From Hyphomicrobiales bacterium (GTDB lineage: Bacteria > Pseudomonadota > Alphaproteobacteria > Rhizobiales > Xanthobacteraceae): a stretch of DNA of 40,865 nucleotides. Both the position numbers and the translations under genes were made by a program. Numbering within the stretch: the stretch's first letter is position 1; each line of letters starts with the position of its first letter. This document shows, one piece after another, positions 1 through 40,865 of the stretch. A model generated the notes under the pieces. It saw nothing but the letters and a program-made list of their open reading frames with translations. It did no database searches and was not told the DNA's origin. The stretch covers positions 1-40,865 of the forward strand of contig JACPOA010000005.1 in NCBI GenBank assembly GCA_016185205.1, in the 5' to 3' direction.

Positions 1-1
1 C

Positions 2-112
2 CTCTATCCAAAGGGCGTCAAAGTCTCCGACGCCGAAATGGCGGCCATCAACATCGCGCGCCACGAATTCCATGGCGATTGGAACTACACCATCGCGCCA
101 AACTCATCGTAA
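2..112 (+). CDS. Transposase C-terminal fragment, ISAzo13-like (cut by window edge)
   Basis: Only the last 36 codons are present; the frame is open to the left edge and stops with TAA. The tail, with its YPKGVKVSDAEMAAINIAR stretch and FHGDWNYTI near the end, matches what I recall of the C-terminus of ISAzo13-family (Rhodopirellula-type DDE) transposases. The catalytic DDE residues would lie outside the window. No terminal inverted repeat could be confirmed in the bases after the stop, because the other end of the element is missing. Family recognition is from memory of this tail and is fairly sure; whether the element is intact is unknown. Confidence 0.72.
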   Translation, partial: LYPKGVKVSDAEMAAINIARHEFHGDWNYTIAPNSS

Positions 113-263
113 GATAGAGCGATTGTTCCCTAACGGGCCCTAAGAATAATAGGATATAGTGTTTTTTGGCGAATGGAAAGCGCTGGCGGATGGGGCATTA
201 TGCCGGCCGAGGGTTAAGTCGGCGGGCCGGGTGGCGGCAGCCGCCGGGAGGCGTTGGGCGATC

Positions 264-731
264 ATGACGAGCGAACTCGGCCGGCAAATCGGCGCTTTTC
301 TGAGCGCCCACCACGTGATGTCGCTCGCCAGTCTGGGTGCGGGCGGACCGCACGCCACCAGCCTGTTTTACGCCTGCGACGGTTTGGCGCTGCTCTGGGT
401 GTCGGACCCCGATACGCAGCATTCCCGCGAAATCGATGCCGATCCGCGGGTGGCGGCGACGGTGGCGCCGGATTACACGGATTTCGCGGTCATTCGCGGC
501 GTGCAGATTACCGGCGCGGCGCGCCGGATCGTGGCGGCGGATGAGCGGATGCGGCTCCTCGCACAACTGGAAGCGCGTTACGCTTTCCTCGGGCAATTGG
601 CGAGCGGGCCGCCGAAATTGCGCGAAGCCTATGCGCGCACCGCCGTCTATCGGCTGCAGCCGGCCCGCATCGTCCTGATCGACAATACCAAGGGCTTTGG
701 CCATAAGGAGACGCTCGAAATATCGCCGTAG
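264..731 (+). CDS. Pyridoxamine 5'-phosphate oxidase-like FMN-binding protein
   Basis: A 155-residue protein resembling the PNPOx-like split-barrel family, which binds FMN (or F420 or heme in relatives). The N-terminal half (HHVMSLASL, HATSLFY, LLWVSDPDTQHSREI) follows the usual pattern of strands in which a small protein tests or reduces a ligand, and the size fits a single split-barrel domain. I chose the ATG at 264 because a GGGAGG sequence lies about 12 bases upstream; the frame is open further to 159, but that extension is low in family-like sequence. The gene stands 68 bases before ubiX on the same strand, so the two may be co-transcribed and both deal with flavins. The exact substrate cannot be told. 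The family call is good and the function unknown. Confidence 0.75.
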   Translation: MTSELGRQIGAFLSAHHVMSLASLGAGGPHATSLFYACDGLALLWVSDPDTQHSREIDADPRVAATVAPDYTDFAVIRGVQITGAARRIVAADERMRLLAQLEARYAFLGQLASGPPKLREAYARTAVYRLQPARIVLIDNTKGFGHKETLEISP

Positions 732-799
732 ACGGCAGGCGATATGCGGATGAGCAAGTGCGCCTGTTGTAGTGACACGTGTTAGGTGAGGGAAGACAA

Positions 800-1399
800 A
801 TGCGACGCCTGATCGTTGGCCTGACCGGCGCAACCGGCGCAATTCTCGGGGTGCGACTGCTCGAGGCGCTCAAGGACAGTGAGGTGGAATCCCATCTCGT
901 CATCAGCAATTGGGCACGGCGCACGATCGAGCACGAGACGTCCTACACCTTCAAACAGGTGTGTGACCTGGCCAATGTCTTCCACAATTCGAATAACATG
1001 GCGGCGGAAATCTCGTCGGGCTCGTTTATCACCGAGGGCATGGTGGTGATACCCTGCTCGATGCGCACGCTCGGTGCCATCGCCCAAGGTAGTGGCGAGA
1101 ACCTCGTGCATCGCGCCGCCGATGTCGTGCTCAAAGAACACCGGCGCCTGGTGCTGGTCGCGCGCGAGTCGCCGTTATCCGAACTGCACCTTGAAAACAT
1201 GCTGAAGCTGGCGCGCATGGGCGTCAGAATCGTTCCGCCGATGCCGGCCTTCTATAACCATCCGAAATCGATCGGCGATATCGTCGACCATATCGTGGCG
1301 CGCGTGCTCGACCAGTTCGGCATCGCCGCGCCATTCGCCAAGCGCTGGGACGGACGTATGAAGAGTTCGTCCAAGACGGCGGCCGCGGACGAAGACTAG
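800..1399 (+). CDS. ubiX: UbiX-type flavin prenyltransferase
   Basis: UbiX joins a dimethylallyl group to FMN and so makes prenyl-FMN, the cofactor of UbiD-type (de)carboxylases. The 199-residue length is typical. The flavin-binding start GLTGATGA (residues 7-14) and the conserved middle VVIPCSMRTLGAIAQG are plain, followed by the VARESPLSELHLENML segment found in this family. The start at 800 has GAGGGAAG just upstream; a start at 779 would add seven residues without support. No UbiD partner is in this window, so the cofactor must serve an enzyme elsewhere or beyond the left edge. The gene converges on the binding-protein gene that ends at 1428, with only 28 bases between them. Confidence 0.92.
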   Translation: MRRLIVGLTGATGAILGVRLLEALKDSEVESHLVISNWARRTIEHETSYTFKQVCDLANVFHNSNNMAAEISSGSFITEGMVVIPCSMRTLGAIAQGSGENLVHRAADVVLKEHRRLVLVARESPLSELHLENMLKLARMGVRIVPPMPAFYNHPKSIGDIVDHIVARVLDQFGIAAPFAKRWDGRMKSSSKTAAADED

Positions 1400-1427
1400 A
1401 TCGAACGCTCGTATCTGAGCTGATCCG

Positions 1428-2420
1428 TTATTTTCCCGCCAGCTTGGCTGCATCGTCGCGCACGCTGGTATCGATGAGCGAGGATGTCGGAACGGTTTTC
1501 GGAATCACGCCGGCTTTGACGAACAGCTCCTGCATCCAGTCGATGCGGTCGGCGGGAATAGCCAGGCTCGGATCGATCTGCTTGTCCCTTATCGCCTGAT
1601 CGATGATGAATTCGGCACGCTTGTCGTCCGGTTTGGCACGGGTCAGTTCGTGCGCCAGTTTGATGTTCGCGTCGCGATGAGTGGCGGCGTATTTGTAGGC
1701 GTCCATTTCCGCCGCGATGAAGCGCACCAGGTCGTCGCGCCGCTCGGCCAGAACCTTGCTGCTGGTGGCCACGCACAGGCGGATGAATTTCGGCACGGTG
1801 GTGCTGCCCCTCGCCAGCACCTTGATATTGGGCGGCATCACCGCCTCGAACTCGTTCGAGACCACGGCGGCGTCGGTGATGCCGCTGATCAGCGATTTGT
1901 AGCGGTCGAGATCGGCGCCTTGCGTCGCCAATTTCACGTCCGAAAACGGCACGTTGGCGGCGTCCAGCATTCCGCGAAACAGCAGATCCGGCAGCGAGCC
2001 GGGCGAGGAAATAGCGACATTCTTGCCCTTGAGATCGGCCAGCGTCTTGATCTCGGCCTTGGCCAGAACCACCTGCGGCACGCCGGGCCAGGTGCAGCCG
2101 ACGATCTTGACGCCGGTGCCGCGCGCGCCCGCCACGATCGATTCCGCCGCGCCCATGTCGACGCTGTCGAGCTCGCCCGCGATCAGCGCCTTCATTAAAG
2201 TGGCGCCGGCCTTGATCTGCAGCAGCTCGATCTTCAAGCCGCGCTTGGCGCCGAAGCCGCCTTTGTCGACCATGGCGATGAAGCCGGCATCGCTTTTGGC
2301 TTCCAGGATGCCGTGCTTCCAGACCTTGTCTTGCGCGCCGGCGGCGACAAGTCCGCAGGCCAGCAGGGCGGCGGCGATGAGCGTTGTTTTTGCAAGTGTT
2401 GTTTTTTGTTGTGCGAACAT
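1428..2420 (-). CDS. ABC transporter substrate-binding protein, NMT1/TauA type
   Basis: A periplasmic solute-binding protein of about 330 residues. It opens with a positively charged start and a hydrophobic signal peptide that should be cut after AAGA, then gives the NMT1/TauA/SsuA-type fold: GLKIELLQIKAG, a DLKGKNVAISSPGS hinge-like segment, and a C-terminal helix-rich part. I chose the ATG at 2420 because GGAGG sits nine bases upstream of it, whereas an ATG nine codons earlier overlaps that ribosome site. No permease or ATPase gene lies beside it, so it is an orphan binding protein. It is the last gene of a minus-strand unit with the dihydroxyphthalate-decarboxylase-like gene 50 bases upstream and an aromatic monooxygenase before that, which suggests an aromatic or carboxylate ligand (inference). 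Confidence 0.85.
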   Translation of the reverse strand: MFAQQKTTLAKTTLIAAALLACGLVAAGAQDKVWKHGILEAKSDAGFIAMVDKGGFGAKRGLKIELLQIKAGATLMKALIAGELDSVDMGAAESIVAGARGTGVKIVGCTWPGVPQVVLAKAEIKTLADLKGKNVAISSPGSLPDLLFRGMLDAANVPFSDVKLATQGADLDRYKSLISGITDAAVVSNEFEAVMPPNIKVLARGSTTVPKFIRLCVATSSKVLAERRDDLVRFIAAEMDAYKYAATHRDANIKLAHELTRAKPDDKRAEFIIDQAIRDKQIDPSLAIPADRIDWMQELFVKAGVIPKTVPTSSLIDTSVRDDAAKLAGK

Positions 2421-2470
2421 GTGCGGTTTCCTCCACAGGAAGTACATTGTAACGCCGGCTCGCCAAACCG

Positions 2471-3460
2471 CTAGATGCGGAATTCGCTCCCGCGTTTGCG
2501 GCCTTGGCTGACGTTGAGGAACAAGTCGTCGACGGCGGGCTTTTGTTTGATCAATCCCTGCTCATGCGAATAGCCGATCAGCGTCTCCAGGTTCTTCCGG
2601 TTGTTGTCGGTCAGGCCATATTCCCAAGGGTCCGGCCCGAGGATTGTCTCCTGCTCCTCGCAGGCATCGCGATACCAGGCGAGCGGTACGATGCGCGGGT
2701 TCTGCATGCGCTGCATCGCAACCGCCTTGGCCTCTTCGAAGGCCTTGAACAGGTTGATGGCAACCCAGGGATATTGCTCGACCACCGCTTGCCTTAAGCC
2801 CAGCACGTGCATGATCGGAAAGATGCCGGTCTTTTTGTAATAGGCAATCTCCTCCGCTTTGTGGTCGGGCAACAGCCGGGCGACGCGCGGATCCTTGGCG
2901 AGGAACGGCTTGATCAGGTCGGAATGCAGCACGGCGTCGAGCTCGCCTTCCGCCAGCATGGATTCGACCGATTTGTCGTCCGGCATCTCGGTGAGCTTGA
3001 GATCCTTCGGCAGCGATACGTCGACGTCGTTATTGATTTCGCTGAACCATTCGATCGATTGGAGTGGCACATTGTATTCGTGCGCGAGCAGCCCGCGCAT
3101 CCACAATACCGCGGTGGTCATCAGCGTCTTGACGCCGACTTTGCGGCCTATCAGATCGGCCGGCTTTTTGATGCCCTTGGTGGTGTTGATGAACATGAAG
3201 CCGTGCCGGAAGCGGCGATGCAGAAACACCGGAATGGCCCGGAACGGCCAGTTGTTGTCGTGCGCCGCCAGGTAGGAGGAGCCGGAGACCTCGGCCAGGT
3301 CGAATTCGCCATTGCGCAGGAAGCGCCAATGCCGCGTCGCCGAATCCATTTTGGTCAGGATGGTGAGATCGATGCCATCCGCCTGGACCTTGCCTTCGAG
3401 CAAGGGGCGAGTGCTCTCGTAGTCGCCGCAGGCCAGAGTGAGCGCGATATTTTTCGACAT
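2471..3460 (-). CDS. 4,5-dihydroxyphthalate decarboxylase-like protein
   Basis: A 329-residue protein of the family annotated from Pht5-type 4,5-dihydroxyphthalate decarboxylase; the fold is that of a periplasmic-binding protein. It starts MSKNIALTLACGDYESTRPL, which is characteristic of this group, and has no signal peptide, so it is expected in the cytoplasm. Other recognisable parts are GEFDLAEVSGSSY, a LIGRKVGVKTLM segment and a C-terminal WYRDACEEQE region. It lies 11 bases after the flavin monooxygenase gene and 50 bases before the orphan binding protein, and is surely in the same transcript. True decarboxylase activity has been shown for few members; many in Hyphomicrobiales may do something else. 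The family is secure and the substrate is not. Confidence 0.83.
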   Translation of the reverse strand: MSKNIALTLACGDYESTRPLLEGKVQADGIDLTILTKMDSATRHWRFLRNGEFDLAEVSGSSYLAAHDNNWPFRAIPVFLHRRFRHGFMFINTTKGIKKPADLIGRKVGVKTLMTTAVLWMRGLLAHEYNVPLQSIEWFSEINNDVDVSLPKDLKLTEMPDDKSVESMLAEGELDAVLHSDLIKPFLAKDPRVARLLPDHKAEEIAYYKKTGIFPIMHVLGLRQAVVEQYPWVAINLFKAFEEAKAVAMQRMQNPRIVPLAWYRDACEEQETILGPDPWEYGLTDNNRKNLETLIGYSHEQGLIKQKPAVDDLFLNVSQGRKRGSEFRI

Positions 3461-3471
3461 GCGGATGCCCT

Positions 3472-5073
3472 CTAGTGCCCGGTCGCGAGTGCCGCCAGCT
3501 TGGCGGGATCGTCGGGAAGATGATTGCCGCGCCAGACCACATGCAGGTCCGGCCGCAGCACCAGCAGATCGTAACCGTAGATCGCGCGCGGCCGTTGGTC
3601 GGCGATATCGAGCACTGTGAAGGGTGCGCCATAGGAAGCAAATGCGTGCTGAAGCGCGCTCGCATCGGCCTGCGTTCCGCCCAATCGTAGCAGCGTATAG
3701 CCGTCGCCGATGCGATCGTGTAGCGCCGTGCCGTCGTTGAGCCAGACATGCGGCAGGCGGGCGCCCGGCCAGGTGGTCGGCACATAGGTCATGATATCGG
3801 TCGCAGGGCCTTCGCCCGGCTCCGGCCAGATGATGGGCGAGTCGGCATAGCGATAGCCGAGCTCGGCCCCAATCATCTCATTGCTCTTGCGCTGTTCCAC
3901 GTCGGCGATGCGCGACAGGTTGGCGCGTGTTTCGGCGCCTTCCGGCGTGTTGTCGCAGATATTCGGCTTATAGGCCGCCCGCCAGGCCCGCCGTCCGCGC
4001 GAAGCGTGGCGCGAGGCAGCCACATTGCGGGCGCCGATCTGCCGGCGCTCTGTTTCGTAGGCGGCCAACAGGCCCGGCCCGCCCCAGCCTTGCAGCGTGC
4101 CGGCGAGTTTCCACGACAGGTCGATGGCATCGCCGACGCCGCTGTTCATGCCGAGCCCGCCGGTCGGAATCACCAGGTGCACGGCGTCGCCGGCGAGAAA
4201 AATGCGGTTCCGGGCATAGCTGTCGGCCAGCAGCAGGTTCTGCTTCCACTGCCCGACATAGAGCATTTCATAATGCACCGGCATGGCGACCACCTGCTCG
4301 AACATGGCCTTCATATCGTCGTCGCTGTCCACCACCGCATGCAGCGTGAAATGGTGCGTCGAATCCTGCACGATCAGGAACGAGTTGTGGGCGTCGGCGA
4401 CGTGGTAGTGCCGGCCCTTGCCGATCGGAATGCGATCGAACAGATCGTCGCAGCGGTACAAAGCTTGGCGCAGTTGCAGCAGATTGGCTTCGCCCGAGAG
4501 CTTGATGCCGAGTTGCCGGCGCACCACGCTCGAGCCGCCATCGCAGCCGACGAGATATTGCGCCGTGAGTTCGGCGGTCGCGCCGTCCCGGGTCTTGACC
4601 CGAGCACGGACGGAGCCTGCGTCCTGCGTGCAGGAGATAAATTTGCAGCCGTAACGCACATCCACGCTTGGGATGCCTTCCGCCACCGACTTGAGCAGCG
4701 GCTCCAGCGTGTATTGCGAAATCAGCTGGTAGGGCTCGAGCGGCATCGAGCCATCCTGGCAGGCGGCGATTTCGGCCTGCGCCTGTGCCACCGACGGGTA
4801 GGGCAGATGCAGCAGCGGCGGGTCAACCAGCGAGGTGACGATGAACACGTCCATGGGCACGTCGCGCGGAAATCCGGCGTCGCGGATTTGCTGCGCGATG
4901 CCGATGCGGCGATAGATTTCCATGGTGCGGGCGTTGCACCGTTCCATCTTGGGCAGGAACTGCGGCGCGTCTTTCTGCTCGAGCAGAATGCAACGCACGC
5001 CGCGCCGGCCCAAGTCGATGGCGAGCGTCAAACCCACGGGCCCGGCGCCGACGATGAGAACCTGCGTATCCAA
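3472..5073 (-). CDS. FAD-dependent aromatic monooxygenase (MhpA/TfdB type)
   Basis: A class A flavoprotein hydroxylase of 533 residues that would use NAD(P)H and oxygen to hydroxylate an aromatic ring. All three family fingerprints are visible: the dinucleotide-binding GAGPVG at residues 9-14, the GCDGGSSVVRR motif at about 176-186, and the second FAD motif FLAGDAVHLVIPTGGLGMN at about 292-310. The C-terminal 150 residues carry the thioredoxin-like domain usual in phenol- and 3-(3-hydroxyphenyl)propionate-type hydroxylases. It is the first gene of a minus-strand unit with a dihydroxyphthalate-decarboxylase-like gene and a binding protein downstream. The 177-base gap upstream should hold the promoter. 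The substrate is unknown. Confidence 0.9.
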   Translation of the reverse strand: MDTQVLIVGAGPVGLTLAIDLGRRGVRCILLEQKDAPQFLPKMERCNARTMEIYRRIGIAQQIRDAGFPRDVPMDVFIVTSLVDPPLLHLPYPSVAQAQAEIAACQDGSMPLEPYQLISQYTLEPLLKSVAEGIPSVDVRYGCKFISCTQDAGSVRARVKTRDGATAELTAQYLVGCDGGSSVVRRQLGIKLSGEANLLQLRQALYRCDDLFDRIPIGKGRHYHVADAHNSFLIVQDSTHHFTLHAVVDSDDDMKAMFEQVVAMPVHYEMLYVGQWKQNLLLADSYARNRIFLAGDAVHLVIPTGGLGMNSGVGDAIDLSWKLAGTLQGWGGPGLLAAYETERRQIGARNVAASRHASRGRRAWRAAYKPNICDNTPEGAETRANLSRIADVEQRKSNEMIGAELGYRYADSPIIWPEPGEGPATDIMTYVPTTWPGARLPHVWLNDGTALHDRIGDGYTLLRLGGTQADASALQHAFASYGAPFTVLDIADQRPRAIYGYDLLVLRPDLHVVWRGNHLPDDPAKLAALATGH

Positions 5074-5209
5074 GCGACAATTCCGCGCTGACCGGGGATC
5101 GGCGCGAAGCTATCATCTTGTGCCGGGCCAAGAAAGCCGGCGGGCTATTCGGCTCGCTCTATCTTCCGCGGGGGCCCAGTGATTTCGACGTTGCGCTCTT
5201 AGACTTTGG

Positions 5210-5229
5210 ATTCCCGCTTGCGTGGGAAT
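5210..5229. repeat. Short palindrome, ATTCCCGC-type intergenic repeat remnant
   Basis: An 8-base stem (one G-T pair) closes a four-base loop: ATTCCCGC, TTGC, GTGGGAAT. It resembles one arm of a palindromic repeat common between genes in many Proteobacteria. It lies 21 bases past the stop of the S10 peptidase gene (minus strand), so it could end that transcript, but there is no run of T after it on that strand. Confidence 0.55.
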
Positions 5230-5250
5230 GAGCGGCGGTGTAGCGCTGCT

Positions 5251-6732
5251 TTACTCCCCCGCCACCCGATAAAACGTCGCCGCGTCGGTGCTGAAGCCCT
5301 TGCGCGATTGCGCATCCAAATAAAACATATGCCCGCCGCGATAGAGCCTGAGCTGCGTGCGTCCGGGCTTGTCGGTCGGCGGCAGATGGTCGAGCACATA
5401 GCGCGTCATGCCGTAGGGCGTGACCATGTCGGAAAGCCCGTGCGCGACCAGCAGGCGGAACGACGGGCCGAAGGCGAGCAGGGTGCGCAGATCGTCTTCC
5501 GCGCTGGCCTGATAGCGGCTGCCCTGCCAGTCCCAGTGGCTGGTGACGTCGTTTGCCAGCAGCGCATAGGTCATTTCCGTCTTGAAGCCGAGCTCGTTGC
5601 GCGCATAGGCGGCAAAAGCGCCGCCATAGGCGCGCGTGACCCCGTCGAGAATCGGGTCGCCGCCGCGTGAGGCGCCCCGCTCGGGGAACGGATCGTCGAC
5701 CGCGAAACTTGCATCGTAGCGGCTGACGATCTTGCCGTCGGCCGAACGCAGGCTTTTGATGAAGGCGTCGGCGACAAAGCCGCGCGTGCGTCTGACCGCG
5801 TCGAGCGGCAGCCCGCTGATCTGCGCCACCCGAGCGTAGAATGCATCGCCAACCGCGCCTTCCGGCGTCTTGCCGGCCAGCGTCGTCAGATAGTCGGTCA
5901 TGGCGAATTTTTCAGCGGCGGCCAGCGCCTCGCGGCTGAAGGCTCCGCGTCGCTCGAGTTCGGCGGCCGCCAGCGACGGCAATTGCAGCGAAGCGCGCAG
6001 CGCGTCGCCGTCGTCGCCGAAAGTGAGCCATCCCTCCAGCATCGGCGACAGCATCACGATGCCGGTAACGGCGATGCCCTGGTCGCGTTGCAGCGCGCGT
6101 GCTGTCTTGGCGGCGCGGAAGCCGCCATAGCTTTCGCCCAACAGATATTTCGGCGATGCGCCGCGGTTGTTCTTGGCGACGTAGAGCGCAATCGCCTTGG
6201 CCATGGCGGAGGCGTCGCTGTTGATGCCCCAGAACTGTTTGGCGTCGTCGGCTTTCGCCGCGCGGCTCCAGCCGGTGCCGATCGGATCGATCAGCACCAG
6301 GTCGGTGAAGGCCAGCCAGGTGTCGGGATTGTCGCGCAGTTCGGCGCGCGCGGCGTCGCGGCCGAGATCGAGTATGCGCGGCCCGACCAGACCGAGATGC
6401 AGGAATGCGGAGGCCGCGCCTGGCCCGCCGTTGAACACGAAGGTGAGCGGCCGGTTAACGCCCGCGCCCTTCGTGACATAGGCGGTGTAGAATACCGATG
6501 CGCTGCGCTCGCCGGACTGGTCGTAGAACGCCAGCGTGCCGGCGGTCGCCGTATAGGTGAGTTTGGTGCGGCCGATGTCGAGGGTGTGTTCGGTGACGGC
6601 ATCGGCCGGCAGCAGCCGCAGCATGCCCTTGAGCGCGTCGGCTTTGCCCGGCTGTTCCTGAGCGCCGGCGGAAGTGAGGGCACAGGCGAGAATGATCGCC
6701 TGCAACAGCCGCAGTATAGAGGTCGTTTTCAT
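5251..6732 (-). CDS. Secreted serine carboxypeptidase, family S10
   Basis: A 493-residue exported serine carboxypeptidase that should remove C-terminal amino acids from peptides. A signal peptide fills residues 1-24, ending AGA before QEQPG. The oxyanion-region motif NGGPGAASAF is at about 101-110, the catalytic serine is Ser201 in GESYGG, and the other triad members are expected at Asp435 (HGLSDMVTPYG) and His468 (YRGGHMFYLD). The order and spacing fit the S10 family, known from fungi and plants but also present in many bacteria. The start at 6732 gives a clean signal peptide; a start 16 codons earlier would spoil it. The gene stands alone: an intrinsic terminator separates it from infA upstream. 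Its peptide source is unknown. Confidence 0.9.
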   Translation of the reverse strand: MKTTSILRLLQAIILACALTSAGAQEQPGKADALKGMLRLLPADAVTEHTLDIGRTKLTYTATAGTLAFYDQSGERSASVFYTAYVTKGAGVNRPLTFVFNGGPGAASAFLHLGLVGPRILDLGRDAARAELRDNPDTWLAFTDLVLIDPIGTGWSRAAKADDAKQFWGINSDASAMAKAIALYVAKNNRGASPKYLLGESYGGFRAAKTARALQRDQGIAVTGIVMLSPMLEGWLTFGDDGDALRASLQLPSLAAAELERRGAFSREALAAAEKFAMTDYLTTLAGKTPEGAVGDAFYARVAQISGLPLDAVRRTRGFVADAFIKSLRSADGKIVSRYDASFAVDDPFPERGASRGGDPILDGVTRAYGGAFAAYARNELGFKTEMTYALLANDVTSHWDWQGSRYQASAEDDLRTLLAFGPSFRLLVAHGLSDMVTPYGMTRYVLDHLPPTDKPGRTQLRLYRGGHMFYLDAQSRKGFSTDAATFYRVAGE

Positions 6733-6778
6733 GGCACGCCCGGACTCCAGAGCGAATGTGACGCGTGCCCCCAAGCGC

Positions 6779-6810
6779 AAAAAATTCCCGGCCAGCCCCG
6801 GCCGGAATTT
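6779..6810 (-). terminator. Rho-independent terminator after infA
   Basis: Read on the minus strand, the bases just after the infA stop form a strong stem, AAATTCCGGCC pairing with GGCCGGGAATTT around a six-base loop with one bulged base, and run straight into six Ts. It lies six bases past the stop codon at 6816. This is a textbook intrinsic terminator and marks the end of the helicase-infA transcript; it also isolates the S10 gene. Confidence 0.88.
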
Positions 6811-6815
6811 CTTTA

Positions 6816-7088
6816 TCAGCGGCGACGGAAGTTCGGCCGGCGCTGCTGCGGAGAGGGAGACGGGGCGTCGCCCTTGTGGCGGAAGCTGATGCGTCCGCGC
6901 TGCAAGTCATAGGGCGACATTTCCACGATCACGCGGTCGCCGACGCCGGTCCGGATGCGGAATTTGCGCATCTTGCCGGCGGTATAGGCCAACACCTCAT
7001 GTTCGTTGTCGAGTTTCACCCGGAAATTGCCGTCCGGTAGCACCTCGGTCACCGTACCGTCGAACTCCAGCAGTTCTTCTTTCGCCAT
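6816..7088 (-). CDS. infA: Translation initiation factor IF-1, C-terminally extended
   Basis: IF-1 binds the A site of the 30S ribosomal subunit during initiation. The S1-like OB fold is clear: [20 protein letters not shown], then [20 protein letters not shown], then the [15 protein letters not shown] end. At 90 residues it is longer than the usual 71-72, by a tail rich in proline, glutamine and arginine. The gene follows the DEAD-box helicase by 21 bases and ends at an intrinsic terminator. This pairing suggests an RNA-unfolding and initiation unit, perhaps for cold growth (inference). Many Alphaproteobacteria carry more than one IF-1, so this could be the second copy. Confidence 0.93.
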
Positions 7089-7109
7089 CCAATAATCTCC
7101 CGGATCGCT

Positions 7110-8531
<1,422 letters not shown>

Positions 8532-8903
8532 AGAGTCTCTTTTCTATATGGCGAATCGGCCGCCACGCTCATGCGAGCAGCGGAATCGCGGGGGTTCTAA
8601 AGACATCCCGCGTGGCCAGGGTTGTCGGCTTGTTAGAGAAACGGAGGAGGCGGGGCGAAAATCGTTTTAATGAGTTTTCGTGCACGCAGCCCGCAAACCC
8701 GAGACCGGGTCTTTCATCCGTGTCGCTCATATGACAGGCGGTGATGGTCTTTTCAAGGCAGGAATAGCCCTTAGTCCGTCAAATGATGAATAAAATGCCC
8801 GGCCAGGCCCCATTTCGCCCGATGGACAAGGCGCATTAGATCGGGGAAGGTCGGGCCCGAAAATCCTGTCCAAGGCCCTCAAAAGCCAGCTGGAGCCGTC
8901 GAA
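8532..8903. other. Divergent intergenic region between helicase and CaiB genes
   Basis: This gap of 372 bases separates the helicase gene (minus) from the CoA-transferase gene (plus), and both promoters should be in it. No convincing coding frame, strong hairpin or repeat was found. It is richer in A and T than the genes around it, mainly near 8650-8680 and 8770-8800. I could not fix a -35/-10 pair with confidence. Confidence 0.6.
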
Positions 8904-10097
8904 ATGCCGTTTCCCAGGGCTTCCCAGGCCCTTTCCCGCTTCACCGTCCTCGACCTCACCCGCGTCCGGTCCGGTCCGACCTGTGTCCGCCAGCTCGGCG
9001 ATTGGGGCGCCAATGTCATCAAGATCGAGACGCCGCCGCACCTGGAGAAGGGCGAGGGGCCGGGCGGGCCGCGCAACGGGTCCGACTTCCAGAACCTGCA
9101 TCGCAACAAGCGCAGCATCAACCTCGACCTCAAGTCGCCGCAGGGGCTCGCCGCATTCAAACGCATGGTCGAGAAGGCCGATGTGGTGGTGGAGAATTTT
9201 CGTCCCGACGTGAAGGAACGGCTCGGCATCGATTACCAAAGCCTGCGCAAGATCAACAAGCGCATCGTGCTCGCCAGCATTTCCGGCTTCGGCCAGGACG
9301 GCCCTTATCGCGAGCGGCCGGGCTTCGACCAGATCGCGCAAGGCATGGGCGGGCTGATGTCGATTACCGGCCTGCCGGGACAAGGCCCGGTGCGCGTCGG
9401 CATCCCGGTCGCCGATCTGACCGCCGGCCTGTTCGCCGCCATGGGTATCCTGACGGCGCTGCTCGAGCGCGAAGTCTCCGGCGAGGGGCAATGGGTGTCG
9501 ACCTCGCTGTTGCAGGCGCAGATATTCATGCTCGACTTCCAGGCCGCGCGCTGGCTGCAGCAGGGCGAAGTCGCCAAACAGGCCGGCAACAATCACCCGA
9601 CCAGCATTCCGACCGGCGTGTTCATGACCAAGGACGGCCATATCAACATCGCCGCGACCGGGCAGGTCATATGGGAGCGCGTCTGCGCGTCCATCGAGGC
9701 GCCGGAATTGGTCAAGGATCCCGCCTATGTCAACGGCGCCGCGCGTTTGAAGAACCGGGACGCGCTCAATGCTGAAATTGAAAAACGCACCGTGCGCAAG
9801 ACCGGCGCCGAGTGGATCGATATCTTCAACAAGACCGGCGTGCCGTGCGGTCCGATCTATTCGATCGACCAGATGTTCGCCGACGAACAGGTCAAGCACT
9901 TAGGGATCGCGCAAAGCGCGACCCGTCCCGACGGCAAGCAACAGGTTTTCGTCGGCCAGCCGGTGTCGCTGTCGCGCACACCGAGCAGGATCGTCGCTAC
10001 CCCGCCGGAGCAGGGCCAGCATACCGACGAAGTGCTCAAGGAATTCGGCTTCGCCGACAAGGACATCGCGGAGCTGCACGCGGCCAAGGTCGTGTGA
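8904..10097 (+). CDS. CaiB/BaiF-family (class III) CoA-transferase
   Basis: A 397-residue class III CoA-transferase, which moves CoA between carboxylic acids through an aspartyl-CoA intermediate. The N-terminus (VLDLTRVRSGPTCVRQLGDW, GANVIKIE) and the GFGQDGPYRERPGFDQIAQG stretch are typical; the catalytic aspartate should be Asp142 in GFDQIAQ. Length fits the family. A TGGAG sequence precedes the ATG. It is the first gene of a plus-strand series: a crotonase follows after 24 bases and an ABC importer after that. The likely role is to activate the imported acid as its CoA thioester (inference). Confidence 0.9.
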   Translation: MPFPRASQALSRFTVLDLTRVRSGPTCVRQLGDWGANVIKIETPPHLEKGEGPGGPRNGSDFQNLHRNKRSINLDLKSPQGLAAFKRMVEKADVVVENFRPDVKERLGIDYQSLRKINKRIVLASISGFGQDGPYRERPGFDQIAQGMGGLMSITGLPGQGPVRVGIPVADLTAGLFAAMGILTALLEREVSGEGQWVSTSLLQAQIFMLDFQAARWLQQGEVAKQAGNNHPTSIPTGVFMTKDGHINIAATGQVIWERVCASIEAPELVKDPAYVNGAARLKNRDALNAEIEKRTVRKTGAEWIDIFNKTGVPCGPIYSIDQMFADEQVKHLGIAQSATRPDGKQQVFVGQPVSLSRTPSRIVATPPEQGQHTDEVLKEFGFADKDIAELHAAKVV

Positions 10098-10121
10098 AGA
10101 AGAAAACGAAGGAGCTGATGG

Positions 10122-10913
10122 ATGACGCAGACCGACAAAATGCTGTCCCGCAAAGAGGGCGGCGTCGGCACCCTGATCTTTAATAATCCCGAGCGGCACA
10201 ATGCGGTGTCGCTGGAGATGTGGGAAGCCGCCTCCGGTTTTCTCGCCGATTTCGCCGCCGACAAGGCGATCCGCGTGGTGGTGCTGACCGGCGCCGGCGG
10301 CAAGGCCTTCGTGTCGGGCGCCGACATCTCCAAGTTCGAGAGCGAGCGCTCCAGCAAGGAGGCGATCGACCGTTACAACGAGGCGGTCGACAAGGCCAAC
10401 ACCGCGGTGTTTGAGTTTCCCAAGCCGACCATCGCCATGATCCGCGGCTATTGCATCGGCGGCGGCGTCGGGCTGGCGCTGTGCTGCGATCTGCGCATCT
10501 GCTCGGATAATTCGAAATTCGGCGTGCCGGCTGCCAAGCTCGGCCTCGGCTACGGCTACAACGGCATCAAGAAGCTGGTCGACGTGGTCGGGCCTTCGTT
10601 CGCCAAGGAAATCTTCTTCACGGCGCGGCAGTTCACCGCCGCCGAGGCGCTCACCATGGGCCTCGTGAATCGCGTCCTGCCGGAAGCCGAGCTGGAGAAA
10701 TACGTGAAGGACTATGCCGAGACCATCAGCGGCAACGCGCCGATGACGGTCAACTCGGTCAAATATATCGTCGGCAAGACGGTCAAGCCCGACAGCGAGC
10801 GCAATTTGGCGCGCTGCGCCGAGCTGGTGGCGCAATGCTTCGCCAGCAACGATTATAAAGAGGGCCGCAAGGCGTTCATGGAGAAGCGCAAGCCGGCTTT
10901 CACCGGCACATAA
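10122..10913 (+). CDS. Crotonase-fold enoyl-CoA hydratase/isomerase family protein lacking both usual glutamates
   Basis: A 263-residue crotonase-superfamily protein acting on acyl-CoA. The fold marks are there: NNPERHNAVS, the oxyanion-hole segment SGADIS at 65-70, and IRGYCIGGGVGLALCCD at about 107-123. In a true enoyl-CoA hydratase two glutamates add water; at their usual places this protein has Gly117 (GGGVGLAL instead of GGGxELAL) and Ala137 (FGVPAAKLG instead of FGxPExxLG). It is therefore unlikely to be a plain hydratase. AAGGAG lies seven bases before the ATG. It follows the CoA-transferase closely and precedes the importer, so it probably acts on the CoA thioester that enzyme makes. 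Confidence 0.88.
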   Translation: MTQTDKMLSRKEGGVGTLIFNNPERHNAVSLEMWEAASGFLADFAADKAIRVVVLTGAGGKAFVSGADISKFESERSSKEAIDRYNEAVDKANTAVFEFPKPTIAMIRGYCIGGGVGLALCCDLRICSDNSKFGVPAAKLGLGYGYNGIKKLVDVVGPSFAKEIFFTARQFTAAEALTMGLVNRVLPEAELEKYVKDYAETISGNAPMTVNSVKYIVGKTVKPDSERNLARCAELVAQCFASNDYKEGRKAFMEKRKPAFTGT

Positions 10914-10975
10914 TAATAAGCGCCAGATAACGAAAGCCGCGGGTCAAGCGGCGCGATCATTGGGGGAGGAAGCGC

Positions 10976-12037
10976 GTGGCGTCGGTTGAGTTGAAGGGCC
11001 TGACCAAGCGATACGGCACGATCGCGGTGGTCGACGACGTGTCGCTGCATATCGAGCACGGCCACCTGGTCTGCCTGCTGGGTCCGTCCGGCTGCGGCAA
11101 GACCACCACGCTGCGGCTGATCGCCGGCTTTGTCGAGCCGAGCGAGGGCGAAATCCGCGTCGGCGACCGGCTGATCTCCTCGCCCGCGCGTACGCTGCCG
11201 CCCGAGCAGCGCAACATGTCGATGATTTTCCAGAGCTACGCGCTGTGGCCGCACATGACGGTGACTGAGAACATCGTCTACGGCCTCAAGCTGCGCAAGA
11301 TGAGCCGCGACGTCATCGGTACGAAGCTCGACGCCATCCTCGCCACCACCAAACTCGCTCCGCTGGCCGAGCGCTATCCAGGTGAATTGTCCGGCGGCCA
11401 GCAGCAGCGCGTGGCGCTGGCGCGCGCCTTGATCGTGGAGCCGGAGACGCTGCTGCTCGACGAGCCCTTGTCCAATCTCGACGCCAATCTGCGCGAGGAG
11501 ATGCGTTTCGAGGTGCGCCGGCTGCACGATGCCTATCGCTACACCACGGTCTACGTCACCCACGACCAGTCGGAGGCGATGACCACCGCCGACCTCATCT
11601 GCGTCATGAACCTCGGCAAGATCGAGCAATCCGGCACGCCGGAAGACATCTACGACCGGCCGCGTTCGGAATTCGTCGCGCGCTTTATCGGGTCGAGCAA
11701 TGTGATCAAAGGCAAGGGCGTGGACGCGACCCATGTCGATTTTTGCGGCGTCGCGCTGCGTTGCACCGGCGAAAAAATCGTCGCCGGCGCGCAAACCGCG
11801 GTTTCGATCCGCCCGCACGACATCACGATCACCGCCAAGCCGCCGTCGCAGGCGGAAAACGTCGTGCCGGCAACGGTGGTACGCCAGGTCTTTCTCGGCG
11901 ACAGCCGGGACTATATGGTTGAGGTCAAGGACGGCACCCAGTTGCGCACGGTTACCGCGACGGAAGACAACATTCCGCAGGGCAGCCAAGTGTGGCTGCA
12001 TCTGCCGGGCGACCGCTGTCGCGCTTTGAGTGGATAA
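10976..12037 (+). CDS. ABC importer ATPase, iron(III)/polyamine type, GTG start
   Basis: A 353-residue ATPase of the FbpC/PotA class. Walker A is GPSGCGKTT (36-44), followed by the Q-loop region FQSYALWPH, the signature LSGGQQQRVALARAL, Walker B LLLDEPLSNLD and the switch histidine in VTHDQSEAM. A C-terminal TOBE-like domain with AVSIRPHDI completes it. The start is GTG at 10976, placed well after a GGGGGAGGA ribosome site; no ATG fits better. It powers the fused permease encoded at 14406 together with the two binding proteins in between. The FbpC class handles iron but also phosphonates, thiamine and organic acids, so iron should not be assumed. Confidence 0.92.
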   Translation: MASVELKGLTKRYGTIAVVDDVSLHIEHGHLVCLLGPSGCGKTTTLRLIAGFVEPSEGEIRVGDRLISSPARTLPPEQRNMSMIFQSYALWPHMTVTENIVYGLKLRKMSRDVIGTKLDAILATTKLAPLAERYPGELSGGQQQRVALARALIVEPETLLLDEPLSNLDANLREEMRFEVRRLHDAYRYTTVYVTHDQSEAMTTADLICVMNLGKIEQSGTPEDIYDRPRSEFVARFIGSSNVIKGKGVDATHVDFCGVALRCTGEKIVAGAQTAVSIRPHDITITAKPPSQAENVVPATVVRQVFLGDSRDYMVEVKDGTQLRTVTATEDNIPQGSQVWLHLPGDRCRALSG

Positions 12038-12040
12038 CCG

Positions 12041-12117
12041 CGCATGATCCCGAAAAAGCCTGCCCCCGGGCGGGCTTGACCCGGGGGTGGGAACCGGTTT
12101 TCGGATAAGATCATGCC
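12041..12117. repeat. Modular palindromic repeat, copy 1 (with nested palindrome)
   Basis: Outer arms are CGCATGATC (12041-12049) and GATCATGC (12109-12116). Compared with copy 2 just downstream, this copy carries about 30 extra bases between CGAAAA and TGGGAACC; the extra piece is itself a palindrome, CCCCCGGG facing CCCGGGGG. It lies between the ATPase and the first binding-protein gene of the importer. Confidence 0.85.
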
Positions 12118-12127
12118 CAAATAACCG

Positions 12128-12174
12128 CGCATGATCCCGAAAAGTGGGAACCGGTTTTCGGATAAGATCATGCG
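12128..12174. repeat. Modular palindromic repeat, copy 2 (core form, 47 bases)
   Basis: Outer arms CGCATGATC and GATCATGCG (nine bases, perfect) enclose a second palindrome, CCGAAAA facing TTTTCGG. This is the simplest of the three copies in the window and shows the core of the element. I recall this core as very common between genes in Bradyrhizobium and relatives. It stands in direct repeat with copy 1. Confidence 0.88.
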
Positions 12175-12234
12175 CCAAATAAACGACAAGAGTTCGCGGG
12201 GGCGAACCGAAATCATCTTAGGGAGGATACGCCG

Positions 12235-13296
12235 ATGACGAATTTCTCACGCCGCGACCTGCTGATTGGCTCAAGCGCGCTTGCCGCCGGAGCGGCGTTC
12301 TCGACGCAAGTGCTGTCGGCGGCGCCGCCGGCCAGCGCCGTCACGCCGGCGCTGATCGAGGCCGCCAAGAAGGAAGGCAAGGTGGTCTGGTACACCTCGG
12401 TCGACCTGCCGCTCGCCGAAAAGGTCGCCAAGGCGTTCGAGGCCAAATTTCCCGGCGTCGCGGTGCGGGTGGAGCGCAGCGGCGCCGAGCGCGTATTCCA
12501 GCGCGTCGGTCAGGAATACGGTAGCAACATCCATGCCGCCGACGTGGTCAATTCCTCCGACGCCGCGCATTTCATCGTCTGGAAGAAGGGCAATCTGCTG
12601 GAAGCCTATGTGCCCGAGGACGTCGCCAAGTTCTATCCGGCCGAGCACAAGGACCCGGACGGCAACTTCGCCAGCTTCCGCGTCTGGGTCTGCATCATCG
12701 CCTACAACACCAATCTGGTGAAAAAGGAAGAGGCGCCGAAGAGCTATGCCGACCTGCTCGATCCGAAGTGGAAAGGCAAGATCGTCAAGGCGCATCCCGG
12801 CTACAGCGGCACCATCATGACCGCGACCTACCAGATGCAGCGCGATCTCGGCTGGGCCTATTTCGAGAAGCTGGCGGCGCAGAACATCATGCAGGTGCAG
12901 TCCTCGGCCGATCCGCCGAAGCGGCTGGCGCTCGGCGAGCGCGCGGTGATGGCCGACGGCAACGAGTACAATATCTTCCAGATCAAGGAAAAGGACGGGC
13001 CGGTGGAGGCCGTCTACGCCACCGAAGGCTCGCCGCTGATCGTGGGGCCGACCGGCATATTCAAGGCCGCGCCCAATCCGAACGCCGCCCGGCTGTTCTG
13101 CAACTATAGCTTCTCGCCGGAATGCCAGCAGCTCATCGTCGACGTCGGCGGCCTGCGCTCGATGCATCCGCAGACCAAGGAAAAGGCCGGGCGCACGCCG
13201 TTCAAGGACATCAAGGTGATGAAGGACGATCCAGCCGCGGTCGAAAAGATGAGCGACGAGATCAAGCAGCGCTACAGCAAGATCTTCCGCGTCTGA
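12235..13296 (+). CDS. ABC importer substrate-binding protein 1 (extracellular solute-binding, iron(III)/organic-acid type)
   Basis: A 353-residue periplasmic binding protein. The N-terminus SRRDLLIGSSALAAGAAF is a twin-arginine (Tat) signal, so it is probably exported folded. The mature part has the form of the FbpA/PotD class: KKEGKVVWYTSVD, VRVERSGAERVF, CIIAYNTNLV, DLLDPKWKGKI and KAAPNPNAARLF. AGGGAGGA stands before the ATG. A close paralog follows 51 bases downstream and the permease after that. The pair of FbpA iron-binding tyrosines was not obvious to me, and the neighbours are acyl-CoA genes, so an organic ligand is likelier than iron (inference). Confidence 0.9.
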   Translation: MTNFSRRDLLIGSSALAAGAAFSTQVLSAAPPASAVTPALIEAAKKEGKVVWYTSVDLPLAEKVAKAFEAKFPGVAVRVERSGAERVFQRVGQEYGSNIHAADVVNSSDAAHFIVWKKGNLLEAYVPEDVAKFYPAEHKDPDGNFASFRVWVCIIAYNTNLVKKEEAPKSYADLLDPKWKGKIVKAHPGYSGTIMTATYQMQRDLGWAYFEKLAAQNIMQVQSSADPPKRLALGERAVMADGNEYNIFQIKEKDGPVEAVYATEGSPLIVGPTGIFKAAPNPNAARLFCNYSFSPECQQLIVDVGGLRSMHPQTKEKAGRTPFKDIKVMKDDPAAVEKMSDEIKQRYSKIFRV

Positions 13297-13347
13297 GGTA
13301 AACATCCCTCGGCCCGCGCGTGGCCGGAGGAAAAAATCGAGGACGCC

Positions 13348-14406
13348 ATGACCAAACAGCTTACGAAACGCGATGTGCTCAAAGGTGCTGGGGTGCTTGG
13401 CCTCAGCGCCTTTGCCGTGCGGGTCGCCGCAGCGCCTGCGGCGGAAGCGGTGACGCCCGCCTTAATCGAGGCGGCGAAAAAAGAAGGTAAGGTTGTCTTT
13501 TACACGGCGATGGACTTGCAGTTCGCGGAACGTCTCGGCAAAACATTCGAGGCGAAGTTCCCCGGCATTGCGGTGCGCGTGGAGCGATCCGGCGCCGAGC
13601 GGGTTTTTACCCGCATCGACCAGGAGTATTCCTCCAAAATCCACACTGTCGATGTCGTCAACACCGCGGACCAGGCGCATTGCATCATCTGGAAACGCAA
13701 CGGCTGGCTCGCGCCGTACCTGCCGGAAGAGGTCGTTAAGTATTACGACAAAAGTTACTACGACCCGGAGGGGTTGCATGTAACGACGCGAATTCTGATC
13801 TCTCCGATCGCCTACAACACGAACCTGGTGAAGAAGGAAGACGCGCCGAAGAGCTTCAAGGACCTGCTCGATCCGAAATGGAAGGGCAAAATGGTCAAGG
13901 CGCATCCGGCCTATAGCGGCACGATCATGAACGCGACCTTCGAGATCGCGCGCGATCTGGGCTGGGACTACCTCGAGAAATTGGCCGCGCAGAACGTCAT
14001 GCAGGTTCAGTCGGCAACCGATACGCCGAAGAGAATATCGCTCGGCGAGCGCGCGGTCATGGTGGACGGCGCGGGCTACCTTGTCATCCGCTACAAGGAG
14101 GCGGGCCAGCCGGTCGAGATCGTCTATCCGGAGGAGGGCACGCCGCTCGCCACCGGCCCAAGCGCGGTCTTCAAGGCTGCTCCAAACCCCAATGCCGCAC
14201 GCTTGTTCCAGAACTGGATGCACTCGCGCGAGGCCCAGCAGATGATCGTCGATTCGGCCCGCCAGTATTCGCCGCACAGCCAGACCGTAGAGAAGTCCAG
14301 CGTCCGCAAACTCGCCGACATCAAGCTGATGAAGGAGGATCCGGAAGGCGTCCATGCGCAGGCGGACGCGGTCAAGAAGCGGTACGCAGAGATTTTCAAG
14401 GTGTGA
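13348..14406 (+). CDS. ABC importer substrate-binding protein 2, paralog of the preceding gene
   Basis: A 352-residue binding protein closely related to the one before it, with long identical stretches such as AVTPALIEAAKKEGKVV, RVERSGAERVF, YNTNLVKKE and KAAPNPNAARLF. The leader has KR in place of the Tat arginine pair (LTKRDVLKGAG), so its export route is less certain. Differences gather in the central part (residues about 95-150) and in the ligand-side loops, for instance CIIWKRNGWLAPYLPEE against FIVWKKGNLLEAYVPED. Its base use looks less GC-rich than its twin, mostly in the first half. Its TGA overlaps the ATG of the permease by one base, so the two are translationally coupled. Confidence 0.9.
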   Translation: MTKQLTKRDVLKGAGVLGLSAFAVRVAAAPAAEAVTPALIEAAKKEGKVVFYTAMDLQFAERLGKTFEAKFPGIAVRVERSGAERVFTRIDQEYSSKIHTVDVVNTADQAHCIIWKRNGWLAPYLPEEVVKYYDKSYYDPEGLHVTTRILISPIAYNTNLVKKEDAPKSFKDLLDPKWKGKMVKAHPAYSGTIMNATFEIARDLGWDYLEKLAAQNVMQVQSATDTPKRISLGERAVMVDGAGYLVIRYKEAGQPVEIVYPEEGTPLATGPSAVFKAAPNPNAARLFQNWMHSREAQQMIVDSARQYSPHSQTVEKSSVRKLADIKLMKEDPEGVHAQADAVKKRYAEIFKV

Positions 14407-16121
14407 TGACAATCGCCATTCCAGCAACGCAGGCGCCGCGCAAATTCGGGATCGATGTCTCGAAACCGGTGCTCTATGGCTTCGCCGCGGTGCTGTGCGT
14501 GCTGATCGTGCTGCCGCTATCGTGGCTGCTGATCTACAGCCTGACAGACGCCGCGGGCCATGTCACGCTCGGCAATTTCTACCGGCTGTTCACCGAGAGT
14601 TCGTTCTACGATCCGCTGGTCACCACCTTCATCATCGCTACCTCGTCGGCGATCATATGCTGTGCGGTAGCGGCGCCGATGGGTTGGCTGGTGGCGCGCA
14701 CCGATCTGCCGTTCAGCGGCGTGATCCGCGCGCTGGTGACGGCCTCGTTCGTGACACCGCCGTTTCTCGGCGCCATTGCCTGGGAGGTGTTGGCAGCGCC
14801 CAACAGCGGCTTGCTCAACAAGATCTTCCGTAACGTGACCGGCGCCGAGCAGGACGTGCACCTGTTCAATATCTACAGCATCGAAGGCATCATCTTCGTC
14901 ATCTCCTGCTATACGTTCCCTTACGTGTTCGTGCTGGTCGCCAATTCGCTCGACCGCACGCCCGGCGAGCTCGAGGACGCCTCCTCGATTCTCGGCGGCG
15001 GGCGCTGGTACACCGCGCGCCGCGTCACCATCCCGCTGGTGCTGCCGGCCTTGCTGGCGGGCGCGCTGGTGGCGTTCCTGCAGGCGATGACGCTGTTCGG
15101 CTCGCCGGCTATCTTGGCGCTGCCGGCCGGCTTCCACACCATGACCACCAAGATATGGAGCCTGTTCCAGTATCCGCCCAAGCCGGAGCTTGCCGCCGCC
15201 GCCTCGCTGCCGCTGCTGGTGCTCACCATCATCCTGCTGCGTGCCGAGAGCATGATCCTCGGCCGCCGCGGCTATTCGGTGGTCGGCGGCAAATACGGCG
15301 CGCCGCGCCTGATCCCGCTGCACCGCTTGCGCTGGGTGGCTTTCATCGTTTGCCTGCTGGTCCTGATGCTGCCGGTGTTCTTGCCCTATGCCGCGCTGTT
15401 CAACGCGGCGTTCTCGCCGGTCGCCACCACATTCCTGACCTTCCAGAACGCGACCTTGCACAATATCGAGTTCGTGCTGTTCGAACTGTCGGCGGCTTCG
15501 CTGGCGCTCAAGAACACGGTGATCCTTGGCGGTGCCACCGCCACCGTCGGCACCGTGATTGCGGTGGTGATCGCCTACGTCACCGCGCGTCACGCGGTCG
15601 CCGGCTGGCGTGCGCTCGGCTTCCTCGCCACCGCGCCGATCGCCATTCCCGGCATCGTGCTCGGCGTTGGCCTGTTCCTGAGCTATACGCGGCCGCCTTT
15701 CGTGCTGTACGGCACCTTGTGGATTCTGTTGATCGCCTTCGTCACCATCGCGCTGCCGTCGGCCTATCAGCAGCTGCAGGCGGCATTCCGCACCATCCAT
15801 CCCGAGCTCGAGGACGCCAGCCGCATCCTCGGCGCCACACGGCTGCGTTCGCTCTGGCAGATCACCGCGCCGCTGTTGCGCACCGGCGTGATTGCGACCT
15901 GGTGTTTCATCTTCGTCGGCGTGATGCGTGAATTGTCGGCGGCGATCATTCTGTTCACCTCGGAAACGAAAGTGATCTCGGTGCTGATCTACGATCTCAA
16001 CGAGAGCGGCGATCTCGGCGCTATCGCGGTGATCGGCATCGGCATGCTGATCATCACCTTCAGCGTGGTGATCGCGGTCAACCGCATCCCCGGTTTTGGC
16101 ACCGTGCGATTCAGAACTTAA
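14406..16121 (+). CDS. ABC importer permease, two fused domains (FbpB type)
   Basis: A 571-residue inner-membrane permease of two similar halves joined in one chain, as in FbpB. Each half has about six membrane segments and one EAA loop for the ATPase: ELEDASSILGGGRWYTARR in the first, ELEDASRILGATRLRSLWQ in the second. One chain thus replaces the usual permease pair, which explains why only one permease gene is present. The ATG overlaps the stop of the second binding protein (TGATG); a GTG one codon earlier is possible. The next gene starts directly after the stop with no gap. Confidence 0.93.
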   Translation: MTIAIPATQAPRKFGIDVSKPVLYGFAAVLCVLIVLPLSWLLIYSLTDAAGHVTLGNFYRLFTESSFYDPLVTTFIIATSSAIICCAVAAPMGWLVARTDLPFSGVIRALVTASFVTPPFLGAIAWEVLAAPNSGLLNKIFRNVTGAEQDVHLFNIYSIEGIIFVISCYTFPYVFVLVANSLDRTPGELEDASSILGGGRWYTARRVTIPLVLPALLAGALVAFLQAMTLFGSPAILALPAGFHTMTTKIWSLFQYPPKPELAAAASLPLLVLTIILLRAESMILGRRGYSVVGGKYGAPRLIPLHRLRWVAFIVCLLVLMLPVFLPYAALFNAAFSPVATTFLTFQNATLHNIEFVLFELSAASLALKNTVILGGATATVGTVIAVVIAYVTARHAVAGWRALGFLATAPIAIPGIVLGVGLFLSYTRPPFVLYGTLWILLIAFVTIALPSAYQQLQAAFRTIHPELEDASRILGATRLRSLWQITAPLLRTGVIATWCFIFVGVMRELSAAIILFTSETKVISVLIYDLNESGDLGAIAVIGIGMLIITFSVVIAVNRIPGFGTVRFRT

Positions 16122-17492
16122 ATGGACGCCAAGCTTCCTCAGATTTCCGTCGCGCAGCATCTGGCCGAGCGCATCGTCGCGTTGCGCGCCGATGCGCTGC
16201 CGGCGGCGGTGCGGCAGAAGTGCGAGGATTTGCTGATCGACGTGGTCGGGCTCTGCGTCACCGCGCGCCACGAGGACTACATCAAGAGCGCGCTTGCCGG
16301 TTGCGACGACGACGGACCGTGCACCGCGATTGGACACACGCGCACGCTGAGCGCCGCCGGCGCCGCCTTTATCAACGGCACCGCCGCGCATGGCGAGGAT
16401 TTCGACGACACCTTCGAAGGCGGGCCGGTGCATGCTGGCGCCGTGATCGTGCCGGCGGTGCTGGCGGCCTGCGAGCGCCACCGGCCGGACGGCGCCGCGG
16501 CGCTCTTAGGCATCGCGGTTGGCACCGAGGCGATGTGCCGGCTGTCCACCGTGGTGCCGAAGGCGGTGCACAAGGCCGGCTTTCATCCGACCGCGATCTT
16601 CGGCGTCATGGGCGCCGCCGCCGGCGTTAGCGCGGCGCTCGGCCTCAACGCCAAGCAGATCGTCGATGCGCTCGGCATCGCCGGCAGCTTCGCTTCCGGC
16701 ATCATCGAATATCTGGCCGAGGGTGCCTGGACCAAGCGGCTGCATCCGGGCTGGGCGGCGCAGTCGGGCCTGCGCGCGGCGCTGCTGGCGCGCGGCGGCT
16801 TCCTAGGGCCCCGTACGGTGTTCGAAGGCGTGCACGGACTGTTCCACGGCTTCGCCCATACCACGGCGGGCGACTACGGCGCGCTGGACGATTTCGGCAA
16901 ACGCTGGGTGACCGAGACGCTCGCCTTCAAGCCCTATCCGTGCGGCACCATGGCGCATCCTTACATCGATTGCGCCAGGCGGCTGGCGGCGCGCGGCGTC
17001 AAGCCGGGCGACGTGAAGGAACTGATCTGCGAGGTGGCGGAAGGCACCGTGCACCGGCTGTGGGAGCCGCTCGCCGCCAAGCAGCGCCCGCCCAACGGCT
17101 ATGCCGCGAAATTCGCCACGCCCTTTATCCTGGCCACCGGCTTCGTGCGTGGCGGCGTCGGGCTCGACGCCTTCACCGATGCCGCGGTGCGCGACGAGGC
17201 GGTGCTCGCGCTCGCCGCCAAGGTGCGCTATGTGGTCGATCCGAAAAATCCCTATCCGAACAATTTCACCGGCCACATCCGCGCGTTCATGACCGACGGG
17301 CAGGTTTTCGAGGAACGCCAACCGCATTTCCGCGGCGGCGCGCACGAGCCGCTGACGCGCGTCGACATCGAGGAGAAATTCGCGCTCAATGCCCGCCACG
17401 GCGGCTGGGACGCGGCGCGCGCTACGTCGGCGTTGACGCTGCTGGCGAAGCTGTACGATGGCAAAATCGATCTCACGTCACTACGAGGTTAA
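16122..17492 (+). CDS. MmgE/PrpD family protein
   Basis: A 456-residue MmgE/PrpD-family protein. The best-known members are 2-methylcitrate dehydratase and cis-aconitate decarboxylase; others have no known reaction. Typical parts are INGTAAHGEDFDDTFEGGPVH near residue 90, the GIAVGTEAMCRL helix, the WTKRLHPGWAAQSG segment and KPYPCGTMAHPYID. The ATG follows the permease stop with no spacer and no clear ribosome site, so translation is probably coupled. In this setting a dehydratase, decarboxylase or isomerase working on a carboxylic acid taken up by the importer is likely. No prpB or prpC is nearby, which argues against propionate use. Confidence 0.9.
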   Translation: MDAKLPQISVAQHLAERIVALRADALPAAVRQKCEDLLIDVVGLCVTARHEDYIKSALAGCDDDGPCTAIGHTRTLSAAGAAFINGTAAHGEDFDDTFEGGPVHAGAVIVPAVLAACERHRPDGAAALLGIAVGTEAMCRLSTVVPKAVHKAGFHPTAIFGVMGAAAGVSAALGLNAKQIVDALGIAGSFASGIIEYLAEGAWTKRLHPGWAAQSGLRAALLARGGFLGPRTVFEGVHGLFHGFAHTTAGDYGALDDFGKRWVTETLAFKPYPCGTMAHPYIDCARRLAARGVKPGDVKELICEVAEGTVHRLWEPLAAKQRPPNGYAAKFATPFILATGFVRGGVGLDAFTDAAVRDEAVLALAAKVRYVVDPKNPYPNNFTGHIRAFMTDGQVFEERQPHFRGGAHEPLTRVDIEEKFALNARHGGWDAARATSALTLLAKLYDGKIDLTSLRG

Positions 17493-17500
17493 ATCACGTT

Positions 17501-18256
17501 ATGAGCACCAGCAATGATCTCGCCGGCAAGGTAGCGATAGTCACCGGCGCCGGACGCAATATCGGCCGCGCCATCGCGCTCCAGCTCGCCCAAGCGGGTG
17601 CGGCGGTGGTGGTCAATGCGCGCTCCAACAAAGCCGAGGCCGACGCGGTGGTACGCGAGATCGAAGCGGCGGGCGGTAAGGCGCTGGCCGTGCTCGGCGA
17701 TGTCGGCGATGCAAAGGTGCCCGCCGCCATGGCCGATGCCGCGCTCAAGCGCTTCGGCCGCATCGACATCCTGGTCAACAACGCGGCGCTGCGGCGTGAG
17801 AAACCGATCGACCTGATGACCTACGACGACTGGCGCGAGGTCATGAGTGTCACCCTCGACTCGGCGTTTCTCTGCGTGAAGGCCTGCCTGCCGGCCATTC
17901 AAAAAAGCGGCGGCGGCACCATCATCAATATCGGCGGCATGAGCGCGCATATCGGTTCCAAGCATCGCGCCCATGTGATGACCGCCAAAGCTGGGCTGGT
18001 CGGTTTCTCGCGCTCGCTCGCCCACGATCTCGCCGCCGATCGCATCACCGCCAATTGCGTCGTGCCCGGCGCGATCGACACCACGCGGTCGGGTGCCTCG
18101 AAACCGGCGCATCATCTCACCCACGGCACCATCACCGGCGAGCGCGGCAAGCCGGACGACGTCGCCGCCATGGTGCGTTTCCTGTGCGGTCCCGGCGGGC
18201 GTTACGTCACCGGGCAAACCATCCACGTCAGCGGCGGCGCCTATCTCGGCGTATAG
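17501..18256 (+). CDS. SDR-family oxidoreductase lacking the catalytic Ser and Tyr
   Basis: A 251-residue short-chain dehydrogenase/reductase by fold. The cofactor motif TGAGRNIG is at 15-22, LVNNAA at 91-96, and the C-terminal VTGQTIHVSGGAYLG is normal. The active site is not: in the segment INIGGMSAHIGSKHRAHVM the position of the usual Ser holds Gly146 and that of the usual Tyr holds Val159, while the Lys163 of YxxxK remains. His158 sits beside the empty Tyr place. It may use other residues or may not be a redox enzyme. The ATG at 17501 is eight bases after the PrpD stop; the frame is open further upstream but that part overlaps PrpD and is not SDR-like. Confidence 0.9.
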   Translation: MSTSNDLAGKVAIVTGAGRNIGRAIALQLAQAGAAVVVNARSNKAEADAVVREIEAAGGKALAVLGDVGDAKVPAAMADAALKRFGRIDILVNNAALRREKPIDLMTYDDWREVMSVTLDSAFLCVKACLPAIQKSGGGTIINIGGMSAHIGSKHRAHVMTAKAGLVGFSRSLAHDLAADRITANCVVPGAIDTTRSGASKPAHHLTHGTITGERGKPDDVAAMVRFLCGPGGRYVTGQTIHVSGGAYLGV

Positions 18257-18338
18257 CCGCGCGGCGGGAAAAGTGGCCGCCCCGATACGAAAGTGCTAAT
18301 CCAAGCCCACAATTGTCCCAGGTAACGACGAGGTTCGC

Positions 18339-19766
18339 ATGTATTCAGAGCTCGCTCTTTTCATCGACGGCAAATGGCTCAGCGGCGAAGGCCGCAAGGG
18401 CGAGGATGTGATCAATCCGGCGACCGGCAAGGTGCTGGCGCATCTTCCGCATGCCAGCAAGGCCGATCTCGACGCGGCGCTCGCCGCCGCCGCCAAGGGC
18501 TTCCAGGTCTGGAAGGCGACCTCGGCCTATGACCGCGCCAAGATCATGCGCAAGGCCGCCGATCTGGTACGCGAGCGCTACGACCACATTTCCAAGGTGC
18601 AGACCCAGGAGCAGGGCAAGGTCTATGTCGAGTCGCGCGCCGAGGTGATGACCTCAGCCGACATCATCGACTGGTATGCCGAGGAAGGCCGCCGCACCTA
18701 TGGCCGTCTGGTGCCGGGTCGCCAGAAGGGCGTGCGGCAAATTGTTCTTCAAGAACCCGTTGGCGTGGTCGCCGCGTTCACGCCGTGGAATTTTCCGACG
18801 CTCACGCCAATCAGAAAGATCGCAGGCGCCTTGGCCGCCGGCTGCTCGCTCATCATCAAGGCCTCGGAAGAGACGCCGGGCGGTTGCGTCGAGCTGGTGA
18901 AATGCTTCGCCGACGCCGGCTTGCCGGCGGGCGTGCTCAATCTGGTGTTTGGCGTGCCGGCCAATGTGTCGGAGCACCTGATCCCGTCGCCCATCGTGCG
19001 CAAGATTTCCTTCACCGGCTCGATCCCGGTGGGCAAGCATCTCGCCGGTCTCGCCGCCAAAGGCATGAAGCGCGCCACCATGGAACTCGGCGGACATTCG
19101 CCGGTCGTGGTGTTTGCCGACGCCGATGCGGAAAAGGCCGCCGACACCATCGCCGCGTTCAAGTATCGCAACGCCGGGCAAGTCTGCATCTCGCCGACGC
19201 GCTTCTATGTGCAGGAGGCGTCCTACAGCAAATTCGTCGCCCGCTTCACCGAATATGCCAAGGGCCTCAAGATGGGCGACGGGCTGGAGAAGGGCATCAC
19301 CTTGGGGCCGCTCGCCAATCCGCGCCGGCTCGACGCCATGGAGGCGATCGTCAACGACGCCAAGGCGCGCGGCGGCAAGATCCAAACCGGCGGCTCGCGT
19401 CATGGCAACCAGGGCTTCTTCTTCCAGCCGACGGTGGTCACCGACATTCCCGACGACAGCAAGATCATGACCGATGAGCCATTCGGCCCGATCGCGCCGA
19501 TCGTGCCGTTCAAGACCTTCGACGAGGTGGTCGAGCGCGCCAATTCGCTGCCCTTCGGGCTGGCGGCTTACGCCTTCACCTCATCGGGCGCCACCGCCAC
19601 CGCCATCGGCGATGCCATCCAGTCCGGCATGGTCGGCGTCAACAGCATCGCCATCTCGACACCGGAGACGCCGTTCGGCGGCGTCAAGGAGAGTGGCTAC
19701 GGCTCGGAAGGCGGCATCGAGGGCCTGCAGGCCTACATGAACACCAAGTTCATCTCGCAGGCTTAA
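18339..19766 (+). CDS. NAD(P)-dependent aldehyde dehydrogenase
   Basis: A 475-residue aldehyde dehydrogenase of the succinate-semialdehyde/glycolaldehyde-like branch, turning an aldehyde into an acid. All key residues are present: Asn151 (FTPWNFP), Glu249 (MELGGHSP), Cys283 (NAGQVCISPTR), and the cofactor motif FTGSIPVG at about 225-232. A GAGG precedes the ATG. It is the last gene of the plus-strand island, 82 bases after the SDR gene, and converges with the RND pump gene 12 bases further on. The neighbours suggest it oxidises a semialdehyde formed in the pathway (inference); its own sequence does not name the substrate. Confidence 0.92.
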   Translation: MYSELALFIDGKWLSGEGRKGEDVINPATGKVLAHLPHASKADLDAALAAAAKGFQVWKATSAYDRAKIMRKAADLVRERYDHISKVQTQEQGKVYVESRAEVMTSADIIDWYAEEGRRTYGRLVPGRQKGVRQIVLQEPVGVVAAFTPWNFPTLTPIRKIAGALAAGCSLIIKASEETPGGCVELVKCFADAGLPAGVLNLVFGVPANVSEHLIPSPIVRKISFTGSIPVGKHLAGLAAKGMKRATMELGGHSPVVVFADADAEKAADTIAAFKYRNAGQVCISPTRFYVQEASYSKFVARFTEYAKGLKMGDGLEKGITLGPLANPRRLDAMEAIVNDAKARGGKIQTGGSRHGNQGFFFQPTVVTDIPDDSKIMTDEPFGPIAPIVPFKTFDEVVERANSLPFGLAAYAFTSSGATATAIGDAIQSGMVGVNSIAISTPETPFGGVKESGYGSEGGIEGLQAYMNTKFISQA

Positions 19767-19778
19767 GTACGCGGGCAC

Positions 19779-22700
19779 TCACTCCGCCGGCCGCAAACGC
19801 GGCGACGGGCGGCGGCGGATGAAACTCGGCGCGCCGCCGCCGAGCTTGCGGTGCAGCCGGTCGAGCAGCAGATAGATCACCGGCGTGGTGTAGAGCGTGA
19901 GCATCTGCGACACCAGCAACCCGCCGATGATGGTGATGCCGAGCGGCCGGCGCAGCTCGGAGCCAGGGCCGGCCGCGATCACCAGCGGCACCGCGCCCAG
20001 CATCGCCGCCATGGTCGTCATCAGGATCGGCCGGAAACGCTCCAGGCAGGCTTCGTGAATGGCTTGCAGCGGCGTGAGCCCGCGCTTGCGCTCGCCCTCG
20101 AGCGCGAAGTCCACCATCATGATGCCGTTCTTCTTCACGATGCCGATCAACAGAATGATGCCGATGAAGGCGATCACGGTCAGCTCGGTGCCGGAGATCT
20201 GCAAAGCGAGCAGCGCACCCAAGCCGGCGGACGGCAGCGTCGAGATGATGGTGAGCGGGTGCGCCAGACTCTCGTACAGCACGCCGAGCACGATATAGAC
20301 CGCGATCAGCGCCGCCAGCAGCAGCAGCGGCTGCGCGCTGACGGTCCGCTTGAAGGCCTGCACGTCGCCGGAGAATTCGGCGTGGATCGCGTCGGGCACG
20401 TGCATTTCGGCCACCGCCTGCGCGAGCGCCGCGGTGGCCTGCTCGATCGTAGTGCCGGGCGCGATATTGTAGGTGATGGTCACCGACGGGAACTGGCCTT
20501 GATGGTTCACCACCAACGGTGCGATGCCGCGCTCGATGCGCGCCACCGTCGAGAGCGGCACCTGTGTATTGCCGGCACCTGTGACATAGACCTGGGTCAG
20601 GTCGGTCGGATCGCGCTGGTATTTGCGGTCCACTTCCAGGATCACCCGGTATTGGTTGCGCGTGCTGTATATGGTCGAAATCTGCCGCTGCGAGAAGGCA
20701 TTGTTGAGCGCGTTGTCGATGTCCTGGATGCGCACGCCTAGCCGCGCGGCGGTCTTGCGGTCGATGCTGACGTTGGCCTGCAGGCCGCCCTGTTCGCGGT
20801 CGGTGGTGACGTCGACCACGCCGGCCACCGTCTTCACTTTGTCGACCACGCGCGGCACCCAGACTTGCAGCAGGTCGATATCGGAGCTCCACAGCGTGAA
20901 CTGATATTGCGAGTCGCTCTGCCGGCCGCCGATTCGCAGATCCTGCGCCGGCACCATGAACACCCGGATGCCGGGGATGCCGTTGAGCTTGGCGCGCAGA
21001 CGCGCCACCACAGCTTGCGTGGTCACATTGTTGCGCTCGCTTAGCGGCTTCAGGCTGATGAATAACCGCCCGCGATTGACCGAGGCGTTGAAGCCTGAGG
21101 CGCCGACCGAGGAGCCCAGCCCCGCCACCGCCGGGTCAGCCAGCACGATGTCCATCGCCTTCTGCTGAATCTGCACCATCGCCTCGAAAGAAATGTCGGT
21201 CGAGGCCTGTGTGCCGCCGAAGATAAGTCCGGTATCGTCCTGCGGGAAATAGCCCTTCGGCGTCTTGATATAGAGACCGACCGTGAGCGCGATGGTGGCG
21301 AGAAACGCGATCATCGCCAGCGCGCGGTGTTCGAGCATGAAAGTCAGCGTGCGGTCGTAGAAGGCGATCATGCGCGACAGCGCGCCCTCGACCCGGCGGT
21401 CGAGCCAGGTCGCGTTGCGGCTCGGCGCCGCCCGCACGAAATAGGCGCAGATCATCGGCGTCACCGACAGCGACACCACGGTGGAGACGCCGATGGCGAA
21501 AGCCAGCGTCACCGAAAATTCGCGAAACAGCCGGCCGACAATGCCGCCCATGAACAGCAGCGGAATGAACGCGGCAATCAGCGATACCGAAATCGACACC
21601 ACGGTGAAGCCGATCTGCTTGGCGCCCTTCAGCGTGGCGCGCAGCGGCGAGTCGCCGTTTTCCAGATTGCGGAACACGTTCTCGATCATCACGATGGCGT
21701 CGTCGACCACGAAGCCGATGCTCACCGCCAGCGCCATCAGCGACAGATTGTCGATGGAAAATCCGGCCAGCCACATCGCCGCGCAGGTGCCGGCGAGCGA
21801 CAGCGGCACCGTGATGCCGGCAGCGATGGTCGCCGCCGTGCGCCGCAGGAAGATGAACACCACCATCATCACCAGCAGCGCGGTGGCGCCGAGCGTGAGC
21901 TGCATGTCGTGCACGCTGGCGCGGATGGTCTGGGTGCGGTCGGTCAGCACCGAAATATCGAGGCCGGCCGGCACCCATTGCCGCAGCTCCGGCAGCAGCG
22001 CGTAGATGCGATCGACCGTATCGATGACGTTGGCGTTGCCCTGCTTGGTGATGATCAGCAGCACCGAGGGGTCGCGGTTGTACCAGCCGGCCGAGCGGCT
22101 GTTGCGCACGCTGGCGCGGATCGAGGCCACGGTGGACAGGCGGATCACGTTGCCGTTCACGGTCTTCACCACCAGCGGGTCGTATTCGTTGGCGTTGCGC
22201 AGCTGGTCGTTGATGCCGATGCTGACCGCGCGCTTGTCGCCGTCGAAACTGCCGAGCGGGCCGAGCGCATTGGAATTGGCGATCGCCGTTCGCACGTCCT
22301 CCATGGAAAGGCCCATGGCGGCGAGCCGCGTCGGATCGACGCGCACGCGCAGCGCCGGCTGCTCGGAGCCGGCGACGGTGACGTCGGCGACCCCGTCCAC
22401 CTGCGACAGGCGCTGTGCGATCACGCTGTCGGCGGCATCGTAGATCGCGCTCGGCTGCATGGTCTTGGAGGTCAGCGCCAGGATCAGGATCGGCGCCGCC
22501 GACGGATTGGCCTTGCGGAAGGTCGGCAGCGTCGGCATGTCGCCGGGCAGGTCGCTGAGCGCGGCATTGAGCGCGGCCTGCACGTCGCGCGCGGCGCCTT
22601 CGATGCTGCGGCTCAAATCGAACTGGATGGTGATGCGCGAAAGCCCGGTCGAGCTGGACGACGTCAGCTCGGTCACCCCGGAAATCTCGCCCAGCCGCCG

Positions 22701-22904
22701 CTCCAGCGGCGCCGCCACCGTCGCCGCCATGATGTTGGGGTCGGCGCCCGGCCGGCTGGCCGACACGAATATGGTCGGGAAATCGACGCTCGGCAGGCTG
22801 GCGACCGGCAGGAAGCGATAGGCCACGGCGCCCACCAGGAACAGTCCGATCGCCAGCAGCGTGGTGCCGATCGGCCGGCGGATGAACGGCCGCGAGAAAT
22901 TCAT
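19779..22904 (-). CDS. RND efflux pump subunit, MdtC-like
   Basis: A 1041-residue inner-membrane RND transporter driven by protons. The first membrane helix starts FIRRPIGTTLLAIGLFLVG, and the proton-relay aspartate pair is in GFVVDDAIVMIENVFRNLE. It has the usual two large periplasmic loops and twelve membrane segments. Its start overlaps the stop of the MdtB-like gene by four bases (ATGA), so the two are coupled and probably form a mixed trimer as in MdtBC. The frame stays open far upstream of 22904, but that stretch is only a shadow of the MdtB-like gene. It is the last gene of the pump unit. Efflux of drugs, bile-type detergents or metals is possible. Confidence 0.93.
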   Translation of the reverse strand: MNFSRPFIRRPIGTTLLAIGLFLVGAVAYRFLPVASLPSVDFPTIFVSASRPGADPNIMAATVAAPLERRLGEISGVTELTSSSSTGLSRITIQFDLSRSIEGAARDVQAALNAALSDLPGDMPTLPTFRKANPSAAPILILALTSKTMQPSAIYDAADSVIAQRLSQVDGVADVTVAGSEQPALRVRVDPTRLAAMGLSMEDVRTAIANSNALGPLGSFDGDKRAVSIGINDQLRNANEYDPLVVKTVNGNVIRLSTVASIRASVRNSRSAGWYNRDPSVLLIITKQGNANVIDTVDRIYALLPELRQWVPAGLDISVLTDRTQTIRASVHDMQLTLGATALLVMMVVFIFLRRTAATIAAGITVPLSLAGTCAAMWLAGFSIDNLSLMALAVSIGFVVDDAIVMIENVFRNLENGDSPLRATLKGAKQIGFTVVSISVSLIAAFIPLLFMGGIVGRLFREFSVTLAFAIGVSTVVSLSVTPMICAYFVRAAPSRNATWLDRRVEGALSRMIAFYDRTLTFMLEHRALAMIAFLATIALTVGLYIKTPKGYFPQDDTGLIFGGTQASTDISFEAMVQIQQKAMDIVLADPAVAGLGSSVGASGFNASVNRGRLFISLKPLSERNNVTTQAVVARLRAKLNGIPGIRVFMVPAQDLRIGGRQSDSQYQFTLWSSDIDLLQVWVPRVVDKVKTVAGVVDVTTDREQGGLQANVSIDRKTAARLGVRIQDIDNALNNAFSQRQISTIYSTRNQYRVILEVDRKYQRDPTDLTQVYVTGAGNTQVPLSTVARIERGIAPLVVNHQGQFPSVTITYNIAPGTTIEQATAALAQAVAEMHVPDAIHAEFSGDVQAFKRTVSAQPLLLLAALIAVYIVLGVLYESLAHPLTIISTLPSAGLGALLALQISGTELTVIAFIGIILLIGIVKKNGIMMVDFALEGERKRGLTPLQAIHEACLERFRPILMTTMAAMLGAVPLVIAAGPGSELRRPLGITIIGGLLVSQMLTLYTTPVIYLLLDRLHRKLGGGAPSFIRRRPSPRLRPAE

Positions 22905-25900
22905 GACCGGCCTCGCGCCGGGCGCGCCCGACGCGGGGCGAGCCGCGGCGGCTCGGGCGGCGGCGTCGGCACCAGCCGCGCGCGCAGCCGCTCCATATAG
23001 AGATAGATCACCGGCGTGGTGTAGAGCGTGAGCAATTGGCTGAGCAGCAACCCGCCGACGATGGTGATACCGAGCGGATTGCGCAGCTCCGAGCCGGTGC
23101 CGCTTTCCAGCGCCAGCGGCAGCGCGCCGAACAGCGCGGCGAGCGTCGTCATCATGATCGGGCGGAAGCGCAGCAGCGCCGCTTGCACGATCGATTCTTC
23201 CGGAGTCATACCCTGGTGGCGCTCGGCCTCGATGGCGAAGTCGATCATCAGAATCGCGTTCTTCTTCACGATGCCCATCAGCAGCACGATGCCGATCAGC
23301 GCGATCACCGAGAGATCGTAACCGAACAGCATCAGCGCCAGCAGCGCGCCGACGCCGGCCGAGGGCAAAGTGGACAGAATGGTAAGCGGATGTATGAAGC
23401 TTTCGTACAGCACGCCGAGCACGATGTAGATGGTGATGGCGGCGGCCAGCAGCAGCCATGGCTCGCCCGCCAGGGACTTGGCGAATTCGGCGGCATCGCC
23501 CGAATAGGCGCCGGTCACCGACGACGGCATGCCGATCTCCTGCTGCGCCGCGCCGATCAGCGTGACCGCGTCGGACAGCGCGTAGCCGGGCGCCAGATCG
23601 AAGCTGATGGTGACGGAGGGAAACTGCTCCTGGTGCGCGATCGCCAGCGGGGCCGAGGTGTTCACGAAGCGCGCGAAGGCCGCCAGCGGCACCTGGTTGC
23701 TGCCGGTGACGGTGTTGGGCGTGGCGGTGGTGTTGGTGCTGGTGCTGCCGCTGGCGGTGTTGGCGACGGTGGCGGCGGTGCCGGTCGAGGTGCTCGAGCC
23801 GGTGACATAGAGCTTGGACAGCGCGCCGGGGTCCTGCTGGTAGCGCGGCTGCGCTTCCAGGATGACGCGGTACTGGTTGGCCTGCCCGTAGATGGTCGAA
23901 ATCTGCCGCTGGCCGAAGGCGTCGTTGAGCGTGTCGGTGATGCTCTGCATCGACACGCCGAGGCGGCCGGCCTGCTCGCGGTCGACATTGACATTGACGC
24001 GCGGCCCGCCTTCCTGCGCCTCGGAGGCGACCTCGCGCAAGGCCGGGTTGCCGCGCAGCCGCCGCGTCAGCGTATTGGCCCATTCCAGCACTTCGGCCGT
24101 ATCGGTGCCGACCAGCGTGTACTGATACTGCGCGCGGCTGGCGCGCGTGGAAATCTGGATATCCTGCGTGGCCTGGAAATACACCGTCATGCCGGGAATG
24201 CCGGCGACCGCGATTTTCAGCCGCGCGACGATCTCATCGACGCGCGCGCTGCGCTGGCTGCGCGGTTTCAGCGAGATGGCGAGCCGGCCGGCGTTGGGCG
24301 TGGCGTTGAGCGGGCTGACGCCGATCACCGAAACCACACCGGCGATATCGGCATCGGAGCGGATCGCAGCCTCCACCGTCTGCTGGCGGCGCTGCATTTC
24401 GCTGAACGAAACATCGGCGCCGGCTTCGGTCACCGCGGTGATCAGGCCGGTGTCCTGTAGCGGCAGGAAGCCCTTGGGAATGACGATGTAGAGGAAAATC
24501 GTGGCGGCGAGCGTCGCCAGCGTGACCAGCAGCGTCTCGCGCTGGCGGCGCAGCACCCAGAGCAGGCTGCGGTGATAGAATTCGACCGTGCGCTCGAGCA
24601 GGTCGTGAAAGCGGCGCATCAATGCGCTGTCGCGGGCGACGCCGCCAAGATCGCCGCCTTGCCGCAGCAGGCGGGCGCACATCATCGGCGTCAGCGTCAG
24701 CGAGACGATGGCGGAGGCCACCACCGCGATGGTGAGCGTGAGCGCGAATTCGCGGAACATGCGCCCGACCAGCCCGGTCATGAACAGCAGCGGAATGAAC
24801 ACCGCGATCAGCGACAGCGTGAGCGAGATCACCGTGAAGCCGATTTCTTTGGCGCCGCGCAGCGCCGCATCGAGCGGCTTTTCGCCGTCCTCCATGTGAC
24901 GCACGATGTTCTCGATCATGACGATGGCGTCGTCGACCACGAAGCCGGTGCCTATGGTGAGCGCCATCAAAGAGAGGTTATCCAGCGAGAAGCCGGCGAA
25001 CCACATCACGCCGAAGGTCGCGATCAGCGACAGCGGCAGCGCCACGCCGGCGATGATGGTGGCGCGGATGGTGCGCAGGAAGATCAGCACCACCAGCACC
25101 ACCAGCACGACGCTGAGCATCAGCGTGAATTGCACGTCGTGGATCGAGGCGCGGATGGTGGTGGTGCGGTCGTTGACGATGGTGAGCGTGGCGCCGGCCG
25201 GCATTGCGCGCCGCAGCCGCGGCAGCTCGGCGCGCACGCGTTGCACCGTCTCGATCACGTTGGCGCCGGGCTGGCGCTGCACGTCGAGGACGATCGCCGG
25301 CGCGCCCTTGTAGGAGGCGCCGACCTTGGTGTTCTCCAGGCCCTCGACCACGTCGGCGATGTCGCCGAGCAGTACCGGCGCGCCGTTGCGGAACGCCACG
25401 GTGATGGATTTGTAGGCCTCGCCACTGGAAAGTTGATCGTTGGCGGCGACCGAGTAGGACTGGTGCGCGCCGTCGAGCGAGCCCTTCGGTCCGGCCACAT
25501 TGGCGCCGACGATGGCGGTGCGCAGGTCTTCCAGCCCGATGCCATAGGCTGCCAGCCGCGACAAGTCGGCCTGGATGCGGATCGCCGGCCGGATGCCGCC
25601 CTGCACCGAGACGTGGCCGACGCCGGTCACCTCCGACAGCCGCGGCGACATGATGGTGTCGGCCATGTCGCTGAGCGTGCGCAGGTCGATGGCGGGCGAG
25701 GTGAGCGCCAGCGTGATGATCGGCACGTCGGCCGGATTCACCTTGGAATAGCGCGGCGGATAGGGAAGGTTGCGCGGCAGCGTGGAGCCGGCGGCGTTGA
25801 TCGCCGATTGCACGTCCTGCGCGGCGGCGTCGATGTCGCGCGCCAGATCGAATTGCAGCGTGATCTGGCTGATGCCGAACGAGCTCGACGAGGTCAGGGT

Positions 25901-26134
25901 CTGCAGCGCCGGAATCTGGCCGAACGTCCGCTCCAGCGGCGCGGTCACCAGCGCGGTGATGGTGTCGGGATTAGCGCCGGGAAGCTGGGTGGTGACCTGG
26001 ATGGTCGGGAAATCCACCTGTGGCAGCGCCGATACCGGCAGCCACCAGTAACCAAGCGCGCCGCCCAGCATCACCGCGACGCCGAGCAGGGAGGTGGCGA
26101 TCGGCCGGTGAATGAATGGGGAAGACACGCTCAT
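22901..26134 (-). CDS. RND efflux pump subunit, MdtB-like, with Ser/Thr-rich insert
   Basis: A 1077-residue RND transporter, paralog and partner of the next gene. It opens FIHRPIATSLLGVAVMLGG; the proton-relay pair is in GTGFVVDDAIVMIENIV. It is longer than its partner partly through a stretch of about 30 residues rich in Ser, Thr, Ala and Asn at about 778-812 (VTGSSTSTGTAATVAN and onward), just before NQVPLAAF in the second periplasmic loop. The partner has only VTGAGNTQVPL there. Four-base ATGA overlaps link it to the membrane-fusion gene before it and to the MdtC-like gene after it, so all are made from one transcript. Confidence 0.93.
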   Translation of the reverse strand: MSVSSPFIHRPIATSLLGVAVMLGGALGYWWLPVSALPQVDFPTIQVTTQLPGANPDTITALVTAPLERTFGQIPALQTLTSSSSFGISQITLQFDLARDIDAAAQDVQSAINAAGSTLPRNLPYPPRYSKVNPADVPIITLALTSPAIDLRTLSDMADTIMSPRLSEVTGVGHVSVQGGIRPAIRIQADLSRLAAYGIGLEDLRTAIVGANVAGPKGSLDGAHQSYSVAANDQLSSGEAYKSITVAFRNGAPVLLGDIADVVEGLENTKVGASYKGAPAIVLDVQRQPGANVIETVQRVRAELPRLRRAMPAGATLTIVNDRTTTIRASIHDVQFTLMLSVVLVVLVVLIFLRTIRATIIAGVALPLSLIATFGVMWFAGFSLDNLSLMALTIGTGFVVDDAIVMIENIVRHMEDGEKPLDAALRGAKEIGFTVISLTLSLIAVFIPLLFMTGLVGRMFREFALTLTIAVVASAIVSLTLTPMMCARLLRQGGDLGGVARDSALMRRFHDLLERTVEFYHRSLLWVLRRQRETLLVTLATLAATIFLYIVIPKGFLPLQDTGLITAVTEAGADVSFSEMQRRQQTVEAAIRSDADIAGVVSVIGVSPLNATPNAGRLAISLKPRSQRSARVDEIVARLKIAVAGIPGMTVYFQATQDIQISTRASRAQYQYTLVGTDTAEVLEWANTLTRRLRGNPALREVASEAQEGGPRVNVNVDREQAGRLGVSMQSITDTLNDAFGQRQISTIYGQANQYRVILEAQPRYQQDPGALSKLYVTGSSTSTGTAATVANTASGSTSTNTTATPNTVTGSNQVPLAAFARFVNTSAPLAIAHQEQFPSVTISFDLAPGYALSDAVTLIGAAQQEIGMPSSVTGAYSGDAAEFAKSLAGEPWLLLAAAITIYIVLGVLYESFIHPLTILSTLPSAGVGALLALMLFGYDLSVIALIGIVLLMGIVKKNAILMIDFAIEAERHQGMTPEESIVQAALLRFRPIMMTTLAALFGALPLALESGTGSELRNPLGITIVGGLLLSQLLTLYTTPVIYLYMERLRARLVPTPPPEPPRLAPRRARPARGRS

Positions 26135-27429
26135 TGCTGCGCGTTCGGCCTCGTATTATTGCCGCCCCGTGTAGTGCCCGCCGGACGCTGGCCATCGTCC
26201 ACAGGGCGTTGGCCGCTGCGCGGCCGCGCGCCTTGTGCCCCGGCGGCGGGCGCGCCTTCGGCGCTGCCGATCGTGATCTTGCCGCCATCGACGAGGCGGG
26301 CGAAGCCGGTGGTGACCACGCGCTCGGGCGGCTCCAGTCCGCTCGCCACCACGGTCTGCGTCTCGTCCTGCTTCTGCACATTGATCGGGCGCATCGTCAC
26401 CGTGTTGTCGTCCTTGACCACGTAGACGAAGGTGCCGTTCGGCCCGCGCTGCACCGCGCCGGTCGGGATCACCACTAGCTGCTTGAGGGTATCGATCAGC
26501 AGTCGGACATTGACGAACTGGCCCGGCCATAGTTGCAGGTCGGTGTTGGGAAACTCGGCCTTTAGCTTTACCGTGCCGGTCGACTGGTCGACCTGATTGT
26601 CCACCACCCTGAGCGTGCCGCGGTCGATCACCGCGTCGTTGTCGGAGCGCTGCGCCTCGACGCTGAGCGGGCCCTTGGCAAAGGCGCGGTTGACTTGGTT
26701 GAGCTCCTGCTGCGGCAGGTTGAACAACACCGAGATCGGGCGCAACTGGGTGAGGGTGACGATGCCGGTCGAATCCGAGGCACGCACGATATTACCTTCG
26801 TCGACCTGGCGGATGCCGGTGCGCCCTGCGATCGGCGCCACGATGTTGGTGTAGCTGAGCGTCGCCTGCGTGTTTTCGATTGCCGCCTGGTCGGCTTGCA
26901 CGAGCGCGGAATATTGATTGACCAGCGCCCGTTGCGTGTCGGCCTGCTGGCGGTTGATGGCGTTGGTGCTGGCCAGCTTTTCATAACGATCAAGGTCGAT
27001 CCTGGAATTGGCAAGCTGCGCTTCGTCCTGCGCCTTCTTGGCCTGCGCCTGGGAGAGCGCCGCTTTGAAGATGGTCGGGTCGATGCGCGCCAGCACGTCG
27101 CCCTTCTTGACGTCCTGGCCTTCCTTGAAGGCGACCTCGATCAGCTTGCCGTCGACTTGCGCGCGCACCGTGACCGTGTTGAGCGCCCGGGTGGTGCCGA
27201 CCGCGCCGAGATAGACCGGCACGTCCGCGCGGACCGCCGCCGCCACCAGCACCGGCACCGGCCCCTCGGCGCCGAAGCGGCCGCCGGCACGGCGCTGCGG
27301 CTCGAGCGAGCCGGTGAACTGATAGACCAGCGCCGCCGCGATCAGGATGACGACCAGGCCGACGACAAGCGTGCGTTGCTTGCGGCGGCCGGTCTTCGCC
27401 CAAATCTGCTTCGGCAGCTCACCATGCAT
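26131..27429 (-). CDS. RND periplasmic membrane-fusion protein, MdtA-like
   Basis: A 432-residue adaptor joining the RND pump to the outer-membrane channel. One N-terminal membrane anchor at about residues 20-38 follows a basic stretch (KTGRRKQR). Next come a lipoyl half-motif (VRAQVDGKLIEVAFKEGQDVKKGD in the usual place), the alpha-hairpin with ALSQAQAKKAQDEAQL, the second lipoyl half (IVAPIAGRTGIRQVDEGNIV) and the beta-barrel domain. The tail is rich in Gly, Arg and Gln and probably disordered. I chose the ATG at 27429, after GGTGGAAA, which overlaps the outer-membrane gene by 11 bases; a start at 27465 would be further inside that gene. Confidence 0.9.
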   Translation of the reverse strand: MHGELPKQIWAKTGRRKQRTLVVGLVVILIAAALVYQFTGSLEPQRRAGGRFGAEGPVPVLVAAAVRADVPVYLGAVGTTRALNTVTVRAQVDGKLIEVAFKEGQDVKKGDVLARIDPTIFKAALSQAQAKKAQDEAQLANSRIDLDRYEKLASTNAINRQQADTQRALVNQYSALVQADQAAIENTQATLSYTNIVAPIAGRTGIRQVDEGNIVRASDSTGIVTLTQLRPISVLFNLPQQELNQVNRAFAKGPLSVEAQRSDNDAVIDRGTLRVVDNQVDQSTGTVKLKAEFPNTDLQLWPGQFVNVRLLIDTLKQLVVIPTGAVQRGPNGTFVYVVKDDNTVTMRPINVQKQDETQTVVASGLEPPERVVTTGFARLVDGGKITIGSAEGAPAAGAQGARPRSGQRPVDDGQRPAGTTRGGNNTRPNAQQ

Positions 27430-28912
27430 CAGATGTTTCCACCGGCCTCGGCAACCAGCCGCCACCGAGCGCCTGATAAAGACTCACGACCGCCTGGACG
27501 TGCGCGAGCCGCGCCTGCGCCAGCGCGTCCTGCGCCTGATAGAGCGCCTGCTGGGTTTGCAGTACGATGACCAGATCGACCGTGCCCTCGCGCAGGCGCT
27601 GCTCGGAAATATCGAAGGCGCGCCGCGAGCTCGTTACCACGTCGCGCTGCAGCCGCTCGCGCAGCGCCGTCTGGCGGATGTCGTTGAGCGCAGTCTCGAC
27701 GTCGGCGAAGCCGGAGATCACCGCCTTGCGGTAATTCTGCAGCAACTCGTCCTGTTTGCCTTTCTGGTAGTCGAGATTGCCCTGCAGCTTCAGGCCGTCG
27801 AAGATCGGCTGCGTCAGGCCGGCGGCGAGATTGAAGAACGCCGATTCCGGCCGCATCAGGATTTTGAGCACCGAGCTCTGATAGCCGCCTTCGCCGGTGA
27901 GCGTGATGCTCGGCAGGAACTGCGCGCGCGCATTTTCGACATTGGCGTTGGCGGCGGCGAGATCGGCCTCGGCTTTGCGGATGTCGGGCCGCTGCGTCAG
28001 CAACTCGGACGGCAGGCCCGGCGTTACGCGCGGGACGGCGATGCTGCGCAACGATCCGCCGCGCACGCGCACGCTTTCGGGCGAGCGCGCCATCAGCACC
28101 GCGAGCGTGTTGCGGTTCTGCGTCAAGGTTTGTTCCAACGGCGGGATCGCCGCGCGCTGGGTATTGACCAGGCTTTCCTGCTGCGCGGTGTCGAGCGCGG
28201 AGGCCGTGCCGGCGTTGAGCCGCTGCTGGATCAAATTGAGCACGCGGGTGGCGCTTTCCAGGTTCTCGCGCGCGGCCTTGAGCCGGTCCTGCGCGGTCAG
28301 CACCTGGAAATAGGCGTTGGCGGTGGCGACCACGGTGGTGAGGCCGACCACTTCGCGGTCGTAGCGGCTGGCGACCGCGGTCTGTTCCGCCGCGCGCAGG
28401 GCGGAGCGGTTCTTGCCCCAGAAGTCGATCTCATAGCTGGCGGTAAGCGAGGCGGTGAGAGTGTTGCTTACGGAAAAGCCCTTGTCGTCGAACGGCATGC
28501 CGTTGCCGAGGCCGGTCGTCTTGGATGCCTGCGAGCGCGCGGCGTCGCCGCTCAGGCCGACATTCGGCAGCAGAGGCGCTCCGGCCATGCGCGACTGCGC
28601 GTCGGCCTGCACGATGCGGGCGACCGCGGCGGCGATATCGAGATTGGCGGAGCGCGCTTCTTCGATGATTTTGGTCAGCTCGCGCGAGCGGAAGCCGCGC
28701 CACCAGTCGAGCGGCGGCAGCGCCGCCTCGGCCAGCTCGGGATTTTTCGGGCCGCGGTCATAGGCCTGCGGGATATCCAACCCGGGCTCGGGCTTGTCGG
28801 TCAGCAGGCAGCCACCGAGCGGGAGCATCAGACATAACCCCTGGAGCATGGCCAAAAACGGACGCCCCCCCGTTTTCGCTCCCCAGCGCAAACTCGTGCT
28901 AACGCAACGCAT
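27419..28912 (-). CDS. Outer-membrane efflux lipoprotein, NodT/TolC family
   Basis: A 497-residue outer-membrane factor that lets the pump expel its substrate to the outside. A signal peptide ends in the lipobox LPLGGC, so the mature protein is probably lipid-anchored. The rest follows the NodT pattern: WWRGFRSRELTKIIEEARS, the paired repeats with ANAYFQVLTAQDRL and TALNDIRQTALRERL, and a C-terminal VSLYQALGGGW. The ATG at 28912, after GAGGG, gives a basic leader before the hydrophobic part; a later ATG at 28849 would leave too short a leader. The gene comes before the adaptor and pump genes on the same strand, and 78 bases after the metal-sensor-like gene. Confidence 0.88.
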   Translation of the reverse strand: MRCVSTSLRWGAKTGGRPFLAMLQGLCLMLPLGGCLLTDKPEPGLDIPQAYDRGPKNPELAEAALPPLDWWRGFRSRELTKIIEEARSANLDIAAAVARIVQADAQSRMAGAPLLPNVGLSGDAARSQASKTTGLGNGMPFDDKGFSVSNTLTASLTASYEIDFWGKNRSALRAAEQTAVASRYDREVVGLTTVVATANAYFQVLTAQDRLKAARENLESATRVLNLIQQRLNAGTASALDTAQQESLVNTQRAAIPPLEQTLTQNRNTLAVLMARSPESVRVRGGSLRSIAVPRVTPGLPSELLTQRPDIRKAEADLAAANANVENARAQFLPSITLTGEGGYQSSVLKILMRPESAFFNLAAGLTQPIFDGLKLQGNLDYQKGKQDELLQNYRKAVISGFADVETALNDIRQTALRERLQRDVVTSSRRAFDISEQRLREGTVDLVIVLQTQQALYQAQDALAQARLAHVQAVVSLYQALGGGWLPRPVETSDAW

Positions 28913-28990
28913 GCCCACAACCCTCAAAACGACTGTTACAACAAGGTCCGTGAAGGGAAACTAGCCTGAACGGATGCCTGTTGCTCGATT

Positions 28991-29470
28991 TTATTGCTGT
29001 TTGGTCTCGGATTTTCGTCCGGGCGGCCAGTCGGCCAGCGCATGGCGGCCGGCGGCCGACATTTGCGCCGCCGTGCTCGCGAACACCCCCTGGATGGTCT
29101 GGTCGAAATTCTGCCGGGCGGCGCGGGTCCTGGCCATGGCCTCGCGCATGGCCACCGGATCGAATGGCTCCTGCCGCAGGGTGGCGCGGATGCCGTCCTG
29201 GGCGGTGCGGTATTTTGTCTGGGTGTCCTCGATTGCCTCGCGGTTGGCTTTGATCTGGCCGCGCAGCAGGTCGGCGTCGGACGGTGGTAAAGTGGTGGCA
29301 ATCCGCTCGACCCGCACGAAAACGTTGCGGTCCCAGGTCGGCGTCGCCGGGGCGCGGATCGTGATCGCCACCGCGGCGCCGAAGAAGAACAGATTGAGCG
29401 CGAGCGAACCGAGCAGCAGCCAGCGCGAGGAGCCGCGCGTCATGGCCGGAGCGAACTGGGCGAGGGTCAT
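28991..29470 (-). CDS. Periplasmic heavy-metal-sensor-like protein (CnrX/Spy-like)
   Basis: A 159-residue protein with one N-terminal membrane segment at about 17-38 (WLLLGSLALNLFFFGAAVAI) and a helical periplasmic part, as in the proteins annotated as periplasmic heavy-metal sensors. The helices run through DADLLRGQIKANREAIEDTQ and MREAMARTRAARQNFDQTI. There are few His and no Cys residues in the periplasmic part, so direct metal binding is doubtful; it could sense envelope stress instead. The gene overlaps the anti-sigma candidate by four bases (ATGA) and stands before the pump genes. The set resembles cnrYXH of Cupriavidus in arrangement, though not closely in sequence as far as I can tell. 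Confidence 0.8.
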   Translation of the reverse strand: MTLAQFAPAMTRGSSRWLLLGSLALNLFFFGAAVAITIRAPATPTWDRNVFVRVERIATTLPPSDADLLRGQIKANREAIEDTQTKYRTAQDGIRATLRQEPFDPVAMREAMARTRAARQNFDQTIQGVFASTAAQMSAAGRHALADWPPGRKSETKQQ

Positions 29471-29832
29471 GGACGTGCTCCGGTCAGCGCTTCGGGCTCG
29501 AATACGACCGAGCCGATGCCGGCGCGGCTAAAGGCCGCGAAGGATGCGTTGGCGACGTCGAATTGGCGGTCGAGCCCGGCCAGTCCGATGCCGAAACCGA
29601 GCGCGGCGCAGCAGGCCAAGGCGGCGACGCGCGGCCAGGCCGGCGCGAATTGCCAGTCGAGCAGCACCGAAGGCAGGCGCCAGAACGCGAGTTTCTGCCG
29701 CGGCAGCGGACGGCTAAGCCGTTGCAGCACGCGGCCGACCGCGGCCGCGTCGGCTTGCGACGTCGCGTCGCGGCGCTTGAGCGCAGTTTCGAGAAATTTT
29801 TCGAACTGTGCATCTGTCATTTTTTTTGTCAT
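29467..29832 (-). CDS. Membrane-bound anti-sigma factor candidate
   Basis: A 121-residue protein with no family I can name firmly. Residues 1-70 are soluble and charged (MTDAQFEKFLETALKRRDA), then one membrane segment follows at about 75-92 (VAALACCAALGFGIGLAGL), and a short periplasmic end closes it. This build, a short cytoplasmic head and a single membrane helix directly after an ECF sigma gene, is that of an anti-sigma factor. The ATG at 29832 starts one base after the sigma stop and uses GGGGAAGAG as its ribosome site; an earlier ATG at 29850 lies inside the sigma gene. It overlaps the sensor gene by four bases. No zinc-binding HxxxCxxC is present. Confidence 0.7.
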   Translation of the reverse strand: MTKKMTDAQFEKFLETALKRRDATSQADAAAVGRVLQRLSRPLPRQKLAFWRLPSVLLDWQFAPAWPRVAALACCAALGFGIGLAGLDRQFDVANASFAAFSRAGIGSVVFEPEALTGARP

Positions 29833-29833
29833 C

Positions 29834-30379
29834 TCACTCTTCCCCGTCAATCACGTGAACTAAACGCGCCCGCAAATTCTGTTTGCCGCGCACCAGCAAG
29901 GTCTCGACCGCCGACACTGACGTGCCGAGTATGTCCGCCACCTGCGCATTGCTCATGCCCTCGCTATAGGTGAGCACGATGGCCACGCGCTGGCGCGCCG
30001 GCAATTCGGCAATCGCGACCGCCAGCTGTTGCTCGCGCTCGTCGTGCTCGGCCGTCTCAGTGGCGCGGGGCGCCGGGTCGACAAGCTCGCCGGCCGCCTC
30101 CAGTGCGACCCAGCGCGCGCGCCGCTTGCGGTCGAGACAGAGATTGACCACCACGCGCGTGAGCCAGGTGCGGAACGCCGCCAGCGGCTGCCAGCGCGGC
30201 GCATGGGTCCATACCCGCAGCATGGCTTCCTGCGCCACGTCCTCGGCGTCGGCGGCGTTGCCGAGGATGCGGCGGGCAAGCCAGAGTATCGCCGGCAGAT
30301 GACGGCGCGTGAGCGCACGGTACGCGGGCTCATCGCCGCGCGCGACCAGGGCCATGAGCGCTTCGTCGCTGTCATCCAT
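29834..30379 (-). CDS. ECF-type RNA polymerase sigma factor
   Basis: A 181-residue sigma-70-family ECF factor. Region 2 is seen in NAADAEDVAQEAMLRVW and TWLTRVVVNLCLDRKRR (about 41-87), and region 4, the helix-turn-helix that reads the -35 box, in LPARQRVAIVLTYSEGMSNAQVADILGTSVSAVETLL. Nothing is missing or added. The anti-sigma candidate and periplasmic sensor follow in overlapping order, and the RND pump genes come after them on the same strand, so the pump is a likely target. I found no clear copy of an ECF-type GGAAC promoter upstream of this gene or of the pump genes, so self-control is unproven. Confidence 0.92.
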   Translation of the reverse strand: MDDSDEALMALVARGDEPAYRALTRRHLPAILWLARRILGNAADAEDVAQEAMLRVWTHAPRWQPLAAFRTWLTRVVVNLCLDRKRRARWVALEAAGELVDPAPRATETAEHDEREQQLAVAIAELPARQRVAIVLTYSEGMSNAQVADILGTSVSAVETLLVRGKQNLRARLVHVIDGEE

Positions 30380-30524
30380 CGAGTTGTGGCAGCCGCCATC
30401 GGAAAGACCCGTCCATTGTAGTCCTTGGCCTATCCGATTAACGGGCGGGGGCCCTGAATCCTGTGCTTTGGGGACAGTGGGAATAGCGGGGGTAATTTCG
30501 GGTATAACCGGCTAAGCTATTGAA

Positions 30525-31481
30525 CTAGCGTTGTTTTGCCACGCGGGCCTGGGCCGCCAGTTCCAGCCCCTTAACCAAGCGATGAACCGTTTTGCAGTTC
30601 GGCGTGGGCACGCCCAGGCGTTCGCCCTCCCGCACAATGAAGCCGGTCATTTCGTCGATCTCGGTCGGCTGCCCACGGGCGATATCGAGCGCCATCGAGC
30701 CGGCATGGCTCGACATCGGGAGTTCGCCGGAGCGGATCTTGGCGACGAACTCCATCGGTGGAAACGCGAAGCGGCCGCCGAGTTTTTCGACCACCGTCAT
30801 GCATTCCGCCGCCATGTCGTCGACCAGCGCGCGCATGTCGGGCGAATTGTGGCGGGCGGCGTTGTCGCCCATCATCAGCGCGCCGAGCGGGTTCATCACG
30901 CAGTTGAAGACGAATTTCGACCACACCGCACCCATCGGGTCGGCGACCAGTTCGGTGGGAGTGCCGGCGGCATTGAGCAGACGCCCAAGCGGCTCGATGT
31001 CGGCGATCGTGCCGCGCTGCGGCCCGAGCCAGGTCTTGCCCTCGATCAGGTTCTCCACGCAGCCCGGCTCGACATAGCGGCCGGCATTCATGGTAGCGCC
31101 GCGCACGACAACAGCATCCGGTACGCTTAGGAGCTCCTCGGCATTGCCCATGCCGTTCTGCAGCGTCGCCAGAATTGGATTACCGGCCAGCACCGGCCGC
31201 AATTGCGTCAGCGCCGCGCCGGTGGTCTTCGACTTGGTGAGGAAGATGACGACGTCGAAATTCATGCCCTTGAACGCGGCCGGATCGTCGCTGGCTTTGA
31301 GCCGGGCGGTGCGCGGCGTTTTGCCGATCACGCGCAAGCCGCGGGCGTTGATGGCGCGCACATGCTCGGCATTGGCGTCGTAGGCGGCAACTTTGGCCAC
31401 CGCCGCCAGCGCCGAGGCGAACAGGCCGCCGATGGCGCCGCAGCCGACGATCAGGATGTTGGCGGTATTTTGTGCGGCCAT
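30525..31481 (-). CDS. Ketopantoate reductase family protein (PanE/ApbA)
   Basis: A 318-residue NADPH-dependent reductase of the PanE/ApbA family, which in its classic form reduces 2-dehydropantoate in pantothenate synthesis. The Rossmann motif ILIVGCGAIGG is near the N-terminus, and the C-terminal domain carries the expected VWSKFVFNCVMNPLGALMM, where the lysine and asparagine of the active site lie. I chose the ATG at 31481 after GTGGAAA; a start six codons earlier has no good ribosome site. There are no other pantothenate genes here, and related proteins serve as general 2-keto-acid reductases, so the exact role is open. Confidence 0.85.
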   Translation of the reverse strand: MAAQNTANILIVGCGAIGGLFASALAAVAKVAAYDANAEHVRAINARGLRVIGKTPRTARLKASDDPAAFKGMNFDVVIFLTKSKTTGAALTQLRPVLAGNPILATLQNGMGNAEELLSVPDAVVVRGATMNAGRYVEPGCVENLIEGKTWLGPQRGTIADIEPLGRLLNAAGTPTELVADPMGAVWSKFVFNCVMNPLGALMMGDNAARHNSPDMRALVDDMAAECMTVVEKLGGRFAFPPMEFVAKIRSGELPMSSHAGSMALDIARGQPTEIDEMTGFIVREGERLGVPTPNCKTVHRLVKGLELAAQARVAKQR

Positions 31482-31606
31482 CGATTTCCACTTGCGCATG
31501 GTGCGCCTGCGTCCGCGCGAATGGACGGGATCGGCAAATTTCTGTCAACATGGGTCCAGTCGGCGGAATTGGCCGTCATCGCGTGAGCAAAGCTGGAGAA
31601 ACGAAC

Positions 31607-31990
31607 ATGGCTGACAAGGCAATGTATGACCGCGGCATGGTGATGCGCCGCAAGGTGCTGGGCGACGAGTATGTCGATCGCGCGGTCGCCAATACCGACG
31701 ATTTCAACCGCGAATTCCAGGAACTGCTCACCACCTATTGCTGGGGCGCGGTGTGGGGCGACGACACCCTGAAGCCGCGCGACCGCAGCATCCTCAATCT
31801 CGGCATGATCGCCTGTCTCGGCCGCATGCACGAATTCGAGGCGCATTTCCGCGGCGCGCTGCGCAATGGCCTCACCCCCAAGGAGCTGGCCGCCATCTTG
31901 CGCCAGATCGCGGTCTATTGCGGGTTCCCGGCGGCGGTCGATTGCCACCGCGTCGCCAAGGCTGTGCTGGCGGCGGAGGCTAAAAAATAG
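31607..31990 (+). CDS. Carboxymuconolactone decarboxylase family protein
   Basis: A 127-residue protein of the CMD/AhpD-like family with the PcaC-type order: RRKVLGDEYVDRA at the start, WGDDTLKPRDRSILNLGMIACLGR in the middle, then EFEAHFRGALRNG and the end helix EAILRQIAVYCGFPA-like (here LAAILRQIAVYCGFPAAVD). PcaC-type members decarboxylate gamma-carboxymuconolactone in protocatechuate breakdown; others act as peroxide reductases with a CxxC pair, which this one lacks. CTGGAGAAA precedes the ATG. It is divergent from the ketopantoate-reductase-like gene. No other pca genes are in the window. Confidence 0.85.
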   Translation: MADKAMYDRGMVMRRKVLGDEYVDRAVANTDDFNREFQELLTTYCWGAVWGDDTLKPRDRSILNLGMIACLGRMHEFEAHFRGALRNGLTPKELAAILRQIAVYCGFPAAVDCHRVAKAVLAAEAKK

Positions 31991-32119
31991 CTGCGCCGTC
32001 ACGGCGGAATCACGATACAGAGATAGCCCTATTCTTGTCTTGAATGTGCCTTCATCCCGGGGCAATCCAGGGCGCGGTTTCGGCTGTTTTGGCCGTGCGT
32101 GGCCGCTACAGGTGACTGA

Positions 32120-33232
32120 ATGATGCGACGTTTCGGCCTTTTCCTGCTGACGCTGCCGGTCGCGGCGGCCGTTCCGGCCGTGTCCGCGCAGGCGCAGTCT
32201 TATCCCGCCCCGCCGCCCTATTACCGCGGTGCCCCGCCGGACGCTTATGGCAACAGGTTGCCGGCCCCCGGCTATTGGGCCGACGACGAGGACGACGGCC
32301 CGGTGGTACGGCGTCCCCGCCGCGACCCGCAGTTCGGCCAGATGCCGCCGCAGGACCAGCGCGGGCCCTCCGGCGCGCCTAATCGTATTCTGCCTTACCC
32401 GGACGAGGCCGAGGCGACCGTCCCGCCGCCGCCCGGCTTTGCCAAACCGTATGGCCAGCCGCCGGCCTACGGCCACCAGCTCGATGCGCAGTCGCCGCCG
32501 GCGCCACCCGCCGCCCGCTACGAGCCCGAGGTGGTCCGGCCGCCGGCCGCAGTCGGGGTTGCACCGAATACCGCGCCGCAGCAGGGCGCCCCGCAGCAGG
32601 CCGCGCCGTCCACCAACGTCATGAGCCTGCCGCCGGAAGATCAGCCGGAAGTCGGGCAGCCCAAGGAACTGCCGGCCAATCTCAAGAAACAGCTGGTGGA
32701 TTATGCCACCAGGGAGCCGGCCGGCACGCTGATCGTCGATACGCCCAACACCTATCTCTATCTGGTGCTCGGTGGCGGCAAGGCGCTGCGCTACGGCATC
32801 GGCGTCGGCCGCGAGGGTTTCACCTGGGCCGGCGGCGAGCGCGTCTCCAAGATGAAGGAATGGCCGGACTGGTTCCCGCCGGCCGAGATGATCGAGCGCC
32901 AGCCCTATCTGCCGCGCGTGATGGCGGGCGGGCCGGGCAATCCGCTCGGCGCGCGCGCGCTCTATCTCGGCAACACGCTGTACCGCATCCACGGCACCAA
33001 CCAGCCCTCCACCATCGGCCAGTTCGTGTCGTCCGGCTGCATCCGCCTGCTCAACGAGGACGTCGAGGATTTGTACAGCCGCGTGCAGGTCGGCACCCGC
33101 GTCGTGGTGCTGCCGGGCAAGGCGCCGGACACGGTGGCCAATTCCGGTATCGCAGTGCCGCCGGCGAACCCGATGGCGCCCCCCAATCGCGGCACCGCGA
33201 TTTCCGGCGCTCCACTGCCGCCGCTGCGCTGA
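32120..33232 (+). CDS. L,D-transpeptidase (YkuD), proline-rich
   Basis: A 370-residue envelope enzyme that makes 3-3 crosslinks in peptidoglycan or attaches proteins to it. A signal peptide covers about residues 1-25 (ends SAQAQS). Next is a long linker, to about residue 195, dense in Pro, Ala and Gln, which should be unstructured and may span the cell wall. The YkuD domain follows: GTLIVDTPNTYLYLVLGGG at its start and the active-site pattern with His291 (HGTNQ) and Cys307 (SSGCIRL). The ATG at 32120 is followed at once by a second ATG. The neighbours give no further hint; it converges on the response-regulator gene across a palindromic repeat. Confidence 0.92.
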   Translation: MMRRFGLFLLTLPVAAAVPAVSAQAQSYPAPPPYYRGAPPDAYGNRLPAPGYWADDEDDGPVVRRPRRDPQFGQMPPQDQRGPSGAPNRILPYPDEAEATVPPPPGFAKPYGQPPAYGHQLDAQSPPAPPAARYEPEVVRPPAAVGVAPNTAPQQGAPQQAAPSTNVMSLPPEDQPEVGQPKELPANLKKQLVDYATREPAGTLIVDTPNTYLYLVLGGGKALRYGIGVGREGFTWAGGERVSKMKEWPDWFPPAEMIERQPYLPRVMAGGPGNPLGARALYLGNTLYRIHGTNQPSTIGQFVSSGCIRLLNEDVEDLYSRVQVGTRVVVLPGKAPDTVANSGIAVPPANPMAPPNRGTAISGAPLPPLR

Positions 33233-33270
33233 GGCTGATTGTCTTAAAGTTAGATCGAAGCTTCTATTCC

Positions 33271-33344
33271 GTCATCCTGAGGCGGCCGCCAACGGGTCCG
33301 CGCGAAGCGCGGCCCGATGGTAAACTCCGCGGCTCTCGAAGGAT
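33271..33344. repeat. Palindromic intergenic repeat (GTCATCCTGAGG ... CTCGAAGGAT type)
   Basis: The ends GTCATCCTGAGG and CTCGAAGGAT are those of a repeat I know from many Hyphomicrobiales genomes. Inside is a near-perfect stem, bases 33293-33303 pairing with 33307-33316 around a GAA loop with one bulged T. It lies between two converging genes and could stop transcription from both sides. There is no flanking run of T. Confidence 0.75.
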
Positions 33345-33363
33345 ATTCAAGTGAGCGGCGCTG

Positions 33364-33741
33364 TTATTTGTCCAACAGCGACAGCAGCGCCATCCGCAAC
33401 TCGATCTCGGTGAACGGCTTGCGCAAGACCTGCACCCCACGGTGGCGCAGGCCGGCCGGCGGCTCATAGCCCGTGACAAAAATGAAGGGGATGCCGCGCA
33501 GGCGCAGCTTGTCGGCGACATCCGTCGCATAGGCGCCATTGATGTTGAGATCCAGCAAAGCGCCGTCGAGATCGGGCATTTCCGCAAGCTGGAGCGCCGA
33601 CTTCATATTGTTGACCGGCCCGATGACGTGAAGCCCCAAGGCCTCGAGTTGCTCCTCGAGCATCATGGCGATGAACGGCTCGTCCTCCAGAACGAGAACA
33701 TTGCGCCGCCGTTTCGGTTTATCGGGCATCGGATTTACCAT
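33364..33741 (-). CDS. Single-domain response regulator
   Basis: A 125-residue receiver domain with no output domain. The acidic pocket is Glu19-Asp20-Glu21 (VLEDEPF), the phosphate acceptor Asp64 (LLDLNING), and the switch residues Thr90 (FVTGYE) and Lys108 (LRKPF). It may work by protein contact, as CheY- or DivK-like proteins do, or pass phosphate on. The start overlaps the end of the pdxA-like gene by 23 bases (11 if the ATG four codons later is used), with no strong ribosome site for either, so translation may depend on the upstream gene. No histidine kinase is near. Confidence 0.85.
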   Translation of the reverse strand: MVNPMPDKPKRRRNVLVLEDEPFIAMMLEEQLEALGLHVIGPVNNMKSALQLAEMPDLDGALLDLNINGAYATDVADKLRLRGIPFIFVTGYEPPAGLRHRGVQVLRKPFTEIELRMALLSLLDK

Positions 33742-34720
33742 CGGAGACGCGCGCCAGTCGCGTCACCGCCTCGATCACCGCGCCCGCATCGGCAATACCC
33801 TGGCCGGCGATGTCGTGCGCGCTGCCATGGGCAACGGAAGAGAACAGAATCGGCGAGCCGATTGATAAGCCCGCAGTGCGGTTGAAGGCCTGTAGCTTGG
33901 CGGCGATGTGGCCCTGGTCGTGCAGCATCACGATGAAGGCGTCGCAACCCTTTTTGCGGAACATGGTGTCGGCGCCGAACGGCCCGCTGGCCGCGATGCC
34001 GGAGACAGCCGCCTGGCGAATCGCAGGCGCGATGATCTCGATCTCCTCAGCTCCGAACATGCCCTCTTCGCCGGCATGCGGATTGAGCCCGCTCACGAAA
34101 ATGCGGGGCTTGGCTAGCCCAAGTTTTTTCAGCGCCGTGTCAGTGACGCGGATTACCCGCTCGACATGCTCGCGTGTGATCAGCGCGAGCGCCTCGCGCA
34201 CGCTCACATGCAGTGTCGCATGCACGATGCGCGTTTCGTCGAAACAGATCATCAGATAAACGTCGTTGACCGGCGTCCCCGTTTCGCGCGCGACGAACGA
34301 GGGATAGCCGTCGAAGGCGACGCCGGCGGCGGCGATCGAGCGTTCGGTCTGCGGCGCCGCCACCACGGCATCGACATCGCCAGCGTGCGCCGCCTGGATG
34401 GCGCGGCGGGCGCTGGCCAGCGAAGCGCGGCCGTAAGCGGCATCGACGGTGCCGAACTTGACCGCCATATTGGCACCGTCGCTGGCGTTGAGCAGGTTGA
34501 CGACGCTGCCCGACCAGTCGGCATCGCCGGCGTTCGCGATCACGCGGAATCGCGGCGACAGGCGGGAGGCCCGCGCATGCAACTCCACCGCGGCCGGATC
34601 GCCCACGAGCAATGGCCGGCAGGCGGCGCGCACGCGCGCATCGAGCGCGGCCTTGAGCGCGATCTCCGGGCCAATCCCGGCCGGGTCCCCGGTGGCAATG
34701 GCTATTCTCGGCAAGCTCAT
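33719..34720 (-). CDS. PdxA-family 4-phosphoerythronate/4-hydroxythreonine-phosphate dehydrogenase
   Basis: A 333-residue NAD-dependent dehydrogenase of the PdxA family. It opens IAIATGDPAGIGPEIALKA; metal ligands are expected in ATLHVSVREA, GLNPHAGEEGMFG and VMLHDQGHIAAKLQAF. TGGAAGAA precedes the ATG at 34720; the frame is open much further but that part crosses the MAPEG gene. In Alphaproteobacteria the pyridoxine pdxA usually sits with ksgA, surA or lptD; none is here, so this may be a second, catabolic member such as PdxA2 or the terephthalate diol dehydrogenase TphB (inference). The family is certain and the substrate is not. The response regulator overlaps its 3' end. Confidence 0.88.
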   Translation of the reverse strand: MSLPRIAIATGDPAGIGPEIALKAALDARVRAACRPLLVGDPAAVELHARASRLSPRFRVIANAGDADWSGSVVNLLNASDGANMAVKFGTVDAAYGRASLASARRAIQAAHAGDVDAVVAAPQTERSIAAAGVAFDGYPSFVARETGTPVNDVYLMICFDETRIVHATLHVSVREALALITREHVERVIRVTDTALKKLGLAKPRIFVSGLNPHAGEEGMFGAEEIEIIAPAIRQAAVSGIAASGPFGADTMFRKKGCDAFIVMLHDQGHIAAKLQAFNRTAGLSIGSPILFSSVAHGSAHDIAGQGIADAGAVIEAVTRLARVSDGKSDAR

Positions 34721-34804
34721 CGCGGTTCTTCCATAGACAGCGTGGCCGCCTATAATGACTGGCCCGCTCGCGTGGCAGGATAACAACCCAGAGGCCGTTC
34801 GAAT

Positions 34805-35200
34805 ATGCCGCATTACACCGCACTGGTCACCGTATTGGCGGTCGTTCTGTATTTCTACACCGGGCTGCTGGTCGCCAAGGCGCGCGCGAAATTCGGCGTT
34901 AAGGCGCCGGCGACGACGGGCAATCCCGATTTCGAGCGCGTGTTCCGCGTGCAGATGAACACGCTGGAATGGATGCCGATCTTCCTGCCGCTGCTGTGGT
35001 TTTTCGTGCTCTATGTCAACGACTGGGGCGCCGCGTTGCTGGGCCTGGTCTGGCTCGCCGGCCGCATCCTCTACATCCGCGGCTATACCGAGGCGGCCGA
35101 CCAGCGCCACAAGGGCTTCGCGATGCAAGCCTTCGCCTGCGGCGCGCTGCTGATCGGCACGCTCATCGGCATCGTCTGGGGCATGGCGCACGGCTGGTGA
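34805..35200 (+). CDS. MAPEG family membrane protein
   Basis: A 131-residue protein with four membrane segments, like the glutathione-dependent MAPEG proteins (microsomal GST and relatives). The family mark RVQMNTLEW (about residues 47-55) carries the Arg, Asn and Glu thought to hold glutathione. It starts divergently from the pdxA-like gene, with 84 bases between them, and its stop lies only three bases from the stop of the luciferase-like gene. Its role could be removal of electrophiles or peroxides. The family call is firm and the function open. Confidence 0.88.
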   Translation: MPHYTALVTVLAVVLYFYTGLLVAKARAKFGVKAPATTGNPDFERVFRVQMNTLEWMPIFLPLLWFFVLYVNDWGAALLGLVWLAGRILYIRGYTEAADQRHKGFAMQAFACGALLIGTLIGIVWGMAHGW

Positions 35201-35203
35201 GTC

Positions 35204-36322
35204 TTACTCCGCCGCGCTGACTTTGGGCGCTCCGATCGCCGCGTTCACGCGCGGCATCACCTGCTCGGCCATCAACTGCATCGAGCGCTTGGCCAGCGCC
35301 GGATCGACCCAGTCCATGCCGGCATAGACCAGCTCGCCGAAATCACCGGTCTGCTCGCGCAGCGCCAGGATGGCGTCGACCACCTTGTTGACGCCGCCGT
35401 GGATGACGCAGTGGTCCATGACGAAATCATGCGTGATCTCGTCGTCCGGCTGCTCCTTGTGGCTCTTGAACACGGCAAGTCGGTTGGCGCGCTGCAGCTT
35501 GCCGCGCATCTGCTCGAAATAGAACCGGTACGGGCTGTTGGCGTCGTCGCGGCCGTAGCGCGCGGCCAGTTTGTCGTCGTCGGCGACGAAGATATTGCGC
35601 GCCACCCGCCAGTCGGCGACCGCGGCTGTCTTTCCGGCCTCGGCCTTGCCCTTGGCGTAATTGCTCCAGTGCGACTTGAGGTGCTGGGCCAGCAGGAAGT
35701 TCGCCGACAGCGGATGGAAGTCGCGCTGGCCCATCAGCACCACGCCGGGCGAGAACGGCGCCACCACGGTACCGACGATTTCCGGCCGCGGCTGCTGCAA
35801 CGGCTTGGCCATGATGCCGACGCCGAGATGCAGCGCGGCGGCGCGCTTGATCGCCACCTTGTAGCGGTTGTCGGGAAAATCGATGTCGTAGGGCGGCTCG
35901 CGCTGCCAGATCGCCAGGATCACGTCGATCGCCTCGGCGAACATCTTGTTGCGGTCCTCGTCCAAAATCCCGAGCGCTTCCGCGTCGGAGCCGAGCGCGC
36001 CGGCACTGATGCCCAGGATGAAGCGGCCTTGCGCGAGATGGTCGAACATCGCGGCGTTCACCGCCACCAGCACGGGATGCATCTGCGACAGATTGGTGGT
36101 GCCGGTGGCGAGCTTGATGGTCTTGGTGGCGTGGATCAGCGTGGCGTGGAACAGCATGCTGTTGGTGATGTTCTCGCACGCATCGGTCAAATGCTCGCCG
36201 ACGAAAGCGTCGTGGAACCCGAGCCGGTCAGCCAGGATGACCGCCTCGCGGTCCTCGCGCAGCGTCTGCGACCAGTCCCGGCCGATGGGGTGCACCGGCA
36301 TCGTGAAGTAACCCAACCGCAT
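35204..36322 (-). CDS. LLM-class (luciferase-like) flavin-dependent oxidoreductase
   Basis: A 372-residue member of the bacterial luciferase-like family, which uses reduced flavin and often oxygen. It begins MRLGYFTMPVHPIGRDWSQT and has EDREAVILADRLGFHDAFVGEHL, LATGTTNLSQMHPVLVAVNA and FILGISAGALGSDAEALG, all usual places for flavin and substrate contacts in a TIM barrel. The reductase that should supply reduced FMN is not adjacent. Relatives hydroxylate limonene, cleave alkanesulfonates or nitrilotriacetate, or oxidise long-chain aldehydes; this one cannot be placed further. A long gap with a palindromic repeat lies upstream. Confidence 0.88.
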   Translation of the reverse strand: MRLGYFTMPVHPIGRDWSQTLREDREAVILADRLGFHDAFVGEHLTDACENITNSMLFHATLIHATKTIKLATGTTNLSQMHPVLVAVNAAMFDHLAQGRFILGISAGALGSDAEALGILDEDRNKMFAEAIDVILAIWQREPPYDIDFPDNRYKVAIKRAAALHLGVGIMAKPLQQPRPEIVGTVVAPFSPGVVLMGQRDFHPLSANFLLAQHLKSHWSNYAKGKAEAGKTAAVADWRVARNIFVADDDKLAARYGRDDANSPYRFYFEQMRGKLQRANRLAVFKSHKEQPDDEITHDFVMDHCVIHGGVNKVVDAILALREQTGDFGELVYAGMDWVDPALAKRSMQLMAEQVMPRVNAAIGAPKVSAAE

Positions 36323-36722
36323 TACTGTCTCCGCCGCGAATATTTCGTGGGTAATAAGCTAACCGAGCGGGCACCGATGCAGCAATTGTTCGCTTTCCGC
36401 GCGATTCCGCATGATCCCGAAAAGCTTGTCCTCGACTTGATCGGGGATGGGTACCGGTTTCCCGCCTTCGCGAAGCCCGCTTCGGCGGGCGAAGGAAGGT
36501 CGGGCAAGATCATGCGCAAGTAACTTGACCGGCATCAATTCTGAGGGGGCGAAAATCGCGCATCCTCGTATCGGGCCTGTCAACGTCAAACGTCGCAATG
36601 GGCCGCCGCCGGCCGAGTTGTACCCACTCTACCCACAGCTGGCCGCCACCCCGTTTCGGACCTGGCCCGCAAAAGTCTAGGGTCGCCGCAACGACGCATT
36701 CGATTCGCCCCGGGGTCCCGCC
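36323..36722. other. Divergent intergenic region with palindromic repeat copy 3
   Basis: This stretch of 400 bases lies between the luciferase-like gene (minus) and the DUF47 gene (plus). It holds the third copy of the modular palindrome (36408-36516). The remaining 200 bases, 36517-36722, should hold the promoter of the phosphate pair. I saw no convincing Pho box, small gene or RNA there. Confidence 0.6.
36408..36516. repeat. Modular palindromic repeat, copy 3 (two inserts)
   Basis: The outer arms are perfect: CGCATGATC (36408-36416) and GATCATGCG (36508-36516). Between CGAAAAG and TGGGTACCGGTTT stands an insert unlike that of copy 1, and after CCGGTTT a second insert holds the hairpin CCCGCTTCGGCGGG set within CCTTCG and CGAAGG arms. 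So the core is the one seen at 12128 but with two added modules. Confidence 0.85.
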
Positions 36723-37367
36723 ATGATGCGCTGGTTTCACGCCCTTATGCCGAAGGAAGAGAAGTTCTTCGACCTGTTCGCGCGCCATTCCAAGGCCGTG
36801 CTGGCCGGCGCCGAGGCCCTGCGGGCCATGCTGGAGGGCGGCGAGGCGATCAAGCGCAACTACCAGATCGTCATGGACCGCGAGCAGGACGCCGACGACG
36901 TGACGCGCGAGGTGCTGATCGCGGTGCGCCGCACCTTCATCACCCCGTTCGACCGCGGCAACATCCGCGACCTGATCACTTCGATGGATAACGCCATCGA
37001 CCAGATGCAGAAGACCGCCAAGGGCATCAAGCTGTTCGACGTGACCGAATTCACGCCGCAGATGAAGGAGATGGCGGACGCGATCGTGAAATGCGCGCAA
37101 CTGGTGCAGGAAGCAGTTCCGCTGCTGCGCTCGATCAGTTCGGAAGCAGTGCATATCAGCACGTTGACTGAACGGATTTCGCAGCTCGAAGGCCACGCCG
37201 ACGAGCTGCACGATGTCGGCCTCACGACTCTCTATAAGACCCACGTGAATTCGAATCCGATGGCCTTCTTCGTCGGCAACGAGGTCTACGATCATCTGGA
37301 AAAAGTCGTGGATCGTTTCGATGACGTGGCCAACATCATGCACGGCATCGTCATCGAGCATGTGTAG
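36723..37367 (+). CDS. DUF47/PhoU-like phosphate transport accessory protein
   Basis: A 214-residue all-helical protein of the DUF47 family (also called Pit accessory protein), related to PhoU. Features are MPKEEKFFDLFARHSKAVLAGA at the start, repeated acidic helices such as MDREQDADDVTREVLI and LITSMDNAIDQMQKTAKGI, and the end helix DHLEKVVDRFDDVANIMHGIVIEHV. Such proteins are almost always encoded just before a Pit phosphate transporter, as here, and are thought to control it. The ATG at 36723 is followed by a second ATG one codon later. The gap of 146 bases to pit is largely filled by a cruciform-type repeat. Confidence 0.92.
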   Translation: MMRWFHALMPKEEKFFDLFARHSKAVLAGAEALRAMLEGGEAIKRNYQIVMDREQDADDVTREVLIAVRRTFITPFDRGNIRDLITSMDNAIDQMQKTAKGIKLFDVTEFTPQMKEMADAIVKCAQLVQEAVPLLRSISSEAVHISTLTERISQLEGHADELHDVGLTTLYKTHVNSNPMAFFVGNEVYDHLEKVVDRFDDVANIMHGIVIEHV

Positions 37368-37404
37368 AGCCATTGCCAATTTGGCGGAGCTGACGACGTC
37401 TCCA

Positions 37405-37499
37405 CCGTCATGCGCGGGCTTGACCCGCGCATCCATCTTTTTCGCGAAATGTGATGGATTGCCGGGTCTCGCCGCTACGCGGCGGCCCGGCAATGACGG
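37405..37499. repeat. Cruciform-type palindromic repeat between DUF47 and pit
   Basis: A chain of nested stems: outer arms CCGTCAT (37405-37411) and ATGACGG (37493-37499); a left hairpin GCGCGGG/CCCGCGC around CTTGA; a central stem ATCCATC/GATGGAT topped by TTTCGCGAAA; and a right hairpin TTGCCGGG/CCCGGCAA holding GCCGC/GCGGC. It ends directly before the ribosome site of pit. Repeats of this form are frequent in Bradyrhizobium-like genomes (recalled). Confidence 0.85.
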
Positions 37500-37513
37500 G
37501 AGAGAGTGACGCC

Positions 37514-38521
37514 ATGGACGCCGCCACGCTCACTTTGCCATTCCTGTTCGCGCTGATTGCGGTCGCGCTGGCGTTCGACTTTCTCAACGGCCTGCACGAC
37601 GCCGCCAATTCGATCGCCACCATCGTCTCCACCCGCGTGCTGCGTCCGCAATACGCGGTGGCGTGGGCCGCGTTCTTCAACTTCATTGCATTTCTGTTCT
37701 TCGGCACCAAGGTCGCAATGACCGTCGGCACCGGCATTGTCGCTGCTAATATCGTCGACCCGCACGTTGTCTTCGGCGCGCTCATGGGCGCAATCAGTTG
37801 GAACCTGATCACTTGGTACTTCGGCATTCCCTCGTCGAGCTCACACGCGCTGATCGGTGGGCTGATTGGCGCTGGAATTGCCAAGGCCGGAACGGCTGCC
37901 ATAGTCTGGAGCGGGGTGATCAAGACCACGTCAGCGATTGTGCTATCCCCGTTGAACGGCTTCGGTTTTGGACTCGTTCTGATGCTTGTGGTGTCGTGGA
38001 TGTTTATCCGGTACACGCCGTTCGCAGTGGACCGCACGTTCCGGTCGCTCCAACTGGTCTCCGCGTCGCTCTATTCGCTGGGACACGGCGGCAACGACGC
38101 CCAGAAGACGATGGGCATCATCGCCGTGCTGCTGTACTCGCAAGGCTATCTCGGTGGCGAGTTTTATGTGCCGTTCTGGGTGATGTTGAGTTGCTACTTC
38201 ATGATGGGCCTTGGCACGCTGATCGGCGGTTGGCGGATCGTCCACACCATGGGCTCGAAGATCACGCGGTTGACGCCGATGCAGGGTTTCTGCGCCGAGA
38301 CTGGCGGTGCGATCACGCTGTTTGGCGCGACTTGGCTGGGTATACCCGTTTCCACCACGCACACGATCACGGGCTGCATCATCGGTGTCGGCACGGCTAA
38401 GCGGGTTTCGGCGGTGCGCTGGGGCGTGGCGACCAACATCGTTTATGCCTGGATCATCACGATTCCGGCGGCGGCGGCGATCGGCGCGCTGTTCTATTGG
38501 CTGAGCGGGTTGTTTGGCTGA
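37514..38521 (+). CDS. pit: Inorganic phosphate transporter, Pit family
   Basis: A 335-residue inner-membrane carrier for inorganic phosphate, low-affinity and ion-driven, of the PiT family. The two family repeats are seen in FDFLNGLHDAANSIATIVST near the N-terminus and in LGHGGNDAQKTMGII in the middle, and about nine or ten membrane segments can be counted. I chose the ATG at 37514, after GGGAGAGAG; the frame opens at 37451, but the extra part is inside a palindromic repeat. The DUF47 gene before it is its usual partner. Its stop lies nine bases from that of the chemoreceptor gene on the other strand. PiT also carries metal-phosphate complexes. Confidence 0.93.
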   Translation: MDAATLTLPFLFALIAVALAFDFLNGLHDAANSIATIVSTRVLRPQYAVAWAAFFNFIAFLFFGTKVAMTVGTGIVAANIVDPHVVFGALMGAISWNLITWYFGIPSSSSHALIGGLIGAGIAKAGTAAIVWSGVIKTTSAIVLSPLNGFGFGLVLMLVVSWMFIRYTPFAVDRTFRSLQLVSASLYSLGHGGNDAQKTMGIIAVLLYSQGYLGGEFYVPFWVMLSCYFMMGLGTLIGGWRIVHTMGSKITRLTPMQGFCAETGGAITLFGATWLGIPVSTTHTITGCIIGVGTAKRVSAVRWGVATNIVYAWIITIPAAAAIGALFYWLSGLFG

Positions 38522-38530
38522 GTGGCGGCG

Positions 38531-40000
38531 TCAGGCCGCCACGCGGGCGAGGAAGTCCTCGACCTCGCGGCGCAGCTCGGCGGCGGCCAATTCCACCGCC
38601 TGCGAGGCGGTGAGCACGCATTCCGCCGAGGCGCGCGTCTCGGTGGCGGCGCCGGCGACGTCGCCCAGCACCGACGCCACCAGCTTGGCGCCGTCGGAGG
38701 CGCTGGCGACGTTCTGCGAGATCTCGCCGGTGGCCGCGCTCTGCTGCTCGACCGCGGTCGAAACGGCGCTGGCGCAACTGTCGATTTCCTGCATGCGATT
38801 GGAAATGCGGCCGATCGCCGCCACCGCGCCGCCGGTCGCCGTCTGCACCGAAGTGATCAGCCTGGAAATGTCCTCGGTCGCCTTGGCGGTCTGCACCGCC
38901 AGCGATTTGACCTCCGAGGCCACCACCGCGAAGCCCTTGCCGGCCTCGCCGGCGCGCGCCGCCTCGATGGTGGCGTTGAGCGCCAGCAGATTGGTCTGCC
39001 CGGCGATGCTGTGAATGAGCTTGATGACGTCGCCGATTTTCTGCGCGGCCTGCGCCAGCGCGGTGATCTGCTGGTTGGTGCCCTGAGCCTCGGTAACCGC
39101 GCTGCGCACCACCTCGGTGGTCAGGCTGAGCTGGCGGCTAATCTCGCCGATCGATCCGGACAGTTCGTCGGCGGCAATCGCCGCGGTCTCCACGTTCGTC
39201 GAGGCTTCGTTCGACGCCGACACCGCGCTCTCGGCGCTTTTCGAGGTCTGGCCGGAATTGGCGAACAGCGCGGTGGCGGTTGAGCGCATCGCCATGGCGC
39301 CGTCGGTCACCGTGCGCAGGTGATCCTCGACGCGGCGGCGGAAGGCGGCGATCGCCTGCTCGATCTTGGCGCGCTGCTGCTGCTGTTCCTGCATGGAGAG
39401 GCGTTCGCGTTCGGCGTCGCGCCGCTCGGTGATGTCCTCGTGGGTGCCGACCCAGCCGCCGCCGGGCATCGGCCGGTTGATGACGGAGATGGTCCGGCCA
39501 TCGGGGGATTTCACTTCGGCACTGGTGGTCTCGCCGCGCGCCATGGCCTCGATCAGCGCGCGCCGGTAAGTCTGCGGGTCGTGCGCGAAGCTGCCGGTGG
39601 CGGCGCGGTAATTGAGCACGTCGAGCAAGGTGATGCCCGATCTGGAGAATTCGTCGCCGAGTTGGTAGATCTCGACGTAACGCTTGTTGCTGATGACCAG
39701 CCGCTCGTTGCCGTCGAACATGCACAGGCCCTGCGACATGTTGTTGAGCGCGACGCCCATGCGCACATTGCGCGCTTGCAGCTCCTGGGCGGCGAATACG
39801 ACAGCAAACACCATCGCCAGTAAGCCGGACAGGCCGGCGAGGAAAGCCGAAGCCACGAGTTCGGACGTAGAAGTGATCCAGTCGGCGACCGGCAGCGCAT
39901 AATGAAATAGCGCGAAGCTGCTCGCGAAAACGGCAAGCCCGATCAGCGCGAGCAGCCGCCAATCATGCCAGTTGGCGATTGTAGGTTGAGCTTTGGCCAT
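38531..40000 (-). CDS. Methyl-accepting chemotaxis protein with PAS domain and no HAMP
   Basis: A 489-residue chemoreceptor. Two membrane segments (about 14-37 and 48-71) leave only about ten residues outside, so it cannot sense much in the periplasm. A PAS domain follows at about 80-195 ([26 protein letters not shown] region, ending [12 protein letters not shown]), the likely sensor of redox state or a small molecule. No HAMP domain is seen between membrane and PAS. The signalling tip [20 protein letters not shown] is at about 335-354. There is no C-terminal pentapeptide for CheR. No other chemotaxis gene is near. Confidence 0.92.
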
Positions 40001-40178
40001 CGCTAAATCCGGATGTCCCGCACGGTATTCCCCAACCGGTTGTTTTGCGGTTAATGTCGGGTGAGCGATTTATTAATGAAATCTTAAAATCGGGAGGGTG
40101 CGCTCGGATGGCGCGGAGCTGCGCGAATGACGCAGCGGTTTCGTTCGCGCTGTACGACCGACCGGAAGGGTAACCAGA

Positions 40179-40700
40179 ATGGCCAAGTTGCGCGCGGTCG
40201 AGTGCCGCGAATTCATCAAGGCGGTGATCGAGAAGGCCGAGGAGATGGGCGTGCCGGTGTCGATCGCCGTGGTCGGGCCGGAAGGCCACCTGATCGCTGT
40301 CGAGCGCATGGACGAGGCCGGCTTCATCACGCCCGACACCGCCATCGCCAAGGCTTTTACGATGGCGGCGTTCCGTTCGATGAGCCCGCGCTTTCCCGAT
40401 GGGCTGGTGATCCAGCAATGGTTCAAGGAGCGCAATCCGCAATTGCTCGCCAACTTGGCGGCGCTGACCAACGGCAAGATCGCGGCTTCCGGCGGCGCCG
40501 CGCCGGTGTTCAGGGGCGACGAGATGGTCGGCGCCTATGGCATTTCCGGCGGCACCTCGCAGCAGGACGAGGAGATGGCGCTTTATGCCCGCGCCAAGGT
40601 CGGCTGGGCGCATGAATCGTCCGCCGAGCCGAAGGCGAGCGTGAAGCAGCACATCAACGAGCTCTACGCCAAGGCCGGCATCAAGGATCGCAAGCCTTAG
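40179..40700 (+). CDS. GlcG/HbpS family heme-binding-like protein
   Basis: A 173-residue protein of the GlcG/HbpS (DUF336) family. Typical parts are AVIEKAEEMGVPVSIAVVGPEGHLIAVERMD at the start, DTAIAKAFTMAAF, and GAYGISGGTSQQDEEMA near the end. It has no signal peptide, unlike exported HbpS, so it should act in the cytoplasm. Members bind heme or are found with glycolate, propanediol and aromatic pathways, most without a proven task. The ATG at 40179 follows GGAAGGG. It starts divergently from the chemoreceptor with 178 bases between them, and a transposase remnant follows downstream. Confidence 0.85.
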   Translation: MAKLRAVECREFIKAVIEKAEEMGVPVSIAVVGPEGHLIAVERMDEAGFITPDTAIAKAFTMAAFRSMSPRFPDGLVIQQWFKERNPQLLANLAALTNGKIAASGGAAPVFRGDEMVGAYGISGGTSQQDEEMALYARAKVGWAHESSAEPKASVKQHINELYAKAGIKDRKP

Positions 40701-40735
40701 CCGCTCCCCTCCCCCGCGAAGCGCGGCTATCCGAT

Positions 40736-40864
40736 TCACACATCTTGGCCGCCCAGCGTGGCGCCGTATCTGATCTGCCGGAAGTCATGCAGACCTCGTC
40801 GCATGACGCGGGGACCGGGTTTGCCGTAGTAGCCATCCCATCCGCCGAGGCGGCCGATCACCCA
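40736..40864 (-). CDS. Transposase C-terminal fragment, IS4/Tn5-like (cut by window edge)
   Basis: Read on the minus strand, an open frame of 42 codons enters from the right edge and stops with TGA at 40738-40736. It reads WVIGRLGGWDGYYGKPGP and goes on to a RRGLHDFRQI segment; this resembles the C-terminal part of IS4-family (Tn5-like) transposases. Catalytic residues are outside the window. The call rests on my memory of the LGGWxGY...PGP...RGL pattern and is moderately sure. Confidence 0.6.
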   Translation of the reverse strand, partial: WVIGRLGGWDGYYGKPGPRVMRRGLHDFRQIRYGATLGGQDV

Positions 40865-40865
40865 G

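Follow-up and report, generated by a model that had tools for sequence, protein, structure and literature searches.

A putative ECF sigma switch with a CnrX-like sensor at the head of an MdtABC-like RND efflux operon in Hyphomicrobiales

The DNA analysed here (the window, the whole 40,865-nucleotide stretch of contig JACPOA010000005.1 from a Hyphomicrobiales bacterium) raises the question of whether an ECF sigma factor and its neighbours control the RND pump encoded directly behind them, and what the accompanying sensor reads. The window ORFs form one minus-strand run of seven genes (30379 to 19779), in the order ECF sigma, anti-sigma candidate, Metal_resist-family sensor, outer-membrane factor, adaptor and two RND subunits (Table 1). 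Pfam and NCBIfam scans assign the family matches to Sigma70_r2/r4, PF13801 Metal_resist, OEP, HlyD/RND_mfp and ACR_tran. The best reading of the anti-sigma start is ATG 29832, one base past the end of sigma; the sensor and anti-sigma ORFs share 4 bases, and a 78-base gap separates the end of the sensor from the ATG of the outer-membrane factor at 28912. The adaptor starts at ATG 27429 (alternatively GTG 27465), and RND-B and RND-C each overlap their upstream neighbour by 4 bases (RND-C ATG 22904). The preliminary description of seven same-strand genes with these spacings is thus borne out by the window coordinates and the family scans.

Table 1. Positions of the operon features in the window, with the basis of each assignment
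Feature	Position	Strand	Basis
ECF-type promoter CACAGGATT-N13-CGTTAA, upstream of sigma	30438..30465	-	predicted; pattern match
ECF sigma factor, 181 aa	29834..30379	-	Sigma70_r2 6.1e-21; Sigma70_r4_2 4.8e-15
Anti-sigma candidate, 121 aa, one hydrophobic segment	29467..29832	-	position and alignment of 28 sequences
Membrane-anchored periplasmic sensor, 159 aa	28991..29470	-	PF13801; CnrX/NccX-like fold model
NodT-type outer-membrane factor, lipobox-like LGGC	27419..28912	-	TIGR01845 342 bits, cut-off 210
Periplasmic adaptor, MdtA/MuxA-like	26131..27429	-	NF008589 378.8 bits, cut-off 391
RND permease B, MdtB-like	22901..26134	-	NF007798 1272 bits, cut-off 1584; ACR_tran 1057 bits
RND permease C, MdtC-like	19779..22904	-	NF007905 1234 bits, cut-off 1774; ACR_tran 1019 bits

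The neighbourhood is strongly conserved, as had been proposed. We sampled 37 loci of the genus (Pseudolabrys group) and counted gene order by hand, since the RND-C query also matches RND-B and an automatic tally runs too high. The full seven-gene order was found in 27 of the 37, and the remaining 10 end inside the run at a contig edge, indicating that the run reflects more than chance. In one of the 27 complete loci (G557), the adaptor and RND pair have been replaced while the switch is unchanged. RND-type genes were also present in 17/18 loci from other genera of the same family that have both sigma and sensor; triad and pump are therefore not rare neighbours in relatives.

The pattern CACAGGATT-N13-CGTTAA has a single exact match in its own genome, upstream of sigma, and is found at this position in 38/38 genus loci (exact in 36, one mismatch in the other 2; 0/380 shuffles with one mismatch or fewer), although these counts, like those at the divergent pumps below, are descriptive because the motif was derived from the same loci, and unlinked copies provide the better test. 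Searching 43 whole genomes of the genus with the exact pattern gave 35 matches, spread over 32 of them, compared to none for the reversed control. Across 36 loci, information content is close to 2 bits per column in the CAGG and CGTT boxes and below 1 in the spacer. The outer-membrane gene is preceded by no more than background similarity to the motif (4-6 mismatches in 38/38 genus loci), and a separate ECF promoter ahead of the pump genes is rejected on this basis. Since the motif precedes sigma in every locus and the pump genes in none, we predict one promoter for the operon, probably driving all seven genes. In three other genera, the stretch that separates sigma from a divergently oriented RND adaptor gene contains two inverted motif copies (8/8 loci; 0/400 shuffles with fewer than 3 mismatches), predicted to act as promoters for sigma on one side and for the divergent pump on the other. 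The suggestion that sigma and pump share an ECF promoter therefore holds for these divergent pumps, but not for the outer-membrane gene (0/38).

The sigma protein is an ECF sigma factor by its family matches (NF004113, 211 bits, cut-off 208, NCBIfam). It is distantly similar to CnrH (4cxf, 5.8e-14) but not specially CnrH-type, SigE, SigW and SigL being better matches. The anti-sigma candidate had no family match in Pfam or NCBIfam, and its profile found nothing significant, and no CnrY chain, among PDB sequences. Its 28 aligned sequences share a conserved LLDWxFAPAWPRVAALA and a C-terminal tail, VFEPEPLTGARP; the role remains that of a candidate, based on place and shape.

The sensor passes the gathering threshold of PF13801 Metal_resist (E 9.5e-21, 74.7 bits, cut-off 29.2), whereas its profile yielded nothing significant against PDB sequences. 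In a Foldseek search with its structure model (mean pLDDT 86.9), NccX (4clv) and CnrX (2y3d) were among the first matches at a probability of 1.00 (TM-score by target 0.55 and 0.71, respectively; 13-14% identity), but with weak E-values (0.06-0.5; no match below 0.001) and a poor superposition on NccX (rmsd 14). Spy and CpxP also matched, lower. The modelled fold thus resembles that of CnrX/NccX, consistent with the earlier proposal of a CnrYXH-like sense-and-expel arrangement, as is the distant likeness of sigma to CnrH. The metal ligands of CnrX are His42, His46, His119, Glu63 and Met123, of which only E63 and M123 appear in the PDB titles of the Foldseek matches. Across 42 aligned sensors, no His or Cys position is invariant or close to it, and the sensor encoded in the window has a single His, and no Cys, in its periplasmic portion, in agreement with its description as poor in both residues; a metal site is apparently missing. 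Mean His counts are 3.1 in 41 pump-less sensors and 1.4 in 38 pump-linked ones; we do not claim loss of a metal site upon pump capture, as no aligned His column separates the two sets.

The best family models for the pump are MdtA/MuxA, MdtB/MuxB and MdtC (NCBIfam), all below their equivalog cut-offs, while the two RND subunits reach 404 and 350 bits on the metal-efflux family TIGR00914, whose cut-off is 701. By these scores the pump is MdtABC/MuxABC-like and not metal-type. RND-B and RND-C are two different adjacent subunits that fall into separate tree groups across relatives (10 rows each), and the proposed MdtBC-like pair stands, with MdtB/MuxB and MdtC as its best, though sub-cut-off, models.

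Contrary to the earlier description, copies of the motif unlinked to the operon indicate that the module is not self-contained: the same promoter type precedes a second RND pump and also the gene of a small secreted protein. An exact CAGG-N16-CGTT lies upstream of the second pump in 29/30 genomes, and the longer pattern with up to two mismatches in 26/30, compared to 3/600 shuffles. The sole genome without this motif, G416 (99% complete), is also missing the sigma orthologue (best match 46% identity), an argument that depends on a single genome. G553 (assembly 86% complete) keeps the motif although it has no sigma match above 31%. Further letters are conserved in this region (TGCAC, TATGCTAG), suggesting that another factor may act there. 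The small secreted Gly/Tyr-rich protein has a similar motif upstream (two mismatches or fewer in 13/17; 0/340 shuffles). The relaxed pattern CRCAGG-N16-CGTTNA gave 13 matches in the window's own genome (control 3); besides those at the operon, the second pump and the small protein, ten were set aside as further targets, 8 overlapping predicted genes and 2 having no predicted gene close downstream. One of the 8 (C91) coincides with the beginning of a divergently oriented predicted gene, about 120 bases before another gene, and may still be a target.

Is the triad inherently a pump regulator? The answer appears to be no: in 19 other families, 20 loci were inspected and none has an RND gene nearby, arguing that the triad is older than its link to the pump. 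In other families it is adjoined by an EF-hand-like gene. In the sigma tree, the pump-linked sigmas fall together (2 label changes in 57 rows); the MdtABC-linked group is weakly supported (44), with the pump-less sigma L250 falling alongside. We propose an old origin for the triad as a module of this order, with efflux pumps acquired as its targets in this lineage.

From the gene order and its conservation, the families, the fold model and the motif with its places, we infer protein contacts, a signal, transcription from the motif promoters and pump substrates that would fit together as an autoregulated envelope-stress regulon, a reading that we consider likely as a whole. The sensor, with one N-terminal helix anchor and a CnrX-type helical periplasmic domain, would hold the membrane-spanning anti-sigma, probably via the conserved C-terminal tail of the latter, whose cytoplasmic part would in turn hold the ECF sigma. 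The complex would loosen on a signal in the periplasm, which is more likely to come from damage to the envelope or from amphiphilic toxicants than from a metal. Freed sigma would read C[AG]CAGG-N16-CGTT promoters, its own first, giving a single seven-gene transcript; it would probably also read the promoter before the second pump, and perhaps that before the small secreted protein. More tentatively, and with somewhat greater doubt than belief, we suggest that a CnrX-fold sensor responds to organic or envelope stress without having a metal site, that the sigma co-ordinates two RND pumps (in cis and in trans) and a secreted helper, and that the switch is exchangeable, different pumps having been captured per genus, including the G557 replacement.

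A metal-responsive resistance of the CnrYXH type, in which the sensor binds and the pump expels metal, would account for the PF13801 'heavy-metal resistance' match, the sensor fold and the CnrH similarity, but we judge it improbable given the lack of conserved His/Cys and the low TIGR00914 scores. It is also quite unlikely that the triad serves as a switch for envelope stress in general and merely lies beside a pump whose expression depends mostly on a promoter of its own or a housekeeping one. The pump-less triads of other families and the 78-base gap would fit this idea, whereas promoter and gene order are conserved together and the divergent RND operons have their own motif copy; sigma-70-type promoter matches between 19400 and 30700 numbered 0 against a shuffle mean of 1.0, a weak point since the consensus is E. 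coli-like.

The motif at the second pump could instead belong to another ECF sigma of similar promoter taste, a doubtful but serious prospect that is compatible with the regulon proposed above. Genus genomes hold further ECF-like matches (25-46% identity), the second-pump motif differs from the operon motif beside the -35 box, and G553 keeps it without a close sigma. Against this, G416 lacks sigma orthologue and motif together, and a similar RND pump adjoins triad and motif in related genera, its kinship to the second pump being weakly supported (88, long branch). If the envelope-stress regulon is correct, intrinsic efflux of the multidrug type in Alphaproteobacteria would have a direct ECF route, and the system would illustrate the takeover of pumps by a stress switch; it also raises the testable question of what a CnrX-fold sensor reads without a metal site.

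Among known systems, CnrYXH-CnrCBAT of Cupriavidus metallidurans, as far as the consulted part of its source describes it, is alike in its ECF sigma, membrane anti-sigma complex, periplasmic sensor and clustered tripartite RND pump (PMC9045368). The sensor model adds a CnrX-like fold to this likeness. However, the order here is sigma-anti-sigma-sensor rather than Y-X-H, one promoter is inferred where Cnr has CnrH promoters at both cnrY and cnrC, the sensor has no conserved metal residues, there are two drug-type RND subunits, and extra promoter copies lie elsewhere in the genome. Like MdtABC of E. coli and MuxABC of P. aeruginosa, the pump has an adaptor and two different RND subunits, but its own outer-membrane gene opens the pump block and neither mdtD nor baeSR is a neighbour. 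MdtABC is under BaeSR control in E. coli, according to the excerpted text of PMC4229105; here an ECF switch replaces the two-component system. Two systems resemble the triad and its EF-hand-like neighbour in gene content: the operon of Azospirillum brasilense with RpoE8, a hypothetical protein and a 'periplasmic heavy metal sensor' (PMC12826043), and Caulobacter CaBP-SigV, where an EF-hand gene adjoins sigV (PMC13171946); the portions of these two papers at hand mention no efflux pump. The present wiring in Hyphomicrobiales was not found in the titles and abstract starts of open-licence PMC papers, among the matches listed. A precedent for the control itself is SmeIJK of Stenotrophomonas maltophilia, an MdtABC-like two-RND pump induced by membrane-damaging agents in a sigmaE-dependent manner; in the sections of the source available, sigmaE/RseA are encoded in a separate rpoE-rseA-mucD operon, and direct control is only proposed, from a putative site (PMC4229105). 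ECF control of this pump type, first regarded as a different wiring, thus has a precedent in trans, whereas the wiring in cis, with the switch inside the pump operon and a CnrX-fold, apparently non-metal sensor, would be a new form of such control.

We consider it quite likely that the seven-gene run is governed by a CnrYXH-like switch, which probably also acts on a second pump and perhaps on a small secreted protein. Gene coordinates bear out the layout in the preliminary description: seven minus-strand genes from 30379 to 19779, spaced as first noted, on contig C15 of a 4.38-Mb genome. The sigma factor has regions 2 and 4 of the ECF type in family scans (NF004113 score slightly above cut-off), and its nearest PDB sequences are SigE and SigW, CnrH being more distant. 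The anti-sigma candidate has no family match in Pfam or NCBIfam scans; in an alignment of 28 sequences the region of the hydrophobic segment is conserved, and most members end in a VFEPEPLTG-like C-terminal tail. The outer-membrane factor (OMF) is NodT-type by family scan, and the top models for the adaptor and RND genes are MdtA/MuxA, MdtB and MdtC, every score lying under the curated cut-off. In the NCBIfam scan these genes fell far short of the score required for the heavy-metal RND family.

Features at and around the operon and at a candidate target
Feature	Position	Strand or orientation	Remark
Exact ECF-type motif	30465-30438	minus	sole exact match in the genome
Ketopantoate-reductase-like gene	upstream of the seven-gene run	minus (same strand)	
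Aldehyde dehydrogenase gene	downstream of the seven-gene run	convergent	
Small secreted Gly/Tyr-rich protein	L282:1498-1878 (G000:C27)		ECF-type motif precedes gene

The sensor belongs to PF13801 (Metal_resist) in the Pfam scan, and its relatives among named records come from two Pseudolabrys MAGs and two uncultured Rhizobiales MAGs; Pseudolabrys is placed in the Xanthobacteraceae, Hyphomicrobiales. A structural model, for which the window's sensor was combined with 41 of the 60 fetched ones (42 sequences), has a mean pLDDT of 86.9. It consists of a membrane helix at residues 14-38 and a hairpin of two helices (63-99 and 105-134) flanked by short helices. The top Foldseek matches were NccX and CnrX (probability 1.00, TM-score by target 0.55-0.71, identity 13-15%), with Spy and CpxP ranking below them; no match reached an E-value of 0.001. 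No invariant or nearly invariant His or Cys occurs among the same 42 aligned sensors. The sensor looks like a CnrX-type fold minus the known kind of metal site. Another PF13801 protein of this genome (G000:C8:7843-8094; L134, L177; 38 bits) has no operon-gene matches within the surrounding 6.5 kb.

The sensor is present in 84 of 341 family genomes, the window's own counted. Within the Pseudolabrys group, 40 of 43 genomes have a close sensor; G416 has a distant match only, and G553 and G583 have none. A sigma orthologue (at least 64% identity) occurs in 41 of the 43, the G583 copy lying near a contig end, and was not found in G416 or G553. We fetched 60 of the 83 other sensor loci, the 23 omitted being mostly more distant ones. 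The full order sigma-anti-sigma-sensor-OMF-adaptor-RND-RND is found in 27 of 37 close genus loci, the other 10 being cut by contig ends; the further genus locus, in G416 (L110), holds a distant sensor by itself. One of the 27, in G557 (L078; C208), has the genus-type triad and OMF, but its adaptor is merely 43% identical and its RND pair is a replacement that shares 65-70% identity with the pair found downstream in another genus (L123/L125/L126). Either the pump was swapped beneath an unchanged switch or the assembly is chimeric. At L080 (G531:C222) an in-frame TAG lies about 44 codons into the sensor gene, with the sigma, anti-sigma and pump genes still present.

Among 22 family loci fetched outside the genus, nine carry the same downstream block (one cut past the adaptor) and eight have other RND-type genes, with an adaptor divergent from sigma and, in four, downstream adaptor genes as well. 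The divergent unit was confirmed as an adaptor and one RND gene in five re-fetched loci. Four loci have the sensor without sigma, and one has sigma and sensor without an RND gene. One family genus (L113, L114, L117, L120) retains a sensor relative with no sigma match adjoining. An order-wide sensor profile search matched 68 of 297 genomes (own genome counted); in the 20 loci fetched from these, spanning 19 families, sigma always adjoins the sensor, and none shows a match to RND, adaptor or OMF genes (E 1e-8) within up to 10 kb per side (less on short contigs). A tree of the window's sigma, 36 of the 55 sigmas fetched from the family and the 20 from the order gave support of 93 for the branch around the pump-linked rows, among which the pump-less L250 sits, and 44 for the MdtABC group itself. 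Pump labels require two changes on this tree; pump linkage of the triad is thus most simply read as a derived state.

An EF-hand-like gene is often seen, by eye, directly 5′ of sigma in other families (L251, L253, L254, L263, L265, L267 and others). CaBP beside SigV in Caulobacter resembles this arrangement; its anti-sigma link is left unresolved in PMC13171946, and the missing link may be an adjacent anti-sigma and sensor. At L257 and L260, genes resembling an adaptor, an FtsX-type permease and an ABC ATPase diverge from the triad (by eye), perhaps another exporter coupled to the same switch.

Upstream of sigma, the genus loci share the motif C[AG]CAGG-W-TT-N13-CGTT-N-A. If W may also be G, it is exact in 36 of 38 loci and has one mismatch in two, against 0/380 shuffles at up to one mismatch; in the 36-locus alignment the boxes approach 2 bits per column, the spacer being free in sequence and constant in length. 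The exact pattern (W = A/T, starting CAC) has 35 matches, in 32 of 43 whole genomes (reversed control, 0); one mismatch gives 94 matches in all 43 (control, 15). Nothing resembling this motif precedes the OMF gene in the genus loci. Between 19400 and 30700 there are no sigma-70-like promoter matches in a scan with an E. coli-like consensus, a weak test, and terminator-like matches are at chance level. An out-of-frame ATG lies 20 bases 5′ of the sigma ATG (30399, minus strand) and recurs at 17, 20 or 23 bases across almost every genus locus, sharing one frame except at L105. The long overlapping frame that it opens (142-195 codons) could be a leader, or chance given the GC-rich DNA.

In three other genera, 8/8 loci carry two inverted motif copies, CGCAGGGTT-N13-[CG]GTT-N-A at up to one mismatch, in the interval that separates sigma from the divergent RND adaptor. 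Of 43 genus genomes, 38 have an adaptor-RND pump unlinked to the operon (C54 in the window's genome); an exact CAGG-N16-CGTT lies within 320 bases upstream of it in 29 of the 30 examined. The exception is G416, which is without a sigma orthologue and whose site resembles, by eye, a degenerate form; G553 keeps the motif though a sigma orthologue match is absent from its 86% complete assembly. In a tree this second pump clusters with the divergent pumps of other genera, with weak support (88, long branch). Since conserved letters extend beyond the two boxes, the sequence leaves room for another regulator at this promoter. The secreted Gly/Tyr-rich protein is found in 17 of 43 genus genomes (E 1e-5), with no significant Pfam/NCBIfam match for three members scanned. 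Its motif is present at up to two mismatches in 13 of 17 cases (two in the window's genome) vs 0/340 shuffles; in one of the four remaining cases the match to the protein started within the gene, so that the stretch compared was not its true upstream DNA.

If the switch works as CnrYXH does, sigma would be kept membrane-bound by the sensor and anti-sigma, and a periplasmic signal would loosen their grip, steps that we infer. Freed sigma would read its own promoter and therefore the whole operon, probably that of the second pump, and perhaps that of the secreted protein. The signal is likelier envelope or amphiphile stress than metal, because the pump is of a drug-type RND family and the metal residues are missing.

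This kind of system is already known from cnr of Cupriavidus (PMC9045368). What is new, to judge by the literature searches, is that switch and pump are paired in cis, that the sensor is apparently metal-free, that a second pump stands in trans, and that pumps show signs of having been captured and exchanged. For an MdtABC-like pump, dependence on an ECF factor in trans has been described, SmeIJK with sigmaE (PMC4229105), whereas switch and pump lie in cis here; in passages of PMC12826043 a similarly built triad in Azospirillum is described with a pump unmentioned.
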